Below, one piece after another: positions 1 to 64,000 of a stretch of 64,000 nt of DNA. The notes below the pieces were generated by a model. It had not been told where the DNA came from and made no database searches. It saw only the letters and a program-made list of their open reading frames with translations. How positions within the stretch are numbered: position 1 is the stretch's first letter; each line of letters starts with the position of its first letter. The DNA lies in contig NZ_LHVK01000006.1 in NCBI RefSeq assembly GCF_001269905.1, forward strand, positions 1 through 64,000. The letters run 5' to 3'. The position numbers and the translations under genes were made by a program. This DNA is from Pseudomonas corrugata (GTDB taxonomy: Bacteria; Pseudomonadota; Gammaproteobacteria; Pseudomonadales; Pseudomonadaceae).

Positions 1-90
1 TGTGGGAGCGAGCCGGCTCGCGATAGCGGTGGCACATTCAACGCGGATGCAGGCAGGCCTGGCGTCTTCGCGAGCAGGCTCGCTCCCACA
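1..90. repeat. REPIN-type inverted repeat, copy 1
   Basis: Two inverted REP-like arms, TGTGGGAGCGAGC at the left and GCTCGCTCCCACA at the right, enclose a spacer of about 40 bp. The same unit recurs at 135-224 with an almost identical spacer, so this is a local tandem duplication. This family (GTGGGAGCGAGC) is also found near 21774, 43510 and 57548. Confidence 0.85.
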
Positions 91-134
91 ATGGATTTTT
101 GGTGTGTGCAGGGTCTGTGTACGGCATCGAACTC

Positions 135-224
135 TGTGGGAGCGAGCCTGCTCGCGATAGCGGTGGCACATTCAACGCGGATGCAGGCAGGTCTGGCGTC
201 TTCGCGGACGAGCCCGCTCTCACA
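135..224. repeat. REPIN-type inverted repeat, copy 2
   Basis: Near-identical second copy of the 1-90 unit. The left arm TGTGGGAGCGAGCCTGCTCG is intact; the right arm is degraded. It ends a few bases before the stop codon of the Nudix gene, so it lies in that gene's 3' region. Confidence 0.85.
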
Positions 225-230
225 AAGGGG

Positions 231-794
231 TCAGCGGATGAAGTGGATCTTGCCGCTGTCGTCGTTGCCGATGTAGATGCCATAGACCCCGGCCTGGCGC
301 TCCTCGATGTAGCGTTCGAGGATTTGGCGGATGGCCGGGTAGTAAATGCTGTCCCAGGGAATGTCCTCTGGCGCGAAGAACTGGCAGGCGAGGGTTTCCG
401 GGCCGAACTGGCCGGTGATCTCCAGTGCGACGGCGCGGAAGATGATGTACACCTCGCTGATCTTCGGCACGCTGAAGATCGAGTAGGGGGAGACGATGTC
501 CGCCCGTACTCCGGTTTCTTCCCAGACTTCCCGCAGCGCCGCCTGCTCGGTGGTCTCGTTGCCTTCCATGAACCCTGCCGGCAGGGTCCAGGTGCCTGGA
601 CGTGGGGGGATGGCGCGCTGGCATAACAGGTATTTGCCGTCCTGCTCGATGATGCAGCCGGCAATGATCTTCGGGTTGACGTAGTGGATGTAGCCGCAGC
701 CGCCACACATCAGCCGCTCGTGAGTATCGCCCGCCGGCATGCGTCGACTCAGGTCGCTACCGCCACACTTTGGGCAAAAGCTCGGGCTGAACAT
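231..794 (-). CDS. Nudix hydrolase with N-terminal zinc ribbon
   Basis: 187-aa protein of the Nudix superfamily, probably a nucleoside-diphosphate-derivative pyrophosphatase (ADP-ribose or NADH type). The first 40 residues hold a zinc ribbon with CPKCG and CGGCG pairs. A Nudix box runs from GFMEGNE to REVWEETGV at about residues 73-95 with the Mg-binding REVWEE core intact. The start ATG lies one base from the stop of the GntR regulator gene, so the two are probably co-transcribed. The natural substrate cannot be read from sequence. It is too short, and lacks the SQPWPFP-type motif, to be NudC, which is present elsewhere in the window. Confidence 0.93.
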   Translation of the reverse strand: MFSPSFCPKCGGSDLSRRMPAGDTHERLMCGGCGYIHYVNPKIIAGCIIEQDGKYLLCQRAIPPRPGTWTLPAGFMEGNETTEQAALREVWEETGVRADIVSPYSIFSVPKISEVYIIFRAVALEITGQFGPETLACQFFAPEDIPWDSIYYPAIRQILERYIEERQAGVYGIYIGNDDSGKIHFIR

Positions 795-795
795 G

Positions 796-1548
796 TCAGT
801 GTCCTATGCGGGGTTCTTTCAGAGCGATGGGGACCGTGATTTCAGGCATGTCGCCGGTCTCTTCCTGCTTGCGCTTGAGATACTCCAGGGCAACCTTGGC
901 CGCGGCCCGTACGTGGTCCACCGAAGCCTGGTGGGCGGCCAGCGGATCGCCGCTCTTGATGGCCTCGACGATGCGTTCCATTTCCTGGTTGCTGGCGCCT
1001 CGGCGGTTTTCCTGGGACACCGAGGTGGCTCGCAGGTAGCTGATCCGCGCCTGCAACTGGCGCAGTTGGGTCGCGGCCACATGATTACCGGAGCCTTCAA
1101 GCAGCACGTCGTAGAACCCCTGCACCGAATCCAGCACCTGCTGCAGCTCGCCGTTCTTGAGGGCCTCGCGGTTTTCCTTCAGGGCCTTTTCGAGGGCCTT
1201 GATGTCCTTGGCGCTGGCGCGCAGGGTGAACAGCTGGACGATCAGCCCTTCGAGCACGCAACGCAGCTCATAGATGTCACCGGCATCGCTCAAGGTGATG
1301 ATCGCGACCCGTGGCCCCTTGGCATCGGCGAATTCCACCAGGCCTTCGGATTCCAGGTGTCGCAAGGCTTCGCGCACCGACGTACGGCTCACGCCCAGAC
1401 GATCGCACAGATCGCGCTCGACCAGACGATCTCCCGGCAGGAGCTGGAAGTTCATGATGGCGCTTCGCAGCTTGTCCAGCACGATCTCGCGCAGGGTAAC
1501 GGGATTGCGATTGACCTTGAAGCTGTCGTCGAGGGGCAGGCGTTTCAT
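796..1548 (-). CDS. GntR-family transcriptional regulator (FCD/FadR subfamily)
   Basis: 250 aa. The N-terminal winged helix-turn-helix spans about residues 18-80, with the typical PGDRL and GVSRTSVREALRHLESEGLV elements. The all-helical FCD ligand domain follows, with ELRCVLEG and late His residues (HVRAA) that in this family usually ligate a metal. FCD regulators normally repress catabolic operons and are released by a pathway metabolite. The gene ends the operon that starts at 7142, and a TGGTATACCA palindrome upstream of the first gene is its likely target. The ribosome binding site is weak (GAGC), and a terminator-like hairpin lies just upstream at 1577-1610, so expression may be partly attenuated. 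Confidence 0.93.
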   Translation of the reverse strand: MKRLPLDDSFKVNRNPVTLREIVLDKLRSAIMNFQLLPGDRLVERDLCDRLGVSRTSVREALRHLESEGLVEFADAKGPRVAIITLSDAGDIYELRCVLEGLIVQLFTLRASAKDIKALEKALKENREALKNGELQQVLDSVQGFYDVLLEGSGNHVAATQLRQLQARISYLRATSVSQENRRGASNQEMERIVEAIKSGDPLAAHQASVDHVRAAAKVALEYLKRKQEETGDMPEITVPIALKEPRIGH

Positions 1549-1576
1549 GGGCGTTGCTCTTTAGGTGGCTGTCCAC

Positions 1577-1610
1577 ATAAAAAGAGCACGTCGATCATCA
1601 CGTGCTCTTT
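1577..1610 (-). terminator. Intrinsic terminator between CMD-family gene and GntR gene
   Basis: A perfect 11-bp stem (AAAGAGCACGT / ACGTGCTCTTT) with an 8-nt loop is followed on the minus strand by TTTTTAT. It lies 17 nt after the stop of the carboxymuconolactone-decarboxylase-like gene and 29 nt before the GntR start, so it should reduce read-through into the regulator and Nudix genes. Confidence 0.75.
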
Positions 1611-1626
1611 GCGAAAACAGCCAAGG

Positions 1627-2016
1627 TTAACTGGAGGCCTCGGCATCGGCTTCAGCGAAGGCTTCACGGGCGAGCCGGAAACTGTCGACGGCTGCGGGTA
1701 CACCGCAATAAATACCGACCTGAAGCAGAATTTCGCGTATTTGTTCACGACTCAGGCCATTGCGCAAGGCGCCGCGTACATGCAGCTTGAGCTCGTGAGG
1801 CCGATTGAGCGCCGAAATCATGGCCAAGTTTATCATGCTGCGTTCCTTGAGCGACAAACCCTCACGGCCCCAGACGTGACCCCAGCAGTATTCAGTGACC
1901 ATTTCCTGCAATGGCCGGGTGAAGTCGTCGGCGTTTTCCAGGGAGCGCTTCACATAGGCTTCGCCCAGCACCTGGGTGCGGATCTGTAAGCCTTTCTCGT
2001 ACTTTTCGTTGCTCAT
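1627..2016 (-). CDS. Carboxymuconolactone decarboxylase (CMD)/AhpD-like protein
   Basis: 129 aa, a single small alpha-helical CMD domain. It resembles the gamma-carboxymuconolactone decarboxylase PcaC in length and in blocks such as YCWGHVWGREGL, LSLKERSMINLAMISALNRPHELKLHVRGAL and GLSREQIREILLQVGIYCGVPAA. It lacks the CxxC of the peroxidase-type AhpD proteins, so a decarboxylase or isomerase-like role is more likely than peroxide reduction. A good GGGAGAT ribosome site precedes the ATG. The context is an aldehyde-dehydrogenase-rich catabolic operon without other beta-ketoadipate genes, so a true PcaC role is doubtful. Confidence 0.92.
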   Translation of the reverse strand: MSNEKYEKGLQIRTQVLGEAYVKRSLENADDFTRPLQEMVTEYCWGHVWGREGLSLKERSMINLAMISALNRPHELKLHVRGALRNGLSREQIREILLQVGIYCGVPAAVDSFRLAREAFAEADAEASS

Positions 2017-2037
2017 TTCGATTATCTCCCGTGGGGC

Positions 2038-3489
2038 TCAGAGCCCGCCCATCAGGGTGTATTTGAGTTCAAGGTAATCCTCGATGCCATACTTGGAGCC
2101 TTCACGCCCCAGGCCCGACGTCTTGACGCCACCGAACGGGGCCACCTCGGTAGAAATCAGCCCTTCGTTGATGCCGACCATGCCGTACTCCAGCGCCTCG
2201 CTCATGCGCCAGGCCCGACCCAGGTCGCGGGTGTAGCAATAGGCGGCGAGCCCCGAATCGGTGTCGTTGGCCATCTGCACGGCCTGGGCCTCGTTGTCGA
2301 AGCGAAAGACCGCCGCCAGTGGACCGAAGGTTTCTTCCCGGGCAACTTTCATCTGCGGCGTGACGCCGGCCAGCACTGTCGGCTGGAAGAACCCGTGCCC
2401 CAGGGCATGGCGTTCGCCGCCACAGATCAGCCGGGCACCGTGGGCGAGGGCGTCCTGCACATGCTCCTCGACCTTGGCGACGGCCCGTTCGTTGATCAGC
2501 GGTCCCTGGCTGACGCCGGCCTCGAAACCGCTGCCGACCTTCAATTGCGCCACGCGCTCGGACAGGCGTGTGACAAACGCATCATGAATGCCGTCCTGCA
2601 CCAGGAAGCGATTGACACAGACGCAGGTCTGTCCGGCATTGCGGAACTTGGCGATCAGCGCACCCTCCACCGCGCGCTCCAGGTCGGCATCGTCGAAGAC
2701 GATGAAGGGGGCGTTGCCGCCCAGTTCCAGCGAGACCTTCTTCAAGGTTGGCGCGCACTGGGCCATCAGCAATTTGCCAATGGCCGTGGAGCCGGTGAAC
2801 GACAGCTTGCGTACCAACGGGCTGCCTGTCAGTTCACCGCCGATGGCCACAGCGTCGCCGGTCACCACGTTGAAGATCCCCGCTGGAATCCCGGCCTGTT
2901 CCGCCAGGGCCGCCATGGCCAAGGCCGAGAAGGGCGTTTCCGGTGCGGGCTTGACGATGCAGGGACAGCCTGCGGCCAGGGCGGGACCAGCCTTGCGGGT
3001 GATCATCGCCGCAGGGAAGTTCCACGGGGTGATGGCCGCGACGACACCGATAGGCTCCTTGCTCACCACGATCCGGGCATCGCCTTTGTGGCTGGGGATG
3101 GTGTCGCCGTAGATACGTTTCGCTTCTTCGGCGAACCATTCGATGAAGCTGGCGGCGTAGAGAATTTCGCCCTTGGCTTCGGCCAGTGGTTTGCCTTGTT
3201 CGAGGGTGAGGATTTCTGCCAATGCGTCGGCGTTCTCAAGCATCAGCCCGTGCCAGCGCTTGAGGGTCTGGCTGCGCTCCTTGGCGATCAGCCCGCGCCA
3301 GGCCGGCCAGGCCTGGTTGGCGGCGGCGATGGCCTGGCGGGCCTGTTCGGCGCCCAGGTTCGGCACCCGGCCGATCAGCTCGCCGTTGGCCGGGTTGAAG
3401 ATCTCCTGGCAGGCACCGTCGGGGGCCTCGAGCCATTGGCCGTCGATGTAGGCCTGCTGGCGGAACAGTTGCGAGGCTGCTGGACTCAT
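2038..3489 (-). CDS. NAD(P)-dependent aldehyde dehydrogenase, succinate-semialdehyde dehydrogenase type
   Basis: 483 aa, full length for the GabD-like branch of the ALDH superfamily. The cofactor-binding block VVAAITPWNFPAAMITRK, the general-base Glu in LELGGNAPFIVFDDADLE and the nucleophilic Cys in NAGQTCVCVNRF are all present. It probably oxidises a C4-C5 semialdehyde to the acid. The start is set by AGGAG upstream. It is separated from the flavin reductase gene by about 200 bp holding a REP element. It is the second aldehyde dehydrogenase of the operon, which implies two successive aldehyde oxidations or two alternative substrates. Confidence 0.93.
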   Translation of the reverse strand: MSPAASQLFRQQAYIDGQWLEAPDGACQEIFNPANGELIGRVPNLGAEQARQAIAAANQAWPAWRGLIAKERSQTLKRWHGLMLENADALAEILTLEQGKPLAEAKGEILYAASFIEWFAEEAKRIYGDTIPSHKGDARIVVSKEPIGVVAAITPWNFPAAMITRKAGPALAAGCPCIVKPAPETPFSALAMAALAEQAGIPAGIFNVVTGDAVAIGGELTGSPLVRKLSFTGSTAIGKLLMAQCAPTLKKVSLELGGNAPFIVFDDADLERAVEGALIAKFRNAGQTCVCVNRFLVQDGIHDAFVTRLSERVAQLKVGSGFEAGVSQGPLINERAVAKVEEHVQDALAHGARLICGGERHALGHGFFQPTVLAGVTPQMKVAREETFGPLAAVFRFDNEAQAVQMANDTDSGLAAYCYTRDLGRAWRMSEALEYGMVGINEGLISTEVAPFGGVKTSGLGREGSKYGIEDYLELKYTLMGGL

Positions 3490-3533
3490 GCCGACTCCTG
3501 AAATAAAGATGGAAAATGACGTCTGGCGCTACC

Positions 3534-3666
3534 TTGTGTCGAGGGGATCTATCCCCGCTGGGCTGCGCAGCAGCCCTAAAACAGACAGCTCCGTGCGTCA
3601 TGTCAATGAAGTTGCCTGTATTGGGGACGCTGCGCGCCCCAGCGGGGATAAATCCCCTCGCCACAA
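3534..3666. repeat. REP-type long inverted repeat (GTGGCGAGGGGAT family)
   Basis: The left arm TTGTGTCGAGGGGATCTATC and the right arm GATAAATCCCCTCGCCACAA are inverted copies separated by about 90 bp that contains smaller inverted pieces. The same family lies at 29612-29703 and 52635-52784. It sits inside the catabolic operon, between the flavin reductase and SSADH-type genes. Confidence 0.85.
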
Positions 3667-3697
3667 CAGTGTTCGGCTCAGGTTCTTCTTGCGCCGT

Positions 3698-4183
3698 TCA
3701 GGTCAGGGTGGGTAAGGCGCCCAACTTGCCCTTGTGGTAGATCATCGGCGTGACCGGCTGCTCGGGCAGGATCAGGTGCTTGACCGCGCCGACGATGATT
3801 GCGTGGTCGCCGCCGTCGTATTCGCGCCACAGTTCGCACTCGATGATTGCCGTGGCCTTGGCCAGGATCGGGTTGCCGAGGTCGCTCAGGTGCCAGTCGA
3901 TGCCCTTGGCCTTGTCCTTGCCTTTACCGGCGAAGGCGTAGGCTTCGGCAGTCTGGTCGGCGGACAGCAGGTGAATCGCGAACTGCTTGCTGTCCCGCAG
4001 GATCGGGTAGGTGTCGGAAGCGTAGTTGGGGCAGAACAGGACCAGCGCCGGGTCGATCGACAGTGCGCTGAACGCACTGGCGGTGATGCCAACGATGTTC
4101 CCTTCAGGGTCCAGGGTGGTGACCACCGTGACGCCGGAGGGGAACGAGCCCATGACTTCTTTGTAAATGCCGGGTTCGATCAT
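3698..4183 (-). CDS. Flavin reductase family protein (monooxygenase reductase component)
   Basis: 161 aa, one split-barrel flavin reductase domain (HpaC/RutF type). Typical blocks are GSFPSGVTVVTT, GITASAFSALSIDPALVLFC and DHAIIVGAVKHL. Such proteins reduce FMN or FAD with NAD(P)H and pass the reduced flavin to a separate monooxygenase. No flavin-dependent monooxygenase gene is seen in the operon or elsewhere in the window, so its partner is outside or absent. AGGAG precedes the ATG; 12 nt separate it from the upstream aldehyde dehydrogenase. Confidence 0.93.
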   Translation of the reverse strand: MIEPGIYKEVMGSFPSGVTVVTTLDPEGNIVGITASAFSALSIDPALVLFCPNYASDTYPILRDSKQFAIHLLSADQTAEAYAFAGKGKDKAKGIDWHLSDLGNPILAKATAIIECELWREYDGGDHAIIVGAVKHLILPEQPVTPMIYHKGKLGALPTLT

Positions 4184-4195
4184 GGCGGCAGTCTC

Positions 4196-5677
4196 CTAGC
4201 GCATCACGAAGGGGTCAGGCATCGGTGCCTGAGAAAGGTTGATCCACACCGTTTTCAGTTCGGTATAGGCCAGCACCGAATCGATGCCGCTTTCACGTCC
4301 GTAGCCGCTGTTCTTGAAGCCCCCGATGGGCGCCATGGCCGAGACGGCACGGTAGGTGTTGACCCAGATGATGCCCGAACGCACGTCCCGGGCCAGGCGA
4401 TGGGCGCGGCCGAGGTCGCGGGTCCAGATACCGGCGGCGAGGCCGAACTGCGAGTCGTTGGCGATGGCCAGGGCTTCGGCTTCGTCTTTGAAGCGAATCA
4501 CCGAGGCCACCGGGCCGAAGACTTCCTCCTGCATGATCTTCATCGAATTGCGGTCGCATTCGAACAAGGTCGGCTCATAGAACCAGCCTTCACCCAGGTT
4601 CTGTGGGCGCTTGCCGCCCAGGCGCAGGCGCGCACCCTCGGCGATGGCGTCAGCAACCAGACCTTCGACCACGGCCAGTTGCTGGGCGGTGGCCATCGGT
4701 CCCATTTCGCTGCTGTCGTCTTGCGGGTTACCGATTCGGATGCGCTTGGCGCGCTCTTCCAGGCGCGAGACAAACTCATCGTAGATCTCGTCCTGCACCA
4801 GCAGCCGCGAGCCGGACACGCAGCTCTGGCCCGATGCGGCATAGATCCCGGCAATTGCACCGTTGACGGCGCTGTCGAGGTCGGCGTCGGCGAAGATGAT
4901 GTTGGGTGACTTGCCCCCCAGTTCCAGGGACAGCTTGGCGAAGTTCTCCGCGCTGCTGCGCACCACATGGCGGGCTGTGGCGGCGCCGCCGGTGAAGGCG
5001 ATCTTGCGTACCAGCGGGTGGCGGGTGAGGGCGGCGCCGGTACTTGGGCCGTAACCGGTCACGACGTTGACCACGCCTGCCGGAAATCCGGCCTCCAGGG
5101 CCAGGCGCGCCAGCTCCAGAACGGTTGCCGAGGCATGTTCGGACGGCTTGATCACGATGGTATTGCCAGCCGCCAGTGCCGGGGCGAGCTTGATCGCGGT
5201 CAGGTAGAGGGGGCTGTTCCAGGGAATGATTGCCGCCACCACGCCCATGGCTTCGTGCACGGTGTAGGCAAACATGTCCGGCTTGTCGAGGGGCAGGGAG
5301 CCGCCTTCGAGTTTGTCGGCCAGGCCCGCGGTGTAATGGAAGAACTCTGGCAGATAGCCCACCTGGCCCCGGGTTTCGCGGATCAGCTTGCCGTTATCGC
5401 GGCTTTCCAACTGGGCCAGTTGCTCCTTGTTTTCTGTGATCAGATCACCGAGACGGCGCAGCAACTTGCCCCGGGCGGTCGCCGTAAGTCCACGCCACGC
5501 GGGGCTTTCAAACGCCATCTGCGCCGCCTGGACGGCGCGTTCGACGTCGGCTTCGCCGGCGTCGGGCAGTTCAGCCCAGGCTTGGGCCAGGGCCGGGTTC
5601 AGGCTTTCGAAGGTCTTGCCGGACAGGGCATCGACCCATTCTCCGCCGATGCACATCTGGAAGCGTGCGAGAGTCAT
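4196..5677 (-). CDS. Aldehyde dehydrogenase family protein
   Basis: 493 aa, complete ALDH fold. It has VVAAIIPWNSPLYLTAIK for cofactor binding, a Glu in LELGGKSPNIIFADADLD and the catalytic Cys in SGQSCVSGSRLL. The start overlaps the stop of the upstream hydrolase gene by ATGA, indicating translational coupling. The best subfamily guess is a broad betaine-aldehyde/phenylacetaldehyde-type ALDH; the substrate is not readable. It is distinct in sequence from the SSADH-type enzyme two genes downstream. Confidence 0.93.
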   Translation of the reverse strand: MTLARFQMCIGGEWVDALSGKTFESLNPALAQAWAELPDAGEADVERAVQAAQMAFESPAWRGLTATARGKLLRRLGDLITENKEQLAQLESRDNGKLIRETRGQVGYLPEFFHYTAGLADKLEGGSLPLDKPDMFAYTVHEAMGVVAAIIPWNSPLYLTAIKLAPALAAGNTIVIKPSEHASATVLELARLALEAGFPAGVVNVVTGYGPSTGAALTRHPLVRKIAFTGGAATARHVVRSSAENFAKLSLELGGKSPNIIFADADLDSAVNGAIAGIYAASGQSCVSGSRLLVQDEIYDEFVSRLEERAKRIRIGNPQDDSSEMGPMATAQQLAVVEGLVADAIAEGARLRLGGKRPQNLGEGWFYEPTLFECDRNSMKIMQEEVFGPVASVIRFKDEAEALAIANDSQFGLAAGIWTRDLGRAHRLARDVRSGIIWVNTYRAVSAMAPIGGFKNSGYGRESGIDSVLAYTELKTVWINLSQAPMPDPFVMR

Positions 5678-6507
5678 GCAACGATCCCCTTTATTGAATT
5701 TTGTTGGGCGTACGCCTTGTCGAGGAACTCCAGCAGCAACTGGTTGACCAGACGTGGCGATTCCACCGGCATCATATGCCGCTGCTCGGCAAGCACGGCA
5801 ACGGCAGCACCAGGAATACGCGCGGCCAGTTGTTCCGCCATTTCGGGGGTTGAACCCGGGTCCAGCTCACCGGTGGCGATCAGCGTCGGTGCCTGGATGC
5901 TGCCCAGGTCGTCGGCACGGTACATGTCCTGGGTGGCGAACAGTTCATAAGTGGTCAGGTAACCCTGGGGATCATTCTTCGCCAGGGTCTGGCGCAGCGC
6001 GGCGATCTGTGCCGGGTTGGCGGCCTGGTATTCGCGGCTGAACCAGCGAGACAGTGCCGCTTCGGCGTTGGCGTCCGGACCATGCTCGGCCGCCTGGGCG
6101 GTACGGGCGATGACCCCGGCACGTTGCTCGGGGCTGCGGTTGAACACACTATTGAGCACTACCAGGCTTTGCAGACGCTGCGGGTAATGCAGGGCGAAAG
6201 CACGTGCCACCAGCCCGCCCATAGAGAAACCGATCACTGTGGCTTGAGGCACTTGCAGATGGTCGAGCAGTTCCCGCAACTGGTCGGCGTAACCGAGCAA
6301 ACCGGTGCCGCTGGCGGGGCGCGGGCTGGCGCCATGGCCGAGCATATCGTAGGTAATAACACGGTATGTCGTGGCCAGGCCAACGACCTGGCCGCCCCAC
6401 ATTTCTTTATTCAGGCCCACGCCGTGGATCAAGACCACGGGCTGGCCTTGGCCGGTCGCCAGGTAACTGGTGCCGGCCGGGGTGAGTTCAGCGGTGAGCC
6501 GAATCAT
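5674..6507 (-). CDS. Alpha/beta-fold hydrolase (RutD-like)
   Basis: 277 aa from the ATG at 6507, chosen because GCAGGAGCG lies directly upstream; longer in-frame starts would run into the preceding gene. The oxyanion strand PVVLIHGVGLNKEMW, the nucleophile elbow GFSMGG (about residue 104), an acid in ATGELDPGSTPEM and a late His in EQRHMMP form a standard triad. Together with the nearby flavin reductase it recalls the RutD/RutF pairing of pyrimidine degradation, but no RutA/RutB homologue is present, so this is only an analogy. It likely hydrolyses an ester, lactone or amide intermediate. Confidence 0.9.
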   Translation of the reverse strand: MIRLTAELTPAGTSYLATGQGQPVVLIHGVGLNKEMWGGQVVGLATTYRVITYDMLGHGASPRPASGTGLLGYADQLRELLDHLQVPQATVIGFSMGGLVARAFALHYPQRLQSLVVLNSVFNRSPEQRAGVIARTAQAAEHGPDANAEAALSRWFSREYQAANPAQIAALRQTLAKNDPQGYLTTYELFATQDMYRADDLGSIQAPTLIATGELDPGSTPEMAEQLAARIPGAAVAVLAEQRHMMPVESPRLVNQLLLEFLDKAYAQQNSIKGIVA

Positions 6508-6551
6508 GAAGCGCTCCTGCATGCCTTTTCTTGTTATGGGGCCGGGCTGGA

Positions 6552-7142
6552 TTACTGAGCCTTCTCGGCGGCCAGTTCTTCCAGGTCGATATAGCGGTTG
6601 CCGATGCGCGGATGCAGGCGGCCACCATCGGCGCAACCCAGCACCACGACAATTTCGTCGGCACGCGGCGCATCTTCGATCTGCATTTCCAGGGTGATGT
6701 AGTGCGAACGCAGACCTTCGTCGTCCTTATGCATCATCGGGATCTGGATCGAGGTGCCAGGACCGCCGCGCTTGTTGGTGAAGCTCAGGTAGCTCTTGGC
6801 CTTGACCGCTTCGCGGTAATGGTTGCCGAAGCGCAAGGTATGGATCACGGCAGAGGCATGCTCGATTTCACCGTCGGCGCCGACGACAGCAGCCTTGCCA
6901 TAGGCTTCGATTTTCTCGGCACCGCCGATAATGCCCACCAGGCGTTCGACCATCAGCGCACCGAGATCGGAACAGTTGGCGCGGATTTCCGGCTTCAGGT
7001 CTTCGACGAAACCCCGGCCCAGCCAAGGGTTTTTCATGACCACCGCCAGCCCGACCATGGTCACCGGCTTGTCGGTGGCCTTGCCGCCCTCGATAAAGGT
7101 TTCTTCGGCATAGCTGACGATCTTGCGAATTTCGAAACTCAT
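6552..7142 (-). CDS. Amino acid synthesis family protein (AA_synth, DUF1185)
   Basis: 196 aa from the ATG at 7142 (GGAGGG upstream); an upstream in-frame extension to 7508 crosses the promoter region and is not credible. The sequence matches the AA_synth family in blocks such as MSFEIRKIVSYAEETFIEGG, NPWLGRGFVEDLKPEI, YGKAAVVGADGEIEHASA and NKRGGPGTSIQIPMMHKDDE. The biochemical activity of this family is not established to my knowledge despite its name. It is the first gene of the operon and lies 41 bp from the palindromic operator candidate. Confidence 0.88.
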   Translation of the reverse strand: MSFEIRKIVSYAEETFIEGGKATDKPVTMVGLAVVMKNPWLGRGFVEDLKPEIRANCSDLGALMVERLVGIIGGAEKIEAYGKAAVVGADGEIEHASAVIHTLRFGNHYREAVKAKSYLSFTNKRGGPGTSIQIPMMHKDDEGLRSHYITLEMQIEDAPRADEIVVVLGCADGGRLHPRIGNRYIDLEELAAEKAQ

Positions 7143-7182
7143 GGGCTGCTCCGTGGAGGGATGAAAGGTGTCTGTGCGTCTG

Positions 7183-7194
7183 ATGGTATACCAT
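7183..7194. promoter_or_regulatory. Candidate GntR (FCD) operator palindrome
   Basis: A perfect 12-bp palindrome, ATGGTATACCAT, centred about 46 bp upstream of the first gene of the catabolic operon. FadR/FCD-type GntR regulators typically bind TGGTnnnACCA-like palindromes, and the operon encodes exactly such a regulator. Its position near the expected promoter suits repression. The assignment is inferred from position and consensus. Confidence 0.65.
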
Positions 7195-7451
7195 AATACT
7201 GTTGGCGCAAGTGTCTCCGTTGAGTTTGTTCGCGAGCGGGCGACAGAAGGGCTTGCCAGGCAAGGCGAACCTATAGCGCGAAGGGTATGGGCGGTGGAGA
7301 AATCGAGAGAAACTGGTGCCCGATGTCGACAGGAGACATGTGGTTTGTCGAGCTGGAACGCCAGGGACCCGCGTTTTTGGGGGGCAGGGCGCTGATGCTT
7401 TCTCGTTTCGATAGGGCATAAGCTAATCGCAAATTGAGCTAAAAGAATAAA

Positions 7452-7467
7452 TTGACAATCCGTTGTC
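7452..7467 (+). promoter_or_regulatory. Candidate promoter and operator of the NRPS-PKS cluster
   Basis: In the A/T-rich stretch before the DMT transporter gene a consensus -35 hexamer TTGACA (7452-7457) overlaps the inverted repeat GACAA-TCCG-TTGTC (7454-7467). A weak -10 candidate (TAGGCT) follows 16 bp later. The overlap of a -35 box and a dyad suggests a regulated promoter reading rightward. No regulator gene lies in the cluster itself. Confidence 0.35.
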
Positions 7468-7556
7468 TGAAGATAGGCTTCCAAAGCGTTGCTTGGTGGG
7501 ACGCGCAAGACTTGGCCAAGATGGCCGGGCTGATGAGATTACTGGAGTTGTTGTGC

Positions 7557-8417
7557 ATGGATAGCGGAGTGTTTGGCGGGCTGATGGTGATGTTGTGTTG
7601 GGGGATATCGGACTTTATTCAAAGTCTTATGATTCGCCAACTAGGCACCGCGAAAACAATGTTGGTTCGCAATGTATTTACCTTTGCTGTTGCACTCCTT
7701 CTCGGGGTGTATCTGATCACCTTCCAGCAGCTCAGGTTCGATGCGGACGCTGTATTGATCATCACCTGCAGCTCTGTCGCATATGTATCCGGGTATTACT
7801 TCTACATGCGTGGCTGTGAAGTCGGCAATTTATCCCTGGTCTCTCCGATCGCCTCTACCTATAGCCTGGTCACTATCTTTTTTTCCATCATTTTTCTCCG
7901 GGAAAGCCTGGCCCCGATTGCCTGGTTGGCTGTATTGATTATTTTTATCGGTATTGTCATGACGTCCGGCAATATCTTCCAATCGCTGCGCGGTGGCTCG
8001 CAAGGCTTTCTCCAGGCCATCCTGGCCATGGTGGGTTTTGGCGTAGCCTTTTTCATTCTTGGCTTTTCCGCAAAGGCGCTCGATGTCACCAATGCCTTCT
8101 TTTATTCTGCGTTAACCCAGGCCGTTCTTTTCACTGCATTGGCTTTGAGCAGAAACGGTCGGCTGGAAAAAGGTGATCTGACCCGGCGTCGTGGATGGTA
8201 TTTTCTTACGCACTCTTTGTTGGTTAATGCGGGTTGGGTGTTTTACATCTTCGCCTCCAAAGTGGGTGAACTCTCGCTTGTTACGCCTATCAGTTCGGTG
8301 TACTCCGGAGTGACGGTGTTATTAGCTATTGCCATCTACAGGGAAATAACCACCCTGGGACAAAAGGTCGGAATAGGTACCGTTCTTGTTGGTGTCTTTT
8401 TGCTTAGTTATAAATGA
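7557..8417 (+). CDS. DMT superfamily (EamA-type) transporter
   Basis: About 286 aa with ten predicted membrane segments in two EamA halves. The first segment begins directly after MDSGVFGG, which favours the start at 7557; in-frame starts at 7521 and 7533 are possible. The half repeats are visible as LSLVSPIASTYSLVTIFFS (first half) and LSLVTPISSVYSGVTVLLA (second half). EamA proteins export amino acids, amines and other metabolites by proton exchange. It lies 135 bp before the NRPS gene on the same strand, so export of the cluster's product, or of a precursor, is a reasonable guess. Its base composition is more A/T-rich than the flanks. Confidence 0.88.
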   Translation: MDSGVFGGLMVMLCWGISDFIQSLMIRQLGTAKTMLVRNVFTFAVALLLGVYLITFQQLRFDADAVLIITCSSVAYVSGYYFYMRGCEVGNLSLVSPIASTYSLVTIFFSIIFLRESLAPIAWLAVLIIFIGIVMTSGNIFQSLRGGSQGFLQAILAMVGFGVAFFILGFSAKALDVTNAFFYSALTQAVLFTALALSRNGRLEKGDLTRRRGWYFLTHSLLVNAGWVFYIFASKVGELSLVTPISSVYSGVTVLLAIAIYREITTLGQKVGIGTVLVGVFLLSYK

Positions 8418-8434
8418 TCGTCATCCGACTATGA

Positions 8435-8453
8435 CACTCCTCATTGAGGGGTG
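8435..8453 (+). other. Hairpin between transporter and NRPS genes
   Basis: CACTCCTC-ATT-GAGGGGTG forms an 8-bp stem with one G-U pair, 18 nt after the transporter stop. It lacks a T run, so it is not a clear terminator; it may stabilise or attenuate the message. A weak promoter candidate (TTGGCA at 8490, 17 bp, TTAATT at 8513) follows before the NRPS start. Confidence 0.35.
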
Positions 8454-8552
8454 ACAGATGTTGTTGTGCTGAATACCTATGCTGGTCATTTGGCACTGCA
8501 TGCATGCCCATCTTAATTCTGTATGCCGATAACGGTAGAAGGAGTTCTTGGA

Positions 8553-11500
8553 ATGATGCAGCCGAAAACAAGCCCTATCAACGGTCCACCCATTGTCTTG
8601 GATCTTGTCACTAAGATTGATGAATGGGCGGATCAGTATCCTGGAAGAACAGCGGTAGTGTTTCAAGGTCAGCCAGTCACCTATGCTGAGCTTTCAAGTC
8701 GAAGAAAGGCACTTGCCAAGCATCTCTTGAGTAAAGGTCTTGGCGTGGGAAGCAAGATCGGGATCCACTTACCCAGAGAGCCTGATCTGATCGTGGCCTT
8801 GACTGCGGTTTTGTCGATAGGCGCCGTCTTTATTCCACTCCCCCCGGACTCACCACAGCAGCGCAATGAACTGATCTCCAGGCTTGCCCATCTCGACGCC
8901 GTGATCAAGCCTCGGTCGGTTGATCTTTCACAGTGGTCGATGGGCGCATCCCTGGATATTGAGGCGGTGGACTGGTGTGATTCGACATTGTTCTTCGAAC
9001 CTCTTGTCGATGACCTCTCGCTGGCCTACATATTGTTCACTTCGGGTTCGACGGGGCTTCCCAAAGGGGTGATGGTTCGCCGACAAAACCTCGCCTATTT
9101 TTTGTCTGCGATCAATGAGGTGATCAATTTTCCGGCGTGGGGGGCGCTCGTTTCCACAACAACCTATGGCTTCGATATTTCCATCCTGGAGTTTTTCCTG
9201 CCTCTTGCTCAAGGTGGCACGTTGTACCTGGCCAGCGAGCAGCAGAGCCGGGACGGCCAGGCAATCGCACATTTGCTCGACCACTGCGACAAGGCTCTGC
9301 TTCAAGGCACCCCGGCTACCTGGCGGTTGCTGATAGCGGCCGGGTGGCCCCGTACCTGCGCCGTCGGAGCACTGTGTGGCGGTGAAACACTGCCGGTTGG
9401 ACTGGGCGAAATAATCTTCCGCTCCGCGAGGGCGGCCTGGAATCTCTATGGACCGACAGAAACGACGATTTGGTCTTTCTGCCATCGCCTGCAGGCCAGC
9501 GACTTTACCGGTTCAGCGACCAGCGTCCCCATAGGCCAGCCTCTGCCTGGCACCCGTTTTCGATTGTCTGCATCGCAAGACTCTTTGGAGTCCGAACTGG
9601 TGATCGGTGGCCCTGGTGTCAGCGCGGGTTATTTCAATCGGGACGATCTGACGGCGGAGAAATTTCAGGGGACTGAAACAGGTGGCGCTTCAGCGACCTA
9701 CTACACTGGCGATCGGGTTCAACAACGGCCTGATAACTCGCTGGTTTTTATCGGACGTAAAGACCGGCAACTGAAACTCAATGGCTATCGTATCGAGCCT
9801 GGCGAAATCGAGTCGGCCCTTCATAAATCCGGTCTGGTCAGTCAATCCTTTGTCACGCTGGTGGAACATGCGCCTGATGACCACAGGTTGGCCGCCTACG
9901 TGGTGCTGGATAACCGCGCATCCGGCCAGCGCGTTGCAGATGCCGGTGTCTGGCTCGATGTGTGGGAAGCCGCTTACCTGTCGGCTCAGAAAAACGAGGT
10001 CGCCAGCGCCTCGAGCGGTTACACCTCAAGTTTCTCTGGCGAGTTGATCCCGGACAGTGACTTGCGCGAATGGGTGCAGGCGACGGCTTCGCGGGTCCTG
10101 GAATTCGCAGGCCATTCGGTATTGGATATTGGCTGCGGTATTGGCATGACGGGGGCGGTATTGCTGGAGAACGGCCTCCATCGTTACGTCGGTTGCGATG
10201 TCTCTGAAGTGGCGGTCGAGCGCGCGCGCCTGCGTCTGGATCAGGTCGCCGGTTCCCGCGCATCCTGTGCGGTGATGAGGAGGGCGGCCCACGAGCTGGG
10301 CACGCTGGATGAAGCACCTTTCGACGTTGTTCTACTGAACTCAGTCATCCAGTACTTCCCGGACATGGCCTACCTTGTCGGTGTGCTTGAAAAAGCCGCC
10401 GACCTGTGTCGCAAAGGAGGCGTGATTGTCATCGGTGATGTGCCTTACGCATCCCTGAAACAGGTATTGTCCGCCGCCGCGAGCCGTACACGGAAAAAGT
10501 TGAAGCGCACACCGCCCGTGGTTGGAGAGGGGGAGTTGTGGCTGGATCCCCTGCAGATCAAGCAACTGGCTTACGCGATGGAGCGCGTCGTCCACGTAGA
10601 GACTGAATTGCGAACGGGGCAGGGCAAGGATGAAATGACCCGCTATCGTTACGACGTCATCATCAGGCTCGACATGGACGACCGGGCCAGTCTAGCGCCG
10701 GTTGCACGCTATTCGTATCGGCACGAGCGTCTTCACGAACGAGATCTGGGTCAATGGCTGGCGTCGACCCCTTCGACGTTCGTGCTCTCGGGTGTTCCGA
10801 ACGCCAGGATCAGTCTGGACCTCCAGCTTTCCGAGGGCGGTTCCTCGATCCACCCGGACGAGGCCTGCGACCCGGAATACATTCGTCAATGGGCCGCAAG
10901 CCGTCATCTCCAGGCCAAAGTACGCTGGAGCGATAACCTTCCCGCCGGGACAATGGACATATTCGTGGGGCCCCACGACAGCCTGGATCCTACGTTTGAG
11001 CCACGTCCTGCTCTGGGCGACATGCAGATTGAACCCGCTCCTGTCCGGGAAATTGGAGATGTCGCTATGCGACAAGAGTTCATTGAGCAACTCAAGGCAT
11101 CTCTCCGAGCCCATGTGCCGTCCTACATGATTCCCGCTCACTTTATTTTCCTGGAGCGTTTCCCGCTGACGTTCAATGGCAAGTTGGATGTCGCCGCCCT
11201 TGAGCGGTTTGCGCCGCGCGTCCACTCCAGACGCTCGCCCGCGGACAACCAGCCATTGTCGGTCAAGCAGCGCCTGACGCAGATATGGTCTGACATCCTG
11301 ATGACTGCCTCGATACATCCGACGCAGAGTTTTTTTGCGCAGGGAGGATCCTCTCTGCTCATCGTCAACCTGACCCGGGCATTGAACGATGCCTTTGGCT
11401 TGAGGCTTCAAGTCACTGAGCTGTTCGAAGAAAACAGCCTTGACGCGCAAACCCGCCTGATCAACCAAAAACTCGGATCGGATACCGCCTTGTCCATGAA

Positions 11501-11582
11501 TCCTCCTACTTCTTCTTCCAGTGTGGACCGCAGGACCGCCGCCATCAGATCAGCGGCTCGTAGACGCCAGAAGCAGTTATAG
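8553..11582 (+). CDS. NRPS module A-MT-T (adenylation, N-methyltransferase, carrier), no condensation domain
   Basis: 1009 aa from the ATG at 8553 (GAAGGAG 8 nt upstream). Domain order: A-domain core at residues 1-450 with A3 LFTSGSTGLPKGV (161-173), A5 NLYGPTET (297-304), A7 YYTGD (383-387) and A8 NGYRIEPGEIE (410-420). A typical NRPS N-methyltransferase is inserted between A8 and A9 (about 465-705), with the SAM loop VLDIGCGIGMTG (523-534) and NSVIQYFP (596-603). Then A9 VPSYMIP (855-861), A10 NGKLD (875-879, catalytic Lys) and a carrier domain with GGSSL, phosphopantetheine Ser about 934. A basic tail of about 30 residues ends the protein. The pocket residues, aligned by hand to GrsA, read D-I-L-Q-A-C-L-I-W-K, closest to the known glycine code. 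With no condensation domain it looks like a loading module that activates and N-methylates glycine and hands it to the PKS encoded 43 bp downstream. Confidence 0.95.
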   Translation: MMQPKTSPINGPPIVLDLVTKIDEWADQYPGRTAVVFQGQPVTYAELSSRRKALAKHLLSKGLGVGSKIGIHLPREPDLIVALTAVLSIGAVFIPLPPDSPQQRNELISRLAHLDAVIKPRSVDLSQWSMGASLDIEAVDWCDSTLFFEPLVDDLSLAYILFTSGSTGLPKGVMVRRQNLAYFLSAINEVINFPAWGALVSTTTYGFDISILEFFLPLAQGGTLYLASEQQSRDGQAIAHLLDHCDKALLQGTPATWRLLIAAGWPRTCAVGALCGGETLPVGLGEIIFRSARAAWNLYGPTETTIWSFCHRLQASDFTGSATSVPIGQPLPGTRFRLSASQDSLESELVIGGPGVSAGYFNRDDLTAEKFQGTETGGASATYYTGDRVQQRPDNSLVFIGRKDRQLKLNGYRIEPGEIESALHKSGLVSQSFVTLVEHAPDDHRLAAYVVLDNRASGQRVADAGVWLDVWEAAYLSAQKNEVASASSGYTSSFSGELIPDSDLREWVQATASRVLEFAGHSVLDIGCGIGMTGAVLLENGLHRYVGCDVSEVAVERARLRLDQVAGSRASCAVMRRAAHELGTLDEAPFDVVLLNSVIQYFPDMAYLVGVLEKAADLCRKGGVIVIGDVPYASLKQVLSAAASRTRKKLKRTPPVVGEGELWLDPLQIKQLAYAMERVVHVETELRTGQGKDEMTRYRYDVIIRLDMDDRASLAPVARYSYRHERLHERDLGQWLASTPSTFVLSGVPNARISLDLQLSEGGSSIHPDEACDPEYIRQWAASRHLQAKVRWSDNLPAGTMDIFVGPHDSLDPTFEPRPALGDMQIEPAPVREIGDVAMRQEFIEQLKASLRAHVPSYMIPAHFIFLERFPLTFNGKLDVAALERFAPRVHSRRSPADNQPLSVKQRLTQIWSDILMTASIHPTQSFFAQGGSSLLIVNLTRALNDAFGLRLQVTELFEENSLDAQTRLINQKLGSDTALSMNPPTSSSSVDRRTAAIRSAARRRQKQL

Positions 11583-11625
11583 GCGCCATGTGACCAAGTC
11601 ACTTTCAAATTTGGGAGAGAAGAGG

Positions 11626-14600
11626 ATGAGCGAAACCAACTATCACGGAAATGAGATTGCCGTCATTTCCATGGCTTGCCGATTCCCGGGGGCCGACTCC
11701 GTTGACGCTTTCTGGGACAACCTGGTCTCGGGACGGGAATCCATCGACTCCATTTCGCTGGGGGCCTTGCTGGAGGCCGGTGTTACCGCGGAACAGGCCG
11801 GCCGAGAGGACTATGTCGCCAAGGCGGCGCGCCTGGACAATGTCGATCGATTCGACGCCGGCTTCTTCGAGATGCCGGCCCGCGAAGCGGCGATTACCGA
11901 TCCCCAGCATCGACTGCTGCTCGAATGCGCCTGGGAGGCGTTGGACGCTGCGGGGTTGAGCAAGGATCGTGAAGCACTGAACATCGGTGTTTTCGCCGGT
12001 GCAGGCAATAACGATTATCTTCATAACCAGGTTTTAGGCGAGGGCACCGGCGAAAGCGGTTTTTTGGACAGCAGCGCAGGCTTCATGAATCTGCTGGGCA
12101 ACGATAAGGATTACCTGTCGACGCGGATCGCCTACAAACTGGGGTTGCGGGGCCCCGCGCTGAACATTCAGACAGCGTGCTCGACCTCGCTGGTCTCGAT
12201 CCATATGGCATGTCAAAGCCTGTTGCTGGGCGAGTGTGATGTCGCGTTGGCTGGCGGTGTGACCGTGTTGGTCCCTCATGCCGTGGGTTATGTCTACCAG
12301 GAGGGGATGATCCAATCGCCGGATGGGCATTGCCGGGCGTTCGATTCATCCGCCCAGGGAACGATCTTTGGGAGCGGTGCCGGGCTGGTCACGCTCAAGC
12401 GTCTTTCCGACGCCCTGGAAGCGGGTGATTCCATTCAGGCGGTGATCAAGGGATCGGCCATCAACAACGACGGCTCGAACAAGATCAGCTTTGCCGCTCC
12501 CAGTTCCCAGGGACAAGCCCAAGTCATTGAACAAGCGCTGGCAAATGCGGAGGTAAGCGCTGCGACCCTGGGTTTCGTGGAAACCCATGGGACGGGGACC
12601 CCATTGGGTGATCCGATAGAATTCAAGGCGCTGAGGGATGTGTTTACGCAGCACGGTGCCAGGGCAAACACCTGTGCCTTGGGGGCGGTGAAAACCAACG
12701 TTGGTCATCTTATCGCCGCTGCTGGCGTAGCAGGGTTCATCAAGACCGTGTTGGCCCTCAAACACCGGGTAATTCCCGCCACGCTGCACTTTACCCACGC
12801 CAATGAAGACATTCATCTGGACGGCAGTCCGTTTTTCATCAGCGCTCGAACCGTCCCATGGCCGGCCGCTGACCTGCCGCTCCGCGCAGGTGTCAGTTCT
12901 TTCGGAGTAGGGGGGACGAACGCACATGTCGTTCTCGAGGAAGCTCCGCTGCGTCCGGCCCTTCCGGAGAAAGAGACCGACGGTCCTTGTCTCCTGGCGC
13001 TTTGCGCGAAGGACCGTGGGGCCCTGAGAGACCAGATAACCCAGTACCGGGAATGGCTCGAACGGCCCGGGACACCCTCCCTGGGCGATATTTGCTACAG
13101 CGCCCGGGTCGGGCGGGCGGAGTTCCCTTTTCGTTATACCGAGTCGGCCCGCCAGACAGAAACCCTGCTCGCCAAGCTCCAACAGGGCGACCAGGATATT
13201 CGCTGGGTCGACCCTGCCAGGGAGACCGGGCTGGTTTTTGTGTTCACCGGACAAGGGGCTCAGTTTCCAGGCATGGGCAAGGATCTCTACGCCCATAACG
13301 AGGTGTTTCGGGCATCTCTCGATCGCTGCGATACGATTGCGCGAGCTTGCATGGACATCTCCCTGCTCACGATCCTTTTCCCTTCGGCGCAGGATGATGC
13401 CGGGCTGATCGATCAGACACGCTACGCACAGCCTGCGTTGTTTGCGCTGGAATATTCCCTTGCCCAGGTGTGGCTGAGCCTTGGCGTCGTCCCTGACGTC
13501 CTGCTCGGGCATAGCCTCGGTGAGCTTTCGGCGGCCTGCGTGGCAGGAGTATTCAGTCTGGAAGATGGTTTGAGCCTGGTGGCCGAACGAGGTCGCCTTA
13601 TGCAGGCGCTGCCTCGGGATGGTGGAATGTCAGCCATCACACTCAAGGGCGAAGAGTTGGAACAACTGCTGGCGGAACATGCCATCGACCTGAGCATCGC
13701 GGCCATCAACGGCTCAGGCAATGTGGTGGTTTCCGGTGCGTTGAATGAATTGGACAGGCTCCACGGTGTGCTCGATACCCGGCAAACCCAGTACACACGT
13801 CTGAATGTTTCTCACGCGTTTCATTCTGCACTGATGGAGCCGATGCTGGCTTCCTTTGCCTCCATTCTCAAGCGTATCAGCCTGTCGCCGCCGCGCTATC
13901 CGCTGATCAGCAACGTCAGCGCAACGATTGCGACGGCGCGGCTGGTGACGCCGGAGTACTGGCTGGAGCATATTCGCCAGCCAGTCCGTTTCATGGACTG
14001 CATCCAGGCCGCATTCGAAAACGGTGGCCGCACTTTTCTGGAGATCGGGCCGAAGGCTGTGCTGTCAACGATCGGGGCGGCATGCCTGCAACCGGATGAT
14101 GCGGACCAGGTCACCTGGATAAGCAGCCTGAGCAGTAAGGTCGCCGATCGGGACCAGCTCCTGCAAAGCGCGGGACAGCTGTTCGGATCCGGGGTCGAGC
14201 TGGACTGGAATACGCTTCTGAACGGCTCGACATCGACACGTGTGACTGTTCCGAACTACCCATTCCAGCGGTCCTGTCATTGGGTAGGTAGGCCTATTCC
14301 AGCCCCGTCGCAATGGCTTACGACCGTGGACTGGGTGCCGCAACCCAGTCGTCCGCCAATCGTTGACGTCCAGGCACCTTTGGGGGTGTGGCTGTTTATC
14401 GGCGGCACAAGCGAGCTGGCCCAAGGTATTGGCAAAGGCTTGCCGAGTACTGAGGGGCCGATGATTCACGCGGTGTTCGCCGATGATTGCCGCCAGGTCA
14501 ATGCCCATCTCTGGCACATCAGAGCTGGCTTCCCCGAGGACCTCCGTGAGCTGTTTCAGTCGCTGCCAGTCTCTGCACAATGCCCGCTCAAAGGCGTGGT

Positions 14601-16989
14601 GCACCTCGGCGGGACCGACCAGGCATCCCCCCAGGATCGCCCTTCAGGACAGGAAGACCTCGCTCCCTTGGGGACCGGTCTCTACAGCGTGCCGGCGACC
14701 CTGCAAGCGCTGGCGAGCGCCTCCCGGTCAGAGGCCGCCAGGCTCTGGATCGTGACGCGCGCAGCGGTCAACGTACGTTCCGCTTCTTCGTTGATCAATG
14801 TTGCACAGGCCCCGCTTTGGGGCTTGGCTAAAGTGATCGCCCAGGAGGAGCCCGCAGTCTGGGGCGGTTTCATCGACCTGCCGCCTGACTTGGAGAAGAC
14901 CGATCTGTCTCTTGCCGCGCAACTGATGCTTGTGCACGGTCAGGAAGATCAATTCGCTATTCGTCAGGGTGGCGTTCATGTACCCAGGCTCGTGGAAGCA
15001 TCCCCAGGGAAGTCGAGGCCCCTGGCGTTAAGTCCGCAAGCGACCTATCTGGTCGTTGGCGGGTTCGGTGGGCTAGGGCGGGAGGTCCTTGCCTGGCTGG
15101 TGGAAAAGGGCGCTTGCCATTTGGCGGTGGTCGGGCGCAAGTCGCTGGACGCTACCGGCTCGAGCGTACTGGACAGGTTCAGACACCAGGGTGTGAGCAT
15201 CGACTATCTGCGTATGGATATCGCCACCCATGAGGCCGCCGAAACCCTGACGTCGTACATGGGCACTCTGCGATGGCCCCTACGAGGTGTGTTGCAACTG
15301 GCGGGGACTGTTGAAGACGCTGTCCTGTCGAAACTGAGTGCGTCGTCACTCAGTCATGTCCTGTTGCCAAAACTGCAGGGCACCCAAATGCTGGATCGGG
15401 TCACCCGCGATCAGCCGCTGGATTTTTTCATCGGATTCTCCTCAATCAGCGCGTCGCTGGGATTCAAGGGCCAGGCGAACTATGTCGCGGCCAACAGTGC
15501 GATGGACGCCATCATGGAAAATCGCGTCAGTTCGGGATTACCCGGTTTGAGCATCGCATGGGGACCTTGGTCTTCCGACGGCATGGCCAGTCGGGTCGAC
15601 AGTGTATTCAAGAAGCGCCTGTCGGCATTGGGCATCAACTACATATCCGCGCAAGTTGGCTTGCAGAGGTTGTGGGACAACCTGGCCACACAGGGTGTCA
15701 TTGGGATCGCGCCAATCGATTGGAAGCCCTACAAGGCGCACTTGCAGTCCAGCGACTGGCCCTACCTGTCGCTGATCGATGCGCAGCACCCGACGGGCGA
15801 GACAGCGATGGAGGGCGAGACAGTTCCTTTCCTGGACACTGTGTCGTCGCTGGATGACGAGCATCGACAGGCGTTCACCCTGGGCCGGTTGAGGGCGGTT
15901 GCGGCACGTGTCGCAGGTGGCTTCGACGCCGATGCAACGCCCGTGGACAAGTCGCTCACGATGATGGGGTTTGATTCGCTGATGACCGTTGAATTTCGCA
16001 ACAGTCTGAAAAAGCTTGGCATCAACTTTCCCCTGGGCAGGCTTATCGTCGGTGCCACGCTCAACGATATCGGCGATTTTGTACTCGAACATATCGAGGC
16101 GGTCCGTCAGGGCGATCCGGTCAAGCCTGCAAATGTTGGCCCGCCCAGATCGCAAGACGAGCAGACCTCTGGCTGCCTGGTTATTCCAGCCCCTCGACCT
16201 CAGGCAACGCTGCGCTTGATCTGTTTTCCGTATGCGGGCGGCGGGCCGGCGGTATTCAAGGGGTGGGCAGATCGACTACCGGATCACATCGAACTCTGCC
16301 TTTTGCAGTTGCCTGGACGCAATGCGCGACTGGGAGAAAAGTCGTACACCCGCATGGAAGAGTTGGTGACAAACCTGACGCCTGACTTGCTGCCCTATCT
16401 GGACCGGCCGTTTGCATTCCTTGGCTTGTGCCTGGGCGGTGTCCAGGCGTTTGAAGTGGCTCAATGCCTGGCCAAGGCGCATGACTTGTACCCCTCACAC
16501 CTGATTTTTGCCGGAAGCCGGGCACCGCATTTTTACAATGAGCATCAATTCGCCTCGGATGTCCTGCAGTTCAATTACGAGTCGGATGGCGAGTCCCCAG
16601 AAAGGGGAGATAGCGAGCTCATCGCCATGCTCAAGGAAATGAACTTTGCCAACAATCAGGCGCTGTTCGACGATGTTGAAATGCGTGACTTGATGCTTCC
16701 AATCATCAAGGCGGATTACGAAATAAATAACACCTACCTGTACCGGGCCCATCCTCCGCTGGCGGTGCCCATTACCTCGATTGGCGGGCGGATCGACCCC
16801 TACGCCACCGGCGTTCACATTACCGGCTGGCGTGAGCATACCACCGGCGTGTTCAGGTCGGTGTTCTGTGCGGGGGATCATTATTTTGTGGAAGGGCAGC
16901 GTGATCTGATCGCCAATATCGTGGTGGAAACGCTTGCCGGTTTGCCTACCTCAGCGGCCCATCTCTCAGCAGAAAACGTTCAACCATAG
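11626..16989 (+). CDS. Type I polyketide synthase KS-AT-KR-ACP-TE
   Basis: 1787 aa from the ATG at 11626 (GGGAGAGAAGAGG upstream). KS: residues 8-440, Cys185 in TACSTSL, His321 in ETHGTGTPLGD and His361 in NVGHLIAAAG. AT: about 535-830, Ser630 in GHSLGE and the HAFH motif at 730-733 that marks malonyl-CoA selection. KR: structural half about 895-1125 and catalytic half 1140-1320, with GGFGGLG and Tyr1286; the LDD position reads VED and the A-type Trp is absent. ACP: Ser1451 in GFDSL. TE: about 1525-1775, resembling type II thioesterases (FPYAGGG, QLPGRNAR), but the nucleophile elbow is GLCLGG, putting Cys1602 where Ser is usual, with Asp1723 and His1752. There is no DH, ER or methyltransferase, so the product should be one malonyl extension reduced to a 3-hydroxyacyl chain and then released. 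It is the partner of the upstream A-MT-T protein. Confidence 0.95.
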   Translation: MSETNYHGNEIAVISMACRFPGADSVDAFWDNLVSGRESIDSISLGALLEAGVTAEQAGREDYVAKAARLDNVDRFDAGFFEMPAREAAITDPQHRLLLECAWEALDAAGLSKDREALNIGVFAGAGNNDYLHNQVLGEGTGESGFLDSSAGFMNLLGNDKDYLSTRIAYKLGLRGPALNIQTACSTSLVSIHMACQSLLLGECDVALAGGVTVLVPHAVGYVYQEGMIQSPDGHCRAFDSSAQGTIFGSGAGLVTLKRLSDALEAGDSIQAVIKGSAINNDGSNKISFAAPSSQGQAQVIEQALANAEVSAATLGFVETHGTGTPLGDPIEFKALRDVFTQHGARANTCALGAVKTNVGHLIAAAGVAGFIKTVLALKHRVIPATLHFTHANEDIHLDGSPFFISARTVPWPAADLPLRAGVSSFGVGGTNAHVVLEEAPLRPALPEKETDGPCLLALCAKDRGALRDQITQYREWLERPGTPSLGDICYSARVGRAEFPFRYTESARQTETLLAKLQQGDQDIRWVDPARETGLVFVFTGQGAQFPGMGKDLYAHNEVFRASLDRCDTIARACMDISLLTILFPSAQDDAGLIDQTRYAQPALFALEYSLAQVWLSLGVVPDVLLGHSLGELSAACVAGVFSLEDGLSLVAERGRLMQALPRDGGMSAITLKGEELEQLLAEHAIDLSIAAINGSGNVVVSGALNELDRLHGVLDTRQTQYTRLNVSHAFHSALMEPMLASFASILKRISLSPPRYPLISNVSATIATARLVTPEYWLEHIRQPVRFMDCIQAAFENGGRTFLEIGPKAVLSTIGAACLQPDDADQVTWISSLSSKVADRDQLLQSAGQLFGSGVELDWNTLLNGSTSTRVTVPNYPFQRSCHWVGRPIPAPSQWLTTVDWVPQPSRPPIVDVQAPLGVWLFIGGTSELAQGIGKGLPSTEGPMIHAVFADDCRQVNAHLWHIRAGFPEDLRELFQSLPVSAQCPLKGVVHLGGTDQASPQDRPSGQEDLAPLGTGLYSVPATLQALASASRSEAARLWIVTRAAVNVRSASSLINVAQAPLWGLAKVIAQEEPAVWGGFIDLPPDLEKTDLSLAAQLMLVHGQEDQFAIRQGGVHVPRLVEASPGKSRPLALSPQATYLVVGGFGGLGREVLAWLVEKGACHLAVVGRKSLDATGSSVLDRFRHQGVSIDYLRMDIATHEAAETLTSYMGTLRWPLRGVLQLAGTVEDAVLSKLSASSLSHVLLPKLQGTQMLDRVTRDQPLDFFIGFSSISASLGFKGQANYVAANSAMDAIMENRVSSGLPGLSIAWGPWSSDGMASRVDSVFKKRLSALGINYISAQVGLQRLWDNLATQGVIGIAPIDWKPYKAHLQSSDWPYLSLIDAQHPTGETAMEGETVPFLDTVSSLDDEHRQAFTLGRLRAVAARVAGGFDADATPVDKSLTMMGFDSLMTVEFRNSLKKLGINFPLGRLIVGATLNDIGDFVLEHIEAVRQGDPVKPANVGPPRSQDEQTSGCLVIPAPRPQATLRLICFPYAGGGPAVFKGWADRLPDHIELCLLQLPGRNARLGEKSYTRMEELVTNLTPDLLPYLDRPFAFLGLCLGGVQAFEVAQCLAKAHDLYPSHLIFAGSRAPHFYNEHQFASDVLQFNYESDGESPERGDSELIAMLKEMNFANNQALFDDVEMRDLMLPIIKADYEINNTYLYRAHPPLAVPITSIGGRIDPYATGVHITGWREHTTGVFRSVFCAGDHYFVEGQRDLIANIVVETLAGLPTSAAHLSAENVQP

Positions 16990-16999
16990 GAGAGTTCAC

Positions 17000-18031
17000 A
17001 TGTCCTCACTGTTCCTGCGTACCGTGCTTTGCTTCGTCCTGAGCCTGACATCCCACTGGGCTTTGGCGACATCTGACACGCGTCCGATCCGGTTCTACGA
17101 TGGAGGCTGGGAAAATATTCAGATCGACAATCATATCGCCATGTACATCCTCAAGCATGGATACGGTATGAACGTGGAGTCTGTCAGTCTTGATATCGCG
17201 CAAATGCAGAATGCGATGGAGACCGGTGCCATCGATATCAATATGGAGGTGTTTACCTCACTGATGCCACAGTGGGTCCAGGATCAGACGGCGAAGAAAG
17301 CCATCCTCGATTTCGGCCCCACCTATGAACGTCTTACCCAGGCTTTCTATGTCCCCACCTACATGATCAAGGGCGATGCCGGTCGCGGAATCAAGCCGAC
17401 GACCCCCGATCTGAAGAGCGTCGCCGATCTCCCCAAGTATGCAGAGGTCTTCAGACAGGCATCGGGATCGGGCAAGCCGACCTGGCTGAACTGCATCAGC
17501 AGTTGGGCGTGCCGGGAAATCAACCTGATTAAAATGGCCACCTACGGGATCGATAAAACGTTCACGCCAGTGGAGCTCAAGTCCGAGTCGGCGCTCAACG
17601 CCGCGATCATTTCCGCTTACGAAAAAGGGCAGCCTTTCATGACGTATTACTGGGATCCGAGCCCCCTGATGGGCGAGCTGGCCCTTACGCGTCTGGAGGA
17701 GCCCGCCTACAGCGAAGCCTGCTGGGAAGCGATCAAGCAAAGCCTCGCGCAGTTCAAGGAAGGTGTTGGAAGCCAACAAGCCTGTGCCTATGCAGATATT
17801 CCACTCAATAAATACACCTCAGCCAGGTTCGCCGAAGAGCATCCGGGCGTCCTTCCTTTCCTGAAGTCGATGTTCGTGGGAACCGACACTATCCGGACGC
17901 TGGCAACCCGAATGGTTTCCAACAAGGAGACTCCCGAGCAGACGGCGCGCTATTACTTGCGTAACCACACCGCCGATTGGAAAGGGTGGGTGCCTGAGGA
18001 TGTGTTCAAGAAAGTCTCCGAGACACTGTAG
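17000..18031 (+). CDS. Glycine betaine/carnitine-type ABC substrate-binding protein (OpuAC family), orphan
   Basis: 343 aa. The signal peptide ends near WALA-TSD (residues 22-25), so the mature protein is periplasmic. OpuAC-family features are GGWENIQIDNHIAMYILKHG near the N-terminus, a Cys-bracketed block WLNCISSWACREINL and aromatic segments such as TYYWDPSPL, of the kind that form the Trp/Tyr cage around quaternary ammonium groups. The ATG is preceded by TAGGAGAG, which overlaps the PKS stop codon, so the genes are tightly linked. No permease or ATPase gene is nearby. Orphan binding proteins of this family (CaiX for carnitine, BetX for betaine) share a common Cbc permease in Pseudomonas, so this one may recover or sense the cluster's product. 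Confidence 0.92.
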   Translation: MSSLFLRTVLCFVLSLTSHWALATSDTRPIRFYDGGWENIQIDNHIAMYILKHGYGMNVESVSLDIAQMQNAMETGAIDINMEVFTSLMPQWVQDQTAKKAILDFGPTYERLTQAFYVPTYMIKGDAGRGIKPTTPDLKSVADLPKYAEVFRQASGSGKPTWLNCISSWACREINLIKMATYGIDKTFTPVELKSESALNAAIISAYEKGQPFMTYYWDPSPLMGELALTRLEEPAYSEACWEAIKQSLAQFKEGVGSQQACAYADIPLNKYTSARFAEEHPGVLPFLKSMFVGTDTIRTLATRMVSNKETPEQTARYYLRNHTADWKGWVPEDVFKKVSETL

Positions 18032-18059
18032 AAAAGACATCAGGGATGGATCGCAACGG

Positions 18060-18095
18060 AAAAGGCATGCCGAGAGAGTCGGTATGCCTTTTTTT
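18060..18095 (+). terminator. Intrinsic terminator of the NRPS-PKS cluster
   Basis: GGCATGCCGA and TCGGTATGCC pair over 10 bp (one G-U) around a short loop, followed by seven T. It lies about 30 nt after the binding-protein stop and marks the right end of the biosynthetic operon. Confidence 0.9.
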
Positions 18096-18587
18096 GTGCC
18101 TGAAGATCCGGCAAGACATTCTCGTAATTCCCCAGCAGTGAGTAAAAATTTCCCTCTTTCGGGGCATTCGCGTCCTGTTACCGGTCTTTGTGCACCTATT
18201 CGACTCGTTCCCGCGCCCTCCAGGGACGGCTGAAATAAAACGTTTCAGCTATAGAGGCTGTTCCTGTCGCAAAAAAGACATCGAATTTCGCCTGGTCGTA
18301 ATTTTCCGCCGTTTTCGCCAGCAGTTTCTGGCTGTTCCGTGCTTAGGCATAGCCTTTGCTACGCTTCAACAGCTAAGGCAACGTACCGATGGCTTGATTA
18401 CAGGAGGGATTCATCACGCGGATTTAACCAGGGGGCGCACGTCATCCAGACGCAAAGGGCCACACCAGAGACGAATGTCCATCGAGGTGCCAAGAAAAAA
18501 CAGGGCTCATTAACACAAGGCAAGGCCGGACCATTGGAATGACGAAGTAATAAGAAATGCCGTGTAGAACGCGGCTGGGAGTTGGCT
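18096..18587. other. Gene-free stretch upstream of the cpATP-grasp operon
   Basis: About 490 bp with no convincing ORF in any frame. The only structure noted is a perfect dyad GCTGAAA-TAAAACG-TTTCAGC at 18229-18249, which could be an operator or a small hairpin. The promoter of the operon at 18588 must lie here, but no near-consensus sigma-70 pair was recognised. Confidence 0.5.
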
Positions 18588-19997
18588 ATGCCCCGAGCTT
18601 TTTTTGACGAAATGTATGACGCCAAGGGTGACTGCCGCCCGCATTACCAAGCCTTCGCCCGCTGGCTGGCGGACACGCCGGTCGAACTGCTCGACCAGCG
18701 CCGACGCGAAGCCGACCTGCTGTTCCATCGAGCGGGGATCACCTTCACCCTGTACGGGGACGAGCAGGGCACTGAACGGCTGATTCCCTTCGATATCATT
18801 CCCCGCAGCATCAAGGCCAGTGAATGGCAAAAGGTCGAGCAGGGATGCATCCAGCGGGTCCAGGCCCTGAACATGTTTCTGGCCGACATCTATCACCAGC
18901 AGCACATCCTCAAGGAAGGCATCATTCCCGCCGAGCAGGTGCTGGCCAACGAGGGTTACCAGATTGCGATGCAGGGCCTGAACCTGCACCGGGGCATCTA
19001 CGCCCATATCGCCGGTGTCGACCTGGTTCGCGACGGTGACGGCAGTTACTACGTGCTGGAAGACAATCTGCGCACGCCCAGCGGTGTCAGCTACATGCTC
19101 GAAGACCGCAAGATGATGATGCGCCTGTTCCCCGAGCTCTTCGCCGCCCAGCGGGTAGCCCCTATCGATCATTACCCGAACCTTTTGCTCGACACACTCA
19201 AGAGTTCGAGCCCGCTGGATAATCCCACTGCGGTGGTGCTGACCCCGGGTCGCTTCAACAGTGCCTACTTCGAACATGCGTTCCTGGCGCGGGAAATGGG
19301 CGTGGAACTGGTGGAGGGCGCGGATCTGTTCGTGCGCGACGACCACGTCTACATGCGCACGACAGCCGGTCCCAAGCAAGTGGATGTGATCTACCGGCGT
19401 CTCGACGATGCCTATCTCGACCCACTGTCGTTCAATCCAGACTCGATGTTGGGTGTGCCGGGTCTGATTGCCGTCTACCGCGCCGGCAATGTAGTACTGG
19501 CGAATGCGGTCGGTACCGGCGTCGCCGATGACAAGTCGATCTACCCCTACGTCGATGAGATGATTCGTTTCTATCTCACCGAAGAACCGATCCTGAAGAA
19601 TGTCCCTACCTGGCAGTGCCGCAAGCCCCAGGAACTGTCCCATGTACTGGCGAACCTGCCCGATCTGGTGGTCAAGGAAACCCAGGGCTCCGGCGGCTAC
19701 GGCATGCTGGTGGGGCCGGCGGCCACCGCGGCGGAAATCGAAGACTTCCGTGCTCGACTCAAGGCCCGCCCCGAGGCCTACATCGCCCAACCGACCCTGA
19801 GCCTGTCTACCTGCCCGACCTTTGTCGAAAGTGGTATTGCGCCTCGCCATATCGACCTGCGGCCGTTCGTGCTCTCTGGCAAGGAAACCCGCCTCGTGCC
19901 GGGCGGCCTGACCCGCGTGGCGCTTCGCGAAGGCTCGCTGGTGGTGAATTCGTCCCAGGGCGGCGGCACCAAGGACACTTGGGTAGTGGAGGATTAA
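18588..19997 (+). CDS. Circularly permuted ATP-grasp family protein (DUF404/DUF407)
   Basis: 469 aa from the ATG at 18588 (TGGGAG upstream). It matches the bacterial circularly permuted type 2 ATP-grasp family over its whole length: FHRAGITFTLYGDE, GLNLHRGIYAHIAGVDLVRD, YVLEDNLRTPSGVSYMLEDR, VVKETQGSGGYGMLVGP and HIDLRPFVLSG. ATP-grasp enzymes ligate a carboxylate to an amine via an acyl phosphate; for this family the substrate has not been established as far as I know. It is the first of three genes always seen together (ATP-grasp, alpha-E, transglutaminase), suggesting a peptide-bond making and breaking unit. Confidence 0.95.
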   Translation: MPRAFFDEMYDAKGDCRPHYQAFARWLADTPVELLDQRRREADLLFHRAGITFTLYGDEQGTERLIPFDIIPRSIKASEWQKVEQGCIQRVQALNMFLADIYHQQHILKEGIIPAEQVLANEGYQIAMQGLNLHRGIYAHIAGVDLVRDGDGSYYVLEDNLRTPSGVSYMLEDRKMMMRLFPELFAAQRVAPIDHYPNLLLDTLKSSSPLDNPTAVVLTPGRFNSAYFEHAFLAREMGVELVEGADLFVRDDHVYMRTTAGPKQVDVIYRRLDDAYLDPLSFNPDSMLGVPGLIAVYRAGNVVLANAVGTGVADDKSIYPYVDEMIRFYLTEEPILKNVPTWQCRKPQELSHVLANLPDLVVKETQGSGGYGMLVGPAATAAEIEDFRARLKARPEAYIAQPTLSLSTCPTFVESGIAPRHIDLRPFVLSGKETRLVPGGLTRVALREGSLVVNSSQGGGTKDTWVVED

Positions 19998-20000
19998 GAC

Positions 20001-20951
20001 ATGCTTTCAAGAACCGCTTCGGACCTCTACTGGATGTCCCGCTATCTGGAGCGCGCCGAGAACCTGGCGCGCATGCTCGAAGTCAGTTACTCGCTGTCGC
20101 TGATGCCCCAGGCCGGGCGCAGCGACGGTCATGCCGAGTTGGCGATGTCGTTGCTGGCGGCCGGTACGCTGGACGACTACAACGCGCGTTATGGCGAACT
20201 CAACAGCGAACACATGCTGCATTTCTTCGCCCTGGATGAAACCAATCCCGGCAGTATCTACAGCTGCCTGCGGGCGGCGCGGACCAATGCCCATGCGGTG
20301 CGCGGGCGCATCACCGCCGACATGTGGGAAAACATCAACGCCACCTGGCTGGAGATGCGCAACATCGCCAGCAATGGCCTGGGTCGTTACGGCATCAGTT
20401 ATTTCTGCGAATGGGTCAAGGAGCGCTCGCATCTGTTCCGCGGGGCGACGTCTGGCACCATCATGCGCAACGATGCCTACTGTTTCATTCGCCTGGGCAC
20501 CTTCATCGAACGGGCGGACAACACCTTGCGGCTGCTGGATGCGCGCTACGAAATGTTCGGCGAGGAATCGGAAGAGGTCAGCGACAATTCGGCGCGCGGC
20601 TACTACCAGTGGAGTGCCCTGTTGCGAGCGTTGTCTTCGTTCGAGGCCTTCAACGAGATCTACCGTAATGCACCGAATGCCGAGCAGGTTTCGGAGATGT
20701 TGCTGCTGCGCGCTGACGTCCCCCGATCGTTGCATGCCTGCATCGAGGAGCTCGATCAGATCCTCGCCAGTCTGCCCGGCCACAACGGCCGTCCGGCCCA
20801 GCGCCTGGCTGCGGAACTGAATGCGCGCCTGCGCTATTCCGGGATCGACGAGATCCTGGCTTCGGGCCTGCACCTTTGGCTGACTGACCTCATCGACCAG
20901 ATCCGTCATCTGGGCCAGACCGTTCACGAGTCCTATCTGGAGGTCGTATGA
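20001..20951 (+). CDS. Alpha-E domain-containing protein (DUF403)
   Basis: 316 aa, all-helical alpha-E domain. The conserved opening MLSRTASDLYWMSRYLERAE and later GTFIERADNTLRLLDARYE repeat the RxxxERAxN-type signature. It starts 3 nt after the ATP-grasp stop and overlaps the transglutaminase start by ATGA. The family is known almost only by genomic association; it may act as a partner or scaffold for the ATP-grasp enzyme. Confidence 0.95.
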   Translation: MLSRTASDLYWMSRYLERAENLARMLEVSYSLSLMPQAGRSDGHAELAMSLLAAGTLDDYNARYGELNSEHMLHFFALDETNPGSIYSCLRAARTNAHAVRGRITADMWENINATWLEMRNIASNGLGRYGISYFCEWVKERSHLFRGATSGTIMRNDAYCFIRLGTFIERADNTLRLLDARYEMFGEESEEVSDNSARGYYQWSALLRALSSFEAFNEIYRNAPNAEQVSEMLLLRADVPRSLHACIEELDQILASLPGHNGRPAQRLAAELNARLRYSGIDEILASGLHLWLTDLIDQIRHLGQTVHESYLEVV

Positions 20952-21745
20952 AACTGTCCATACGCCACGACACTACCTACCGCTATGCCGATGAAGTCTG
21001 CACCAGCATTCAGTTCCTGCGCCTGACCCCGAAGGACAGTCAGCGCCAGCGTGTCCTGCAATGGCATCTGGAATTGCCCCGCCTGGTGCGCAGCCAACTC
21101 GACCCCTACGGCAACATCCTGCATGTGATGACCATGGACGAGCCCCACGGCGCCTTGGTGCTGACGGCTTATGGCGAGGTGCAAATCCATCAGGAGGTGG
21201 AGATGGAACCGGACTCGCAGTCGCCGCTACCGTTCCTGCGTTCGAGCCGTCTGACCCAGGCGGATGAGGCGCTCAGTGCATTTGCCATGGCGCAATGTGC
21301 AGGGCGACGCGATCGCGATGCGCTGGTCGATCTGATGGAAGGCCTTGCTGCGCACATGCCCTATAGCCCGGGCACGACCGCTGTCAGCAGCACGGCCGCC
21401 GAGGCGTTTGCCGGCGGTGCGGGCGTCTGCCAGGATCATACCCATGCCTTCCTGGCGTGCGCGCGTAGCCTGGGTATTCCGGCGCGCTATGTCTCCGGTT
21501 ACTTGTACTCCGAAGATGAGACTCATCTGGCGAGTCATGCCTGGGCGGAGGCTTGGCTGGACAACGGGTGGTACAGCTTTGACGTGACCAACCGCCTGAC
21601 CCGCCCTGATCGACACCTGAAGCTGGCGGTCGGCCTGGACTACCTCGACGCCTGCCCGGTACGCGGCATGCGTCGCGGCGGCGGGGCAGAACAGATGCAG
21701 GCGCGGGTGCAGGTGAACTCGATGGTGCAGGTGCAACACCAATAA
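20948..21745 (+). CDS. Transglutaminase-like cysteine protease family protein
   Basis: 265 aa. An N-terminal small domain (MKLSIRHDTTYRYADEVCTS) precedes a transglutaminase core with Cys in AGVCQDHTHAFLACAR, His in SHAWAEAWLDNGWYSFDVTN and the following Asp, forming a Cys-His-Asp triad. No signal peptide is seen, so it acts in the cytoplasm. It is translationally coupled to the alpha-E gene. Bacterial members of this group are usually predicted peptidases or amidases rather than cross-linkers. Confidence 0.95.
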   Translation: MKLSIRHDTTYRYADEVCTSIQFLRLTPKDSQRQRVLQWHLELPRLVRSQLDPYGNILHVMTMDEPHGALVLTAYGEVQIHQEVEMEPDSQSPLPFLRSSRLTQADEALSAFAMAQCAGRRDRDALVDLMEGLAAHMPYSPGTTAVSSTAAEAFAGGAGVCQDHTHAFLACARSLGIPARYVSGYLYSEDETHLASHAWAEAWLDNGWYSFDVTNRLTRPDRHLKLAVGLDYLDACPVRGMRRGGGAEQMQARVQVNSMVQVQHQ

Positions 21746-21773
21746 ACGAGAAACTCGCTGAAGCGCAAGGCCT

Positions 21774-22136
21774 CATCGCGAGCAGGCTCGCACAATGGAA
21801 ATGGCGTCGGGCACAAATCCAGCGACCACCCGATCCCCCTGTGTGCGAGCCTGCTCGCGATGGCGGCTGCACATCCAACATCTTCGTAATCTGACCCACC
21901 GCTATCGCGAGCAGGCTCGCTCCCACAATGGGGCTGGCGTCGGGCACAAATCCAGCGACCACCCGCCCCCCCTGTGGGAGCGAGCCTGCTCGCGATGGCG
22001 GCTGCACATCCAACATCCCCGTAATCTGATCCACCGCTATCGCGAGCAAGCCCGCTCCCACAATGGGGCTGGCGTCGGGCTCAAATCCAGCGACCACCCG
22101 ATCCCCTGTGGGAGTCGGGCTTGCCCGCGAAGGCGT
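21774..22136. repeat. Tandem array of REPIN units
   Basis: Three units begin at about 21774, 21903 and 22038 (period 129-135 bp). Each pairs ATCGCGAGCAGGCTCGC with a GTGGGAGCGAGCCTGCTCGC-type inverted arm, and the units share spacers such as GGCGTCGGGCACAAATCCAG. Small differences between copies show decay after duplication. The array fills most of the gap between the transglutaminase gene and the acetyltransferase gene. Confidence 0.88.
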
Positions 22137-22208
22137 CTGCACAGTCGCTATCGGGCTAACTGGCGGTTTATAGTCGACGGCCATGTCATGTTTCCAGGAA
22201 GGAACCGT

Positions 22209-22706
22209 ATGTCAGAGCCCACGATTACCATCGTCCGTTTCACTGAAGCCCATCTCGACGCAGTGACCTCGCTTTACAACGACCCGGCCGTTACCCGCCA
22301 GGTGCTACAGATGCCGTTTCAGTCCACCGAGGTGTGGCGCAAGCGTCTGGCGATCGACGATGAGCGCCATGTGAAACTGGTCGCGCTGCATCAGGGCGCT
22401 GTCATTGGGAATCTGGGGCTGGAGCAGTATTCGCGTATCCGTCGTGCTCACTGCGGCAGCCTTGGCATGGGCGTCGCCGTCGCCTGGCAAGGCAAGGGCG
22501 TGGGCTCGATGCTGCTGGCCGCCGCGTTGGAGGTGGCGGACAACTGGATGAACCTGCGGCGGGTGGAACTGACGGTATACGCCGACAACGAGGCCGCCGT
22601 CGGGCTGTACCGTAAATTCGGTTTCGAGACTGAAGGCCTGATGCGTGACTACGCGGTGCGCGACGGGCGCTGGGTCGACACCCTGGCCATGGCGCGCCTG
22701 CGATGA
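22209..22706 (+). CDS. GNAT-family N-acetyltransferase (YhhY/AaaT-like)
   Basis: 165 aa from the ATG at 22209 (AGGAAGGAA upstream); the longer frame to 21795 is REP sequence. The GNAT acetyl-CoA loop is VAVAWQGKGVGSMLL (motif A), followed by DNWMNLRRVELTVYADNEAA and YRKFGFETEGLMRDY (motif B). The C-terminal half resembles E. coli YhhY, reported to acetylate some amino acids. The substrate here is not proven. Confidence 0.9.
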   Translation: MSEPTITIVRFTEAHLDAVTSLYNDPAVTRQVLQMPFQSTEVWRKRLAIDDERHVKLVALHQGAVIGNLGLEQYSRIRRAHCGSLGMGVAVAWQGKGVGSMLLAAALEVADNWMNLRRVELTVYADNEAAVGLYRKFGFETEGLMRDYAVRDGRWVDTLAMARLR

Positions 22707-22735
22707 GCACGTTGTAGCTGCGGGCGCTACATAGG

Positions 22736-22755
22736 ACAGGTCCCCGAAGACCTGT
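22736..22755. other. Hairpin in convergent gap
   Basis: ACAGGTC-CCCGAA-GACCTGT is a perfect 7-bp stem between the convergent acetyltransferase and racemase genes. It has no T run, so a terminator role is only possible. Confidence 0.35.
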
Positions 22756-22758
22756 CGA

Positions 22759-23448
22759 TCAGTCCAGGGCAAACGCCACCGCCGCCCGCGCATGCAGGTG
22801 GGTGGTGTCGAGCAGGGGCAGGGCGCTGTGCTCGGGTTTGACCAGCAGGCCGATTTCCGTGCAGCCCAGGATGATCGCCTGGGCACCGCGCCGGGTCAGG
22901 GACTCTATGACCTGCTGATAGACCTGGCGTGATGCCGGGTTGATCACGCCGACGCAGAGTTCGTCATAGATAATGCGGTGCACCGCCTGGCGTTCTTCTG
23001 CGTCGGGCACCAGCACGGTCAGCCCTTGGGCACTCAGCCGCTCCTTGAGGAAATCCTGCTCCATGGTGAACGCCGTGCCCAGCAGGCCGACCGTCACGGT
23101 ACCCCCGTCGAGGGCAGCCTGGCCGGTGGGGTCGGCGATGTGCAGGAATGGAATCGAAATGGCCGACTGGATCTGCGCCGCCACCTTGTGCATGGTGTTG
23201 GTACACAGCACCACGCACTCGGCACCTCCGGCCTGAAGGCGGCGCGCGGCATCCACCAGGATGGCGGCGGCTTCGTCCCAGCGCCCGGCGTGCTGAGCTT
23301 GCTCCACCGGACCGAAGTCGACGCTGTGCATCAACAGTTGCGCCGAGCGCAACGGCCCGAGCCGGTCCCGTACCTGCTGGTTGATCAAACGATAGTATTC
23401 GGCGCTGGATTCCCAGCTCATGCCGCCGATAAGGCCGATGGTGCGCAT
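22759..23448 (-). CDS. Aspartate/glutamate racemase family protein
   Basis: 229 aa from the ATG at 23448 (GAGGACATCC upstream). The two catalytic Cys motifs are present: LCTNTMHK near residue 83 and LGCTEIGLL near residue 194, with the family opening TIGLIGGMSWESSAEYY. This YgeA-type branch interconverts D and L forms of acidic or broader amino acids without a cofactor. It is a cytoplasmic single gene, convergent with the acetyltransferase. Confidence 0.92.
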   Translation of the reverse strand: MRTIGLIGGMSWESSAEYYRLINQQVRDRLGPLRSAQLLMHSVDFGPVEQAQHAGRWDEAAAILVDAARRLQAGGAECVVLCTNTMHKVAAQIQSAISIPFLHIADPTGQAALDGGTVTVGLLGTAFTMEQDFLKERLSAQGLTVLVPDAEERQAVHRIIYDELCVGVINPASRQVYQQVIESLTRRGAQAIILGCTEIGLLVKPEHSALPLLDTTHLHARAAVAFALD

Positions 23449-23688
23449 TGGATGTCCTCGGGCAATGACCTGTGTCGACGGGACAGGCCTGCCTGGAGTC
23501 TCCAATTGTTCAAGGGTAGATGCCAGAGGAACATCAACTGTAACGCTCATCTGTGCGCCAGGTGTCATGGTATGGGGCCCTTGCCGCCAACAACCCGGGG
23601 CGAGGAGAAACCTGGCAGGCGCGTATTCGATCCATTGGCTATACCTGTAGTCCCGGCCCCGTCTCGTGTGGCTTACAGGAGTGACAGC

Positions 23689-24360
23689 ATGAAGTTCGTG
23701 TCCATTCTCGGCATCGCCTGTGTCTTCTCGCTCACCTTGGCGGGATGTTCCAGCAAAGTCACTCAGCCGGAGCAATACTCCGGATTCCTGGGGGATTACA
23801 GCCGGCTCAAGGAAGAGAAATCACCTTCGGGGGCCGATGTGATGCGTTGGGTCGATCCCGGGATCGAACCGAGCAAATACACCCGTATCTATATTGAACC
23901 GACGCAGTTGTACCCCAAGCCGCAACCGACCGTGAAAATTCCCCAGACCACGTTGTCCGGCATCACCGCGTATTATGATCAGGCGCTCAGGCGAGAGGCA
24001 GGCAAGTCCTTGCCCCTGGCGACAGGTCCGGGGCCCGGGGTTCTGGTAATGCGTGCGGCCATCACCGCCGTCGGCAGCAAGACCGAGGGCCTGAAGCCTT
24101 ATGAAGTGATTCCGATCGCGCTGGTGGCGGCGGCCGTCAGTACCGCCAGCGGTATTCGCGACCAGGAAACCACGCTGGGCACCGAGGCAGTGTTCCTCGA
24201 CGGCGGTAACAATGCGGTGATCGCCCAGGTCGTGCGCAAGGGCACGGGAAAGCCATTGTCCAATGAGTCCCAGGTAATGAAGCCCGATGACGTCAAGGGG
24301 GTCATCGATGGGTGGGCAGCGGATCTGCACCAGTCGTTCCTGATGCTCAAGGACAAGTAG
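23689..24360 (+). CDS. DUF3313 domain-containing lipoprotein
   Basis: 223 aa from the ATG at 23689 (ACAGGAG upstream). A lipoprotein signal ends in LAGC at residue 20. The body matches DUF3313 (QYSGFLGDYSRL, YTRIYIEPTQLYP, RAAITAVGSKTEGLKPYEVI). The function of the family is unknown. The middle contains a hydrophobic stretch (IPIALVAAAVSTASG). It has a monocistronic look and precedes tpx by about 100 bp. Confidence 0.9.
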   Translation: MKFVSILGIACVFSLTLAGCSSKVTQPEQYSGFLGDYSRLKEEKSPSGADVMRWVDPGIEPSKYTRIYIEPTQLYPKPQPTVKIPQTTLSGITAYYDQALRREAGKSLPLATGPGPGVLVMRAAITAVGSKTEGLKPYEVIPIALVAAAVSTASGIRDQETTLGTEAVFLDGGNNAVIAQVVRKGTGKPLSNESQVMKPDDVKGVIDGWAADLHQSFLMLKDK

Positions 24361-24464
24361 CGTAGATAAGCCATGACTTTTTATGTCCAGCCATAGGTCG
24401 CGGCGGCATTTCATGGTTAACTCCGGCCTCGACCTTTTTCAAACATGTCAGAAGGAATCCGTTC

Positions 24465-24965
24465 ATGGCTCAAGTCACCCTCAAAGGCAACCCGGTTCAA
24501 GTCAATGGCCAGTTGCCGCAGGCCGGTTCCAAGGCGCCAGCCTTTTCCCTGGTTGCCGGCAATCTGTCGGACGTCTCCCTGAAGGATTTCGCCGGCAAGC
24601 GCAAGGTGCTGAATATTTTCCCAAGCGTCGACACCCCGACCTGCGCCACGTCCGTGCGCAAGTTCAATGCCCAGGCCAACGAGCTGAACAATACCGTCGT
24701 GCTGTGCATCTCCGCTGACTTGCCGTTCGCCCAGGCGCGTTTCTGCGGCGCCGAAGGCCTGGAAAACGTTCAGAACCTGTCCACTCTGCGCGGTGCCGAG
24801 TTCATCCAGAACTACGGCGTAGCCATTGCCGATGGCCCGCTGAAGGGTCTGACCGCCCGTGCCGTGGTCGTGCTGGACGAAAACGACACCGTGCTGCACA
24901 GCGAACTGGTCAAGGAAATCGCTGAAGAGCCGAACTACGATGCTGCGCTCGCTGTCCTGAAATAA
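24465..24965 (+). CDS. tpx: Thiol peroxidase (atypical 2-Cys peroxiredoxin)
   Basis: 166 aa, the usual Tpx length. The peroxidatic Cys is in [15 protein letters not shown] (about residue 60) and the resolving Cys in [10 protein letters not shown] (about residue 94), the Tpx spacing. The N-terminus ([20 protein letters not shown]) is typical. It reduces organic and hydrogen peroxides with thioredoxin. GAAGGAATC sets the start, and a strong terminator follows. Confidence 0.97.
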
Positions 24966-24997
24966 GTGCTCTGATCAGAGTATTTATTACAAATATT

Positions 24998-25027
24998 AAC
25001 GGCCTGGCCCTGTCCAGGCCGTTTTCG
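24998..25027 (+). terminator. Intrinsic terminator after tpx
   Basis: AACGGCCTGG-CCCTGT-CCAGGCCGTT is a perfect 10-bp stem followed by TTCGTTT, 33 nt after the tpx stop. Confidence 0.85.
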
Positions 25028-25140
25028 TTTGTACTTCAAATGCTTAGCTTGCAACGCGGTACGTAAGCCCAAGGTAAATTGCCGGTAAAGGCGCTTTGCT
25101 AAATACCCGCCAGTGCTTATCGTTCAGCCTCCCATAAAAG

Positions 25141-26472
25141 ATGCCCACGCGCCCAATGGTTGATCACTCCATGCAATCCTCTGCTCCCCGAAAATCCCGT
25201 CGTTGGCTGTTCAGCCTGTTCATCGTGTTGGTCGTCGCGGTGCTGGCCTGGAAATTCTGGCCCGCCGGCGCGGATCACAAGTCCACCGCAGAACAGAAAG
25301 CCGCCGCTGGGCACATGGGGCGTTCGGGCGGCATGCGGCCCGGATTTGGCGGTGCGACGGGGCCGATTCCGGTGCGGGTGGCGGCCGCCGTCACCGGAGA
25401 TTTCCCGGTGTATTACAAGGCCTTGGGCACCGTCACGGCGCTCAATACCATCAATGTGCGCAGCCGAGTGGGTGGTGAGCTGGTCAAGATCGCCTTCGAA
25501 GAAGGGCAGATGGTGAAGGCCGGGGATCTGCTGGCCGAGATCGACCCGCGCCCCTACCAGAACGCCTTGCTGCAGGCCGAGGGTACGTTGCTGCAGAACC
25601 AGGCCCAGTTGAAAAACGCCCAAGTGGATCTAGAACGCTATCGCGGCCTGTATGCCGAGGACAGCATCGCCAAGCAAACCCTCGACACTGCAGCCGCGCT
25701 GGTGGGGCAGTATCAAGGCACGGTCAAGACCAACCAGGCGGCGGTCAACGATGCCAGGCTCAACCTGGAGTTCACCAGGATCCGTGCGCCGATCTCCGGG
25801 CGCGTCGGCTTGCGGCAACTGGATATCGGCAACCTGGTGGCGGCCAACGACACCACGGCCCTTGCCGTCATCACCCAGACCCAACCCATCAACGTCGTCT
25901 TCACCCTGCCGGAAAACAAGCTCGACACAGTCCTCGCCCGCTATCGAAGCGGCGCGAAGCTGCCCGTCGAAGCCTGGGACCGTGGCGATGTGAAGCTCCA
26001 GGCCAGCGGAGTTCTGCAAAGCCTGGACAACCAGATCGACATCACCACCGGCACCCTGAAATTCAAGGCGCGCTACGATAACCGCGAGCAGTCGCTGTTC
26101 CCCAATCAGTTCGTCAACGTGCGTCTGCTGGCGGACACGCTCAGGGATGTGGTCCTGGTGCCGACCGCTGCCATTCAGTTCGGCACGAACGGCACCTTCG
26201 TTTATGCCCTGGAGGGCGACAAGAAAGTCACCATCAAGCAACTCAAGATTGGCGCCAATAACGGCGAGCACACGGTGGTCACTGAAGGACTGGCCGCCGG
26301 CGAACGGGTGGTGCTCGAAGGCACTGACCGCTTGAAGGAAGGCAGCGAAGTCGAGGTGGTCAACGACAGCCAGGACGTGCCGACCACGCCGACCGAACAC
26401 CTGCTGGGCAAACCTGCGGCAGCCCCGGCTGAACCGGCCGTGGCCGACAAGGCGAAAAAGGGCGACGCATGA
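25141..26472 (+). CDS. muxA: RND efflux periplasmic adaptor MuxA
   Basis: 443 aa if the first ATG is used. ATGs at 25156 and 25171 are equally possible, since no start has a clear Shine-Dalgarno site; a start at 25171 puts the RKSRR and membrane anchor close to the N-terminus. One TM anchor ([19 protein letters not shown]) is followed by HlyD-type lipoyl and hairpin parts ([38 protein letters not shown]) and beta-barrel segments. It joins the inner-membrane pumps to the outer-membrane channel. The stop overlaps the muxB start by ATGA. Confidence 0.93.
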
Positions 26473-29400
26473 ACCTCTCGCGGCTGTTCATCCTGCGCCC
26501 GGTCGCCACCACGCTGAGCATGCTGGCCATCGTCCTGGCTGGCCTGATCGCCTATCGGTTGCTGCCGGTGTCGGCCTTGCCCCAGGTCGACTATCCGACC
26601 ATCCGCGTCATGACCCTGTATCCAGGCGCCAGCCCCGACGTAATGACCAGTGCTGTGACCGCGCCCCTGGAACGGCAGTTCGGACAGATGCCGGGCCTGA
26701 CCCAGATGGCTTCCACCAGCTCCGGTGGCGCCTCGGTGATTACGCTGCGCTTCAATCTCGAGATCAATATGGATGTCGCCGAGCAGCAGGTGCAGGCGGC
26801 TATCAACGCGGCCACTAACCTGTTGCCGACCGACCTGCCGGCGCCGCCGGTATACAACAAGGTCAACCCGGCCGACACCCCGGTGCTGACCCTGGCAATT
26901 ACCTCAAAAACCATGCTGTTGCCCAAGCTCAACGACCTGGTGGACACCCGCATGGCGCAGAAGATCGCCCAGATCAGTGGTGTCGGCATGGTCACCATCG
27001 CCGGCGGGCAGCGCCAGGCGGTGAGGATCAAGGTCAACCCCGAAGCCCTGGCGGCCAACGGTCTCAATCTGGCGGATGTGCGCACCCTGATCGGTGCCTC
27101 CAACGTCAACCAGCCCAAGGGCAACTTCGATGGCGCGACCCGGGTGTCGATGCTCGATGCAAACGATCAGTTGACCTCGCCCAAGGATTACGCCGAGCTG
27201 ATCCTGGCCTACGCCAACGGCGCGCCGTTGCGGCTCAAGGACGTGGCGCAGATCGTCGACGGCGCCGAGAACGAGCGTCTTGCCGCCTGGGCCAACGAAA
27301 ACCAGGCCGTGCTGCTGAACATCCAGCGCCAGCCGGGGGCCAACGTCATCGAGGTGGTGGACCGGATCAAGGCGCTTTTGCCAAGCATCACCGATAACCT
27401 GCCGGCCGGTCTGGACGTTACTGTGCTTACCGACCGCACCCAGACCATCCGCGCCTCGGTCACCGACGTGCAGCATGAGTTGCTGATCGCCGTCGCTCTG
27501 GTGGTCATGGTGACGTTCCTGTTCCTGCGTCGTTTCAGCGCCACCATCATCCCGTCGGTGGCCGTGCCGCTGTCGCTGATCGGTACGTTTGGCGTGATGT
27601 ACCTGGCGGGGTTCTCCATCAACAACCTGACGTTGATGGCCCTGACCATTGCCACCGGTTTCGTGGTGGACGATGCGATCGTCATGCTGGAGAACATCGC
27701 CCGTTACATCGAAGACGGCGACAGCCCGTTGCAGGCCGCGCTCAAGGGGGCGAAGCAGATCGGCTTCACGCTGATCTCCCTGACGCTGTCGCTGATTGCC
27801 GTGTTGATCCCGTTGTTGTTCATGGCCGATGTAGTCGGGCGGTTGTTCCGTGAGTTCGCCATTACCCTGGCGGTGGCGATCCTGATTTCCCTGGTGGTTT
27901 CCCTGACCCTGACACCGATGATGTGCGCGCGCTTGCTCAAGCGTGAGCCCAAGGCGGATGAGCAGGGGCGCTTCTACCGTGCCAGCGGGGCGTGGATCGA
28001 CTGGCTGATCGCCGCCTATGGCCGCAAGCTGCAATGGGTGCTCAAGCACCAGCCGCTGACCTTGCTGGTTGCGGTGGGCAGCCTCGTACTCACGGTGGTG
28101 TTGTACCTGGCCGTGCCCAAGGGCTTCTTTCCGGTGCAGGACACCGGGGTGATCCAGGGTATTTCCGAGGCACCGCAGTCGATTTCCTTTGCCGCCATGA
28201 GCGAGCGCCAACAAGAACTGGCCAAGGTGATTCTCGCCGACCCGGCGGTGGAGAGCCTGTCTTCCTACATTGGCGTGGACGGCGACAATGCCACGCTCAA
28301 CAGCGGCCGACTGCTGATCAACCTCAAGCCCCATAACGAACGGGATGACAGCGCGAGCGAGATCATTGCCCGCTTGCAACCGCGACTGGATCGCCTGGTG
28401 GGCATCCGCCTGTTCATGCAGCCGGTACAGGACCTGACCATCGAAGACCGGGTCAGTCGTACCCAGTATCAGTTCAGCCTGTCGTCACCGGACGCCGAAT
28501 TGCTCACCCTCTGGAGCGGTCGCCTGGTGGAAGCCCTGGCCCATCAGCCTGAACTGACCGACGTTGCCAGCGATCTGCAGGACAAGGGCCTTCAGGTCTA
28601 CCTGGTAATCGACCGCGACGCGGCTTCACGCCTGGGCGTGTCGGTGTCGAACATCACCGATGCGCTGTATGACGCTTTTGGCCAGCGACAGATTTCTACC
28701 ATCTACACCCAGGCCAGCCAGTACCGGGTGGTGCTGCAGGCCCAGGCCGGGGAGAAGATCGGTCCCCAGGCTCTGGACCAGATCTACGTCAAGTCCACCG
28801 ATGGCGGGCAGGTGCGACTGTCGAGTCTGGCTCGGGTCGAGGAGCGTCAGGCCCAGTTGGCGATTGCCCATATCGGCCAGTTCCCGGCGGTGATGATGTC
28901 CTTTAACCTGGCGCCCGGCGTGGCTCTCGGGCATGGGGTGGATGTGATCGAGAAGGTCCAGCACGAAATCGGCATGCCGGTGGGGGTACAGACCGAGTTC
29001 CAGGGCGCGGCCCAGGCGTTCCAGGCCTCGTTGTCCAGCACCTTGCTGCTGATCCTGGCGGCGGTGGTGACCATGTACATCGTGCTGGGCGTGCTGTACG
29101 AAAGCTACATCCATCCGATCACGATCCTCTCGACCTTGCCCTCGGCGGCCATCGGTGCCTTGCTGGCGTTGATTCTCAGTGGCAACGACCTGGGCATGAT
29201 CGCGATCATCGGCATTATCCTGTTGATCGGCATCGTCAAGAAGAACGCGATCATGATGATCGACTTCGCCCTCGATGCCGAGCGCAACCAAGGGATCGAT
29301 CCGCAGACGGCGATCTATCAAGCCGCATTGCTGCGCTTCCGGCCAATCCTGATGACCACCCTGGCGGCCCTGTTCGGCGCGGTACCGCTGATGCTCGCCA

Positions 29401-29564
29401 CCGGCTCCGGCGCGGAACTGCGCCAGCCCCTGGGGCTGGTGATGGTGGGCGGGTTGTTGGTGAGCCAGGTGCTGACGCTGTTTACCACGCCTGTTATCTA
29501 CCTGTATTTCGATCGCCTCGGGCGGCGCTTTGCCCGGGTTGATGGGAAAGAGGTGCAGGCATGA
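26469..29564 (+). CDS. muxB: RND efflux pump subunit MuxB
   Basis: 1031 aa, full-length RND transporter. Twelve membrane segments surround the proton relay in [16 protein letters not shown], with C-terminal [17 protein letters not shown]. In the MdtABC/MuxABC systems two different RND pumps form a mixed trimer and both are needed. The operon order A-B-C-channel identifies it as MuxB. It overlaps muxA by 4 nt. Confidence 0.95.
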
Positions 29565-29749
29565 CGGCTTGTAGAACGATGACCACCATGCGCCCAGGGC
29601 AGGGGAGCTTTTTGTGGCGAGGGGATTCATCCCCGTCAGGCTGCACAGCAGCCTCTTTTGTGAGCGCTGCGCACTCAGGCGGGGATGAATCCCCTCGCCA
29701 CAAGAACACGGTTCGCCTGACATTCGTTGTCTGGAGCACCTATCCATGA
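29561..29749 (+). other. 62-codon ORF bridging muxB and muxC across a REP element
   Basis: An open frame begins with ATG overlapping the muxB stop (ATGA at 29561-29564) and ends with TGA overlapping the muxC start (ATGA at 29746-29749). Its body is translated REP sequence with no known domain. It could carry ribosomes through the hairpin and keep muxC coupled to muxB; equally it may be chance. Confidence 0.35.
29612..29703. repeat. REP-type inverted repeat inside the mux operon
   Basis: TTGTGGCGAGGGGATTCATC and its inverse GATGAATCCCCTCGCCACAA enclose about 50 bp. It is the same family as 3534-3666 and 52635-52784. Transcribed as part of the operon, it would form a stable hairpin between the muxB and muxC messages. 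Confidence 0.9.
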
Positions 29750-32700
29750 ACCTCTCCGGCCCCTTCATCAAGCGCCCCGTCGCCACCATGCTGCTGAGCT
29801 TCGCGATCATGCTGCTCGGCGGCGTGTGCTTCGGCCTGCTGCCGGTTTCGCCGCTGCCGCAGATGGACTTCCCGGTGATCGTGGTCCAGGCCAACTTGCC
29901 GGGAGCCAGCCCGGAAGTAATGGCTTCGACGGTGGCGACGCCCCTCGAGCGATCCTTTGGCGCCATCGCCGGGGTCAATACCATGAGCAGCCGTTCGAGC
30001 CAGGGCTCGACCCGGGTGATCCTGCAATTCGACCTGGACCGTGACATCAACGGCGCGGCGCGGGAAGTGCAGGCGGCCATCAATGCCTCGCGCAACCTGC
30101 TGCCCAGCGGCATGCGCAGCATGCCGACCTACAAGAAGGTCAACCCGTCCCAGGCACCGGTCATGGTGCTATCGCTGACCTCGGACGTATTGGAGAAAGG
30201 CCAGCTCTATGACCTGGCTTCCACGATCCTGTCCCAGAGCCTGTCCCAGGTGTCGGGTGTCGGTGAAGTGCAGATCGGCGGCAGTTCGCTGCCGGCGGTC
30301 CGCGTCGAACTGGAGCCGCAATTGCTCAATCAGTACGGCGTGGCGCTGGATGACGTGCGCAAGGCGATCGCCAACAGTAACGTGCGTCGGCCCAAGGGTT
30401 CGGTCGAGGACGACCGACGCATGTGGCAGGTCCAGGCCAACGACCAATTGGAGAAAGCCAAGGATTACGAGACCCTGATCATTCGTTATCAGGATGGTTC
30501 GGTGCTGCGCCTCAAGGACGTGGCGAAGGTCACCGACAGCGTCGAGGATCGCTACAACAGCGGTTTTTTCAACAACGACGCCGCCGTGCTGCTGGTGATC
30601 AACCGCCAGGCCGGCGCCAACATCATCGAGACGGTCAACGAAATCAAGGCGCAACTGCCGGCGTTGCAGGCGGTCTTGCCGGCCAGCGTCAAGCTGAACC
30701 TGGCCATGGACCGGTCCCCGGTGATCAAGGCCACCCTGCACGAAGCGGAAATGACCCTGCTGATTGCAGTGGCCCTGGTGGTGCTGGTGGTGTTCCTGTT
30801 CCTCGGCAACGTCCGCGCCTCGCTGATCCCGACCCTGGCGGTGCCGGTGTCGCTGGTGGGCACGTTCGCGGTGATGTACCTCTACGGCTTTTCCCTGAAC
30901 AACCTTTCGTTGATGGCGCTGATTCTCGCCACCGGCCTGGTTGTGGATGACGCCATCGTCGTGCTGGAAAACATTTCCCGGCACATCGACGAAGGTGTGC
31001 CGCCGATGAAGGCCGCGTACCGCGGTGCCAAGGAGGTGGGCTTCACCCTGTTGTCGATGAACGCCTCGCTGGTGGCGGTGTTCCTGTCGATCCTGTTCAT
31101 GGGCGGCATCATCGAGAGCCTGTTCCGCGAGTTTTCCATCACCCTGGCGGCGGCTATCGTGGTCTCGCTGCTAGTGTCCCTGACGCTTACGCCAATGCTC
31201 TGCTCGCGCTGGCTCAAGCCCCATGTGTCCGGGCAGGAAAACCGTTTGCAGCGTGAGAGCCGGCGTCTCAACGACTGGATGGTTCGCGGTTATGCCATCA
31301 GCCTGGACTGGGTGCTGCGTCATCGACGCCTGACCTTGCTGAGCCTGCTGGTGACCATCGGTGTCAACGTCGCCCTATATGTAGTGGTGCCAAAAACCTT
31401 CATGCCACAGCAGGACACCGGCCAGTTGATCGGTTTCGTGCGCGGCGATGACGGCCTGTCGTTCAACGTCATGCAGCCGAAGATGGAAATCTTCCGCCGT
31501 GCCGTGCTCAAGGACGACGCGGTGCAGAGCGTGGCGGGCTTCATTGGCGGCAACAACGGCACCAACAACGCGTTCATGCTGGTGCGCCTCAAGCCGATCA
31601 AGGAACGAAGCATTTCCGCGCAGAAAGTCATCGAGCGCTTGCGCAAGGAAATGCCCAAGGTGCCTGGCGCCCAACTGATGCTGATGGCCGATCAGGACCT
31701 GCAATTCGGTGGCGGCCGCGAGCAGACCACTTCGCAGTATTCCTACATCTTGCAAAGTGCCGACCTGGCCTCCCTGCGCCAGTGGTATCCCAAGCTCGTG
31801 GCGGCCTTCAGGACCTTGCCGGAGCTGACTGCCATCGATGCCCGGGACGGTGGCGGCGCGCAGCAGGTGACGCTGGTGGTGGACCGTGATCAGGCCAAGC
31901 GCCTGGGCATCGACATGAACATGGTCACCGCCGTGCTGAACAACGCCTACAGCCAGCGCCAGATTTCGACCATCTACGACAGCCTGAACCAGTATCAGGT
32001 GGTGATGGAGGTCAATCCCAAGTACGCCCGGGACCCGAATACCCTGGAGCAGGTGCAGGTGATCACCGCCAACGGCGCGCGGGTGCCGTTGTCGGCCATC
32101 GCCCATTATGAGAACAGCCTGGAGGACGACCGGGTCAGCCATGAAGGCCAGTTCGCTTCCGAGACCATCTCCTTCGACATGGCCGAAGGGGTGACGGTAG
32201 AGCAGGGCACGGCCGCCATCGAGCGGGCCATTGCCAGGCTCGGCATGCCCGAGGATGTGATCGTGAAAGTGGCCGGCACCGCCGATGCCTTCGCGGCGAC
32301 CCAGAAGAGCCAGCCGTTCATGATTCTCGGGGCATTGTTGGCGGTGTACCTGGTGTTGGGGGTGTTGTACGAAAGCTACATTCATCCGCTGACCATCCTC
32401 TCCACCTTGCCGTCGGCCGGGGTCGGCGCGCTGCTGTCGATCTATGTGCTGGGGGGGGAGTTCAGCCTGATCTCCCTGCTGGGGCTGTTCCTGCTGATTG
32501 GCGTAGTGAAGAAAAACGCGATCCTGATGATCGATCTGGCCTTGCAGCTGGAGCGGGGTGGGCAGGCACCGCTGGAGTCGATCCGCAGCGCCTGCCTGCT
32601 GCGCTTGCGGCCGATCCTGATGACCACGCTGGCGGCCATCCTCGGTGCCGTGCCCCTGTTGATCGGCGGCGCCGAAGGTTCGGAAATGCGCCAGCCGCTT

Positions 32701-32850
32701 GGCCTGACCATCATCGGCGGGCTGGTGTTCAGTCAGGTCCTGACGCTTTACACCACTCCGGTGGTCTACCTCTATCTCGACAAGCTGCGCCATCGCTTCA
32801 ACCGCTGGCGCGGTGTGCGCACCGATGCTGCCCTGGAAACTCCGCTATGA
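29746..32850 (+). CDS. muxC: RND efflux pump subunit MuxC
   Basis: 1034 aa RND transporter, paralogous to MuxB. The TM4 relay reads GLVVDDAIVVLENISR and the late segment VVKKNAILMIDLALQLE. It ends overlapping opmB by ATGA. It is separated from muxB by a 181-bp REP-bearing spacer, unlike the other junctions of the operon, which overlap by 4 nt. It acts with MuxB as a mixed pump. Confidence 0.95.
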   Translation: MNLSGPFIKRPVATMLLSFAIMLLGGVCFGLLPVSPLPQMDFPVIVVQANLPGASPEVMASTVATPLERSFGAIAGVNTMSSRSSQGSTRVILQFDLDRDINGAAREVQAAINASRNLLPSGMRSMPTYKKVNPSQAPVMVLSLTSDVLEKGQLYDLASTILSQSLSQVSGVGEVQIGGSSLPAVRVELEPQLLNQYGVALDDVRKAIANSNVRRPKGSVEDDRRMWQVQANDQLEKAKDYETLIIRYQDGSVLRLKDVAKVTDSVEDRYNSGFFNNDAAVLLVINRQAGANIIETVNEIKAQLPALQAVLPASVKLNLAMDRSPVIKATLHEAEMTLLIAVALVVLVVFLFLGNVRASLIPTLAVPVSLVGTFAVMYLYGFSLNNLSLMALILATGLVVDDAIVVLENISRHIDEGVPPMKAAYRGAKEVGFTLLSMNASLVAVFLSILFMGGIIESLFREFSITLAAAIVVSLLVSLTLTPMLCSRWLKPHVSGQENRLQRESRRLNDWMVRGYAISLDWVLRHRRLTLLSLLVTIGVNVALYVVVPKTFMPQQDTGQLIGFVRGDDGLSFNVMQPKMEIFRRAVLKDDAVQSVAGFIGGNNGTNNAFMLVRLKPIKERSISAQKVIERLRKEMPKVPGAQLMLMADQDLQFGGGREQTTSQYSYILQSADLASLRQWYPKLVAAFRTLPELTAIDARDGGGAQQVTLVVDRDQAKRLGIDMNMVTAVLNNAYSQRQISTIYDSLNQYQVVMEVNPKYARDPNTLEQVQVITANGARVPLSAIAHYENSLEDDRVSHEGQFASETISFDMAEGVTVEQGTAAIERAIARLGMPEDVIVKVAGTADAFAATQKSQPFMILGALLAVYLVLGVLYESYIHPLTILSTLPSAGVGALLSIYVLGGEFSLISLLGLFLLIGVVKKNAILMIDLALQLERGGQAPLESIRSACLLRLRPILMTTLAAILGAVPLLIGGAEGSEMRQPLGLTIIGGLVFSQVLTLYTTPVVYLYLDKLRHRFNRWRGVRTDAALETPL

Positions 32851-34322
32851 CCGACCGTTCGTTTTTCAACCTTGTCGCACCGCTGGCGACTGCCCGTGGC
32901 TCGCGGGCACTGAGCCTGGCGCTGTGCGTGGCCATGCTCAGCGCCTGTGCGATTGGCCCGGATTATCAGCGCCCGCAGGCCGCCGCGCCGGCGCAGTACA
33001 AGGAGGCCCAGGGCTGGCGCCAGGCCAACCCCAGCGACGCCCTCGCTCGTGGTGCCTGGTGGGAATTGTACGGAGACGCACAGCTCAATGGCCTGGTGGA
33101 AAAACTCAATACCTCCAACCAGACCGTGGCCCAGGCCGAAGCCCAGTACCGTCAAGCCCAGGCATTGGCGCGCAGTGCCCGGGGGGCGTTCTTTCCCTCG
33201 GTGGACCTGACCGTCGGCAAGAACCGCTCCAGCCAAGGCACCGGCAGCAGCAGTTCGAGCCTGAGCAGCTCGTCCAGCGGTATCCGCGACACCTACAGCG
33301 CTCAGGCAGGGGTCAGTTGGGAAGCCGACGTCTGGGGCAAACTGCGGCGCACCCTGGAAGCCAATGAAGCCAGTGCCCAGGCCAGTTTCGCCGACCTGGC
33401 TGCCATGCGCCTGAGCCAGCAATCGGAACTGGTGCAGAACTACCTGCAATTGCGGGTGATCGATCAGCAGAAACGTCTGCTGCAGGCCACCCTGGAGAAC
33501 TATCAGCGTTCGCTGAAGATGACCGAAAACCAATATCGCGCCGGGGTGTCCGGCAAGGATGCGGTGGCTCAGGCGCAAAACCAGCTCAAGACCACCCAGG
33601 GCGACCTGATCGACCTGATCTGGCAACGTGCCCAGTTCGAAAACGCCATCGCCGTGCTGATGGGCTTGCCTCCGGCCGAGTTCAGCCTGGCGGAAACCCA
33701 GGACATCCCGTCATTGCCACAGATCCCGGTGGCACTGCCATCGCAGCTGCTCGAACGGCGACCCGACATCGCCTCGGCGGAGCGCTCGGTGATGGCCGCC
33801 AACGCCAATATCGGCGTGGCCAAGGCGGCTTATTACCCGGACCTGACCCTGAGCCTGAGCGGCGGCTACAGCAGCAGTACCTACGACAACTGGATCAGCG
33901 TACCGAATCGCTTCTGGTCGGTGGGGCCGCAACTGGCCATGACGTTGTTCGACGGCGGTCAGCGTTCGGCGGAGGTCGACCGTAGCGTCGCGGCCTACGA
34001 CCAGACCGTCGCCACCTACCGCCAGACCGTGCTCGACGGGTTCCGCGAGGTGGAAAACTACATGATCCAGCTCAAGGTGCTGGGAGACGAAGCCCGCGTG
34101 CGCCAGGAAGCCCTCGATGCCGCGCGCGAATCGTTGCGCCTGACCCAGAACCAGTACAAGGCCGGGCTGATTGCCTACCTTGACGTGGTGACCGTCCAGG
34201 CCACCGCCCTGAGCAACGAGCGCAGTGTGCTCAGCCTGCAGCAGAGCCGGTTGATCGCCAGCGTGCAGTTGATCGCGGCGTTGGGCGGGGGGTGGGATGG
34301 GCAGGTGGAGGCGGACGAGTGA
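32847..34322 (+). CDS. opmB: Outer-membrane efflux channel OpmB (NodT/TolC family lipoprotein)
   Basis: 491 aa. A lipoprotein signal with LSAC near residue 31 is followed by AIGPDYQRP, typical of NodT/OprM-type channels. Two outer membrane efflux repeats follow, with coiled-coil segments (YRQAQALARSARGAFFPSVD, LTQNQYKAGLIAYLDVVTVQ). It is the last gene of the mux operon, coupled to muxC by ATGA. It provides the outer-membrane duct for the MuxABC pump. Confidence 0.94.
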   Translation: MTDRSFFNLVAPLATARGSRALSLALCVAMLSACAIGPDYQRPQAAAPAQYKEAQGWRQANPSDALARGAWWELYGDAQLNGLVEKLNTSNQTVAQAEAQYRQAQALARSARGAFFPSVDLTVGKNRSSQGTGSSSSSLSSSSSGIRDTYSAQAGVSWEADVWGKLRRTLEANEASAQASFADLAAMRLSQQSELVQNYLQLRVIDQQKRLLQATLENYQRSLKMTENQYRAGVSGKDAVAQAQNQLKTTQGDLIDLIWQRAQFENAIAVLMGLPPAEFSLAETQDIPSLPQIPVALPSQLLERRPDIASAERSVMAANANIGVAKAAYYPDLTLSLSGGYSSSTYDNWISVPNRFWSVGPQLAMTLFDGGQRSAEVDRSVAAYDQTVATYRQTVLDGFREVENYMIQLKVLGDEARVRQEALDAARESLRLTQNQYKAGLIAYLDVVTVQATALSNERSVLSLQQSRLIASVQLIAALGGGWDGQVEADE

Positions 34323-34358
34323 TCAGAGCTCGCAGCAGGAGATAGTTCTGGAGAACAA

Positions 34359-34452
34359 CTGCGGGAGCAAAGCTTGCTCGCGATAGCTGTGGACCAGCCT
34401 CCCGGGATGTTGAGGCTGCCGACCCCATCGCGAGCAAGCTTTGCTCCTACAG
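34359..34452. repeat. REP-type inverted repeat
   Basis: CTGCGGGAGCAAAGCTTGCT and AGCAAGCTTTGCTCCTACAG are inverted arms of a GGGAGCAAAGCTTGCTCGCG variant, about 94 bp in all, just after opmB. It may protect the 3' end of the mux transcript. Confidence 0.85.
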
Positions 34453-34593
34453 ATTCAAGTCCATGGTCCAGTGACTGCCGATCGTTTTCAATCATGCAAC
34501 CAGGTCCTGCTTTTGGCCGATGCACTGCCTACGACCTGTCTCAATGGCTTGTTATAGTTCAAGCTTCTTTTCAGCCGGTAAAGGATCACTGCC

Positions 34594-35406
34594 ATGTCGC
34601 AGTACCAAGCGTTCACCGTTGAACTTGCAGACAACATCGCCCATGTGCAGATCAATCGCCCGGACAAGATCAATGCGATGAACGCCGCGTTCTGGAGCGA
34701 GATCGTCGAGATATTCCAGTGGATCGACGACACCGACGAAGTGCGGGTAGTGGTTCTGAGCGGCGCAGGCAAGCATTTTTCCTCTGGGATAGACCTGATG
34801 ATGCTGGCCGGCGTGGCCAATGAGCTGGGCAAGGACGTCGGCCGCAATGCCCGCCTGCTGCGGCGCAAGATCCTGCAGCTGCAAGCCTCGTTCAACGCCG
34901 TGGACAACTGCCGCAAGCCCGTACTGGCCGCGATCCAGGGCTATTGCCTGGGCGGTGCCATCGACTTGATCAGCGCCTGCGACATGCGCTACGCCGCCGA
35001 AGATGCCCAGTTCTCCATCAAGGAAATCGATATCGGCATGGCGGCCGATGTTGGCACATTGCAACGCTTGCCCCGGATCATCGGTGACGGCATGCTGCGT
35101 GAACTCGCTTATACGGGGCGTACGTTCGGTGCCGACGAAGCGCGCAGTATCGGCCTGGTCAATCGTGTCTACAGCGATACCGCCAGCCTCCTGGACGGCG
35201 TGATGGGCATCGCTCGGGAAATCGCCGCCAAGTCGCCGATAGCCATCACCGGCACCAAGGAAATGATCAGCTACATGCGCGACCACCGCATTGACGACGG
35301 GCTCGAATACGTCGCTACCTGGAACGCCGCCATGTTGCAATCGACCGACTTGCGCGTGGCCATGGCCGCCCATATGAGTAAACAGAAACCCGAATTTCTG
35401 GATTGA
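34594..35406 (+). CDS. Crotonase family protein, delta3,5-delta2,4-dienoyl-CoA isomerase-like
   Basis: 270 aa enoyl-CoA hydratase/isomerase fold. The oxyanion hole blocks are KHFSSGIDLMML and AIQGYCLGGAIDLISACDMR. KEIDIGMAADVGTLQRLPRI carries the acidic pair seen in ECH1-type dienoyl-CoA isomerases, and ELAYTGRTFGADEARSIGLV supports this over a plain hydratase. It would shift double bonds during oxidation of odd-position unsaturated fatty acids. It lies 6 nt before nudC, so the two are probably co-transcribed. Confidence 0.92.
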   Translation: MSQYQAFTVELADNIAHVQINRPDKINAMNAAFWSEIVEIFQWIDDTDEVRVVVLSGAGKHFSSGIDLMMLAGVANELGKDVGRNARLLRRKILQLQASFNAVDNCRKPVLAAIQGYCLGGAIDLISACDMRYAAEDAQFSIKEIDIGMAADVGTLQRLPRIIGDGMLRELAYTGRTFGADEARSIGLVNRVYSDTASLLDGVMGIAREIAAKSPIAITGTKEMISYMRDHRIDDGLEYVATWNAAMLQSTDLRVAMAAHMSKQKPEFLD

Positions 35407-35412
35407 CTGACG

Positions 35413-36243
35413 ATGATTTCACGCTGGACCACCGCAGTACTCGATACCGATCTTCCCGGCGGCTGGGCCGTGGTTCGCAGCCCGGAAGGCTTTTTGTTCG
35501 ATGATAACGGCGCATTGTTTCCCCGCGAATGGCTCAAGCGCCAGGACTTGTCGGGCCTCGCCGAGCATGGCATCGGCCACCTGGATGGCGAGCCGGTCTA
35601 TTTATTCGAGTTGCACGCCCCGCAGGACATTCCCGGTTGCAACTGGAAAGGCCTGCGGGCCTTCATGCTCGAAGACGATCACACCCTGTTCAAGGTGCTG
35701 AGCTATGCGGCGCAGATCGGCACCTGGGCCCGTGAACACCGTTTCTGCGGCAGTTGCGGCACGCGCATGGGCCAGATTCCGTTGGAGCGGGCGATGTATT
35801 GCGATGAGTGCGACCTGAGGCACTACCCGCGGCTTTCACCGAGCATGATCGTGCTGATCACCCGCGGTGATGAAGTCCTGCTTGCCCGTTCGCCTCGCTT
35901 CGTCACGGGGGTCTACAGCACCCTGGCCGGGTTTGCCGAACCGGGCGAGTCGGCCGAGGAGTGCCTGGTTCGCGAGGTGCGCGAGGAAGTCAGCATAGAA
36001 GTGAAGAATATCCAGTACATGGGCAGCCAATGCTGGCCGTTCCCGCATTCAATGATGCTGGGCTTCCACGCTGAGTACGCCAGTGGCGACATTGTGTGCC
36101 AGGAAGAGGAAATCGAGGACGCCCAGTGGTTCAACATCCACGACTTGCCTCCTTTGCCGGCTTCGCGCTCCATTGCGCGTTACCTGATCGACCTTTATGT
36201 GGCGCGGCGCTTAGGCCATGCCGAACCAGTGCTGCCAGGCTAG
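35413..36243 (+). CDS. nudC: NAD(+) diphosphatase (NADH pyrophosphatase)
   Basis: 276 aa. A four-Cys zinc site ([21 protein letters not shown]) lies before the Nudix box [20 protein letters not shown], with REVREE intact. The family-specific motif SQPWPFPxS reads SQCWPFPHS here, a single change from the consensus. NudC hydrolyses NADH/NAD to NMN and AMP and can remove NAD caps from RNA. Its 3' end overlaps the convergent TauE-type gene by 33 bp. Confidence 0.94.
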
Positions 36244-36990
36244 GCGCACGGTCAGACCCAACACCACGGTGATGAACACCGGCCGGATGAACTTTGCACC
36301 GCCACTGATGGCGGTGCGGGCGCCGAAGAACGCGCCGATCATCACCGATAGACCCATGCACAGGCCGATGATCCAGTCCACTTGCCCCGAGAACATGAAC
36401 ACCACCAGCGCCGCGATGTTGCTGACGAAGTTCATGCTGCGGGCCACTCCGCTGGCCTTGACCAGATCGATGGGGTAGAGCAGCAGGCTGCTGACGGTCC
36501 AGAATGCGCCCGTGCCGGGACCGGCCACGCCGTCATAGAAGCCCAGGGCAAACCCCTGGGGCGATTGCCATTTCTTTCTGATCGGCGCGTCGCTGTCCAG
36601 CGGCGCCTTGGGCGTGCCGCCGAACAACAGGTACAGGCCACAGGCGAAAACGATGACCGGCAGCATCTTGTTCAGCCATTCAGCAGGCAGGTAATGAGCG
36701 ACGATGGCGCCGCTCAAGGCGCCGACCAGCGTGCCGACCAACGCATGGGTCCATTGTCCTGGATCGAACAGCTTGCGCTTGTAGAAGGTGAAACTGGCCG
36801 TAGCCGAGCCGAAGGTCGCGCTGAGCTTGTTGGTTCCCAGGACCAAGTGCGGTGGCAGGCCGGCGGTCAGCAGTGCCGGGGTAGTCAGCAAGCCACCGCC
36901 ACCGGCGATGGCATCGATGAAACCGGCCAGGAACGCGACAACGGTAAGAATGGCGAGGGTAGTGAGGTCAACGCTGAGTTCAAAAGGCAT
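36211..36990 (-). CDS. TauE/SafE-family sulfite exporter-type membrane protein
   Basis: 259 aa with about eight membrane segments in two similar halves: [22 protein letters not shown] with the glycine-rich family signature, and [20 protein letters not shown] in the second half. The family moves small organic sulfonates, sulfite or other anions. It is convergent with nudC, and their coding ends overlap. Confidence 0.92.
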
Positions 36991-37148
36991 CGAGAGGGCT
37001 TATTCGGCAGGTCGCAGAAGGGCTGCGGGGAAGGCCGGTATAGTACCCATAATGGCTCTGGGCTGCGACTCCGGGATGAAGACACCGCGCACTTCGTGAT
37101 GAGGGAGCCTGCTCTTGCTGGGCTAAGCAATCTCCCCTCGTCGCCCAA

Positions 37149-38321
37149 TCACTCCGGCCGAAACACCGCGCGCAAGCAGTTTTCACGCTTGCTCTTGAAC
37201 ATCGCATAACCCTCCACCGACTGTTCCAGCCCCATGGGGTGAGTGAGCAAGTAGGAAGGGTCCAGTTGCCCGTTCTGGATGTAGTCGAACAGCCGCGTCA
37301 CATATCGCTGCCCCGGTTGCTGGCCCGCGCGCAGGGTCAGGGACTTGTTGACGATGGCGCCCATTGGAAACTTGTCCAGCAGGCCACCATACACCCCGAC
37401 TACCGACACGGTGCCGCCCTTGCGACAGGCTCGGATCGACTGACGCAACACCGTCCCGCGCTCGGTGTGCAGGCGCATCATCTGCTTGGTCTTGCCGTAG
37501 TAATAATCGATCTCGGTGCCGTGGGCCTCCATGCCTACGCAGTCGATACAGCGATCCGGGCCGCGGCCACCAGTAAGTTCCAGCAAGGCGGCATGCACGT
37601 CTGTGGTTTCGTAATTGAGGGCAATCGCACCGGCCTTTTCTTCGGCCAGGCGCAACCGGTCGGGGAAGCGATCGATGGCAATCACCCGTTCGGCCCCCAG
37701 CAGATAGGCGCTGGAAATCGCCATCAATCCGACCCCACCGCAGCCCCAGACCGCCACAGTGTCACCAGGCTGGATGTTGGCGTTATCGGCGGCGAAAAAG
37801 CCGGTGGGCACTGCATCAGAGACGAATACGGCCTGCTCGTCGCTGACTCCTTCGGGGACGCTGAACAGATTGGTATCGGCGAACGGCACGCGGATGTACG
37901 TTGCATGGCTACCCGCAAAACCGCCGAAGGCGTGGCTGTAACCGATGATGCCGCACGCCGGCTGGCCGTAGGCGATGTCCGTCATGCAGGGGTTGGGGTT
38001 GGAGTTGTCACAGCAGGAAAAATCCGCGCGTTGGCAATGCTCGCATTCGCCGCAACCGAGGATCGACACGGTGACGACCCGGTCACCTTTCTTGAACTGC
38101 GTGATGGCCGAACCGGTTTCCACCACTTCGCCCATGAATTCATGGCCGATGATGTCGCCGGCTTGCATAGACGGTACATAGCCGCCCAGCAAGTGCAGGT
38201 CCGAACCGCATACCGACGACAGCGTCACCCGCACAATGGCATCCCGGGGACTGAGAATGGAGGGATCATCGACGGTTTCGACTTGCAGTTTGTTGGGGCC
38301 TTGCCAAGTCAATGCGCGCAT
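37149..38321 (-). CDS. Zinc-dependent alcohol dehydrogenase (MDR family)
   Basis: 390 aa medium-chain dehydrogenase. Catalytic zinc ligands lie in SSVCGSDLH and GHEFMGEV. The structural zinc loop has four Cys (GCGECEHCQRADFSCC). The Rossmann loop is VAVWGCGGVGLMA. The insert around YYYGKTKQ resembles the glutathione-independent formaldehyde-dehydrogenase-like branch. It is coupled to the SRPBCC gene upstream by a 1-nt stop/start overlap (TGATG). Confidence 0.94.
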   Translation of the reverse strand: MRALTWQGPNKLQVETVDDPSILSPRDAIVRVTLSSVCGSDLHLLGGYVPSMQAGDIIGHEFMGEVVETGSAITQFKKGDRVVTVSILGCGECEHCQRADFSCCDNSNPNPCMTDIAYGQPACGIIGYSHAFGGFAGSHATYIRVPFADTNLFSVPEGVSDEQAVFVSDAVPTGFFAADNANIQPGDTVAVWGCGGVGLMAISSAYLLGAERVIAIDRFPDRLRLAEEKAGAIALNYETTDVHAALLELTGGRGPDRCIDCVGMEAHGTEIDYYYGKTKQMMRLHTERGTVLRQSIRACRKGGTVSVVGVYGGLLDKFPMGAIVNKSLTLRAGQQPGQRYVTRLFDYIQNGQLDPSYLLTHPMGLEQSVEGYAMFKSKRENCLRAVFRPE

Positions 38322-39148
38322 CAGGCAGCTCCTCCATTGATAGGCGTGGGTGACGGACCGGTTGATGGAGTGGCGGAGCTCGCCGGGTGGATGAACAGAA
38401 AATCCTTCTCGCCGCGGGGCCGGATCCTGTTGGTGATCACTTCGCCAGTTTCCAATTGCTGCTTGATGCTGCGCAGCAGGTGCAGCAAGGCTTTATCCGA
38501 GAACCTGGAGATGGCGGCGGCCAAGGCATAGCCGGCAGCGCCAAAGCAGGGCTGGCAGGCTACGATGATCTTGATCTGCGTGCCCCGGCCCGTCGGCGCA
38601 TCGCTGAAATGCATCTGGATATCGTGTTTGAACCGGGTGCCCGGTGTGACCACCCAGTGCAACTTGCGACCTTCCTTGGGTTCGCTCTGCTCAAGATCGC
38701 AGTGCAAGATCTTGTCCCTCGGGCCATGGACCTCCCAGCGGTAGGTGCGCTCACCGGTCTGCTCGATGGTATCGACCCAAGGTACCAGAGCGCCCAGGTT
38801 GGCCGGATTGCGGCAGAACGCGAAGACTCCCTCCCTGGGTTTACCGATCGTGATGCTGCGGGAGATCACTTTGCTTGAATCCCACCCCCGATCCTGTTCG
38901 AAAGCCTGCTCGAACGGGCTGTGGGTGAGCGCTTGCTTGACCCGGCACGCGCCTGAGTAAGCGCGCCAGGCCGCGCAAGCCCCCAGCAGAACCTGAGGCC
39001 AACCCCTGAGTCCGCCCTGGCGCAACCCGGTGGCGATCAGCAGGGTGCCCGCCAATAGTGAAACTGCACGCTCCGGCATACCGAGATTGGGGTGCGAGGG
39101 ACTCGGCACCGCAGCCCGGCCCGCTACCAGTGGTGGGCGTTCAGTCAT
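38321..39148 (-). CDS. SRPBCC-domain protein with N-terminal membrane segment
   Basis: 275 aa from the ATG at 39148 (AAGGAG 8 nt upstream). Residues about 25-75 (PERAVSLLAGTLLIATGL, WPQVLLGACAAWRAYSG) form a hydrophobic hairpin of the DUF2892 kind. The rest is a SRPBCC/polyketide-cyclase-like domain (SITIGKPREGVFAFCRNPAN, TRFKHDIQMHF). The pair with a zinc alcohol dehydrogenase is common in proteobacteria, often in stress loci. The ligand is unknown. Confidence 0.88.
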   Translation of the reverse strand: MTERPPLVAGRAAVPSPSHPNLGMPERAVSLLAGTLLIATGLRQGGLRGWPQVLLGACAAWRAYSGACRVKQALTHSPFEQAFEQDRGWDSSKVISRSITIGKPREGVFAFCRNPANLGALVPWVDTIEQTGERTYRWEVHGPRDKILHCDLEQSEPKEGRKLHWVVTPGTRFKHDIQMHFSDAPTGRGTQIKIIVACQPCFGAAGYALAAAISRFSDKALLHLLRSIKQQLETGEVITNRIRPRGEKDFLFIHPASSATPSTGPSPTPINGGAA

Positions 39149-39346
39149 GATGCTGCTCCTTATCAATCCAGAGGCGACATAAGGAATGAGCCGCCGCGGC
39201 TGTGGTTGTTCCATCGTCATCTCGGGTTTCCGATGAGTCGGATTCTCTTCCGGGGTGGTCGAAGGCTTCACTGCACGGTGCATGGCTTTGGGAAACGAGA
39301 TGAGAAAGGCTGGCCCACAGGACGATTTTTTTTTGAAATCAAGGGG

Positions 39347-39375
39347 TTGTCAGCTTTGGCAAATGAGTACATAAT
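39347..39375 (+). promoter_or_regulatory. Sigma-70 promoter for tRNA-Cys (and tRNA-Leu)
   Basis: TTGTCA, a 17-bp spacer and CATAAT, followed by the GC-rich discriminator TGCGCCC typical of stable RNA promoters. It lies about 125 bp upstream of tRNA-Cys, leaving a long 5' leader with no recognised gene. Confidence 0.7.
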
Positions 39376-39503
39376 TGCGCCCATCGAATGCGTTGGGGCG
39401 TAAAAAAACCTAACGTTTTCAAGGAGATAGCGCTTAGTCAGCGATTTTCTCCAGATCAGGTTAGTACACGGTTGATGTGGTTTCATTGCATCAGGCGTTT
39501 TGA

Positions 39504-39577
39504 GGCCGAATAGCAAAATGGTTATGCAGTGGATTGCAAATCCACCTACGCCGGTTCGATTCCGACTTCGGCCTCCA
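39504..39577 (+). tRNA. tRNA-Cys (GCA)
   Basis: 74 nt with encoded CCA. The acceptor arms GGCCGAA and TTCGGCC pair fully. The anticodon arm is GTGGATTGCAAATCCAC with GCA, and the T arm is CCGGTTCGATTCCGA-like. Confidence 0.97.
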
Positions 39578-39581
39578 CTAT

Positions 39582-39622
39582 AAAAAAGCTCTGTAGATCG
39601 ATGATTTACAGAGCTTTTTTCT
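39582..39622 (+). terminator. Intrinsic terminator after tRNA-Cys
   Basis: AAAAAAGCTCTGTA and TACAGAGCTTTTTT form a long stem ending in a T run just after the CCA end, so tRNA-Leu may need its own promoter or read-through. Confidence 0.85.
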
Positions 39623-39774
39623 TTCTAGGGCAATGAAGCTTTTTGTCTTGAAAACGACATGGGCAACCTTGCTTCGTCGAGGAGGGATGTATATATTTCG
39701 TCCCTCTGCTGTACCAGCCTCGATACTGCCGGATCTTCTGATCCGCCGTTTACTGGAGGCTTGGCCGCGCTACC

Positions 39775-39861
39775 GCCCGAATGGCGAAACTGGTAGACGC
39801 ATGGGACTTAAAATCCCCCGCTCGTAAGGGCGTGCCGGTTCGATTCCGGCTTCGGGCACCA
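39775..39861 (+). tRNA. tRNA-Leu (TAA)
   Basis: 87 nt with encoded CCA and a long variable arm. Acceptor GCCCGAA pairs with TTCGGGC. The anticodon loop ACTTAAAAT gives UAA. D-arm GGCGAAACTGGTAGACGC is typical of tRNA-Leu. Confidence 0.97.
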
Positions 39862-39868
39862 TATAAAA

Positions 39869-39906
39869 CAAAGGGTTGCGTGAGGTATCTCAGGCAACCC
39901 TTTTTG
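39869..39906 (+). terminator. Intrinsic terminator after tRNA-Leu
   Basis: AAAGGGTTGC and GCAACCCTTT pair, with an inner TGAG/CTCA extension, and a T run follows. Confidence 0.85.
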
Positions 39907-39941
39907 TTTGCACCTCAGTCTCCCGAGAGTGCGGGCCGCCC

Positions 39942-40304
39942 TCATAGCCGCCGCCTGAAGGCCTCAAGTATTTCCCGCATCCCCTTTTTCATCTGCAATT
40001 GCGCAATGGTGTCCAGCGGATACCAGAGGCAATCACTGATTTCATTCTGTGGCCTGGCCGCCCCGATGTCGCTGACTGAGGCCTCGAATACATGATGCAG
40101 GGTATCGCCGTCGCTGAGGCGCATCAGGTACAACAGGTTTTCGGCGCCCAAGCCAGTTTCTTCTGCAAGTTCTCTGAAGGCGGCATCGGCATGGCTTTCC
40201 CCGTGTTCGACGGCGCCGCCTGGCAAGGCCCAACGGCTATTGGGTTTGCGCACCAGCAAAATATGGCGATTTTCCTCGCAGATGACGGTCGCTCGAATTT
40301 TCAT
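39942..40304 (-). CDS. Nudix hydrolase, short form
   Basis: 120 aa from the ATG at 40304; an upstream GTG at 40310 would add two residues. The Nudix box is GGAVEHGESHADAAFRELAEET, with the RELAEE core intact. It consists of the Nudix fold alone, like MutT- or ADP-ribose-type enzymes. It is convergent with the tRNA-Leu transcription unit. It is the third Nudix gene in the window and not closely similar to the other two. Confidence 0.9.
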   Translation of the reverse strand: MKIRATVICEENRHILLVRKPNSRWALPGGAVEHGESHADAAFRELAEETGLGAENLLYLMRLSDGDTLHHVFEASVSDIGAARPQNEISDCLWYPLDTIAQLQMKKGMREILEAFRRRL

Positions 40305-40583
40305 GGGCACGCTCGTTCAGTGACTGTCATTAAAGTGAAATATAAATGAAATATTAAAGCCCCGTCATCGTCAGTTCCAGCAACATATATAGGCTCATAC
40401 CCTTACGACCGCAGCGCTGCGGAAAAGACTGAACTTCATTTTGTGCTTTGATTCGTCATCTGTCGGTTTTCCCGACCTTGCCTGCATTCATGACCGGCCA
40501 TCGCCAAAAATGAATCAGATCCGAAAATAGGTATCCATCTTGGGTGGATGGCCGACCCCTGGGCAGTGGGGGAGAGAGGAAAG

Positions 40584-40769
40584 ATGACTACTGTTGAAGA
40601 TTTCAAAGTCAAATCCCATGAGCTCCTGGTGGAGCTCGACTCGGCGACATCGGAGATGATGACGCTCATTTGTGCCCATCAGATGTCCGGGGACGCTTGG
40701 GAAGAAGCCGTAAGGCGTCAGCACGAAGCTTATGAGCGATGGGTCGGTTATATGAACGAGCGCGCCTAG
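40584..40769 (+). CDS. Small hypothetical protein
   Basis: 61 aa from the ATG at 40584 (GAGAGAGGA upstream). It is soluble, acidic and probably helical (VEDFKVKSHELLVELDSATS, WEEAVRRQHEAYERWVGYM). No family was recognised. A good ribosome site and Pseudomonas-like codon use support a real gene. Confidence 0.7.
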   Translation: MTTVEDFKVKSHELLVELDSATSEMMTLICAHQMSGDAWEEAVRRQHEAYERWVGYMNERA

Positions 40770-40965
40770 ACCTGCCGAGCCAGATTCTTTGAACCGACCC
40801 GGAGAGCCTGTGCCTAATCAACAGTGACCTGTGTGGCTGATTCGTACCGGCCACCAGGCTCTGTACGAAAAACCTTGATACTCGTTCATGCTGCGTTGAA
40901 AACAGCCTGACCTTCGTCTCAAGACTTTTCGTACAGCGCCAAGAGACCGTCAGGAGGATTGGGCC

Positions 40966-41193
40966 ATGTCTGAATTAGCCAGTTATTTCTGGATTGCTGC
41001 CGCGGTGCTTCTATTGCTCGTGGATTTGTGGGCGATCGTCAGCGTGTTTCGTAGTGACAAGTCGGCCGGGACCAAGGCGGGTTGGGCCTTGTTGCTGATC
41101 ATTCTGCCGGTGCTGGGTTTGATCATCTGGGGCGTTGCCGGGCCAAGGGGGATCAAGGAAGGGCCCTCCTCGCCGGAGCACAGCAAAGGCTAA
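40966..41193 (+). CDS. Small PLDc_N-type membrane protein
   Basis: 75 aa from the ATG at 40966, with AGGAGG upstream. Two membrane helices (YFWIAAAVLLLLVDLWAIV and AGWALLLIILPVLGLIIWG) enclose a short charged loop, as in the N-terminal domain of cardiolipin synthases (PLDc_N family). No catalytic HKD domain is attached. The function of stand-alone copies is not known. Confidence 0.82.
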   Translation: MSELASYFWIAAAVLLLLVDLWAIVSVFRSDKSAGTKAGWALLLIILPVLGLIIWGVAGPRGIKEGPSSPEHSKG

Positions 41194-41292
41194 CGGTTCT
41201 GCCAGCGGCCGCCGGTGCTTTCACAGTCTTTTTGTGCTTGTTGCAGTGGCTCGACGCGATGGTAATACCAGATGATTTGCGCATGATCGGGA

Positions 41293-41445
41293 ATGTTGAC
41301 CGAGCCACCGCCGCTGTCTTTGCTGGTGGCGCTCCTTTTCGCGGTTTTCTGCATCTATCAATTTCGAGGTGCAATAGAATTCCGCATTCCATCGGCTTTC
41401 CAGCCGGTAGAACTCAGGAGAAGCTGGGCTGACGCAAAGCGCTAG
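41293..41445 (+). CDS. Possible small membrane protein
   Basis: 50 codons starting MLTEPPPLSLLVALLFAVFC, with one N-terminal hydrophobic helix and a basic C-terminal half ending SWADAKR. CGGGA lies very close to the ATG; a start at the next codon (TTG) is also possible. Codon third positions are about 62 percent G or C, compatible with a gene but not proof. It ends overlapping the stop of the convergent small gene by 4 nt. Confidence 0.3.
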   Translation: MLTEPPPLSLLVALLFAVFCIYQFRGAIEFRIPSAFQPVELRRSWADAKR

Positions 41446-41672
41446 CGGAACTTGGGCAAAGGCCGTTCAATGGGCTTGAGGGATGACAGTGCGTGCTGGA
41501 TCGATGGAACGTCTTTATCGATATCGTTCAGGCGATCCCGGATACGCATGGCAGTCGGGTGCCCGCCATTGTGGTCGACCCAGTCGGCAATTTCCTTGCA
41601 AGCCGCCGTCAGGCGGGTCTGGCGCGATTCCAGCAGGGTGAGCAGGGTGGTGATGGACTCTTTTTCAGACAT
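41442..41672 (-). CDS. Small hypothetical helical protein
   Basis: 76 aa; GGAGGTG upstream of the ATG supports the start. It is predicted helical and soluble (ESITTLLTLLESRQTRLTAA, RDRLNDIDKDVPSIQHAL). No family was recognised. It is a stand-alone gene. Confidence 0.75.
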   Translation of the reverse strand: MSEKESITTLLTLLESRQTRLTAACKEIADWVDHNGGHPTAMRIRDRLNDIDKDVPSIQHALSSLKPIERPLPKFR

Positions 41673-41821
41673 GTCACACCTCCATTCAGGGTTGATGAGG
41701 CAGCACGAAACCCGCCGCAGACGGGTCGTACTGTCGTTTAAGCGTAGTTCAGTTATTGCCGGTTTGCCGGGGGATACGGCGCCCGGCGGGTAGCCGGCGC
41801 CGAATGATGAAGGTCACGAAA

Positions 41822-42076
41822 TCAGCCGGACTCCTTGATCCAGGTGGGCGCGACGCTCGCTCGCCAGCGCACGTCGGTGATGCCATATTTTTCCGCAAGG
41901 GGTTTGGTAACCCGCTTGACTTTCTCCCTCCCGAATTTGGGTATGCGCCCGACACCTGCGTCGCAACTGGCCCAATGCCAAGCTTCGGAGTTATTCATCG
42001 CTTCGGCTCGAATGATGAATGACTTGGGCTCGCCATGGAGCATGTAATCGATGATGTAAAGCGATGGCCCGCCCAT
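41822..42076 (-). CDS. DUF6555-like small protein
   Basis: 84 aa with GGGAGGATTT before the ATG. The core (YIIDYMLHGEPKSFIIRAEA, EAWHWASCDAGVGRIPKFGR, LAEKYGITDVRWRAS) matches, from memory, a small Pseudomonas family of unknown function called DUF6555. A single domain, probably cytoplasmic. Confidence 0.8.
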   Translation of the reverse strand: MGGPSLYIIDYMLHGEPKSFIIRAEAMNNSEAWHWASCDAGVGRIPKFGREKVKRVTKPLAEKYGITDVRWRASVAPTWIKESG

Positions 42077-42311
42077 AAATCCTCCCTAATTAGTCCTATA
42101 CGGATGGATGCGGAGGCGTTCGGAAAATTCAATCCAATTTCCGGACGGTCGAAATAGACCGGTCAGGCGCCAGGCCTGGTCAATGACAAGCGAGACGAAG
42201 CAGTGCTCACCGCCAGGAACCAAACCCGGTTAACCTTCTCCAAGGTGGGCTTCAAACATCATGCGCCAGGGAGCGGAGGCGTAGCAGTGCGGTATTACCT
42301 AAAGGCAGAAC

Positions 42312-43211
42312 ATGAAAAACATCGCCAGGGCGCTGGTCATTGCGGTCATCGCCAGCGGTTTGTCGGGGTGCATCGGCTCACCCATCGAATTGACTGCGCA
42401 AACCGAGCAACGTTTGCGTGAACAACCCCCGATCCGTTTCCTGCTGACCTTCGATGACGGTCCGAGCGCATCCTCCTTCTGGAACCCGAGCATTGACGTA
42501 TTGGATGCCCTTGCACAGAACCCGGTCCAACCCGGGATCAAGGCAGTATTCTTTGTCCAGACCCGTGCCTGGCGCGCCGGCGATAGCGATATCGGCCGCT
42601 CGGTGATGCATCGTGAGCAAAGCGAAGGTCACGTACTGGGTTTTCATACGGCCACCCATTGGCACACCAATCATCGCTCCCTGAGTCCCGAGGACCTGGA
42701 ACAGTCGCTCATCGACGGTGGAACCGACATTGCTGCCATCACCGGTGCGGCGCCGACCCTGGTAAGGCCGCCGTTCTGGAGTTATGACCGGCGCACGTTC
42801 GCGGCCTACCAACGGCATGGCATGCATGTACTGCTCACCGACCTGAGTGCCAACGACGGCAAGATCTGGGGGATTACCGTCAGTCCGCGACGACGGATCA
42901 ACCTGGTCCGCCAGCTCTCCGAAGTGCGCGAGCGCATCGCGGCCGGGCAATTGCCTGCAGTCGATGGCGTGATTCCGGTGGTTGTGACGTTCCACGATCT
43001 CAATCGCTATACCGCTCGACACGCCCGGGAATACCTGCAGATCCTGATCGACAGCGCCAGGGTTACGGGCGTGAGGACCGACGCCAAGCCATTCTATGAC
43101 GATCGCCAGGCGCTGACGCGGGCGGCCATGGCGCGTACGGTCAAGGAAAGCGGCCAGCCGGTGCGCTTGCCCGGCCTGTGGGATTGGCTTTGGGACTCGG
43201 ATTCGCACTGA
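42312..43211 (+). CDS. Polysaccharide deacetylase family lipoprotein
   Basis: 299 aa. A lipoprotein signal ends in LSGC at residue 20. NodB-type motifs are TFDDGPS (Asp-Asp, about residue 47), HTATHWHTNH (His-x3-His metal site), RPPFWSYD and FHDLNRYT. It likely removes acetyl groups from an envelope or extracellular glycan, anchored at the periplasmic face. It is not next to glycan biosynthesis genes, so the substrate is open. Confidence 0.92.
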   Translation: MKNIARALVIAVIASGLSGCIGSPIELTAQTEQRLREQPPIRFLLTFDDGPSASSFWNPSIDVLDALAQNPVQPGIKAVFFVQTRAWRAGDSDIGRSVMHREQSEGHVLGFHTATHWHTNHRSLSPEDLEQSLIDGGTDIAAITGAAPTLVRPPFWSYDRRTFAAYQRHGMHVLLTDLSANDGKIWGITVSPRRRINLVRQLSEVRERIAAGQLPAVDGVIPVVVTFHDLNRYTARHAREYLQILIDSARVTGVRTDAKPFYDDRQALTRAAMARTVKESGQPVRLPGLWDWLWDSDSH

Positions 43212-43298
43212 AGGATGTGGCGACGTTCGGTCGTCTCTACGGCGCAACTGAGTGTAAGGTAGGCGATGTAACCCTTGGTCCTACCGGAGGAGGTGACG

Positions 43299-43490
43299 AT
43301 GAGTACCGCAATGCTGACGAAAATGCACATCAACGGTTATGACGTTCTCAGCGTAAACAGCGGCCCATGGAGAGTCTGTACCCAGGCTGACCGGTTGGGT
43401 TCCTTCGCTTCGCGTGAAGAAGCACTGGCTTACGCCGCGGCGTTGCCGACCAGGAGAGACCGCGAGGCGCGGGCGACGAACGCCAAATAA
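43299..43490 (+). CDS. Small hypothetical protein (DUF2188-like)
   Basis: 63 aa from the ATG at 43299, chosen because GGAGGAGG precedes it. The beta-strand pattern WRVCTQADRLGSFASREEAL and the following helix resemble small DUF2188-type domains, a weak assignment. The C-terminus is basic (RRDREARATNAK). Confidence 0.65.
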   Translation: MSTAMLTKMHINGYDVLSVNSGPWRVCTQADRLGSFASREEALAYAAALPTRRDREARATNAK

Positions 43491-43509
43491 CCGCGGCGGA
43501 CGCTAACCC

Positions 43510-43670
43510 CGTGGGAACGGGCTGCCCGCGAAGGCATCGGCAGATCCAGCCTCGATGCAACTGAGCCAACGCCATCGCGAGCAGGCTCGCTCCCACAAGT
43601 ATTCCGAGTGATCACACCAGCTGTGTTTGCCAGCAAGACCTGTGGGAGCGGGCTTGCTCGCGATGGCGTC
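43510..43670. repeat. REPIN plus single REP arm
   Basis: A pair of inverted arms (CGTGGGAACGGGCTGCCCGC and GCGAGCAGGCTCGCTCCCAC) at 43510-43598 is followed by one more arm, TGTGGGAGCGGGCTTGCTCG, at 43641. All belong to the GTGGGAGCG family. Confidence 0.82.
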
Positions 43671-43699
43671 GGCACGTCCACCAACGATGTTCGCCTTGC

Positions 43700-45493
43700 T
43701 CAGGGCTGCGCCAGTTCCAGCGGAATCTCCAGCGTGAAGAGGGCGCCTTGACCAGGTCCGTCACTATGGACATGGAGACGGCCATTCATCTCGACTGCTG
43801 CCAAGGCGCAGCTGTGCAAACCGAACCCATGGCCATCCTTGCGAGTCGTGAATCCGTGATTGAAGATGCGGGCCAGATTATCGGGGGCAATACCTTCACC
43901 TAGATCCTTGACGCTGAGGCATAGCGTTGTCCGGTCGATGATCCGTATGCCCAGGGTCATCTCCCGTGGTTCGGGCACATGGGACATTGCGAACTTTGCA
44001 TTACTGATCAGGTTGATCAGAACCAGCAGCAGCCTGTGTTTATCGCCCAGGATCATGGGCGTGTCTTGATATTCCTTGATGACAGTGACGTGGTGCCGGC
44101 TCAGCGCACCCGAGTTCATACGTAATGCATCTTCGAACAAGTCACTGACATTGAGCGGTTCGATCAGCCGTGCCGCCCCGGCATAGGATTGTTGTGTGGT
44201 GACAATTTCCTTGATGTGGTCGACGCTCTTGGTCAGCTGCGCCAGTTCATCGATGAGCAATGCTTGCTCGGCGGCGATGGAATCGACCAGTTCGTTGAAG
44301 TAACGGGGGAGCAACTTGCCCTTCTCATCGAGGGTAATGAACTGGCCCAGGTCGCCGGCGTGTTCATTCATCATATTGACCGCTTTTCCGAGTCCCAGTG
44401 TCTTGCTGTTCTTCAATTTGCGGGTAACGAGCTCCGCGGAAATGTTCACGCTGTTAAGCACGTTCCCGACGTTGTGCAGTACGTTGGTGGCGATCTCGGC
44501 CATGCCCGCCATTCGCGCCGCGTCCACGAGCTCACGCTCGGCCTCCATCAGTTCACGAGTGCGCTCTTCGACCCGTTCCTCCAGTCGTTCATTGGACGAC
44601 TGCAACGCCTGGTTGATCAGGTTGATGACGGCGTAGCTGCGCACCAATCGTACGGCCAGGTAGATCATCAGCAACGCCATGAGCGTGGCGCACACGCCCA
44701 GGTAGATGTGATATTGACGTTCTGTTTCAGCTGTCCGGCGCTGTGTCTCATTCAACAGTTCATTGATGTTATCCAGCTCCTGGGCCACCGGAATCACGTT
44801 GATGCGGTCAAGCAGATCATTGACGATCGGCTGCTCCTCGATAATCGACCGGACATGCTGCGTCAGCGTGATAAAGGGAGGCTGGTAGGAGGCGGGCAAC
44901 TGCTGGATGTAGTTCTTCAGCTCGTCCAATTGACTCTCTATCTGCCTGGCTTTGTCTGATGTGACATACGCCGCGTACTCCAGGGTCGTCAAGGTCAGTT
45001 CAAGGACATTGGAGGCAGCTGTCAGACGCTCCGTCGCACTGCCGATGTTCAACGTCTTGAGCAGTGCCTGAATGTCATCCTCGGCCGTGGGCAACGCATC
45101 CAGGGCTGTACGCAAGCTAGCATTGTGCTGTTCGAACTCTTCTACCAGCAGGGTCTTGTTCTTGATCGCGTCGACATAACCCTGGCGCCTGGAGTTCCAA
45201 AGTGCGGCCAAGGGGCCTGCGTTGTTGAGCTGTTCCAGTTGCTCCCATCGACTGCCCGCTTCCGGCGGCGGCGCCAGCGACAGGTTGTTATTGACGCCGA
45301 TCTTCTTCCTCAGAATCTTGACGTTCCAGTTGGCGTCGGACTGTTTGAGTTGCCGGATGAAATCACGAGATTCGAAGTAGGTTGTGGTGTCGTACGTATA
45401 CGACTTGATCAGAAAGAATATCAAGGCCGAGAAAACGGCCAGCGCGACAGCCAACAAGGCAGGCCACTTATATTTTTGGATAATTGTGGTCAC
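43700..45493 (-). CDS. Orphan membrane sensor histidine kinase
   Basis: 597 aa with a GTG start (AGGAG 7 nt upstream). TM1 is near residues 12-30 and TM2 near 268-288; between them lies a helical periplasmic sensor of about 235 residues. A coiled coil (SSNERLEERVEERTRELMEA) leads to the H-box EIATNVLHNVGNVLNSV (phospho-acceptor His). The ATPase domain has LINLISNAKFAM (N box), DLGEGI and GHGFGLHS (G boxes). No response regulator gene is adjacent, so its partner is elsewhere. The sensor belongs to no family I recognise. Confidence 0.92.
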   Translation of the reverse strand: MTTIIQKYKWPALLAVALAVFSALIFFLIKSYTYDTTTYFESRDFIRQLKQSDANWNVKILRKKIGVNNNLSLAPPPEAGSRWEQLEQLNNAGPLAALWNSRRQGYVDAIKNKTLLVEEFEQHNASLRTALDALPTAEDDIQALLKTLNIGSATERLTAASNVLELTLTTLEYAAYVTSDKARQIESQLDELKNYIQQLPASYQPPFITLTQHVRSIIEEQPIVNDLLDRINVIPVAQELDNINELLNETQRRTAETERQYHIYLGVCATLMALLMIYLAVRLVRSYAVINLINQALQSSNERLEERVEERTRELMEAERELVDAARMAGMAEIATNVLHNVGNVLNSVNISAELVTRKLKNSKTLGLGKAVNMMNEHAGDLGQFITLDEKGKLLPRYFNELVDSIAAEQALLIDELAQLTKSVDHIKEIVTTQQSYAGAARLIEPLNVSDLFEDALRMNSGALSRHHVTVIKEYQDTPMILGDKHRLLLVLINLISNAKFAMSHVPEPREMTLGIRIIDRTTLCLSVKDLGEGIAPDNLARIFNHGFTTRKDGHGFGLHSCALAAVEMNGRLHVHSDGPGQGALFTLEIPLELAQP

Positions 45494-45755
45494 GCTGTTC
45501 TCCTGTCCGGGATGTTGATCGACGGATTCGCCGGGCTTCCGGATCGGGCAAGGTTTTCAGGGGGTGGGACGATGAGCTGAAGCTGTATGGATCGGATGGG
45601 ATGGCGCGCTGGCCTGTTTATGCCTGGGTACACGTTGAGCTCCCTGCTAACGATGAACTGTGGGTTCGTCATTCAGGCCAGTGTAGCGCTAACGGGGAAC
45701 GGGGCGATGTTCCTGCTGGGAAACAGGCGCGGCCATGGCGGGCCGCGCCGCAGAA

Positions 45756-46610
45756 TCACTTGGTGTCGATAAAGGGCAGGGTGCCACCGGGCAGCACGGT
45801 GGTCGGCAGGACTCCGTTCCAGCGCTCGGCCTTGGTCAGTTCCACCAGGTTCTGGTTGCTGGCCAGCGCCTGAGCCCGAGCCTTGATCGCCTCGGCTTCG
45901 GCCTTGCCGCGCAATTCGGTGGCCAATGCATCCGCCTTCGCCTGGGCGATCTGCGAGTCGGCTTCCGCCTGGGCCTGGGTCACGCGAATCTGTGCCTGGA
46001 CCTGCTCAGTGGCGAGCTGTTGCTCGCGGGTCTTGACCTGGACTTCCGCTGCCATGCGCGCTTCGATCGCTTTCTCGTAGGCGTCACTGAAATCGATGTT
46101 CTCAACCTGGACGCTGTCGATGATCACAGGGCCGGTGATGGTGGACTTGATGGCGCTCGAGATATCGTTGACCAGCTGGACGCGGTTCTGCACAGCGGCC
46201 ACGGCATTGAACCTGCCGAACACGTTTTCTACCTGGGTCGGCACTTGCCGGCTGATCATCCGGTCGCGAATACCTTCGATATCCTTGAACTGGCTGTAGA
46301 CCTTCGCCACGTCCGCCGGGGCTATGTGCCAGGACACCGACACCTTGAGCTGGGCGGACTGTTGATCCTTGCTGTAGGCCTGGAGGTCTTCATAGGAAGT
46401 GACCTGGCTTTGTACGCTGATCAGGCGCACGGATTCGATGAAGGGCGCCTTGAACGACAATCCTGGCTCCACGACTCCGACCAGCGCGCCGTTGCGCAGA
46501 AGTACGCCGCGCTCGGTTTCGTCGACCGTGTACCAGCTGCCAAAGAATACGCATAACAGGACGATGGCCATGATTGCTGCAACGAGAGAGCCGATGGTTT
46601 TGCGGGTCAC
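45756..46610 (-). CDS. SPFH/prohibitin family membrane protein
   Basis: 284 aa with a GTG start preceded by AAGGAAAG. One N-terminal anchor (IGSLVAAIMAIVLLCVFFGS) is followed by the SPFH domain (DETERGVLLRNGALVGVVEP) and an alanine/glutamine-rich coiled coil (QVKTREQQLATEQVQAQIRV). Such proteins form large oligomeric rings at the inner membrane and often support protease or membrane-domain organisation. No NfeD or FtsH gene is adjacent. Confidence 0.92.
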   Translation of the reverse strand: MTRKTIGSLVAAIMAIVLLCVFFGSWYTVDETERGVLLRNGALVGVVEPGLSFKAPFIESVRLISVQSQVTSYEDLQAYSKDQQSAQLKVSVSWHIAPADVAKVYSQFKDIEGIRDRMISRQVPTQVENVFGRFNAVAAVQNRVQLVNDISSAIKSTITGPVIIDSVQVENIDFSDAYEKAIEARMAAEVQVKTREQQLATEQVQAQIRVTQAQAEADSQIAQAKADALATELRGKAEAEAIKARAQALASNQNLVELTKAERWNGVLPTTVLPGGTLPFIDTK

Positions 46611-46692
46611 TGTTCTTTCCTTGAGTGAGGGCTGCGCGCGATGCGCCTTGTCCGGTACTGAAGTCGACGGCCGCTTTCTGGACGCCAGACAC

Positions 46693-46719
46693 GAAAAAGC
46701 CCTGAATTATCAGGGCTTT
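46693..46719 (-). terminator. Intrinsic terminator of tRNA-Ser
   Basis: Minus-strand AAAGCCCTG-ATAATT-CAGGGCTTT followed by TTCG, directly after the tRNA 3' end. Confidence 0.85.
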
Positions 46720-46731
46720 AACGTACAAATA

Positions 46732-46820
46732 TGGCGGAGGCGATGGGATTCGAACTCATGGACCTGTTACAGTCGACGGTTTTCAAGACCGTTGCCTTAA
46801 ACCACTCGGCCACACCTCCG
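46732..46820 (-). tRNA. tRNA-Ser (TGA)
   Basis: 89 nt with encoded CCA. On the minus strand it starts GGAGGTGTGGCCGAGTGG; the anticodon loop TCTTGAAAA gives UGA; it has a long variable arm and ends CGCCTCCGCCA. The acceptor stem pairs with one T-G. Confidence 0.97.
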
Positions 46821-46839
46821 TATTGCGTTGCGGGCGCCA

Positions 46840-46866
46840 TAATACCCGAATGAAACACACTGTCAA
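46840..46866 (-). promoter_or_regulatory. Sigma-70 promoter of tRNA-Ser
   Basis: On the minus strand TTGACA (46866-46861) and TATTAT (46845-46840) lie 15 bp apart, with the GC-rich discriminator GGCGCCCGC just downstream and the tRNA start about 20 nt further. Confidence 0.75.
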
Positions 46867-46942
46867 ACTCTCTGCGTAGCTTGTTACAGGGCGTCTGTTA
46901 TGATCCTTACCACTGAATGTTTCAAACCGGAGGAGTGTCGCC

Positions 46943-47614
46943 ATGCGCGAACAGGATTACGCAGTGAACAACAGCGTGCAGGCCGAGCAGCTAGAGGTTA
47001 GCCGCGTCCTGCGCAACACTTATGGCTTGCTGGCACTCACGCTGGCTTTCAGCGGTGTGATGGCTTACGTCGCCCAGCAGATGCATGTCGGCTACCCGAA
47101 CGTGTTCGTGGTGCTGATCGGCTTCTATGGGCTTTTCTTCCTGACCAACAAACTTCGCGATTCGGGCTGGGGCCTGGTTTCGGCGTTCGCCCTGACCGGC
47201 TTCATGGGTTTCATACTTGGCCCGATCCTCAACCTTTACCTCAAGATGCAGGGCGGTGCTGAACTGGTCAGCTCGGCTTTTGCCATGACCGCGCTGGTGT
47301 TCGGTGGGCTGTCGGCCTATGTACTGATTTCCCGCAAGGACATGAGCTTCCTGGGGGGCTTCCTCACCGCCGGTTTCTTTGTACTGGTTGGGGCGATGCT
47401 GGTCAGCTTCTTCTTCCAGATCAGCGGTCTGCAATTGGCGATCAGCGCAGGTGTCGTATTGTTTTCCGCGCTGATGATCCTGTACCAGACAAGCGCCATC
47501 ATCCATGGCGGCGAGCGCAACTACATCATGGCCACCATCAGCCTGTATGTATCGATCTACAACCTGTTTATCAGCCTGTTGCAGTTGTTTGGCCTGATGG
47601 GCCGCGACGACTGA
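46943..47614 (+). CDS. Bax inhibitor-1/YccA family membrane protein
   Basis: 223 aa with about seven membrane helices and the C-terminal YMATISLYVSIYNLFISLLQ and FGLMGRDD that close the family. Start set by GGAGGAG. In E. coli the homologue YccA modulates FtsH proteolysis, and other members leak calcium in a pH-dependent way. Here it lies next to a tRNA and near an SPFH protein, but is transcribed away from both. Confidence 0.94.
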   Translation: MREQDYAVNNSVQAEQLEVSRVLRNTYGLLALTLAFSGVMAYVAQQMHVGYPNVFVVLIGFYGLFFLTNKLRDSGWGLVSAFALTGFMGFILGPILNLYLKMQGGAELVSSAFAMTALVFGGLSAYVLISRKDMSFLGGFLTAGFFVLVGAMLVSFFFQISGLQLAISAGVVLFSALMILYQTSAIIHGGERNYIMATISLYVSIYNLFISLLQLFGLMGRDD

Positions 47615-47627
47615 TTGCATACGCTAC

Positions 47628-47655
47628 CCAAAGCCCGCTTCGGCGGGCTTTTTTT
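47628..47655 (+). terminator. Intrinsic terminator after the BI-1 family gene
   Basis: AAAGCCCGC-TTCG-GCGGGCTTT followed by a run of T, about 14 nt after the stop codon. Confidence 0.92.
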
Positions 47656-47992
47656 CGCCCGCGGTTTGTGTTGTGGCTAATTGCCTTGAAAGTGCCGCTA
47701 TGTGATGGCGGCTTCAAAAAAATGATCTACACCTAGGGCAAGGGAGCGGTATTGCCAGGAAGGTGAAATGGACCGTTTGGCCATGCGCAGTCTCGCATCA
47801 ACCGTTGAGGCACTTGTGTTCGGCGACCGAGCCTGGACCGACCGTGCCCGGCCTCAAGCCGAAGGAGCTAACTGACAACTATTGAAAGTGGACCGTGACG
47901 GGCTTGGCGCCGTGCCGCCTGGAAACAGAAGGAGGTCCTGCGCATCGGTCAGGAGGCCGATGAGAGGGCGCTTCCCTATAAGGAGATATCTG
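47656..47992. other. Gene-free stretch before the haem-motif protein
   Basis: About 335 bp without a convincing ORF. It holds a short dyad (GCCGCTATGTGATGGCGGC) near 47693 and presumably the promoter of the next gene; no consensus promoter was recognised. Confidence 0.45.
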
Positions 47993-49333
47993 ATGACCCA
48001 TCCTCAAGGAAAAGCCGCTGCATTTCTGATCCTGGCAGGCGCGATGTCCGTGACCAGCGCCCACGCCGGAATCTTCCCTGATTTTGGCTATGCCCCCCCA
48101 AAAAGTGACTACTCTGGAGAGCTTTTCCAGCTCAGTCAGAACTATCCCACCATGGCGCCGGGCGCATCTTCGATGCCGGCGTTCTTCAAGCAGCTACCCA
48201 AGACATTCTCCAACGACTTTGAAACCTGGCGCCCGTATATGAACGAGGCGAAGAAATACTGCCTGGAGGGCAATATCGGCATTGGCTGGAATGTGCAGAA
48301 GAACAAGGTTCGCCAGTGGTACCACATGCCTTGGCAGCATTACGGTCTCAATGGCCGCGAGGGCATTCACGGGCTTACCAAGGAGGCGCCAATCCAGCCC
48401 CAGCAGTTGGCGAGTACGCAAACCGGCAGCGGGCAGACCTATGCGGTGGGTATCTACAATGACATAGGGGCCTACACCATTGGCCAGGTCTGGAAAGACC
48501 CGCAGAACCCCGATCCGAGCTACACCTCCAAACCCAAGGGCTTTGGTAACGGCACGGTCGTGTGCAAGGCGCTGTTTGCCGATATCGATGTCAGTACGGT
48601 GCCGTTCCTGGCCAACCCATTGCTGTGGAAGGCTTACACCGCCAAGACGTTCACCTCGACAAGCCGTGCCGTGACCAATGTTGCGCTGATACAGATGGAC
48701 ATTGCTGTGCGCGACACCCGGGTGAGCGATACCGGTTGGCTCTTCGGAACCTTCCAATACAACGGCGCCATTACCGGTAAAGCGAATTGGGACAACCTGG
48801 TGCCGGTGGGAATCATGTGGGGGAACGATCCCCAGGAGAACGGCCATGCTTTCACCAACCCAACACCAACCGAAACCAAAATCAACAAGGCGTTGAAGCA
48901 GACCGCAATCAATGCCAATACCAAGGAACTGCCGCCGACCCATCTGGGGTGGAACGGGCGCCTCAATGGTCCGGTGGACAATCCCCAAGCGTCCTGCACG
49001 AGCTGCCACATGACCGCGGAATACCAGCAACGGGCGCTGATGAACCCGACGTTCCAGGCCAATCCGCCGCCGGTCGGGGGTGATGTCTGGATGCAGTGGT
49101 TCCAGAATATTCCGGCCGGACAGCCTTTTACACCGAGCGCACAAAGCACCGACTACAGCTTGCAGTTGTCCGGTGCCCTGGCCAACTTCTATAACTGGAA
49201 GTGCAACCTCAGCGGGGTTTATGCGGACAAGAAAAATGTGTGCGACAAGGCACAGCCACTTACGTTGATGAAAGAGAGTAATGTGCCCGAGGAGCAGGTG
49301 CACAAGGTACAACGCAGCCCGGAACCGGAATGA
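47993..49333 (+). CDS. Secreted protein of unknown family with one c-type haem motif
   Basis: 446 aa from the ATG at 47993 (AAGGAGATATCTG just upstream); an in-frame extension to 47882 lacks support. A signal peptide ends at AHA-GIF (about residue 25). A single CTSCH haem-attachment motif lies near residue 345, in SCTSCHMTAEYQQRALM. The rest is Trp- and Asn-rich with blocks such as WYHMPWQHYGLNGREGIHGL. I do not recognise the family. The single haem and export signal suggest a periplasmic redox or haem-dependent enzyme. It is monocistronic, next to an Lrp-type gene in the opposite direction. Confidence 0.85.
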   Translation: MTHPQGKAAAFLILAGAMSVTSAHAGIFPDFGYAPPKSDYSGELFQLSQNYPTMAPGASSMPAFFKQLPKTFSNDFETWRPYMNEAKKYCLEGNIGIGWNVQKNKVRQWYHMPWQHYGLNGREGIHGLTKEAPIQPQQLASTQTGSGQTYAVGIYNDIGAYTIGQVWKDPQNPDPSYTSKPKGFGNGTVVCKALFADIDVSTVPFLANPLLWKAYTAKTFTSTSRAVTNVALIQMDIAVRDTRVSDTGWLFGTFQYNGAITGKANWDNLVPVGIMWGNDPQENGHAFTNPTPTETKINKALKQTAINANTKELPPTHLGWNGRLNGPVDNPQASCTSCHMTAEYQQRALMNPTFQANPPPVGGDVWMQWFQNIPAGQPFTPSAQSTDYSLQLSGALANFYNWKCNLSGVYADKKNVCDKAQPLTLMKESNVPEEQVHKVQRSPEPE

Positions 49334-49374
49334 CGTGAGCCCGGCCTCGGTCCGTCGCCGAGGCCGGATCCGAC

Positions 49375-49812
49375 TCAGGCCATCGGTGGCAGGCGCCGCT
49401 TGACCGGGGTCTTCTTGACGATGGCAGTATTGGTTTCGGCAAGGACGTTGAGCTTGTCCAGCACCGTATCCAACTGTTCCATCGAGCGAACGTGCAGCCG
49501 GGCAATGAAGCAATCGTCGCCGGTCACCTTGTCACATTCGGTAAATTCGGCGATGGCCTGGATCTGCCGTTCCACTTCCTGTAACTGCCCCGGTAACGGG
49601 CGGATACGGACAATGGCCTGGAGTTGGTAGCCGAAACACTTCGGGTCTACCTCAACGGTATAGGCCCTGAGCACGCCGCGTTCCTCAAGCCGCCGCAGGC
49701 GCTCGGCCACGCTGGGCGAGGAGAGGCCGCTCAGGTTCGCCAGGGCCTTGAGCGAGCGCCGTGAGTCTTCCATCAACGCGCTGATGAGAATCTGGTCAAT
49801 ATCGTCGGTCAT
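49375..49812 (-). CDS. Lrp/AsnC family transcriptional regulator
   Basis: 145 aa from the ATG at 49812 (GGAG upstream). The N-terminal helix-turn-helix is LSGLSSPSVAERLRRLEERG; the C-terminal RAM domain starts near GYQLQAIVRIRPLPG and contains VTGDDCFIARLHV, the amino-acid-binding turn. It is divergent from an EamA transporter gene 131 bp away, which it may control, as Lrp-type regulators often do with amino-acid exporters. Confidence 0.93.
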   Translation of the reverse strand: MTDDIDQILISALMEDSRRSLKALANLSGLSSPSVAERLRRLEERGVLRAYTVEVDPKCFGYQLQAIVRIRPLPGQLQEVERQIQAIAEFTECDKVTGDDCFIARLHVRSMEQLDTVLDKLNVLAETNTAIVKKTPVKRRLPPMA

Positions 49813-49943
49813 CTCGACTCCGTTAGGCGATTGGCTGAAGTTGCCTTGAAAAAAAAGGTCGAATGCCAGTTTAGCCTTTTTCAAACCATGGAGAAGCCCT
49901 TCACTGCCTTGTCATACTGTGCTCCACTTGCTGAAGGAGCCTG

Positions 49944-50840
49944 ATGATGGACAAGACCTTACGTCGCGGTTCGCTGGAAATGACCGCCGCCATGTTGATT
50001 TCCGGAACCATCGGTTGGTTCGTGCTGGTTTCCGGCCTGCCGGTGCTGGATGTAGTGTTCTGGCGCTGCGTGTTCGGCGCGGCAACCTTGTTGTTGATTT
50101 GCGCCGGTTTCGGCTTTTTACGCCGGGACATCCTGACCCGAAGGACATTTCTGCTGGCGGTGCTCAGTGGGGTGGCGATTGTCGGTAACTGGGTGTTGCT
50201 GTTCGCTTCTTACTCACGGGCCTCGATTGCAATCGGTACCGCGGTGTACAACGTCCAGCCGTTCATGTTGGTGGGGTTGGCTGCGCTGTTCCTGGGGGAG
50301 AAAATCACCGCGCAAAAATTGTTCTGGCTGGCGGTGTCGTTTCTCGGGATGCTGGCGATTGTCAGCGCCCACGGTGAGCAAGGGCAGGGCAACGGCGAGT
50401 ATCTGGTGGGTATCGCCCTGGCACTTGGGGCTGCGTTGCTGTACGCGATTGCCGCGCTGATCATCAAGCGCTTGACCGGTACGCCACCGCATTTGATTGC
50501 GCTGGTGCAGGTCAGCACCGGGGTATTGCTGCTGGCACCCTGGGCAAACTTCTCGGCTTTGCCGCAACAGCCAGAGGGCTGGGCCAGTCTCGTCACCCTC
50601 GGCATGGTCCACACCGGGGTCATGTATGTGCTGCTGTACAGCGCGATTCAGCGCTTGCCGACCGCGATCACCGGCGCGCTGTCATTCATCTATCCGATCG
50701 CGGCGATCTTCGTCGACTGGTTCGCCTTCGGCCATCGCCTCGAACCGCTGCAATGGCTGGGTGTCGCGGCGATCCTGCTGGCGGCTGCCGGCATGCAGCA
50801 GGGCTGGGGCATCAAGGCGCGGCGTCCAGCCCTGCAGTAA
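49944..50840 (+). CDS. EamA-type DMT transporter
   Basis: 298 aa (or one less from the second ATG), GAAGGAG upstream. Ten membrane helices in two EamA halves (YSRASIAIGTAVYNVQPFML; YSAIQRLPTAITGALSFIYP). A probable amino-acid or metabolite exporter, divergent from the Lrp/AsnC gene. It is not closely similar to the transporter of the NRPS-PKS cluster. Confidence 0.92.
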   Translation: MMDKTLRRGSLEMTAAMLISGTIGWFVLVSGLPVLDVVFWRCVFGAATLLLICAGFGFLRRDILTRRTFLLAVLSGVAIVGNWVLLFASYSRASIAIGTAVYNVQPFMLVGLAALFLGEKITAQKLFWLAVSFLGMLAIVSAHGEQGQGNGEYLVGIALALGAALLYAIAALIIKRLTGTPPHLIALVQVSTGVLLLAPWANFSALPQQPEGWASLVTLGMVHTGVMYVLLYSAIQRLPTAITGALSFIYPIAAIFVDWFAFGHRLEPLQWLGVAAILLAAAGMQQGWGIKARRPALQ

Positions 50841-50846
50841 CGCGGG

Positions 50847-52472
50847 TCAGAAGATGTAGTCGGTGGTCAGGAAGTTCGAGTCCCGCTCGCGGATGATGTC
50901 GCTGATCAGTGCCTTGTTGCTCTCCTGGAATTTGGTCGCTACCAGAGTGCGGATCGAAAAGGTACGCAACGCATCGTGCACCGACAAGGTGCCCTCGGCC
51001 GAATTCTTCCGGCCGTTGAACGGGAAAGTATCCGGCCCGCGTTGGCACTGGGCATTGATATTGATGCGCCCGACCTGGTTGGCGAATGTGTCCACCAGCC
51101 TGCCGACTTCAGCCGGATGAGTGCCGAAGATGCTCAGTTGCTGGCCGAAGTCGGACTCCAGCACGTAGTCGATCACTGTGTTGAGGTCGCGATAGGGCAC
51201 GATGGGCACGACAGGGCCGAACTGTTCCTCGTGATAGACCCGCATCGCGGTGTTTACCGGATAGAGCACGGCGGGATAGAAGAATGAACTGCGAGATTCG
51301 CCGCCGTGTGCATTGGTCACCGCCGCACCCTTGGCCACCGCGTCGTCGACCAGGGAACGCAGGTAATCGATCTTGCCGGCCTCGGGCAGCGGCGTCAGTG
51401 CCACACCGTCCTCCCACGGCATGCCCGGCTTGAGGGCGGCGAGCCTGGTGTTGAATTTCTCGATGAACGCGGGTGCCACGTCTTCATGGACGAAGAGGAT
51501 TTTCAGTGCGGTGCAGCGTTGGCCGTTGAATGACAGCGAGCCGGTCAGCGCTTCGCTGACGGCATTGTCGAGGTCGACGTCCGGCAACACCAGTCCCGGG
51601 TTTTTCGCATCCAGCCCCAGGGCGGCACGCAGGCGGTGTGGGCGCGGATGGAGTTTCTTCAGGTCGCTGGCGGCCTTGTTGGTGCCGATGAAGGCGAAGA
51701 TGTCGATCTTGCCGCTGGCCATCAACGCGCTGACGGTTTCCCGGCCGCTGCCGTAGATCACGTTGATTACGCCCGCCGGGAAACTGTCGCGGAAGGCTTC
51801 CAGCAGCGGACGCACCAGCAGGACGCCGAGCTTGGCCGGCTTGAATACTACGGTGTTGCCCATGATCAAGGCGGGAATCAGGGTGGTGAAGGTTTCGTTC
51901 AACGGGTAATTGTAGGGCCCCATGCACAGGGCCACGCCCAGGGGAACGCGACGGATCTGCCCGAGGGTGTCCTGCTCCAGCTCGAAACGACTGGAGCGCC
52001 GGTCGAGCTCCTTGAGGGCATTGATGGTATCGACGATGTAGTCACAGGTGCGGTCGAACTCCTTCTGGGAGTCCTTGAGGTTCTTGCCGATCTCCCACAT
52101 CAGCAACTTGACGACGGTTTCGCGCTGCTCGCGCATGCGTGTCAGGAAAGCCTCTACGTGCCGGATGCGCTCAGCTACCCGCATTGTCGGCCACGGGCCC
52201 TGGCCGCGGTCGTAAGCCCGGACGGCAGCGTCCAGGGCGGTGAGGGCGGTCTCGGCATCGAGCAGCGGCGTACTGCCAAGTACGACCTGTTCATCACCTT
52301 GTTCACCGGCCAGGCATACCGGGCTGCGCACGACGGCCAGCGGTCCCGGCCAGGTCTCGAGGACACCATCGACCAGGTATTCACGCTGCTCGATCCGCTC
52401 TTCGAGGCGATAGGCCTGGGGAATATCGGTGGGACTGGGAAACAGATCGGCGAGAAGGTTGGTTGTGGTCAT
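50847..52472 (-). CDS. NADP-dependent non-phosphorylating glyceraldehyde-3-phosphate dehydrogenase-type ALDH
   Basis: 541 aa, longer than ordinary ALDHs, with an N-terminal extension of about 60 residues typical of this GAPN-like branch. The cofactor block is ALCMGPYNYPLNETF and the nucleophilic Cys lies in FNGQRCTALK. The segment that usually reads LELGGK, holding the general-base Glu, is LGLDAKNPG here, so the acid is an Asp two positions later or is absent. The C-terminal NAQCQRGPDTFPFNGRKNS is typical of the branch. If active it oxidises glyceraldehyde-3-phosphate to 3-phosphoglycerate and yields NADPH. It is convergent with the EamA gene (6-nt gap). Confidence 0.88.
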   Translation of the reverse strand: MTTTNLLADLFPSPTDIPQAYRLEERIEQREYLVDGVLETWPGPLAVVRSPVCLAGEQGDEQVVLGSTPLLDAETALTALDAAVRAYDRGQGPWPTMRVAERIRHVEAFLTRMREQRETVVKLLMWEIGKNLKDSQKEFDRTCDYIVDTINALKELDRRSSRFELEQDTLGQIRRVPLGVALCMGPYNYPLNETFTTLIPALIMGNTVVFKPAKLGVLLVRPLLEAFRDSFPAGVINVIYGSGRETVSALMASGKIDIFAFIGTNKAASDLKKLHPRPHRLRAALGLDAKNPGLVLPDVDLDNAVSEALTGSLSFNGQRCTALKILFVHEDVAPAFIEKFNTRLAALKPGMPWEDGVALTPLPEAGKIDYLRSLVDDAVAKGAAVTNAHGGESRSSFFYPAVLYPVNTAMRVYHEEQFGPVVPIVPYRDLNTVIDYVLESDFGQQLSIFGTHPAEVGRLVDTFANQVGRININAQCQRGPDTFPFNGRKNSAEGTLSVHDALRTFSIRTLVATKFQESNKALISDIIRERDSNFLTTDYIF

Positions 52473-52634
52473 GTCGTTACTCCCTCAAAGAAATGAACCC
52501 TGACGACTGACCGTCGTCTTCGCTTCCAGGGTTATACGCCTTAATGGGGGGAGTTTTTAAGTGGCAAGGGCCGGCAGCTGCGTTTTTGCCGACCCGGATG
52601 CGCAATGCTACTCACTTGAGACTTGCGCAGTTCA

Positions 52635-52784
52635 TTGTGGCGAGGGGATTTAGCGAAACGTCGCACCGCCCCGCTGGGCTGCGATGCAGTCCCTGAATAC
52701 AGGCATCGTGTTGTGCCGAGCTGATCGCATTCAGGCTTTCTGGGACTGCTGCGCAGTCCAACGGGGATAAATCCCCTCGCCACA
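52635..52784. repeat. REP-type long inverted repeat
   Basis: TTGTGGCGAGGGGATTTAGC and GGATAAATCCCCTCGCCACA are inverted; between them a second nested inversion (CTGCGATGCAGTCC / GGACTGCTGCGCAG) gives a long cruciform. It fills most of the 322-bp gap and ends 11 bp before the stop of the beta-barrel gene. Confidence 0.86.
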
Positions 52785-52794
52785 GTTCGGGGTC

Positions 52795-53709
52795 TCACCA
52801 ACGCATCCGTACGCCCAGGCTGGCAATGACGCCATTGAGGTCGTTGTCGTCGACGTCGCTGCTGTAATCGGCGCTGACATACAGGCTTACCACGGGCGTG
52901 ACCCGGGCGACCAGGCCCAGGCCCAGCTCGACGGTGGAGGATTTGCGACTACTGCTGATCTTGTCAACCTTGCCCAGGGATAGGGTGTCGGCGCTCTGGA
53001 CGGTGTGCCACAAGTTGGTCCGCACGTAAGGCTCCACGCCCAGGCCGTTGACCTCGTAAGTACCTTTGAGCCGTGCCCCCACACGCCCGCTCCAGGTCCT
53101 CAGTGCACTGCTGTTGCCATCCTCGGCGTTACCGGTGTCGAGGGTCACACGCTGGTTGATCAACTGTGCCTGGGGCTCTACCACCCAGTTGTCACTGATG
53201 CCAATGGGAAAGCCGCCTTCGACCGACAGCGTGACGGCATGGCCCTCGGCCGCCTGGCGCTGGCCCTGCTCGGTGCGGCTGTAACCGTTGACCCTGCCGC
53301 CACTGGCGCTCAGGTCCACATGCCAGCCAGTGGGGCCAGTGAGGCTCCAGTAGGCACCCAGGTTCGTTCCTTGCAGATTCAACGCGTCTTTGCCCGGTTC
53401 GGCCATGGCCGGGCTTACCAACACGCCGCCGACATTGGCGATGATCTGGTTCTGGCCACCGATCAGGCCCATGCGCTGGGTATGGCCATTGTCGTTGGAA
53501 AGCGTGAACAGCCCGGGGCTTTTGTCGGATGCCGAGTCGGTGTTGATGAGGGTGGCATTCGGGTTGTCGGAGGGTGTCTGGCCGTACCTGGATTGCGGCG
53601 ATTGCTCGACGGGCCAGGCCATGACCTCCATGGATGAGCACAGCAACAACGAAGTGGACACGGCGTAAAAGGTGGTCGTGATTTCTTGTGAGCGGGGGGA
53701 AGTTCTCAT
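52795..53709 (-). CDS. Autotransporter-type beta-barrel protein without a long passenger
   Basis: 304 aa. A signal peptide ends near VMA-WPVEQ (about residue 31). A short linker of about 40 residues is followed directly by an autotransporter beta-domain with alternating strands and the terminal aromatic (SLGVRMRW). Segments such as VGARLKGTYEVNGLGVEPYV are nearly the same as LGARLKGHYQVSGMPVEPYL in the large autotransporter encoded 300 bp upstream, so the two are paralogues. It may be a passenger-less derivative or a dedicated small outer-membrane protein. Confidence 0.88.
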   Translation of the reverse strand: MRTSPRSQEITTTFYAVSTSLLLCSSMEVMAWPVEQSPQSRYGQTPSDNPNATLINTDSASDKSPGLFTLSNDNGHTQRMGLIGGQNQIIANVGGVLVSPAMAEPGKDALNLQGTNLGAYWSLTGPTGWHVDLSASGGRVNGYSRTEQGQRQAAEGHAVTLSVEGGFPIGISDNWVVEPQAQLINQRVTLDTGNAEDGNSSALRTWSGRVGARLKGTYEVNGLGVEPYVRTNLWHTVQSADTLSLGKVDKISSSRKSSTVELGLGLVARVTPVVSLYVSADYSSDVDDNDLNGVIASLGVRMRW

Positions 53710-54009
53710 GGGGGTCTGCCTTGCAATCGCATGCGTCTCTCGCTTAGGGCGTCTCTCCTACCCCGAATGAGGGGCGACCGAACGGATTGAGGCAAGTCTC
53801 GGGCGGCCCGCCGCAACGGGTTCCCGAGGCCTGCCCCTGACTGTATTTCCGGGGGTAGTACGGTGTAGTCAAGAAGACCGATGTCATCGCGTCAAGAAAC
53901 TGTGCGATGAGTGGCTATATGAAATCAGCTCAAATAAATAGCTGATTCTTTTCAGTTATCCGTAGAGCAGAATGACGTCAAATCACCGTCGTGAGTGGCC
54001 GCCTCAATG
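53710..54009. other. Gap between the two barrel genes
   Basis: 300 bp without an ORF. It is locally A/T-rich around 53880-53960 and must hold the promoter of the smaller barrel gene. No clear terminator of the larger gene was seen. Confidence 0.4.
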
Positions 54010-56433
54010 TCACCAACTGACCCGCACACCGAGATTGCCCGCCACGCTGCGTTGCTGGTTGCTGTCCAGGTTGTTGCTGTAGTCCGCGCTGGCGTAGACG
54101 CTGACCGAGGGCGCCAGGCTTACGATCACGCCGACCCCCAGATCGCCGGTGGAGGCGCGCTGTTGGGTTTCGACCCGCTCGGTGTTGTCGAACGTCACTG
54201 TGTCGGTGCCGGAAAAGGTGTGCCACAGGTTCGCCCGCAGATACGGTTCGACGGGCATGCCACTGACCTGATAGTGGCCCTTGAGCCGGGCGCCGAGGCG
54301 GCCGGTCCAGGCACTGTCGGAATCGAATTCGACCCTGGAGATCCCGTCGTCCTGGGTGTCCAGGGATATTTTCTGGTGGATGACCTGGACCTGTGGTTCC
54401 AGGACCCAATCAGCGGCTAAGGCGAATGGATAGCCGGCCTCTGCGGAAAGCGTCAGGGCGTGCCCACGATTGTCGATCTTGAGACCGCGTTCGGAGCGAT
54501 TGTCGCCGTCCAGCCGCGTGCCCATCACGACCGCATCGACGTAACCGCCAGAGGGATCGGCGAGCGTCCAGTAGAGCCCGTAGCTGTTGCCGTCGAGTTC
54601 TATCTTGCCGGCGCGTCGGCCTCGGAAGCCCAGGTTGAAGCCGTCGACGTTACCGTTCAGTTCCGTGTGGCCGACGAAGAAACCGATGCGTTGGGTCTGG
54701 CCGCCGGACATCGGCGAGCTGTACAGGTCGTTGCCCACCTGGAAGCCTTTGATGGAGCCGTCGAACCGAGGCGAGACCGTACCGGCCCAGGCCTGGTCCA
54801 GATCCTTGCCATAGACCCGGCCCCAACCCGCGCCGAACGCACCGGTTTCGTTGAGCAGGCGCTGGTCGCCCTGGCGGTCATGGAAGGTGCCCAAGGCCAT
54901 CAGGGTCAGTTGCGCGGCGGCAGGAGGCAACACCGACCAAGTGGGCACTTCCGGGCGATACAGGGGAATAGGCGCGGCGCCCGGCACGGCAGTGGGCAGC
55001 GCAGGCAAACCCGGGCTGGCCGCCGCCACCGGGCCGGCGACCACGGTCGAGCGCAGGTACCAGTTGTTGTCATTGCCGTTCACGCCGCCCTTGAATAGAC
55101 GGTAATCGAAGGCGCCGGCCGACACCGCATTAGCCAGCGAAAACGCGCCACTGTCGCTGACCGCGCCGCCTTGGGCCTGGACCAGCTCGATGCCGTTCTG
55201 CGTGGTCAGTGCGCCCGCGCCCCCCAGATTCGTGACCGTGATGGCGGTGGTTCCCGTGAGCGTTCCACCGTTGACCACCAGCTTGTCGCTGGGGGAATCA
55301 TCGGCCCCCAGGACCGATTGCAGGCGTAGCTGGCCGTTGTTACCGACGTAGTTACCCTGCACGGTGAGGGTGTCGCTGGTGCGGCTATTGCCCTGGGTAA
55401 GGTCCACCGTCCCGCCGTTGTTGAGCGTTGCCAGTTGGCCGGCGGCGAACGGTGTGAGGCTGCCCTGGGTCGAGGTCAACACGCTGCTGCCATCGAGGGT
55501 GAGGGTGCCCGTGGCGGTGGCGCTGTCGCCCAGGACCAGAGCGTCATTCAGGTCCAGGCGCGAACCCTGGGTGAGGTTGACGCTCTCCCAGTTGACGTAA
55601 CGAGCGCCCGTACTGGAGGTGCTGCCTTCAAGGGTCAGGACGTCCTGGCCCAACCCGCCGTTCAGGCTTGGGGTGATGGCGAGCGTCGTTTCATCGAGAC
55701 CGCCCAACAGCGCCGTGTCATTGCCGTCGCCCATCAGAATGGCAGAGTGGATCAGGCCGCCGCTCCACTGCAACTGGTCATCTCCGGCACTGGCTCGGAC
55801 CTCGCCGATGATCTCGCCACCGCTGACAGTAATGCTGTCATTGCCGCCACTGACGCTGACGTTGCCGCCGATGCGTCCCGCAGACAGGATGATGGTGTCC
55901 TGGCCGAAGCCGGTCACCAGGTTACCGATGATCTGGCCGCCCGACATGTCGAAGAGGTTGTCATCGAGCTTCATATCGACCCGGCCGATCGTACCGCCGC
56001 TCATGTGCGCGATATCGCCGTCTTCGAACGCATCGACAATGGTGCCGCCGGACATCGTGAAGGTATCGAGGCCGTCACCCTGGGACAGGGACAGGATGCG
56101 GCCGCCCGTCATGAGAAAGTCGTCGGCCTCGGAGCCTTGGCTGACGTCACCGTCAATCACACCGTTGGCGTGGATTTCGATGTGATCGGCACCATCGTCA
56201 AACGTGACGTCGCCCTGGATGACGCCACTGCCGTTGGCAGGCATCGTCAGGCTGTTGTTGCCTGAAAGGTCCGTCAGCCCGGGGCTGGTGCCGCTGTCGC
56301 AGACATAGGTGTCATTACCTGCGGTTGGCGTCAGCGTACAAGCCGCCATGGCGGTGGAAAAGGGCAGCAGGAAGGGGGTCGATATCCATAAGGCATTGAA
56401 CAGCCGCTTGAAAGCGTGATCTTGCGAGCTCAT
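54010..56433 (-). CDS. Autotransporter with repeat-rich passenger and C-terminal beta-barrel
   Basis: 807 aa. A signal peptide ends at AMA-ACTL (about residue 31). Residues 45-260 form about ten repeats of 20-22 residues built around MSGGTI-GxV and a GxDxF core (FTMSGGTIVDAFEDGD, FDMSGGQIIGNLVTGFGQ), suggesting a beta-solenoid. Then come a PATR-like region (LTLDGSSVLTST, GNYVGNNGQLRLQSVLG), a linker rich in Pro and Ala, and a barrel of about 270 residues ending in GVRVSW. It is exported by the type Va route. Adhesin- or aggregation-like roles are common for such proteins but unproven here. Confidence 0.92.
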   Translation of the reverse strand: MSSQDHAFKRLFNALWISTPFLLPFSTAMAACTLTPTAGNDTYVCDSGTSPGLTDLSGNNSLTMPANGSGVIQGDVTFDDGADHIEIHANGVIDGDVSQGSEADDFLMTGGRILSLSQGDGLDTFTMSGGTIVDAFEDGDIAHMSGGTIGRVDMKLDDNLFDMSGGQIIGNLVTGFGQDTIILSAGRIGGNVSVSGGNDSITVSGGEIIGEVRASAGDDQLQWSGGLIHSAILMGDGNDTALLGGLDETTLAITPSLNGGLGQDVLTLEGSTSSTGARYVNWESVNLTQGSRLDLNDALVLGDSATATGTLTLDGSSVLTSTQGSLTPFAAGQLATLNNGGTVDLTQGNSRTSDTLTVQGNYVGNNGQLRLQSVLGADDSPSDKLVVNGGTLTGTTAITVTNLGGAGALTTQNGIELVQAQGGAVSDSGAFSLANAVSAGAFDYRLFKGGVNGNDNNWYLRSTVVAGPVAAASPGLPALPTAVPGAAPIPLYRPEVPTWSVLPPAAAQLTLMALGTFHDRQGDQRLLNETGAFGAGWGRVYGKDLDQAWAGTVSPRFDGSIKGFQVGNDLYSSPMSGGQTQRIGFFVGHTELNGNVDGFNLGFRGRRAGKIELDGNSYGLYWTLADPSGGYVDAVVMGTRLDGDNRSERGLKIDNRGHALTLSAEAGYPFALAADWVLEPQVQVIHQKISLDTQDDGISRVEFDSDSAWTGRLGARLKGHYQVSGMPVEPYLRANLWHTFSGTDTVTFDNTERVETQQRASTGDLGVGVIVSLAPSVSVYASADYSNNLDSNQQRSVAGNLGVRVSW

Positions 56434-56613
56434 GTGCTATCCCTCTGCATCGGCATTCGAGGAACGCCGGTTTCAGCATCGGCTGCACGACAGCTGGCAC
56501 ACTGGGCCTGGCAACGCTCGCTGTATGGGATGGCACCGTAACAATGAAAAATATACGTCGCTACTGTCAGAACTTACAGGTGGCCCGTTGTCATCAACGA
56601 TTCGTCACCGGGT

Positions 56614-57420
56614 TCACAGATGCACTTCCACTGACAGCGGCAAGTGATCGCTCAGGTGTGTCCAGGGCTTGCTTCCGAGGATTCTCGGGCCATGGCTGGT
56701 GGCGTTTCGCAAGTAGATACGGTCCAGGCGCAGCAGGGGGAAACGGGCCGGGTAGGTTCTGGCCGGACGGCCGTGGTGGTGTTCAAAGGCTTCATGCAGA
56801 TACTGACGCTTGGCAAGGGTGATATTGCCGCGCAGTTGCCAGTCGTTGAAGTCGCCGGCGATGATCACCGGAGCGTCCTCGGGCAGGGATTCGAGCAATT
56901 GACAGAGCAGTTTGAGCTGCAGTTGACGATGGCTTTCCAACAGGCTCAGATGCACGCAGATACCATGGACTTCGGCATGGCCCGGCACGTCCAGCACGCA
57001 GTGCAGCAAGCCACGTCGCTCCGGGCCGGTGATTGAGACGTCGAGGTTGCGGAACTGGCGGATCGGGTATTTGGACAGCAGCGCGTTCCCGTGATGGCCG
57101 TCGGGGTACACCGCGTTGCGGCCGTAGGCGAAGTCGCTCCACATGCTGTCGGCAAGGAATTCGTACTGTGACGTTTGGGGCCAGTTGTCGTAACGCGAGG
57201 CATGGCGGTCATGCTCGCCGAGGACTTCCTGCAGAAAAACCAGGTCGGCACCAGTACTGCGCACCGCTTCACGGAGTTCCGGCAGGATGAAACGGCGATT
57301 GAGGGCGGTGAAACCCTTATGGGTGTTGACCGTCAGTACCCGTAGCCGATGGACCGCCGCAGGCGAGTCCAATGGCACCGATTCGACAGCTTGCCAGTCG
57401 GGATCGCGAGTCACGTTCAC
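56614..57420 (-). CDS. Endonuclease/exonuclease/phosphatase (EEP) family protein
   Basis: 268 aa. Active-site blocks of the EEP fold appear in order: TVNTHKG, LVFLQEV (Glu), [35 protein letters not shown] (Asp, Asn), LDRIY and LSDHLPL (Asp-His). It resembles YbhP-type proteins often encoded near cardiolipin synthase, but that neighbour is not seen here. The substrate, phospholipid-linked or nucleic acid, is open. Confidence 0.9.
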
Positions 57421-57547
57421 TCCTGAATCAGACGTACCTGTTCATGCGACTGACGGGCAGCATCGGCAGTTCCGGATATTTGCTGCGTTTTCGCGGACCG
57501 GCTCGTGTCGATAGAGAAGAATGGCGTTCACAGAACTGCGTTGGAAC

Positions 57548-57638
57548 CTGTGGGAGGGGGCGTGCTCGCGGAAGCGGTATGGCAGTCACAAAGATGTTGA
57601 ATGTGCATACGCCTTCGCGAGCGAGCCCGCTCCCACAG
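57548..57638. repeat. REPIN-type inverted repeat
   Basis: CTGTGGGAGGGGGCGTGCTC and GCGAGCGAGCCCGCTCCCAC arms about 40 bp apart, of the GTGGGAGCG family, between the EEP and PIG-L genes. Confidence 0.83.
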
Positions 57639-57679
57639 GGATCACTGGTGTTCACAGCATCCGCTGTGGCAGTCGGGGT

Positions 57680-58444
57680 CTAGATGAACACGATCTCGTA
57701 CGGCAGCCCCATGCGATCCAGGATGACCCGCGGCACCAGCGGTGCGATGCCGCTGGCGGGTTCGCCGTTGAGCTGGCTGGCGTAGGCGTGCATCGCGTGG
57801 CGTTTGCGGGCGGTGGTCCAGACGTCCAGGCGCAGTTTTCGTGCGCGGTGCCAGGGAATCTTGTTCTGCTCGCGAACCGGCCAGTGCCAGGCCCACACCG
57901 GCAGCTCGTTGAACGTCGCTCCCACGCTTTCGGCTGCCAGGGCTCCGGCGCGGCCGACGGCTTCGTGATCGCTGTCGCCGTCCTTGCGCCAGGTGCTGAA
58001 TACCACATCGCCGGGTCGTAGGTAATGCCCGATGAAGGCGGTCAGTTGTGCCTCATGTTCGGTCAGGGCTTTTTCCGGGAAGCCGCCGCGTACCCACTGC
58101 AGACCGTGGTCCGACACGCCCAGGCGATGCAGGGCATCCACGCTTTCCTGGGGATGGGGCCGATAGATGCGCAGGCGCTCATCGGTCCACAGCGGCGAAG
58201 GGGAGTGGTTGAGGTCCCCGTCGGTGACCGAGATCAGCAACATCGGATAGTCCAGGTTGCCAAGCAACTGGAGCAACCCGCCGCACGCACCGATTTCATC
58301 GCCAGGGTGCGGGGAGAGGATAACGGCACGGGTGCCGGCAGGGATGAGTGTCTGGGTGCTGATGATGGGAATATCGGCCAACTGGGGCGAGCTGTTCCAG
58401 ATTTGCGGGTGCTGCCGGCCTTGCGAGCGAGAGGCAAGTTTCAT
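57680..58444 (-). CDS. PIG-L-type deacetylase family protein
   Basis: 254 aa from the ATG at 58444 (AAGGACG upstream); the longer frame to 58831 lacks support. The LmbE/PIG-L motif appears as LSPHPGDEIGACGG instead of HPDDE: the zinc-binding Asp and His are kept, but the first Asp, the catalytic base in MshB-type enzymes, is Gly. Later motifs are SVTDGDLNH and KDGDSDHEAVGRA. It should be a zinc amidase acting on an N-acetyl sugar or similar compound, with reduced or altered chemistry if the change matters. Confidence 0.86.
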   Translation of the reverse strand: MKLASRSQGRQHPQIWNSSPQLADIPIISTQTLIPAGTRAVILSPHPGDEIGACGGLLQLLGNLDYPMLLISVTDGDLNHSPSPLWTDERLRIYRPHPQESVDALHRLGVSDHGLQWVRGGFPEKALTEHEAQLTAFIGHYLRPGDVVFSTWRKDGDSDHEAVGRAGALAAESVGATFNELPVWAWHWPVREQNKIPWHRARKLRLDVWTTARKRHAMHAYASQLNGEPASGIAPLVPRVILDRMGLPYEIVFI

Positions 58445-58656
58445 GGGGTACGTCCTTGTCGTATTCAATCTTTCAGCCACGCATCGGGCCGATTGCCCGG
58501 GCGCCCCGAAGGGGCTGGCTGTGATCTGCAGTGTTCCGAATCCTGGAATACCGCCTGCGAAGTATTGACCATGACGCTCGATTCGTCGCGTCACTTGTGT
58601 ATCTGAACTGCAATTTTTTATTCGAACTGGACTGCGCAACGGGGGGACACAGCTCC

Positions 58657-58678
58657 AGAGCCGCGTCCTTGCGGCTCT
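58657..58678. other. Hairpin downstream of glgX
   Basis: AGAGCCGC-GTCCTT-GCGGCTCT is a perfect 8-bp stem about 20 nt beyond the glgX stop. It lacks a T run, so it is a possible 3'-end structure rather than a sure terminator. Confidence 0.4.
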
Positions 58679-58698
58679 TGATGCTCTGTTACCGTTTA

Positions 58699-60867
58699 TC
58701 ACCGATCCCGTGTTTCCTCTTCGCGCTGCAATTCGAACAACAGCAACGAGCGGCCCGTGACGGAGTATTCGGAATCGAAATCGAAACGCTCCCGGCCCCG
58801 CACCGTTGGCTGGTTGGTGTCTACCATGCAAGTCCAGAAACTGCCTTCGGGCACTTCAGGCAGGCGGAAATTGACGATGTCGTGGTGCGCGTTGACCACC
58901 AGTAGCAACGTCGCATCACCGCCCTTGCGGCGGATGCCAGTCTCCTGGGCACGGCCGTCCATCAGCATCCCCAGGCAGCGACCATGGCTGTCCTGCCAGT
59001 GTTCAATGGTCATCTCACTGCCATCCGGTGCCAGCCAGGTTACGTCCTTGACGCCGATGTCCTCGTTGTAATTACCCACCAGGAACCGTCCACGCCGCAG
59101 GATCGGGTAGGCCAGGCGCAACTTGATCAGGCGCTTGACGAACTCGAGCAGTGCCGCGCCGTCTTCGCTCAAGTCCCAGTTGACCCAGCCGATTTCGCTG
59201 TCCTGGCAATAGGCATTGTTGTTGCCATTCTGGGTGCGGGCGAACTCATCCCCGGCGACGATCATCGGTGTGCCCTGGGCCAACAGCAGGGTCGCGAAGA
59301 AGTTGCGCATCTGTCGATGGCGCAGGGCGTTGATCTGCGGATCATCCGTCGGTCCTTCGACACCGTGGTTCCAGGACAGGTTGTTGTTGCTACCGTCCTG
59401 GTTGTTCTCGTCGTTGGCTTCGTTGTGCTTGTCGTTGTAGGACACCAGGTCATGCAGGGTAAAACCGTCGTGGGCGGTGACAAAGTTCACCGAGGCATAG
59501 GGACGGCGCCCGCGCTGATTGAACATCTCGCCCGAGGCGGTCATGCGACCGGCAAAGTCGGCGAGCTGGCCGTCGTCACCTTTCCAGAATGCGCGCACGG
59601 TATCTCGAAACTTGTCGTTCCATTCGACCCAGCCCGGTGGGAAGCGTCCCACCTGATAACCGCCGGGACCGCAGTCCCAAGGCTCGGCGATCATTTTTAC
59701 CTGGCGCAGCACCGGGTCCTGGCGGCAGGCTACGAGGAAGCTGTGGCGCTCGTCGAAGCCGTCGTGATACCGACCGAGGATGGTTGCAAGGTCGAAGCGG
59801 AACCCGTCGACATGCATCTCCGTGGCCCAGTAACGCAGGGAATCGGTGACCATCTGCAGCACGCATGGATGGCTCAGGTCCAGGGTGTTGCCGGTGCCCG
59901 AGTCGTTGATGTAGTAGCGTTTGTCATCGGGCATCAGCCGATAGTAGGAGGCATTGTCGATACCGCGCATGGACAGGGTCGGGCCCTGCTCGTTGCCTTC
60001 GGCGGTGTGGTTGTAGACCACGTCGAGAATGACTTCCAGATTGGCATCGTGCAGGTGCGCGACCATTTCCTTGAATTCGGCAATCTTGCCGCTGGCCAGG
60101 TAGCGCGGGTCAGGGGCGAAGAATGCGATGCTGTTGTAGCCCCAGTAGTTGGTCATGCCTTTATGCAACAGGTGCTGGTCGTTGACGAACGCATGGATGG
60201 GCAAGAGCTCGACCGAGGACACTCCCAGCTTGCGAATGTGTTCAAGCACGTCGTCGACCATCAGCCCGGCAAAGGTGCCGCGCAGGTTCTCGGGTACGGC
60301 GGGGTGGCGCATGCTGATGCCGCGTACATGGGTCTCGTACAGGATGGTCTTGTCCCAAGGTACGCTGACGCGATGGTCATGGCCCCAGGTATGGGCAGGG
60401 TCGATGACCTTGCACTTGGGTACGAACGGGGCGCTATCGCGCTCATCGAAGCTGAGGTCGCCATCGGGGTGACCGATGGTGTAGCCGAACAGTGCCTCGG
60501 ACCATTTCAATTGGCCCACCAATTGTTTGGCGTAGGGGTCGATCAGCAGTTTGTTGGGGTTGAAACGATGACCGTTCTCAGGATCGTACGGACCGTAGAC
60601 CCGGTAGCCGTAGATCAACCCGGGATGGGCATCGGGCAGATAGCCGTGATAGATCTCGTCGGTGTACTCCGGCAGTTCGATGCGTTCGAGTTCGACCTCG
60701 CCGTTGTCATCGAAAATGCACAGTTCGACCTTGGTGGCGTTGGCTGAGAACAACGCGAAATTGACCCCCAGGCCATCCCAGGTCGCGCCGAGCGGGAACG
60801 GCAGCCCTTCACGAATCCGCGATGCCTCGATAACAGGCGGCGGGGTGGTTTTCTTTGGACGGGTCAT
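58699..60867 (-). CDS. glgX: Glycogen debranching enzyme GlgX
   Basis: 722 aa from the ATG at 60867 (GCAGGAG upstream). An N-terminal CBM48 (GATWDGLGVNFALFSANAT) is followed by a GH13 barrel with DVVYNHTAEG, GFRFDLATILGR (nucleophile Asp), IAEPWDCGPGGYQVG (acid Glu) and VTAHDGFTLHDLVSYN. It splits alpha-1,6 branches of phosphorylase-trimmed glycogen. Placed with DUF2934 and treY, it belongs to the Pseudomonas trehalose-glycogen locus used in osmotic and desiccation stress. Confidence 0.95.
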   Translation of the reverse strand: MTRPKKTTPPPVIEASRIREGLPFPLGATWDGLGVNFALFSANATKVELCIFDDNGEVELERIELPEYTDEIYHGYLPDAHPGLIYGYRVYGPYDPENGHRFNPNKLLIDPYAKQLVGQLKWSEALFGYTIGHPDGDLSFDERDSAPFVPKCKVIDPAHTWGHDHRVSVPWDKTILYETHVRGISMRHPAVPENLRGTFAGLMVDDVLEHIRKLGVSSVELLPIHAFVNDQHLLHKGMTNYWGYNSIAFFAPDPRYLASGKIAEFKEMVAHLHDANLEVILDVVYNHTAEGNEQGPTLSMRGIDNASYYRLMPDDKRYYINDSGTGNTLDLSHPCVLQMVTDSLRYWATEMHVDGFRFDLATILGRYHDGFDERHSFLVACRQDPVLRQVKMIAEPWDCGPGGYQVGRFPPGWVEWNDKFRDTVRAFWKGDDGQLADFAGRMTASGEMFNQRGRRPYASVNFVTAHDGFTLHDLVSYNDKHNEANDENNQDGSNNNLSWNHGVEGPTDDPQINALRHRQMRNFFATLLLAQGTPMIVAGDEFARTQNGNNNAYCQDSEIGWVNWDLSEDGAALLEFVKRLIKLRLAYPILRRGRFLVGNYNEDIGVKDVTWLAPDGSEMTIEHWQDSHGRCLGMLMDGRAQETGIRRKGGDATLLLVVNAHHDIVNFRLPEVPEGSFWTCMVDTNQPTVRGRERFDFDSEYSVTGRSLLLFELQREEETRDR

Positions 60868-60912
60868 GGGTTGCTCCTGCAAAAGACAAACAGATACGGC
60901 AAAGCGGGTGGC

Positions 60913-61009
60913 GTAGGAGCTGTCGAGCGAAGCGAGGCTGCGATCTTTCCTCTGCCACTTGAGTCTCAAGCGCAAAGATCAAAAGATCGCCGGCTTCGCC
61001 AGCTCCTAC
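60913..61009. repeat. REP-type inverted repeat, third family
   Basis: GTAGGAGCTGTCGAGCGAAG at the left and CCGGCTTCGCCAGCTCCTAC at the right, with inner GATCTTT/AAAGATC arms. Distinct from the two other families; it lies between glgX and the DUF2934 gene. Confidence 0.82.
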
Positions 61010-61078
61010 AAAGCGGGCGGTGCGACGTCTCGCTGAATCCCCTCGCCACAGGGGGGTGTGCCAGCCTGAGCCCGAGGA

Positions 61079-61420
61079 TCAAACCGCCGGTGGCTTGCGT
61101 GCCGCGCGTGGCTTCTTCTCAGCTGGCTTGCCAGCTGCTGGTGCCGCCGCAGCGGGTTTAGCCGCTGGTTTGGCCTTGGGCGTGGTGCTTTTTGGGGCAG
61201 CCTTGGCCGTGGTGCTCTTGGCCGCCACAGGCTTGATGCCGTTGGCCTTGCTGGCGGCCGGTTTGCTGGCAGCCTTGGGTGGCTTGCTCGGCGCCAGCGC
61301 TTCGGCCTCGGCGAGTTTGCGCGCCATATCCCAATGACGCTCTTCCTGCCCGGTAGGCTTACCTTCGGATTCCCAGATCTGATAGGCGAATTCACGAATG
61401 CGTTTATCGTCGGTACTCAT
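61079..61420 (-). CDS. DUF2934 protein with Lys/Ala/Pro-rich histone H1-like tail
   Basis: 113 aa from the ATG at 61420 (AGGAG 8 nt upstream); an upstream ATG at 61444 is less likely. Residues 1-45 are DUF2934 (IREFAYQIWESEGKPTGQEE, HWDMARKLAEAEAL). The last 65 residues are almost only Lys, Ala, Pro, Ser and Thr (KPAAKPAAAAPAAGKPAEKK), like bacterial AlgP or histone H1 tails. It starts 20 nt from the treY stop, so it is co-transcribed with treY. Function unknown; the tail suggests nucleic-acid or polyanion binding. Confidence 0.88.
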   Translation of the reverse strand: MSTDDKRIREFAYQIWESEGKPTGQEERHWDMARKLAEAEALAPSKPPKAASKPAASKANGIKPVAAKSTTAKAAPKSTTPKAKPAAKPAAAAPAAGKPAEKKPRAARKPPAV

Positions 61421-61440
61421 CGCAATGCTCCTGACATGAC

Positions 61441-64000
61441 TCAAGATGGGATAAAGACGTTGACCGGGAAATCCCCCAGCGCGGTGCTGACCATCAACTC
61501 CCCTTGGGGTGTGACTGCTGCACGTGTAAAAAGTCCCTTCAGTTTTCCATCCTCCACGGCGAACGGTAACGAAACGCGGGTATCGCCCCAGTTAGAAGCG
61601 GTCACCCAGGGTTCGCTACCGTCCCCCAGCAGGCGAGCGGCGTGGATCGGCACCACCACGATGGCCCGTTGTTGCTCGTGCTCGCGCATGAACGCCAGGA
61701 CCCGATCGGCGTGTTCGCCGATCACGGGTAGCGGCTCATAGCTGCCCCGTTGGAACAGCTGCGGGTATTCGGCCCGCAAGGCCAGGGTCTTGGCGATCAG
61801 GACCTGCTTGACCCGGCCATCGCGCCAGTCGCTTATCAGCTCGGCAGGAGGATTGCCGACTTGCAGTGCCTGACGGCGGGTGTCGAAGTCCACCGGGCGA
61901 CGGTTGTCCGGGTCGACCAGGCTGAAATCCCAGAATTCGGCGCCCTGGTACAGGTCCGGTACACCGGGTACCGTCATGCGCAACAAGGTCTGTGCCAGGC
62001 TGTTGAGGGCGCCCGCCGGAGCGATGAGCTGGACAGCCTCGGCGATGGCACTGCGCAGCGGCAATCCTTCATCGCACAGCAGCAGTCGTTCCAGGAACAT
62101 CTGGGTCGCCTGTTCATAGGCGTCGTTGACGGCCGCCCAACTGCTTTGAAGCTTTGCTTCACGCAACGCCTTTCGCTGCCACTGCCACAGGCGTTCATTG
62201 TAGTTCGAGAGTGCCTGGTGATCGTTGAGATCAAGGTCCAGCGGCCAGCTTCCGAGCAGCGCCTGGTACATGATCAGCTCATCGCCTGCCGAGGGCGCGG
62301 CGGGATCACTGTGCAGCGACGGCGAGAGAATGCGCCATTGCTCGACGCATGCGGTGTACCAGTCAGGACGTTCGCTGAGCACCGCCAATCGCGCCCGGGT
62401 GTCTTCGCCGCGCTTGTGGTCGTGGGTGGCAGTCGTGACCAGATTGTCGGGAAAATGCATCTGTCGCTCAAGGCAAGCGTCATGGAACTCCTGCGCCGGA
62501 GCGCTGAAACGCTCGGTGTTGTAGCCCACGTCGTTGCGCGACAGCAGTACCGCGCTGCGATACAAGGCGGTGTCCTCCACCGCCTTGGCGGCAGCGGGTG
62601 AGGTCAGTTGCTGGAAGCGCACACAGGCATGGCGTAGCCGCTTGCGCTGGTTTCCTCGCGGACGTTGCCGCCAGGGCATGCCACCGAGCCAGTCGGCCAG
62701 GCAGTCGAGTACCGGCCAGTCGGCTTCGCCGAGAGTCTGCCTGGCGCCTTCCAGGGCCTGGCGGAAAAAGCTTTCGTCTTCGGCGCCACGGCCCAAGGCG
62801 CTGATATAGGTGCGGTACACAGGGAAGTGCACGATGAGCTCCTGCAATGCCCGGCGAATCGCACCGAGGGTCAGGTCGCGGGTCATCACGTCGTCCCGGG
62901 CGACTTGCAGCAGGGCCTGGGCAACGCTTTCGAAGTCCCCGGCCAGGGAGCCGTTGAGAATCTGCTGGCGGGCCAGTCGGGCTTCCTCGATAAAGTGCGC
63001 CGGGCGTTCGCTGTGTCGGCTCCAGAACTCGGCGAGGGGAGCGGCACCGTTCGGATCATGCTGCAGCAGCGAAACCTGATTCATGAATTCGTAGCCGGTG
63101 CTGCCATCGATGTTCCAGTCCCGGCGCAGCGTCTCGCCATTGCCGAGGATTTTCTCGACGAAGATCGGCAGGTGTCGCGACGGTGACAGCGCATCGACGC
63201 GCCTGCGCAATTTGCGACAGTAACCGCGAGGATCGGCCAGGCCGTCGATGTGATCGATCCGCAGCCCGTCCACCAGTCCGTCGGCGATCAGCTGGAAAAT
63301 CTTTGCGTGAGTGGCCTCAAACACCGCTGGGCGTTCGACCCGCAGGCCGCCCAGTTCGTTGACATCGAAAAACCGCCGCCAGTTGATGTCGTCCGCCGCT
63401 GTGCGCCAGCTGGCGAGGCGGTAGCTCTGGCGCTCCAACAGTTGATGCAGGCGTTCGAAGCCCTCGGGGGCTTCGGAATCGTAGCCGCGCAGGTTGTCTT
63501 CGATGGCCGCCAGGATGTCGGCTTGCCCGGCCAGCTCGCTCAGTTCCTGCTGGAGGGGGCGGGCGAGGGTATGGGCATCGGTCTGGTAGTTCAGCGTGGT
63601 GAAGCGTTCCGCCAGGGACTTGAGGGATTCGGCCTGTTCGGCCGGCAAGGTGTCGGCGGGTTTGAGCAGTTCGCCGTACTGCATCGGGCAGATGGGAAAG
63701 TGGTGCTCGTAATGTTCAACGTAGAAGCGGCCCAGTGCAGGGGCGAAGCGCAGCCTCAGCGTTCCTTCCTGCAATGCCACGCCGTAATCGCTGCCCAGGA
63801 ACGGCAGCAGCAACTGGCCTTCCATCAGCGGATCGGGAGAGTGCCACTGGATATCGAAGAACTGGCCATAGGGGCTCAGGCGCCCCCACTCGAGCAGGTC
63901 CAGCCACCAGGGGTTGTCGTTACCGCCGACGGCCATGTGATTGGACACGATGTCGAGGATCAGGCCCATCCGATGCTCGCGCAAGGCCGCCACCAGGCGC
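61441..64000 (-). CDS. treY: Malto-oligosyltrehalose synthase TreY, 5' end outside window
   Basis: At least 852 aa; the frame stays open to the window edge, so the N-terminus is missing. GH13 features are DIVSNHMAVGGNDNPWW at the visible start, GLRIDHIDGLADPRGY (nucleophile region), FVEKILGNGETL (acid Glu) and the late VTTATHDHKRGEDTRARLAV. TreY converts the reducing end of maltodextrins to a trehalosyl unit, later cut by TreZ. It precedes the DUF2934 and glgX genes in the same direction. Confidence 0.95.
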   Translation of the reverse strand, partial: RLVAALREHRMGLILDIVSNHMAVGGNDNPWWLDLLEWGRLSPYGQFFDIQWHSPDPLMEGQLLLPFLGSDYGVALQEGTLRLRFAPALGRFYVEHYEHHFPICPMQYGELLKPADTLPAEQAESLKSLAERFTTLNYQTDAHTLARPLQQELSELAGQADILAAIEDNLRGYDSEAPEGFERLHQLLERQSYRLASWRTAADDINWRRFFDVNELGGLRVERPAVFEATHAKIFQLIADGLVDGLRIDHIDGLADPRGYCRKLRRRVDALSPSRHLPIFVEKILGNGETLRRDWNIDGSTGYEFMNQVSLLQHDPNGAAPLAEFWSRHSERPAHFIEEARLARQQILNGSLAGDFESVAQALLQVARDDVMTRDLTLGAIRRALQELIVHFPVYRTYISALGRGAEDESFFRQALEGARQTLGEADWPVLDCLADWLGGMPWRQRPRGNQRKRLRHACVRFQQLTSPAAAKAVEDTALYRSAVLLSRNDVGYNTERFSAPAQEFHDACLERQMHFPDNLVTTATHDHKRGEDTRARLAVLSERPDWYTACVEQWRILSPSLHSDPAAPSAGDELIMYQALLGSWPLDLDLNDHQALSNYNERLWQWQRKALREAKLQSSWAAVNDAYEQATQMFLERLLLCDEGLPLRSAIAEAVQLIAPAGALNSLAQTLLRMTVPGVPDLYQGAEFWDFSLVDPDNRRPVDFDTRRQALQVGNPPAELISDWRDGRVKQVLIAKTLALRAEYPQLFQRGSYEPLPVIGEHADRVLAFMREHEQQRAIVVVPIHAARLLGDGSEPWVTASNWGDTRVSLPFAVEDGKLKGLFTRAAVTPQGELMVSTALGDFPVNVFIPS

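Follow-up and report, generated by a model that had tools for sequence, protein, structure and literature searches.

The genes described here lie in a window of 64,000 nucleotides of Pseudomonas corrugata DNA, all on the forward strand, and encode in order an EamA transporter, an A-NMT-T NRPS, a KS-AT-KR-ACP-TE PKS and an OpuAC-type binding protein (SBP). The first gene (7557–8417) belongs to the EamA/DMT family by Pfam and is likely an exporter; its ORF may begin at 7452, and the conserved methionine lies at 7557. The other three occupy uninterrupted ORFs at 8523–11582 (NRPS), 11521–16989 (PKS) and 16934–18031 (SBP), the latter two with ATG codons at 11626 and 17000, and the gaps calculated from the gene coordinates are, in gene order, ~105, 43 and 10 bp. 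The NRPS has ~1,000 residues and the PKS ~1,790. Neither promoter nor terminator candidates were convincing, and their counts lay below those of shuffled sequences (2 against a mean of 4.8; 8 against 10.8). The EamA, NRPS, PKS and SBP genes are all under purifying selection, with dN/dS between 0.05 and 0.19 in comparisons with P. mediterranea and P. cichorii (dS above 1 for P. cichorii).

NRPS, PKS and SBP genes are co-located in six Pseudomonas and four Rhizobium loci, the latter in Rhizobium sullae, R. etli 8C-3, R. gallicum and one more genome. The earlier note had called for a search for the same four-gene order; the three genes do stand together in the Rhizobium loci, but their order is changed there, and the proteins are ~40–48% identical to those of the window. 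P. cichorii carries all four genes, with a downstream flank that ends at the contig end. Because the EamA gene accompanies the other three there despite a different upstream flank, we assign it to the unit; it is 84–95% identical in the five Pseudomonas relatives that have the cassette (dN/dS 0.06–0.08). A rhizobial DMT transporter was rejected as its orthologue, being of the same Pfam family without significant blastp similarity (best E 0.23), and the conserved orthologues are therefore limited to NRPS, PKS and SBP. Five related loci have another loader in which Pfam detects no MT, and within the stretch examined none of the five has an SBP match. Since the Rhizobium NRPSs are 96–100% identical to one another and the MT-less loci are likewise close relatives of one another, the co-occurrence of synthase and SBP rests on few independent lineages. 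P. sp. BCA17 holds a further relative (29%). We abandoned a comparison with empty sites because the two flank genes, in the ten cassette-free relatives that matched both, lay on different contigs (seven) or far apart (three). A conserved type I PKS cluster in P. corrugata and P. mediterranea was described in 2015 (PMC4528175); the excerpt consulted names no product, loader or SBP, and gives as best PKS matches (~40%) R. sullae WSM1592 and M. loti MAFF303099 pMLa, both of which were also recovered in the present analysis. That cluster is very probably the one in the window.

The NRPS (8523–11582) is a loading module that has no C domain; its A domain begins at about residue 33 by Pfam. Its matches (AMP-binding 33–371, Methyltransf_12 ~533–637, AMP-binding_C 853–887 and PP-binding) all exceed the curated cut-offs, AMP-binding_C by just 6 bits. 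The methyltransferase core (10119–10440) is inserted inside the A domain, between AMP-binding and AMP-binding_C. The solved A-MT protein 5wmm, presumably TioS, an N-methylating interrupted A domain, matches the whole A-MT-A stretch in a single match over residues 46–893 (E 1.7e-37 from the MT to the end of the A domain), and the MT sits in the late position of such interrupted A-NMT proteins. The specificity residues from D235 to W331 (9174–9473), together with K517 (11181–11183), spell DILQACLIWK, which we take to differ from the glycine code at 2 of 10 positions. The same code occurs in all eight NRPSs read, including rhizobial ones ~40% identical overall, and each has the Asp235, Lys517, Gln278 and Trp331 of a glycine-type pocket. 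Moreover, the code Gln and Trp follow Asp235 by 43 and 99 residues, the spacing of D656, Q699 and W755 in the glycine pocket of DhbF, as given in the consulted section of PMC11253843. Motifs and homologues support glycine-type activation by the A domain and the presence of an N-MT within it.

The PKS (11626–16989) has Pfam matches to ketoacyl synthase, acyl transferase, KR, PP-binding and thioesterase, each above its curated cut-off, PP-binding by just 4 bits. With the A, T and KS-AT-ACP domains present and their active-site residues located and intact, the two proteins appear to form a hybrid NRPS-PKS. The AT motif is HAFH, which we take to indicate malonyl specificity. The KR has its catalytic residues and a B-type signature (VED, without Trp). 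B-type KRs give D-series products by the usual rule, and the KR motifs predict the (S)-configuration, opposite to that of L-carnitine, which is (R)-carnitine. Motifs and homologues also support a single malonyl extension followed by ketoreduction and release by the TE. The open ORFs and the Pfam matches bear out the domain reading of the earlier note (A-MT-T without C, then KS-AT-KR-ACP-TE, then a binding protein), and the steps it drew up from glycine-like activation to release also find support at the level of motif and homology.

The SBP (17000–18031) exceeds the curated cut-off for OpuAC, and its N terminus, judged by eye, is signal-like, as expected of a periplasmic protein. Its candidate aromatic cage comprises W37, F85, W169 and W218. 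W37, W169, Y216 and W218 are invariant in the seven SBPs aligned, and position 85 is Phe in five and Tyr in two. Y216 and W218 align with Y200 and W202 of DmpX, and W169 and W218 with W140 and W188 of ProX; W37 aligns with DmpX W35, but just in the weak first DmpX segment (i-Evalue 0.075). The DmpX pocket residues were taken from PMC10030565, whose excerpted text also states that DmpX, the best solved relative of the SBP, hardly binds carnitine. By alignment, in part through a weak segment, the SBP appears to keep the cage of quaternary-amine and sulfonium binders. The previous assignment to a family that binds quaternary amines holds as far as OpuAC, the aligned cage and joint conservation of SBP and synthase across two distant lineages, but a ChoX or ProX identity was rejected, with scores of 44.2 against a cut-off of 379 (TIGR03414) and 44.6 against 215 (ProX model). 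An AlphaFold model of the SBP was discarded (mean pLDDT 38; five rows, 87–98% identity). There is no permease gene in the cassette. Choline-type ABC permeases score above the family cut-off in all six carrier genomes checked, and orphan SBPs reportedly feed shared permeases.

Gene content, domain order, active-site motifs, the conserved code and the conserved cage residues are read directly from the DNA. We propose that the cassette is an assembly line for a 4-(N-methylated amino)-3-hydroxybutanoyl chain whose nitrogen is most likely quaternary, so that the product would be a carnitine-type betaine with dedicated export and recapture; we see the chances of this proposal as evenly balanced. The T domain would be charged with glycine by the A domain, whereupon the N-MT would methylate the free amine of the T-bound glycine, repeatedly if need be, since no upstream C domain consumes that amine. 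The PKS module would add one malonyl unit, the KR would reduce the β-keto group, and the cysteine TE would free the chain, the nitrogen most likely being quaternary, as a carnitine-type betaine that possibly leaves as a β-lactone. Export of the product would fall to EamA and its recapture to the orphan OpuAC protein, probably via a recruited Cbc-type ABC permease. Substrate, methylation number, release mode and transport direction are what we infer here. Because of the code, the MT, the SBP cage and the lack of an SBP in the MT-less loci, the N-methylated 4-amino-3-hydroxybutanoyl backbone is well supported and a quaternary, carnitine-like product plausible. A free secondary amine in the chain would instead close to a γ-lactam, which counts against the quaternary reading.

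NRPS N-MT domains normally add a single methyl group, and γ-amino thioesters cyclise readily, by established chemistry. A sarcosine-derived chain, released as N-methyl-4-amino-3-hydroxybutanoate or 4-hydroxy-1-methylpyrrolidin-2-one with a different ligand for the SBP, is accordingly worth weighing, but we think it somewhat unlikely, as two lineages retain, beside the synthase, an SBP whose cage is by alignment of the quaternary-amine type, and no SBP match turned up in the MT-less loci. Rather doubtful is a fully specified form of the quaternary product, in which glycine would be trimethylated on the carrier, extended once and released by Cys-TE closure as a quaternary-ammonium β-lactone or a D-carnitine-type betaine, then exported and recaptured via a private SBP.

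The mode of release turns on the TE nucleophile, Cys1602 in GLCLG (16429–16431), with Asp1724 (16795–16797) and His1752 (16879–16881) completing the triad. This cysteine was missing from the earlier note and opens the way to lactone release. All 15 related PKSs carry GXCXG (10 read by alignment, 5 by motif), whereas the other 12 of the 13 PF00975 matches in the same genome have Ser (3 of those 12 being below the cut-off). Among solved structures, the TE matched type II thioesterases best (13 phmmer matches), such as 3qmw, which we take to be RedJ, and RifR. In the alignment, Asp1724 and His1752 fall at residues 200 and 228 of RifR, presumably catalytic, which places the Asp in the RifR-like position. 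According to the partial accounts consulted, the ObiF and SulM TEs have the same Cys nucleophile and RifR-like Asp position and are grouped with type II TEs. Because this nucleophile and triad are those of TEs that form β-lactones and β-lactams, a lactone is a real option as the released product. That the TE closes the β-hydroxy chain to a cationic carnitine-type β-lactone, a reactive warhead or signal and not a solute, is nevertheless unlikely in our estimate. A Cys TE can hydrolyse too, and the MT-less relatives, with a different starter, carry the same Cys. ObiF (6n8e) was not among the 13 matches, obtained with a query that started inside the TE at 16270. The Gln-Cys-Asn motif of SulM is also missing, the sequence being Leu-Cys-Leu here, His-Cys-Val/Ile in Rhizobium and Phe-Cys-Leu/Tyr in the MT-less relatives.

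Two further alternatives are very improbable. As an OpuAC protein that could feed a shared permease, the SBP might import glycine betaine or dimethylglycine as a building block that the A domain loads already methylated, but Asp235 and the glycine-type code are conserved, and keeping the N-MT would then be pointless. Free L-carnitine, as an osmoprotectant or nutrient, has the identical backbone and a binding protein in the right broad family, but the B-type KR signature points to (S)- and not (R)-carnitine, and an assembly line is a costly way to a bulk solute. The original carnitine reading is partly supported: its N-methylated 4-amino-3-hydroxybutanoyl backbone finds good support, and the configuration predicted from the KR motifs is not that of L-carnitine.

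The known carnitine route starts from trimethyllysine and uses trimethyllysine hydroxylase, an aldolase, an aldehyde dehydrogenase and butyrobetaine hydroxylase. Among the literature matches listed, no title or abstract opening pointed to a precedent, whether for assembly-line carnitine or GABOB, for N-MT starters or for P. cichorii clusters; by the same parts of the records, the de novo carnitine papers listed concerned animals or people, and the glycine code strings had no literature match. If the proposed carnitine-type product is correct, plant-associated Pseudomonas and legume symbionts would have in common an assembly line for a betaine or carnitine analogue, compounds that to our knowledge otherwise come from stand-alone enzymes. 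One unit would then combine the synthesis of a small cationic metabolite with its recapture, and plant pathogens and root-nodule symbionts alike would make, export and recapture it. The two enzymes are small enough for complete reconstitution, and the Cys TE offers a concrete test case for lactone formation outside the obafluorin and sulfazecin systems.

Several known systems resemble parts of the cassette. The loader shares with the interrupted A-NMT protein 5wmm an MT placed within the A domain as well as the conserved NSVxQYFPD motif, but it is stand-alone, without a C domain, has a glycine-type code and feeds a PKS. The TE resembles those of ObiF and SulM (β-lactone and β-lactam), as far as these are described in the accounts consulted, in its nucleophile, Asp position and type II-like character, but it lacks Gln-Cys-Asn and would act on a polyketide-extended chain. 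The SBP shares with DmpX and ProX the OpuAC family, pocket Trp residues and the YYW motif; however, it falls below the curated ProX and ChoX cut-offs, has no permease in the cassette and is genetically tied to an NRPS-PKS. Finally, the glycine betaine reductase ATRR, as outlined in the available part of PMC11050029, is an NRPS-like A-T-R1-R2 enzyme that converts betaine to choline; it likewise handles a quaternary amine on an NRPS-like enzyme, but with neither an MT nor a PKS.

The unit consists of four genes transcribed in the same direction on a 6.13-Mb genome: an EamA transporter (7557-8417), an NRPS of 1,019 residues (8523-11582; Pfam domains A-[MT]-A(C-term)-T), a PKS of 1,787 residues (ATG at 11626 to 16989; Pfam domains KS-AT-KR-ACP-TE) and an OpuAC-type binding protein (SBP; ATG at 17000 to 18031). 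No C domain was found in the NRPS or PKS by Pfam domain scan. The earlier note had described an A-MT-T protein without a C domain, followed by KS-AT-KR-ACP-TE and a binding protein; the open reading frames and Pfam domains bear this out and add the EamA transporter as a fourth member. The dN/dS values across the four genes are 0.05-0.19 (compared with P. mediterranea and P. cichorii).

P. sp. SJZ074, P. citri and P. mediterranea carry the full set of four genes, at 87-96% identity and with the same genes on either side. They are also found in P. cichorii (75-84%), where the upstream flank differs and the contig ends just 3' of the SBP gene. The NRPS was detected in two of 398 genomes of the genus, our own counted (E≤1e-100), and the second contains all four genes. 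P. sp. BCA17 (29%) was rejected as a carrier, as only the NRPS matched. A single in-frame stop interrupts the P. citri PKS; it may reflect a pseudogene or an assembly error, and this PKS was excluded from the PKS active-site alignment. On the opposite strand, the region 3698-7133 encodes a flavin reductase, an aldehyde dehydrogenase, an alpha/beta hydrolase and an AA_synth protein (PF06684), likely a catabolic operon; these genes adjoin the cassette in the first three relatives, but not in P. cichorii. Direct repeats at 21778-22106 (spacing 133-135 bp) comprise a pair of 135-nt units that agree at 91% and a set of three 61-nt units, of which the last two are 84-87% similar to the first. Located inside and just before an acetyltransferase-like ORF (21795-22706), they look like a Pseudomonas intergenic repeat.

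The A-domain code is DILQACLIWK in all eight NRPSs read (five from Pseudomonas, three from Rhizobium). The glycine code is DILQLGLIWK, a string for which our literature search gave no paper. In the glycine pocket of DhbF, according to the available part of PMC11253843, D656 (equivalent to Asp235) contacts the amine, while W755 shuts the pocket and bonds Q699. The Gln and Trp of the pocket here have the same spacing, 43 and 99 residues past the Asp (residues 218, 261 and 317). The MT domain aligns across its inserted part, including NSVxQYFPD, with 5wmm, which we take to be TioS, a methylator of backbone nitrogen.

The PKS contains KS Cys185/His321/His361, AT Ser630, the KR Lys/Ser/Tyr and ACP Ser1451. 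Its AT motif is HAFH, which by rule suggests malonyl-CoA. In the KR, VED replaces LDD and the motif Trp is missing, a combination that is B-type by the usual rule. By our derivation, a B-type KR acting on a 4-amino-3-hydroxy chain would give the (S) configuration of the D-carnitine series, opposite to L-carnitine. The earlier reading as an N-methylated 4-amino-3-hydroxybutanoate line is supported for the backbone, on the domains, glycine-type code and MT alignment, but the KR motifs oppose the L-carnitine configuration. We consider the N-methylated 4-amino-3-hydroxybutanoyl backbone well supported and quite probable; the chances of a quaternary product are about even.

With the PKS as query, tblastn against a plasmid collection returned 619 records at 1e-100; the best seven are all rhizobial (coverage 97-99%, identity 41-43%). 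Three of these seven, R. sullae, R. etli 8C-3 and R. gallicum, also encode an A-MT-T NRPS (39.8-40.0%) and the SBP (45%). The earlier note had suggested looking for the gene set elsewhere: the four genes do occur in the Pseudomonas relatives, but in Rhizobium the order is PKS-SBP-NRPS, with a DMT transporter upstream. This transporter belongs to the EamA Pfam family, and its relatedness to the Pseudomonas EamA transporter is undetectable by blastp. The NRPS is present in four of 148 genomes of genus g113, taken to be Rhizobium because its coordinates equal those of R. etli 8C-3, and in none of 146 of genus g116. The NRPS, PKS, SBP and DMT genes were all found in the fourth Rhizobium carrier, G1433, whose PKS matches as two segments in different frames, suggesting a pseudogene or an assembly error. 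The R. sullae unit shares its plasmid (L026, 14001-33346) with nodC, nodB and a nodA-family gene, which lie ~5-9 kb away, and therefore may be a symbiosis accessory. The Rhizobium AT motif is VASH, as opposed to HAFH in Pseudomonas, suggesting that the extender unit may differ, with an extra methyl in the product. The Rhizobium KR has NEN where Pseudomonas reads VED, a motif to which the usual rule assigns no type, and the product may be of the other configuration.

Related PKSs (40-44%) with a shorter A-T loader are found in Rhizobium sp. BT03 and three Mesorhizobium records, the other four of the best seven, and in genome G941 (one of 394 family genomes at E≤1e-250). None of the five loaders has an MT (Pfam), and the pocket code is DVQPITQVV- in the three loci read. 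Neither version of the SBP nor the rhizobial DMT was found in these five loci at E≤1e-3, within the 18-33 kb examined (for Mesorhizobium sp. 131-2-5, the stretch stops ~0.9 kb past the PKS). The SBP is present in all ten MT-bearing loci. Since lineages, and independent events, are few, this co-occurrence is a correlation. The three PKS groups are about equidistant (40-45%), which does not polarise gain versus loss of the MT and SBP. The MT-less loci also contain a GntR regulator (four annotated records) and a PPTase (three), and a KamA-family radical SAM gene lies nearby in Rhizobium sp. BT03.

A conserved type I PKS cluster of P. corrugata/mediterranea, best matched (at about 40%) by R. sullae WSM1592 and M. 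loti pMLa, is described, with no product given in the available part, in PMC4528175. It is very probably the window locus, because the same rhizobial records were recovered here as PKS relatives. In the part available of PMC8477016, P. mediterranea EDOX has two PKS-NRPS hybrid clusters with no product detected; the window locus would be one or other of these. Among the papers listed in our literature search, judged by title and the opening of the abstract, none gave a precedent for carnitine or GABOB from an assembly line.

The TE nucleophile is Cys in all 15 related PKSs (10 by alignment, plus five more loci), and Ser in the other 12 of 13 PF00975 matches in our genome (three of the 12 below cut-off). 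The closest solved relatives are the thioesterases 3qmw/3qmv (presumably RedJ), 6vap and RifR, and the Asp and His of the TE fall at the positions of the RifR triad when the two are aligned. The beta-lactone and beta-lactam makers ObiF and SulM, as far as the available parts of PMC6668435 and PMC11298585 describe them, have a Cys nucleophile and a RifR-like Asp and cluster with type II TEs; the present TE resembles them in both residues. ObiF was not recovered among the solved-structure sequence matches of the present TE. Lactone release is a serious rival: a beta-lactone would be chemically feasible because the chain bears a beta-hydroxyl, and so would plain hydrolysis.

No permease gene is present in the cassette; ChoXWV-type permeases score above cut-off in all six genomes checked, and orphan binding proteins are said, in 2010 work by Chen, to recruit the Cbc permease. 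Identification of the SBP as ChoX or ProX was rejected, with scores far under the curated cut-offs. Its closest solved relative is 7yle (E=5.7e-12), which, going by the residue numbering, is presumably DmpX, the DMSP binder described in PMC10030565, itself available in part. The stronger segment pairs Y216 and W218 with Y200 and W202 of DmpX, and also W169 and W218 with W140 and W188 of ProX. A weak segment (i-Evalue 0.075) matches W37 to DmpX W35, and Phe85 (Tyr in rhizobia) to W84. The match to DmpX W152/A153 and E113 is by motif only. On these alignments, all seven SBPs compared appear to keep a predicted cage of the kind that would bind a quaternary ammonium or sulfonium group. Carnitine as such is a minority reading. 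According to the available part of PMC10030565, DmpX hardly binds carnitine.
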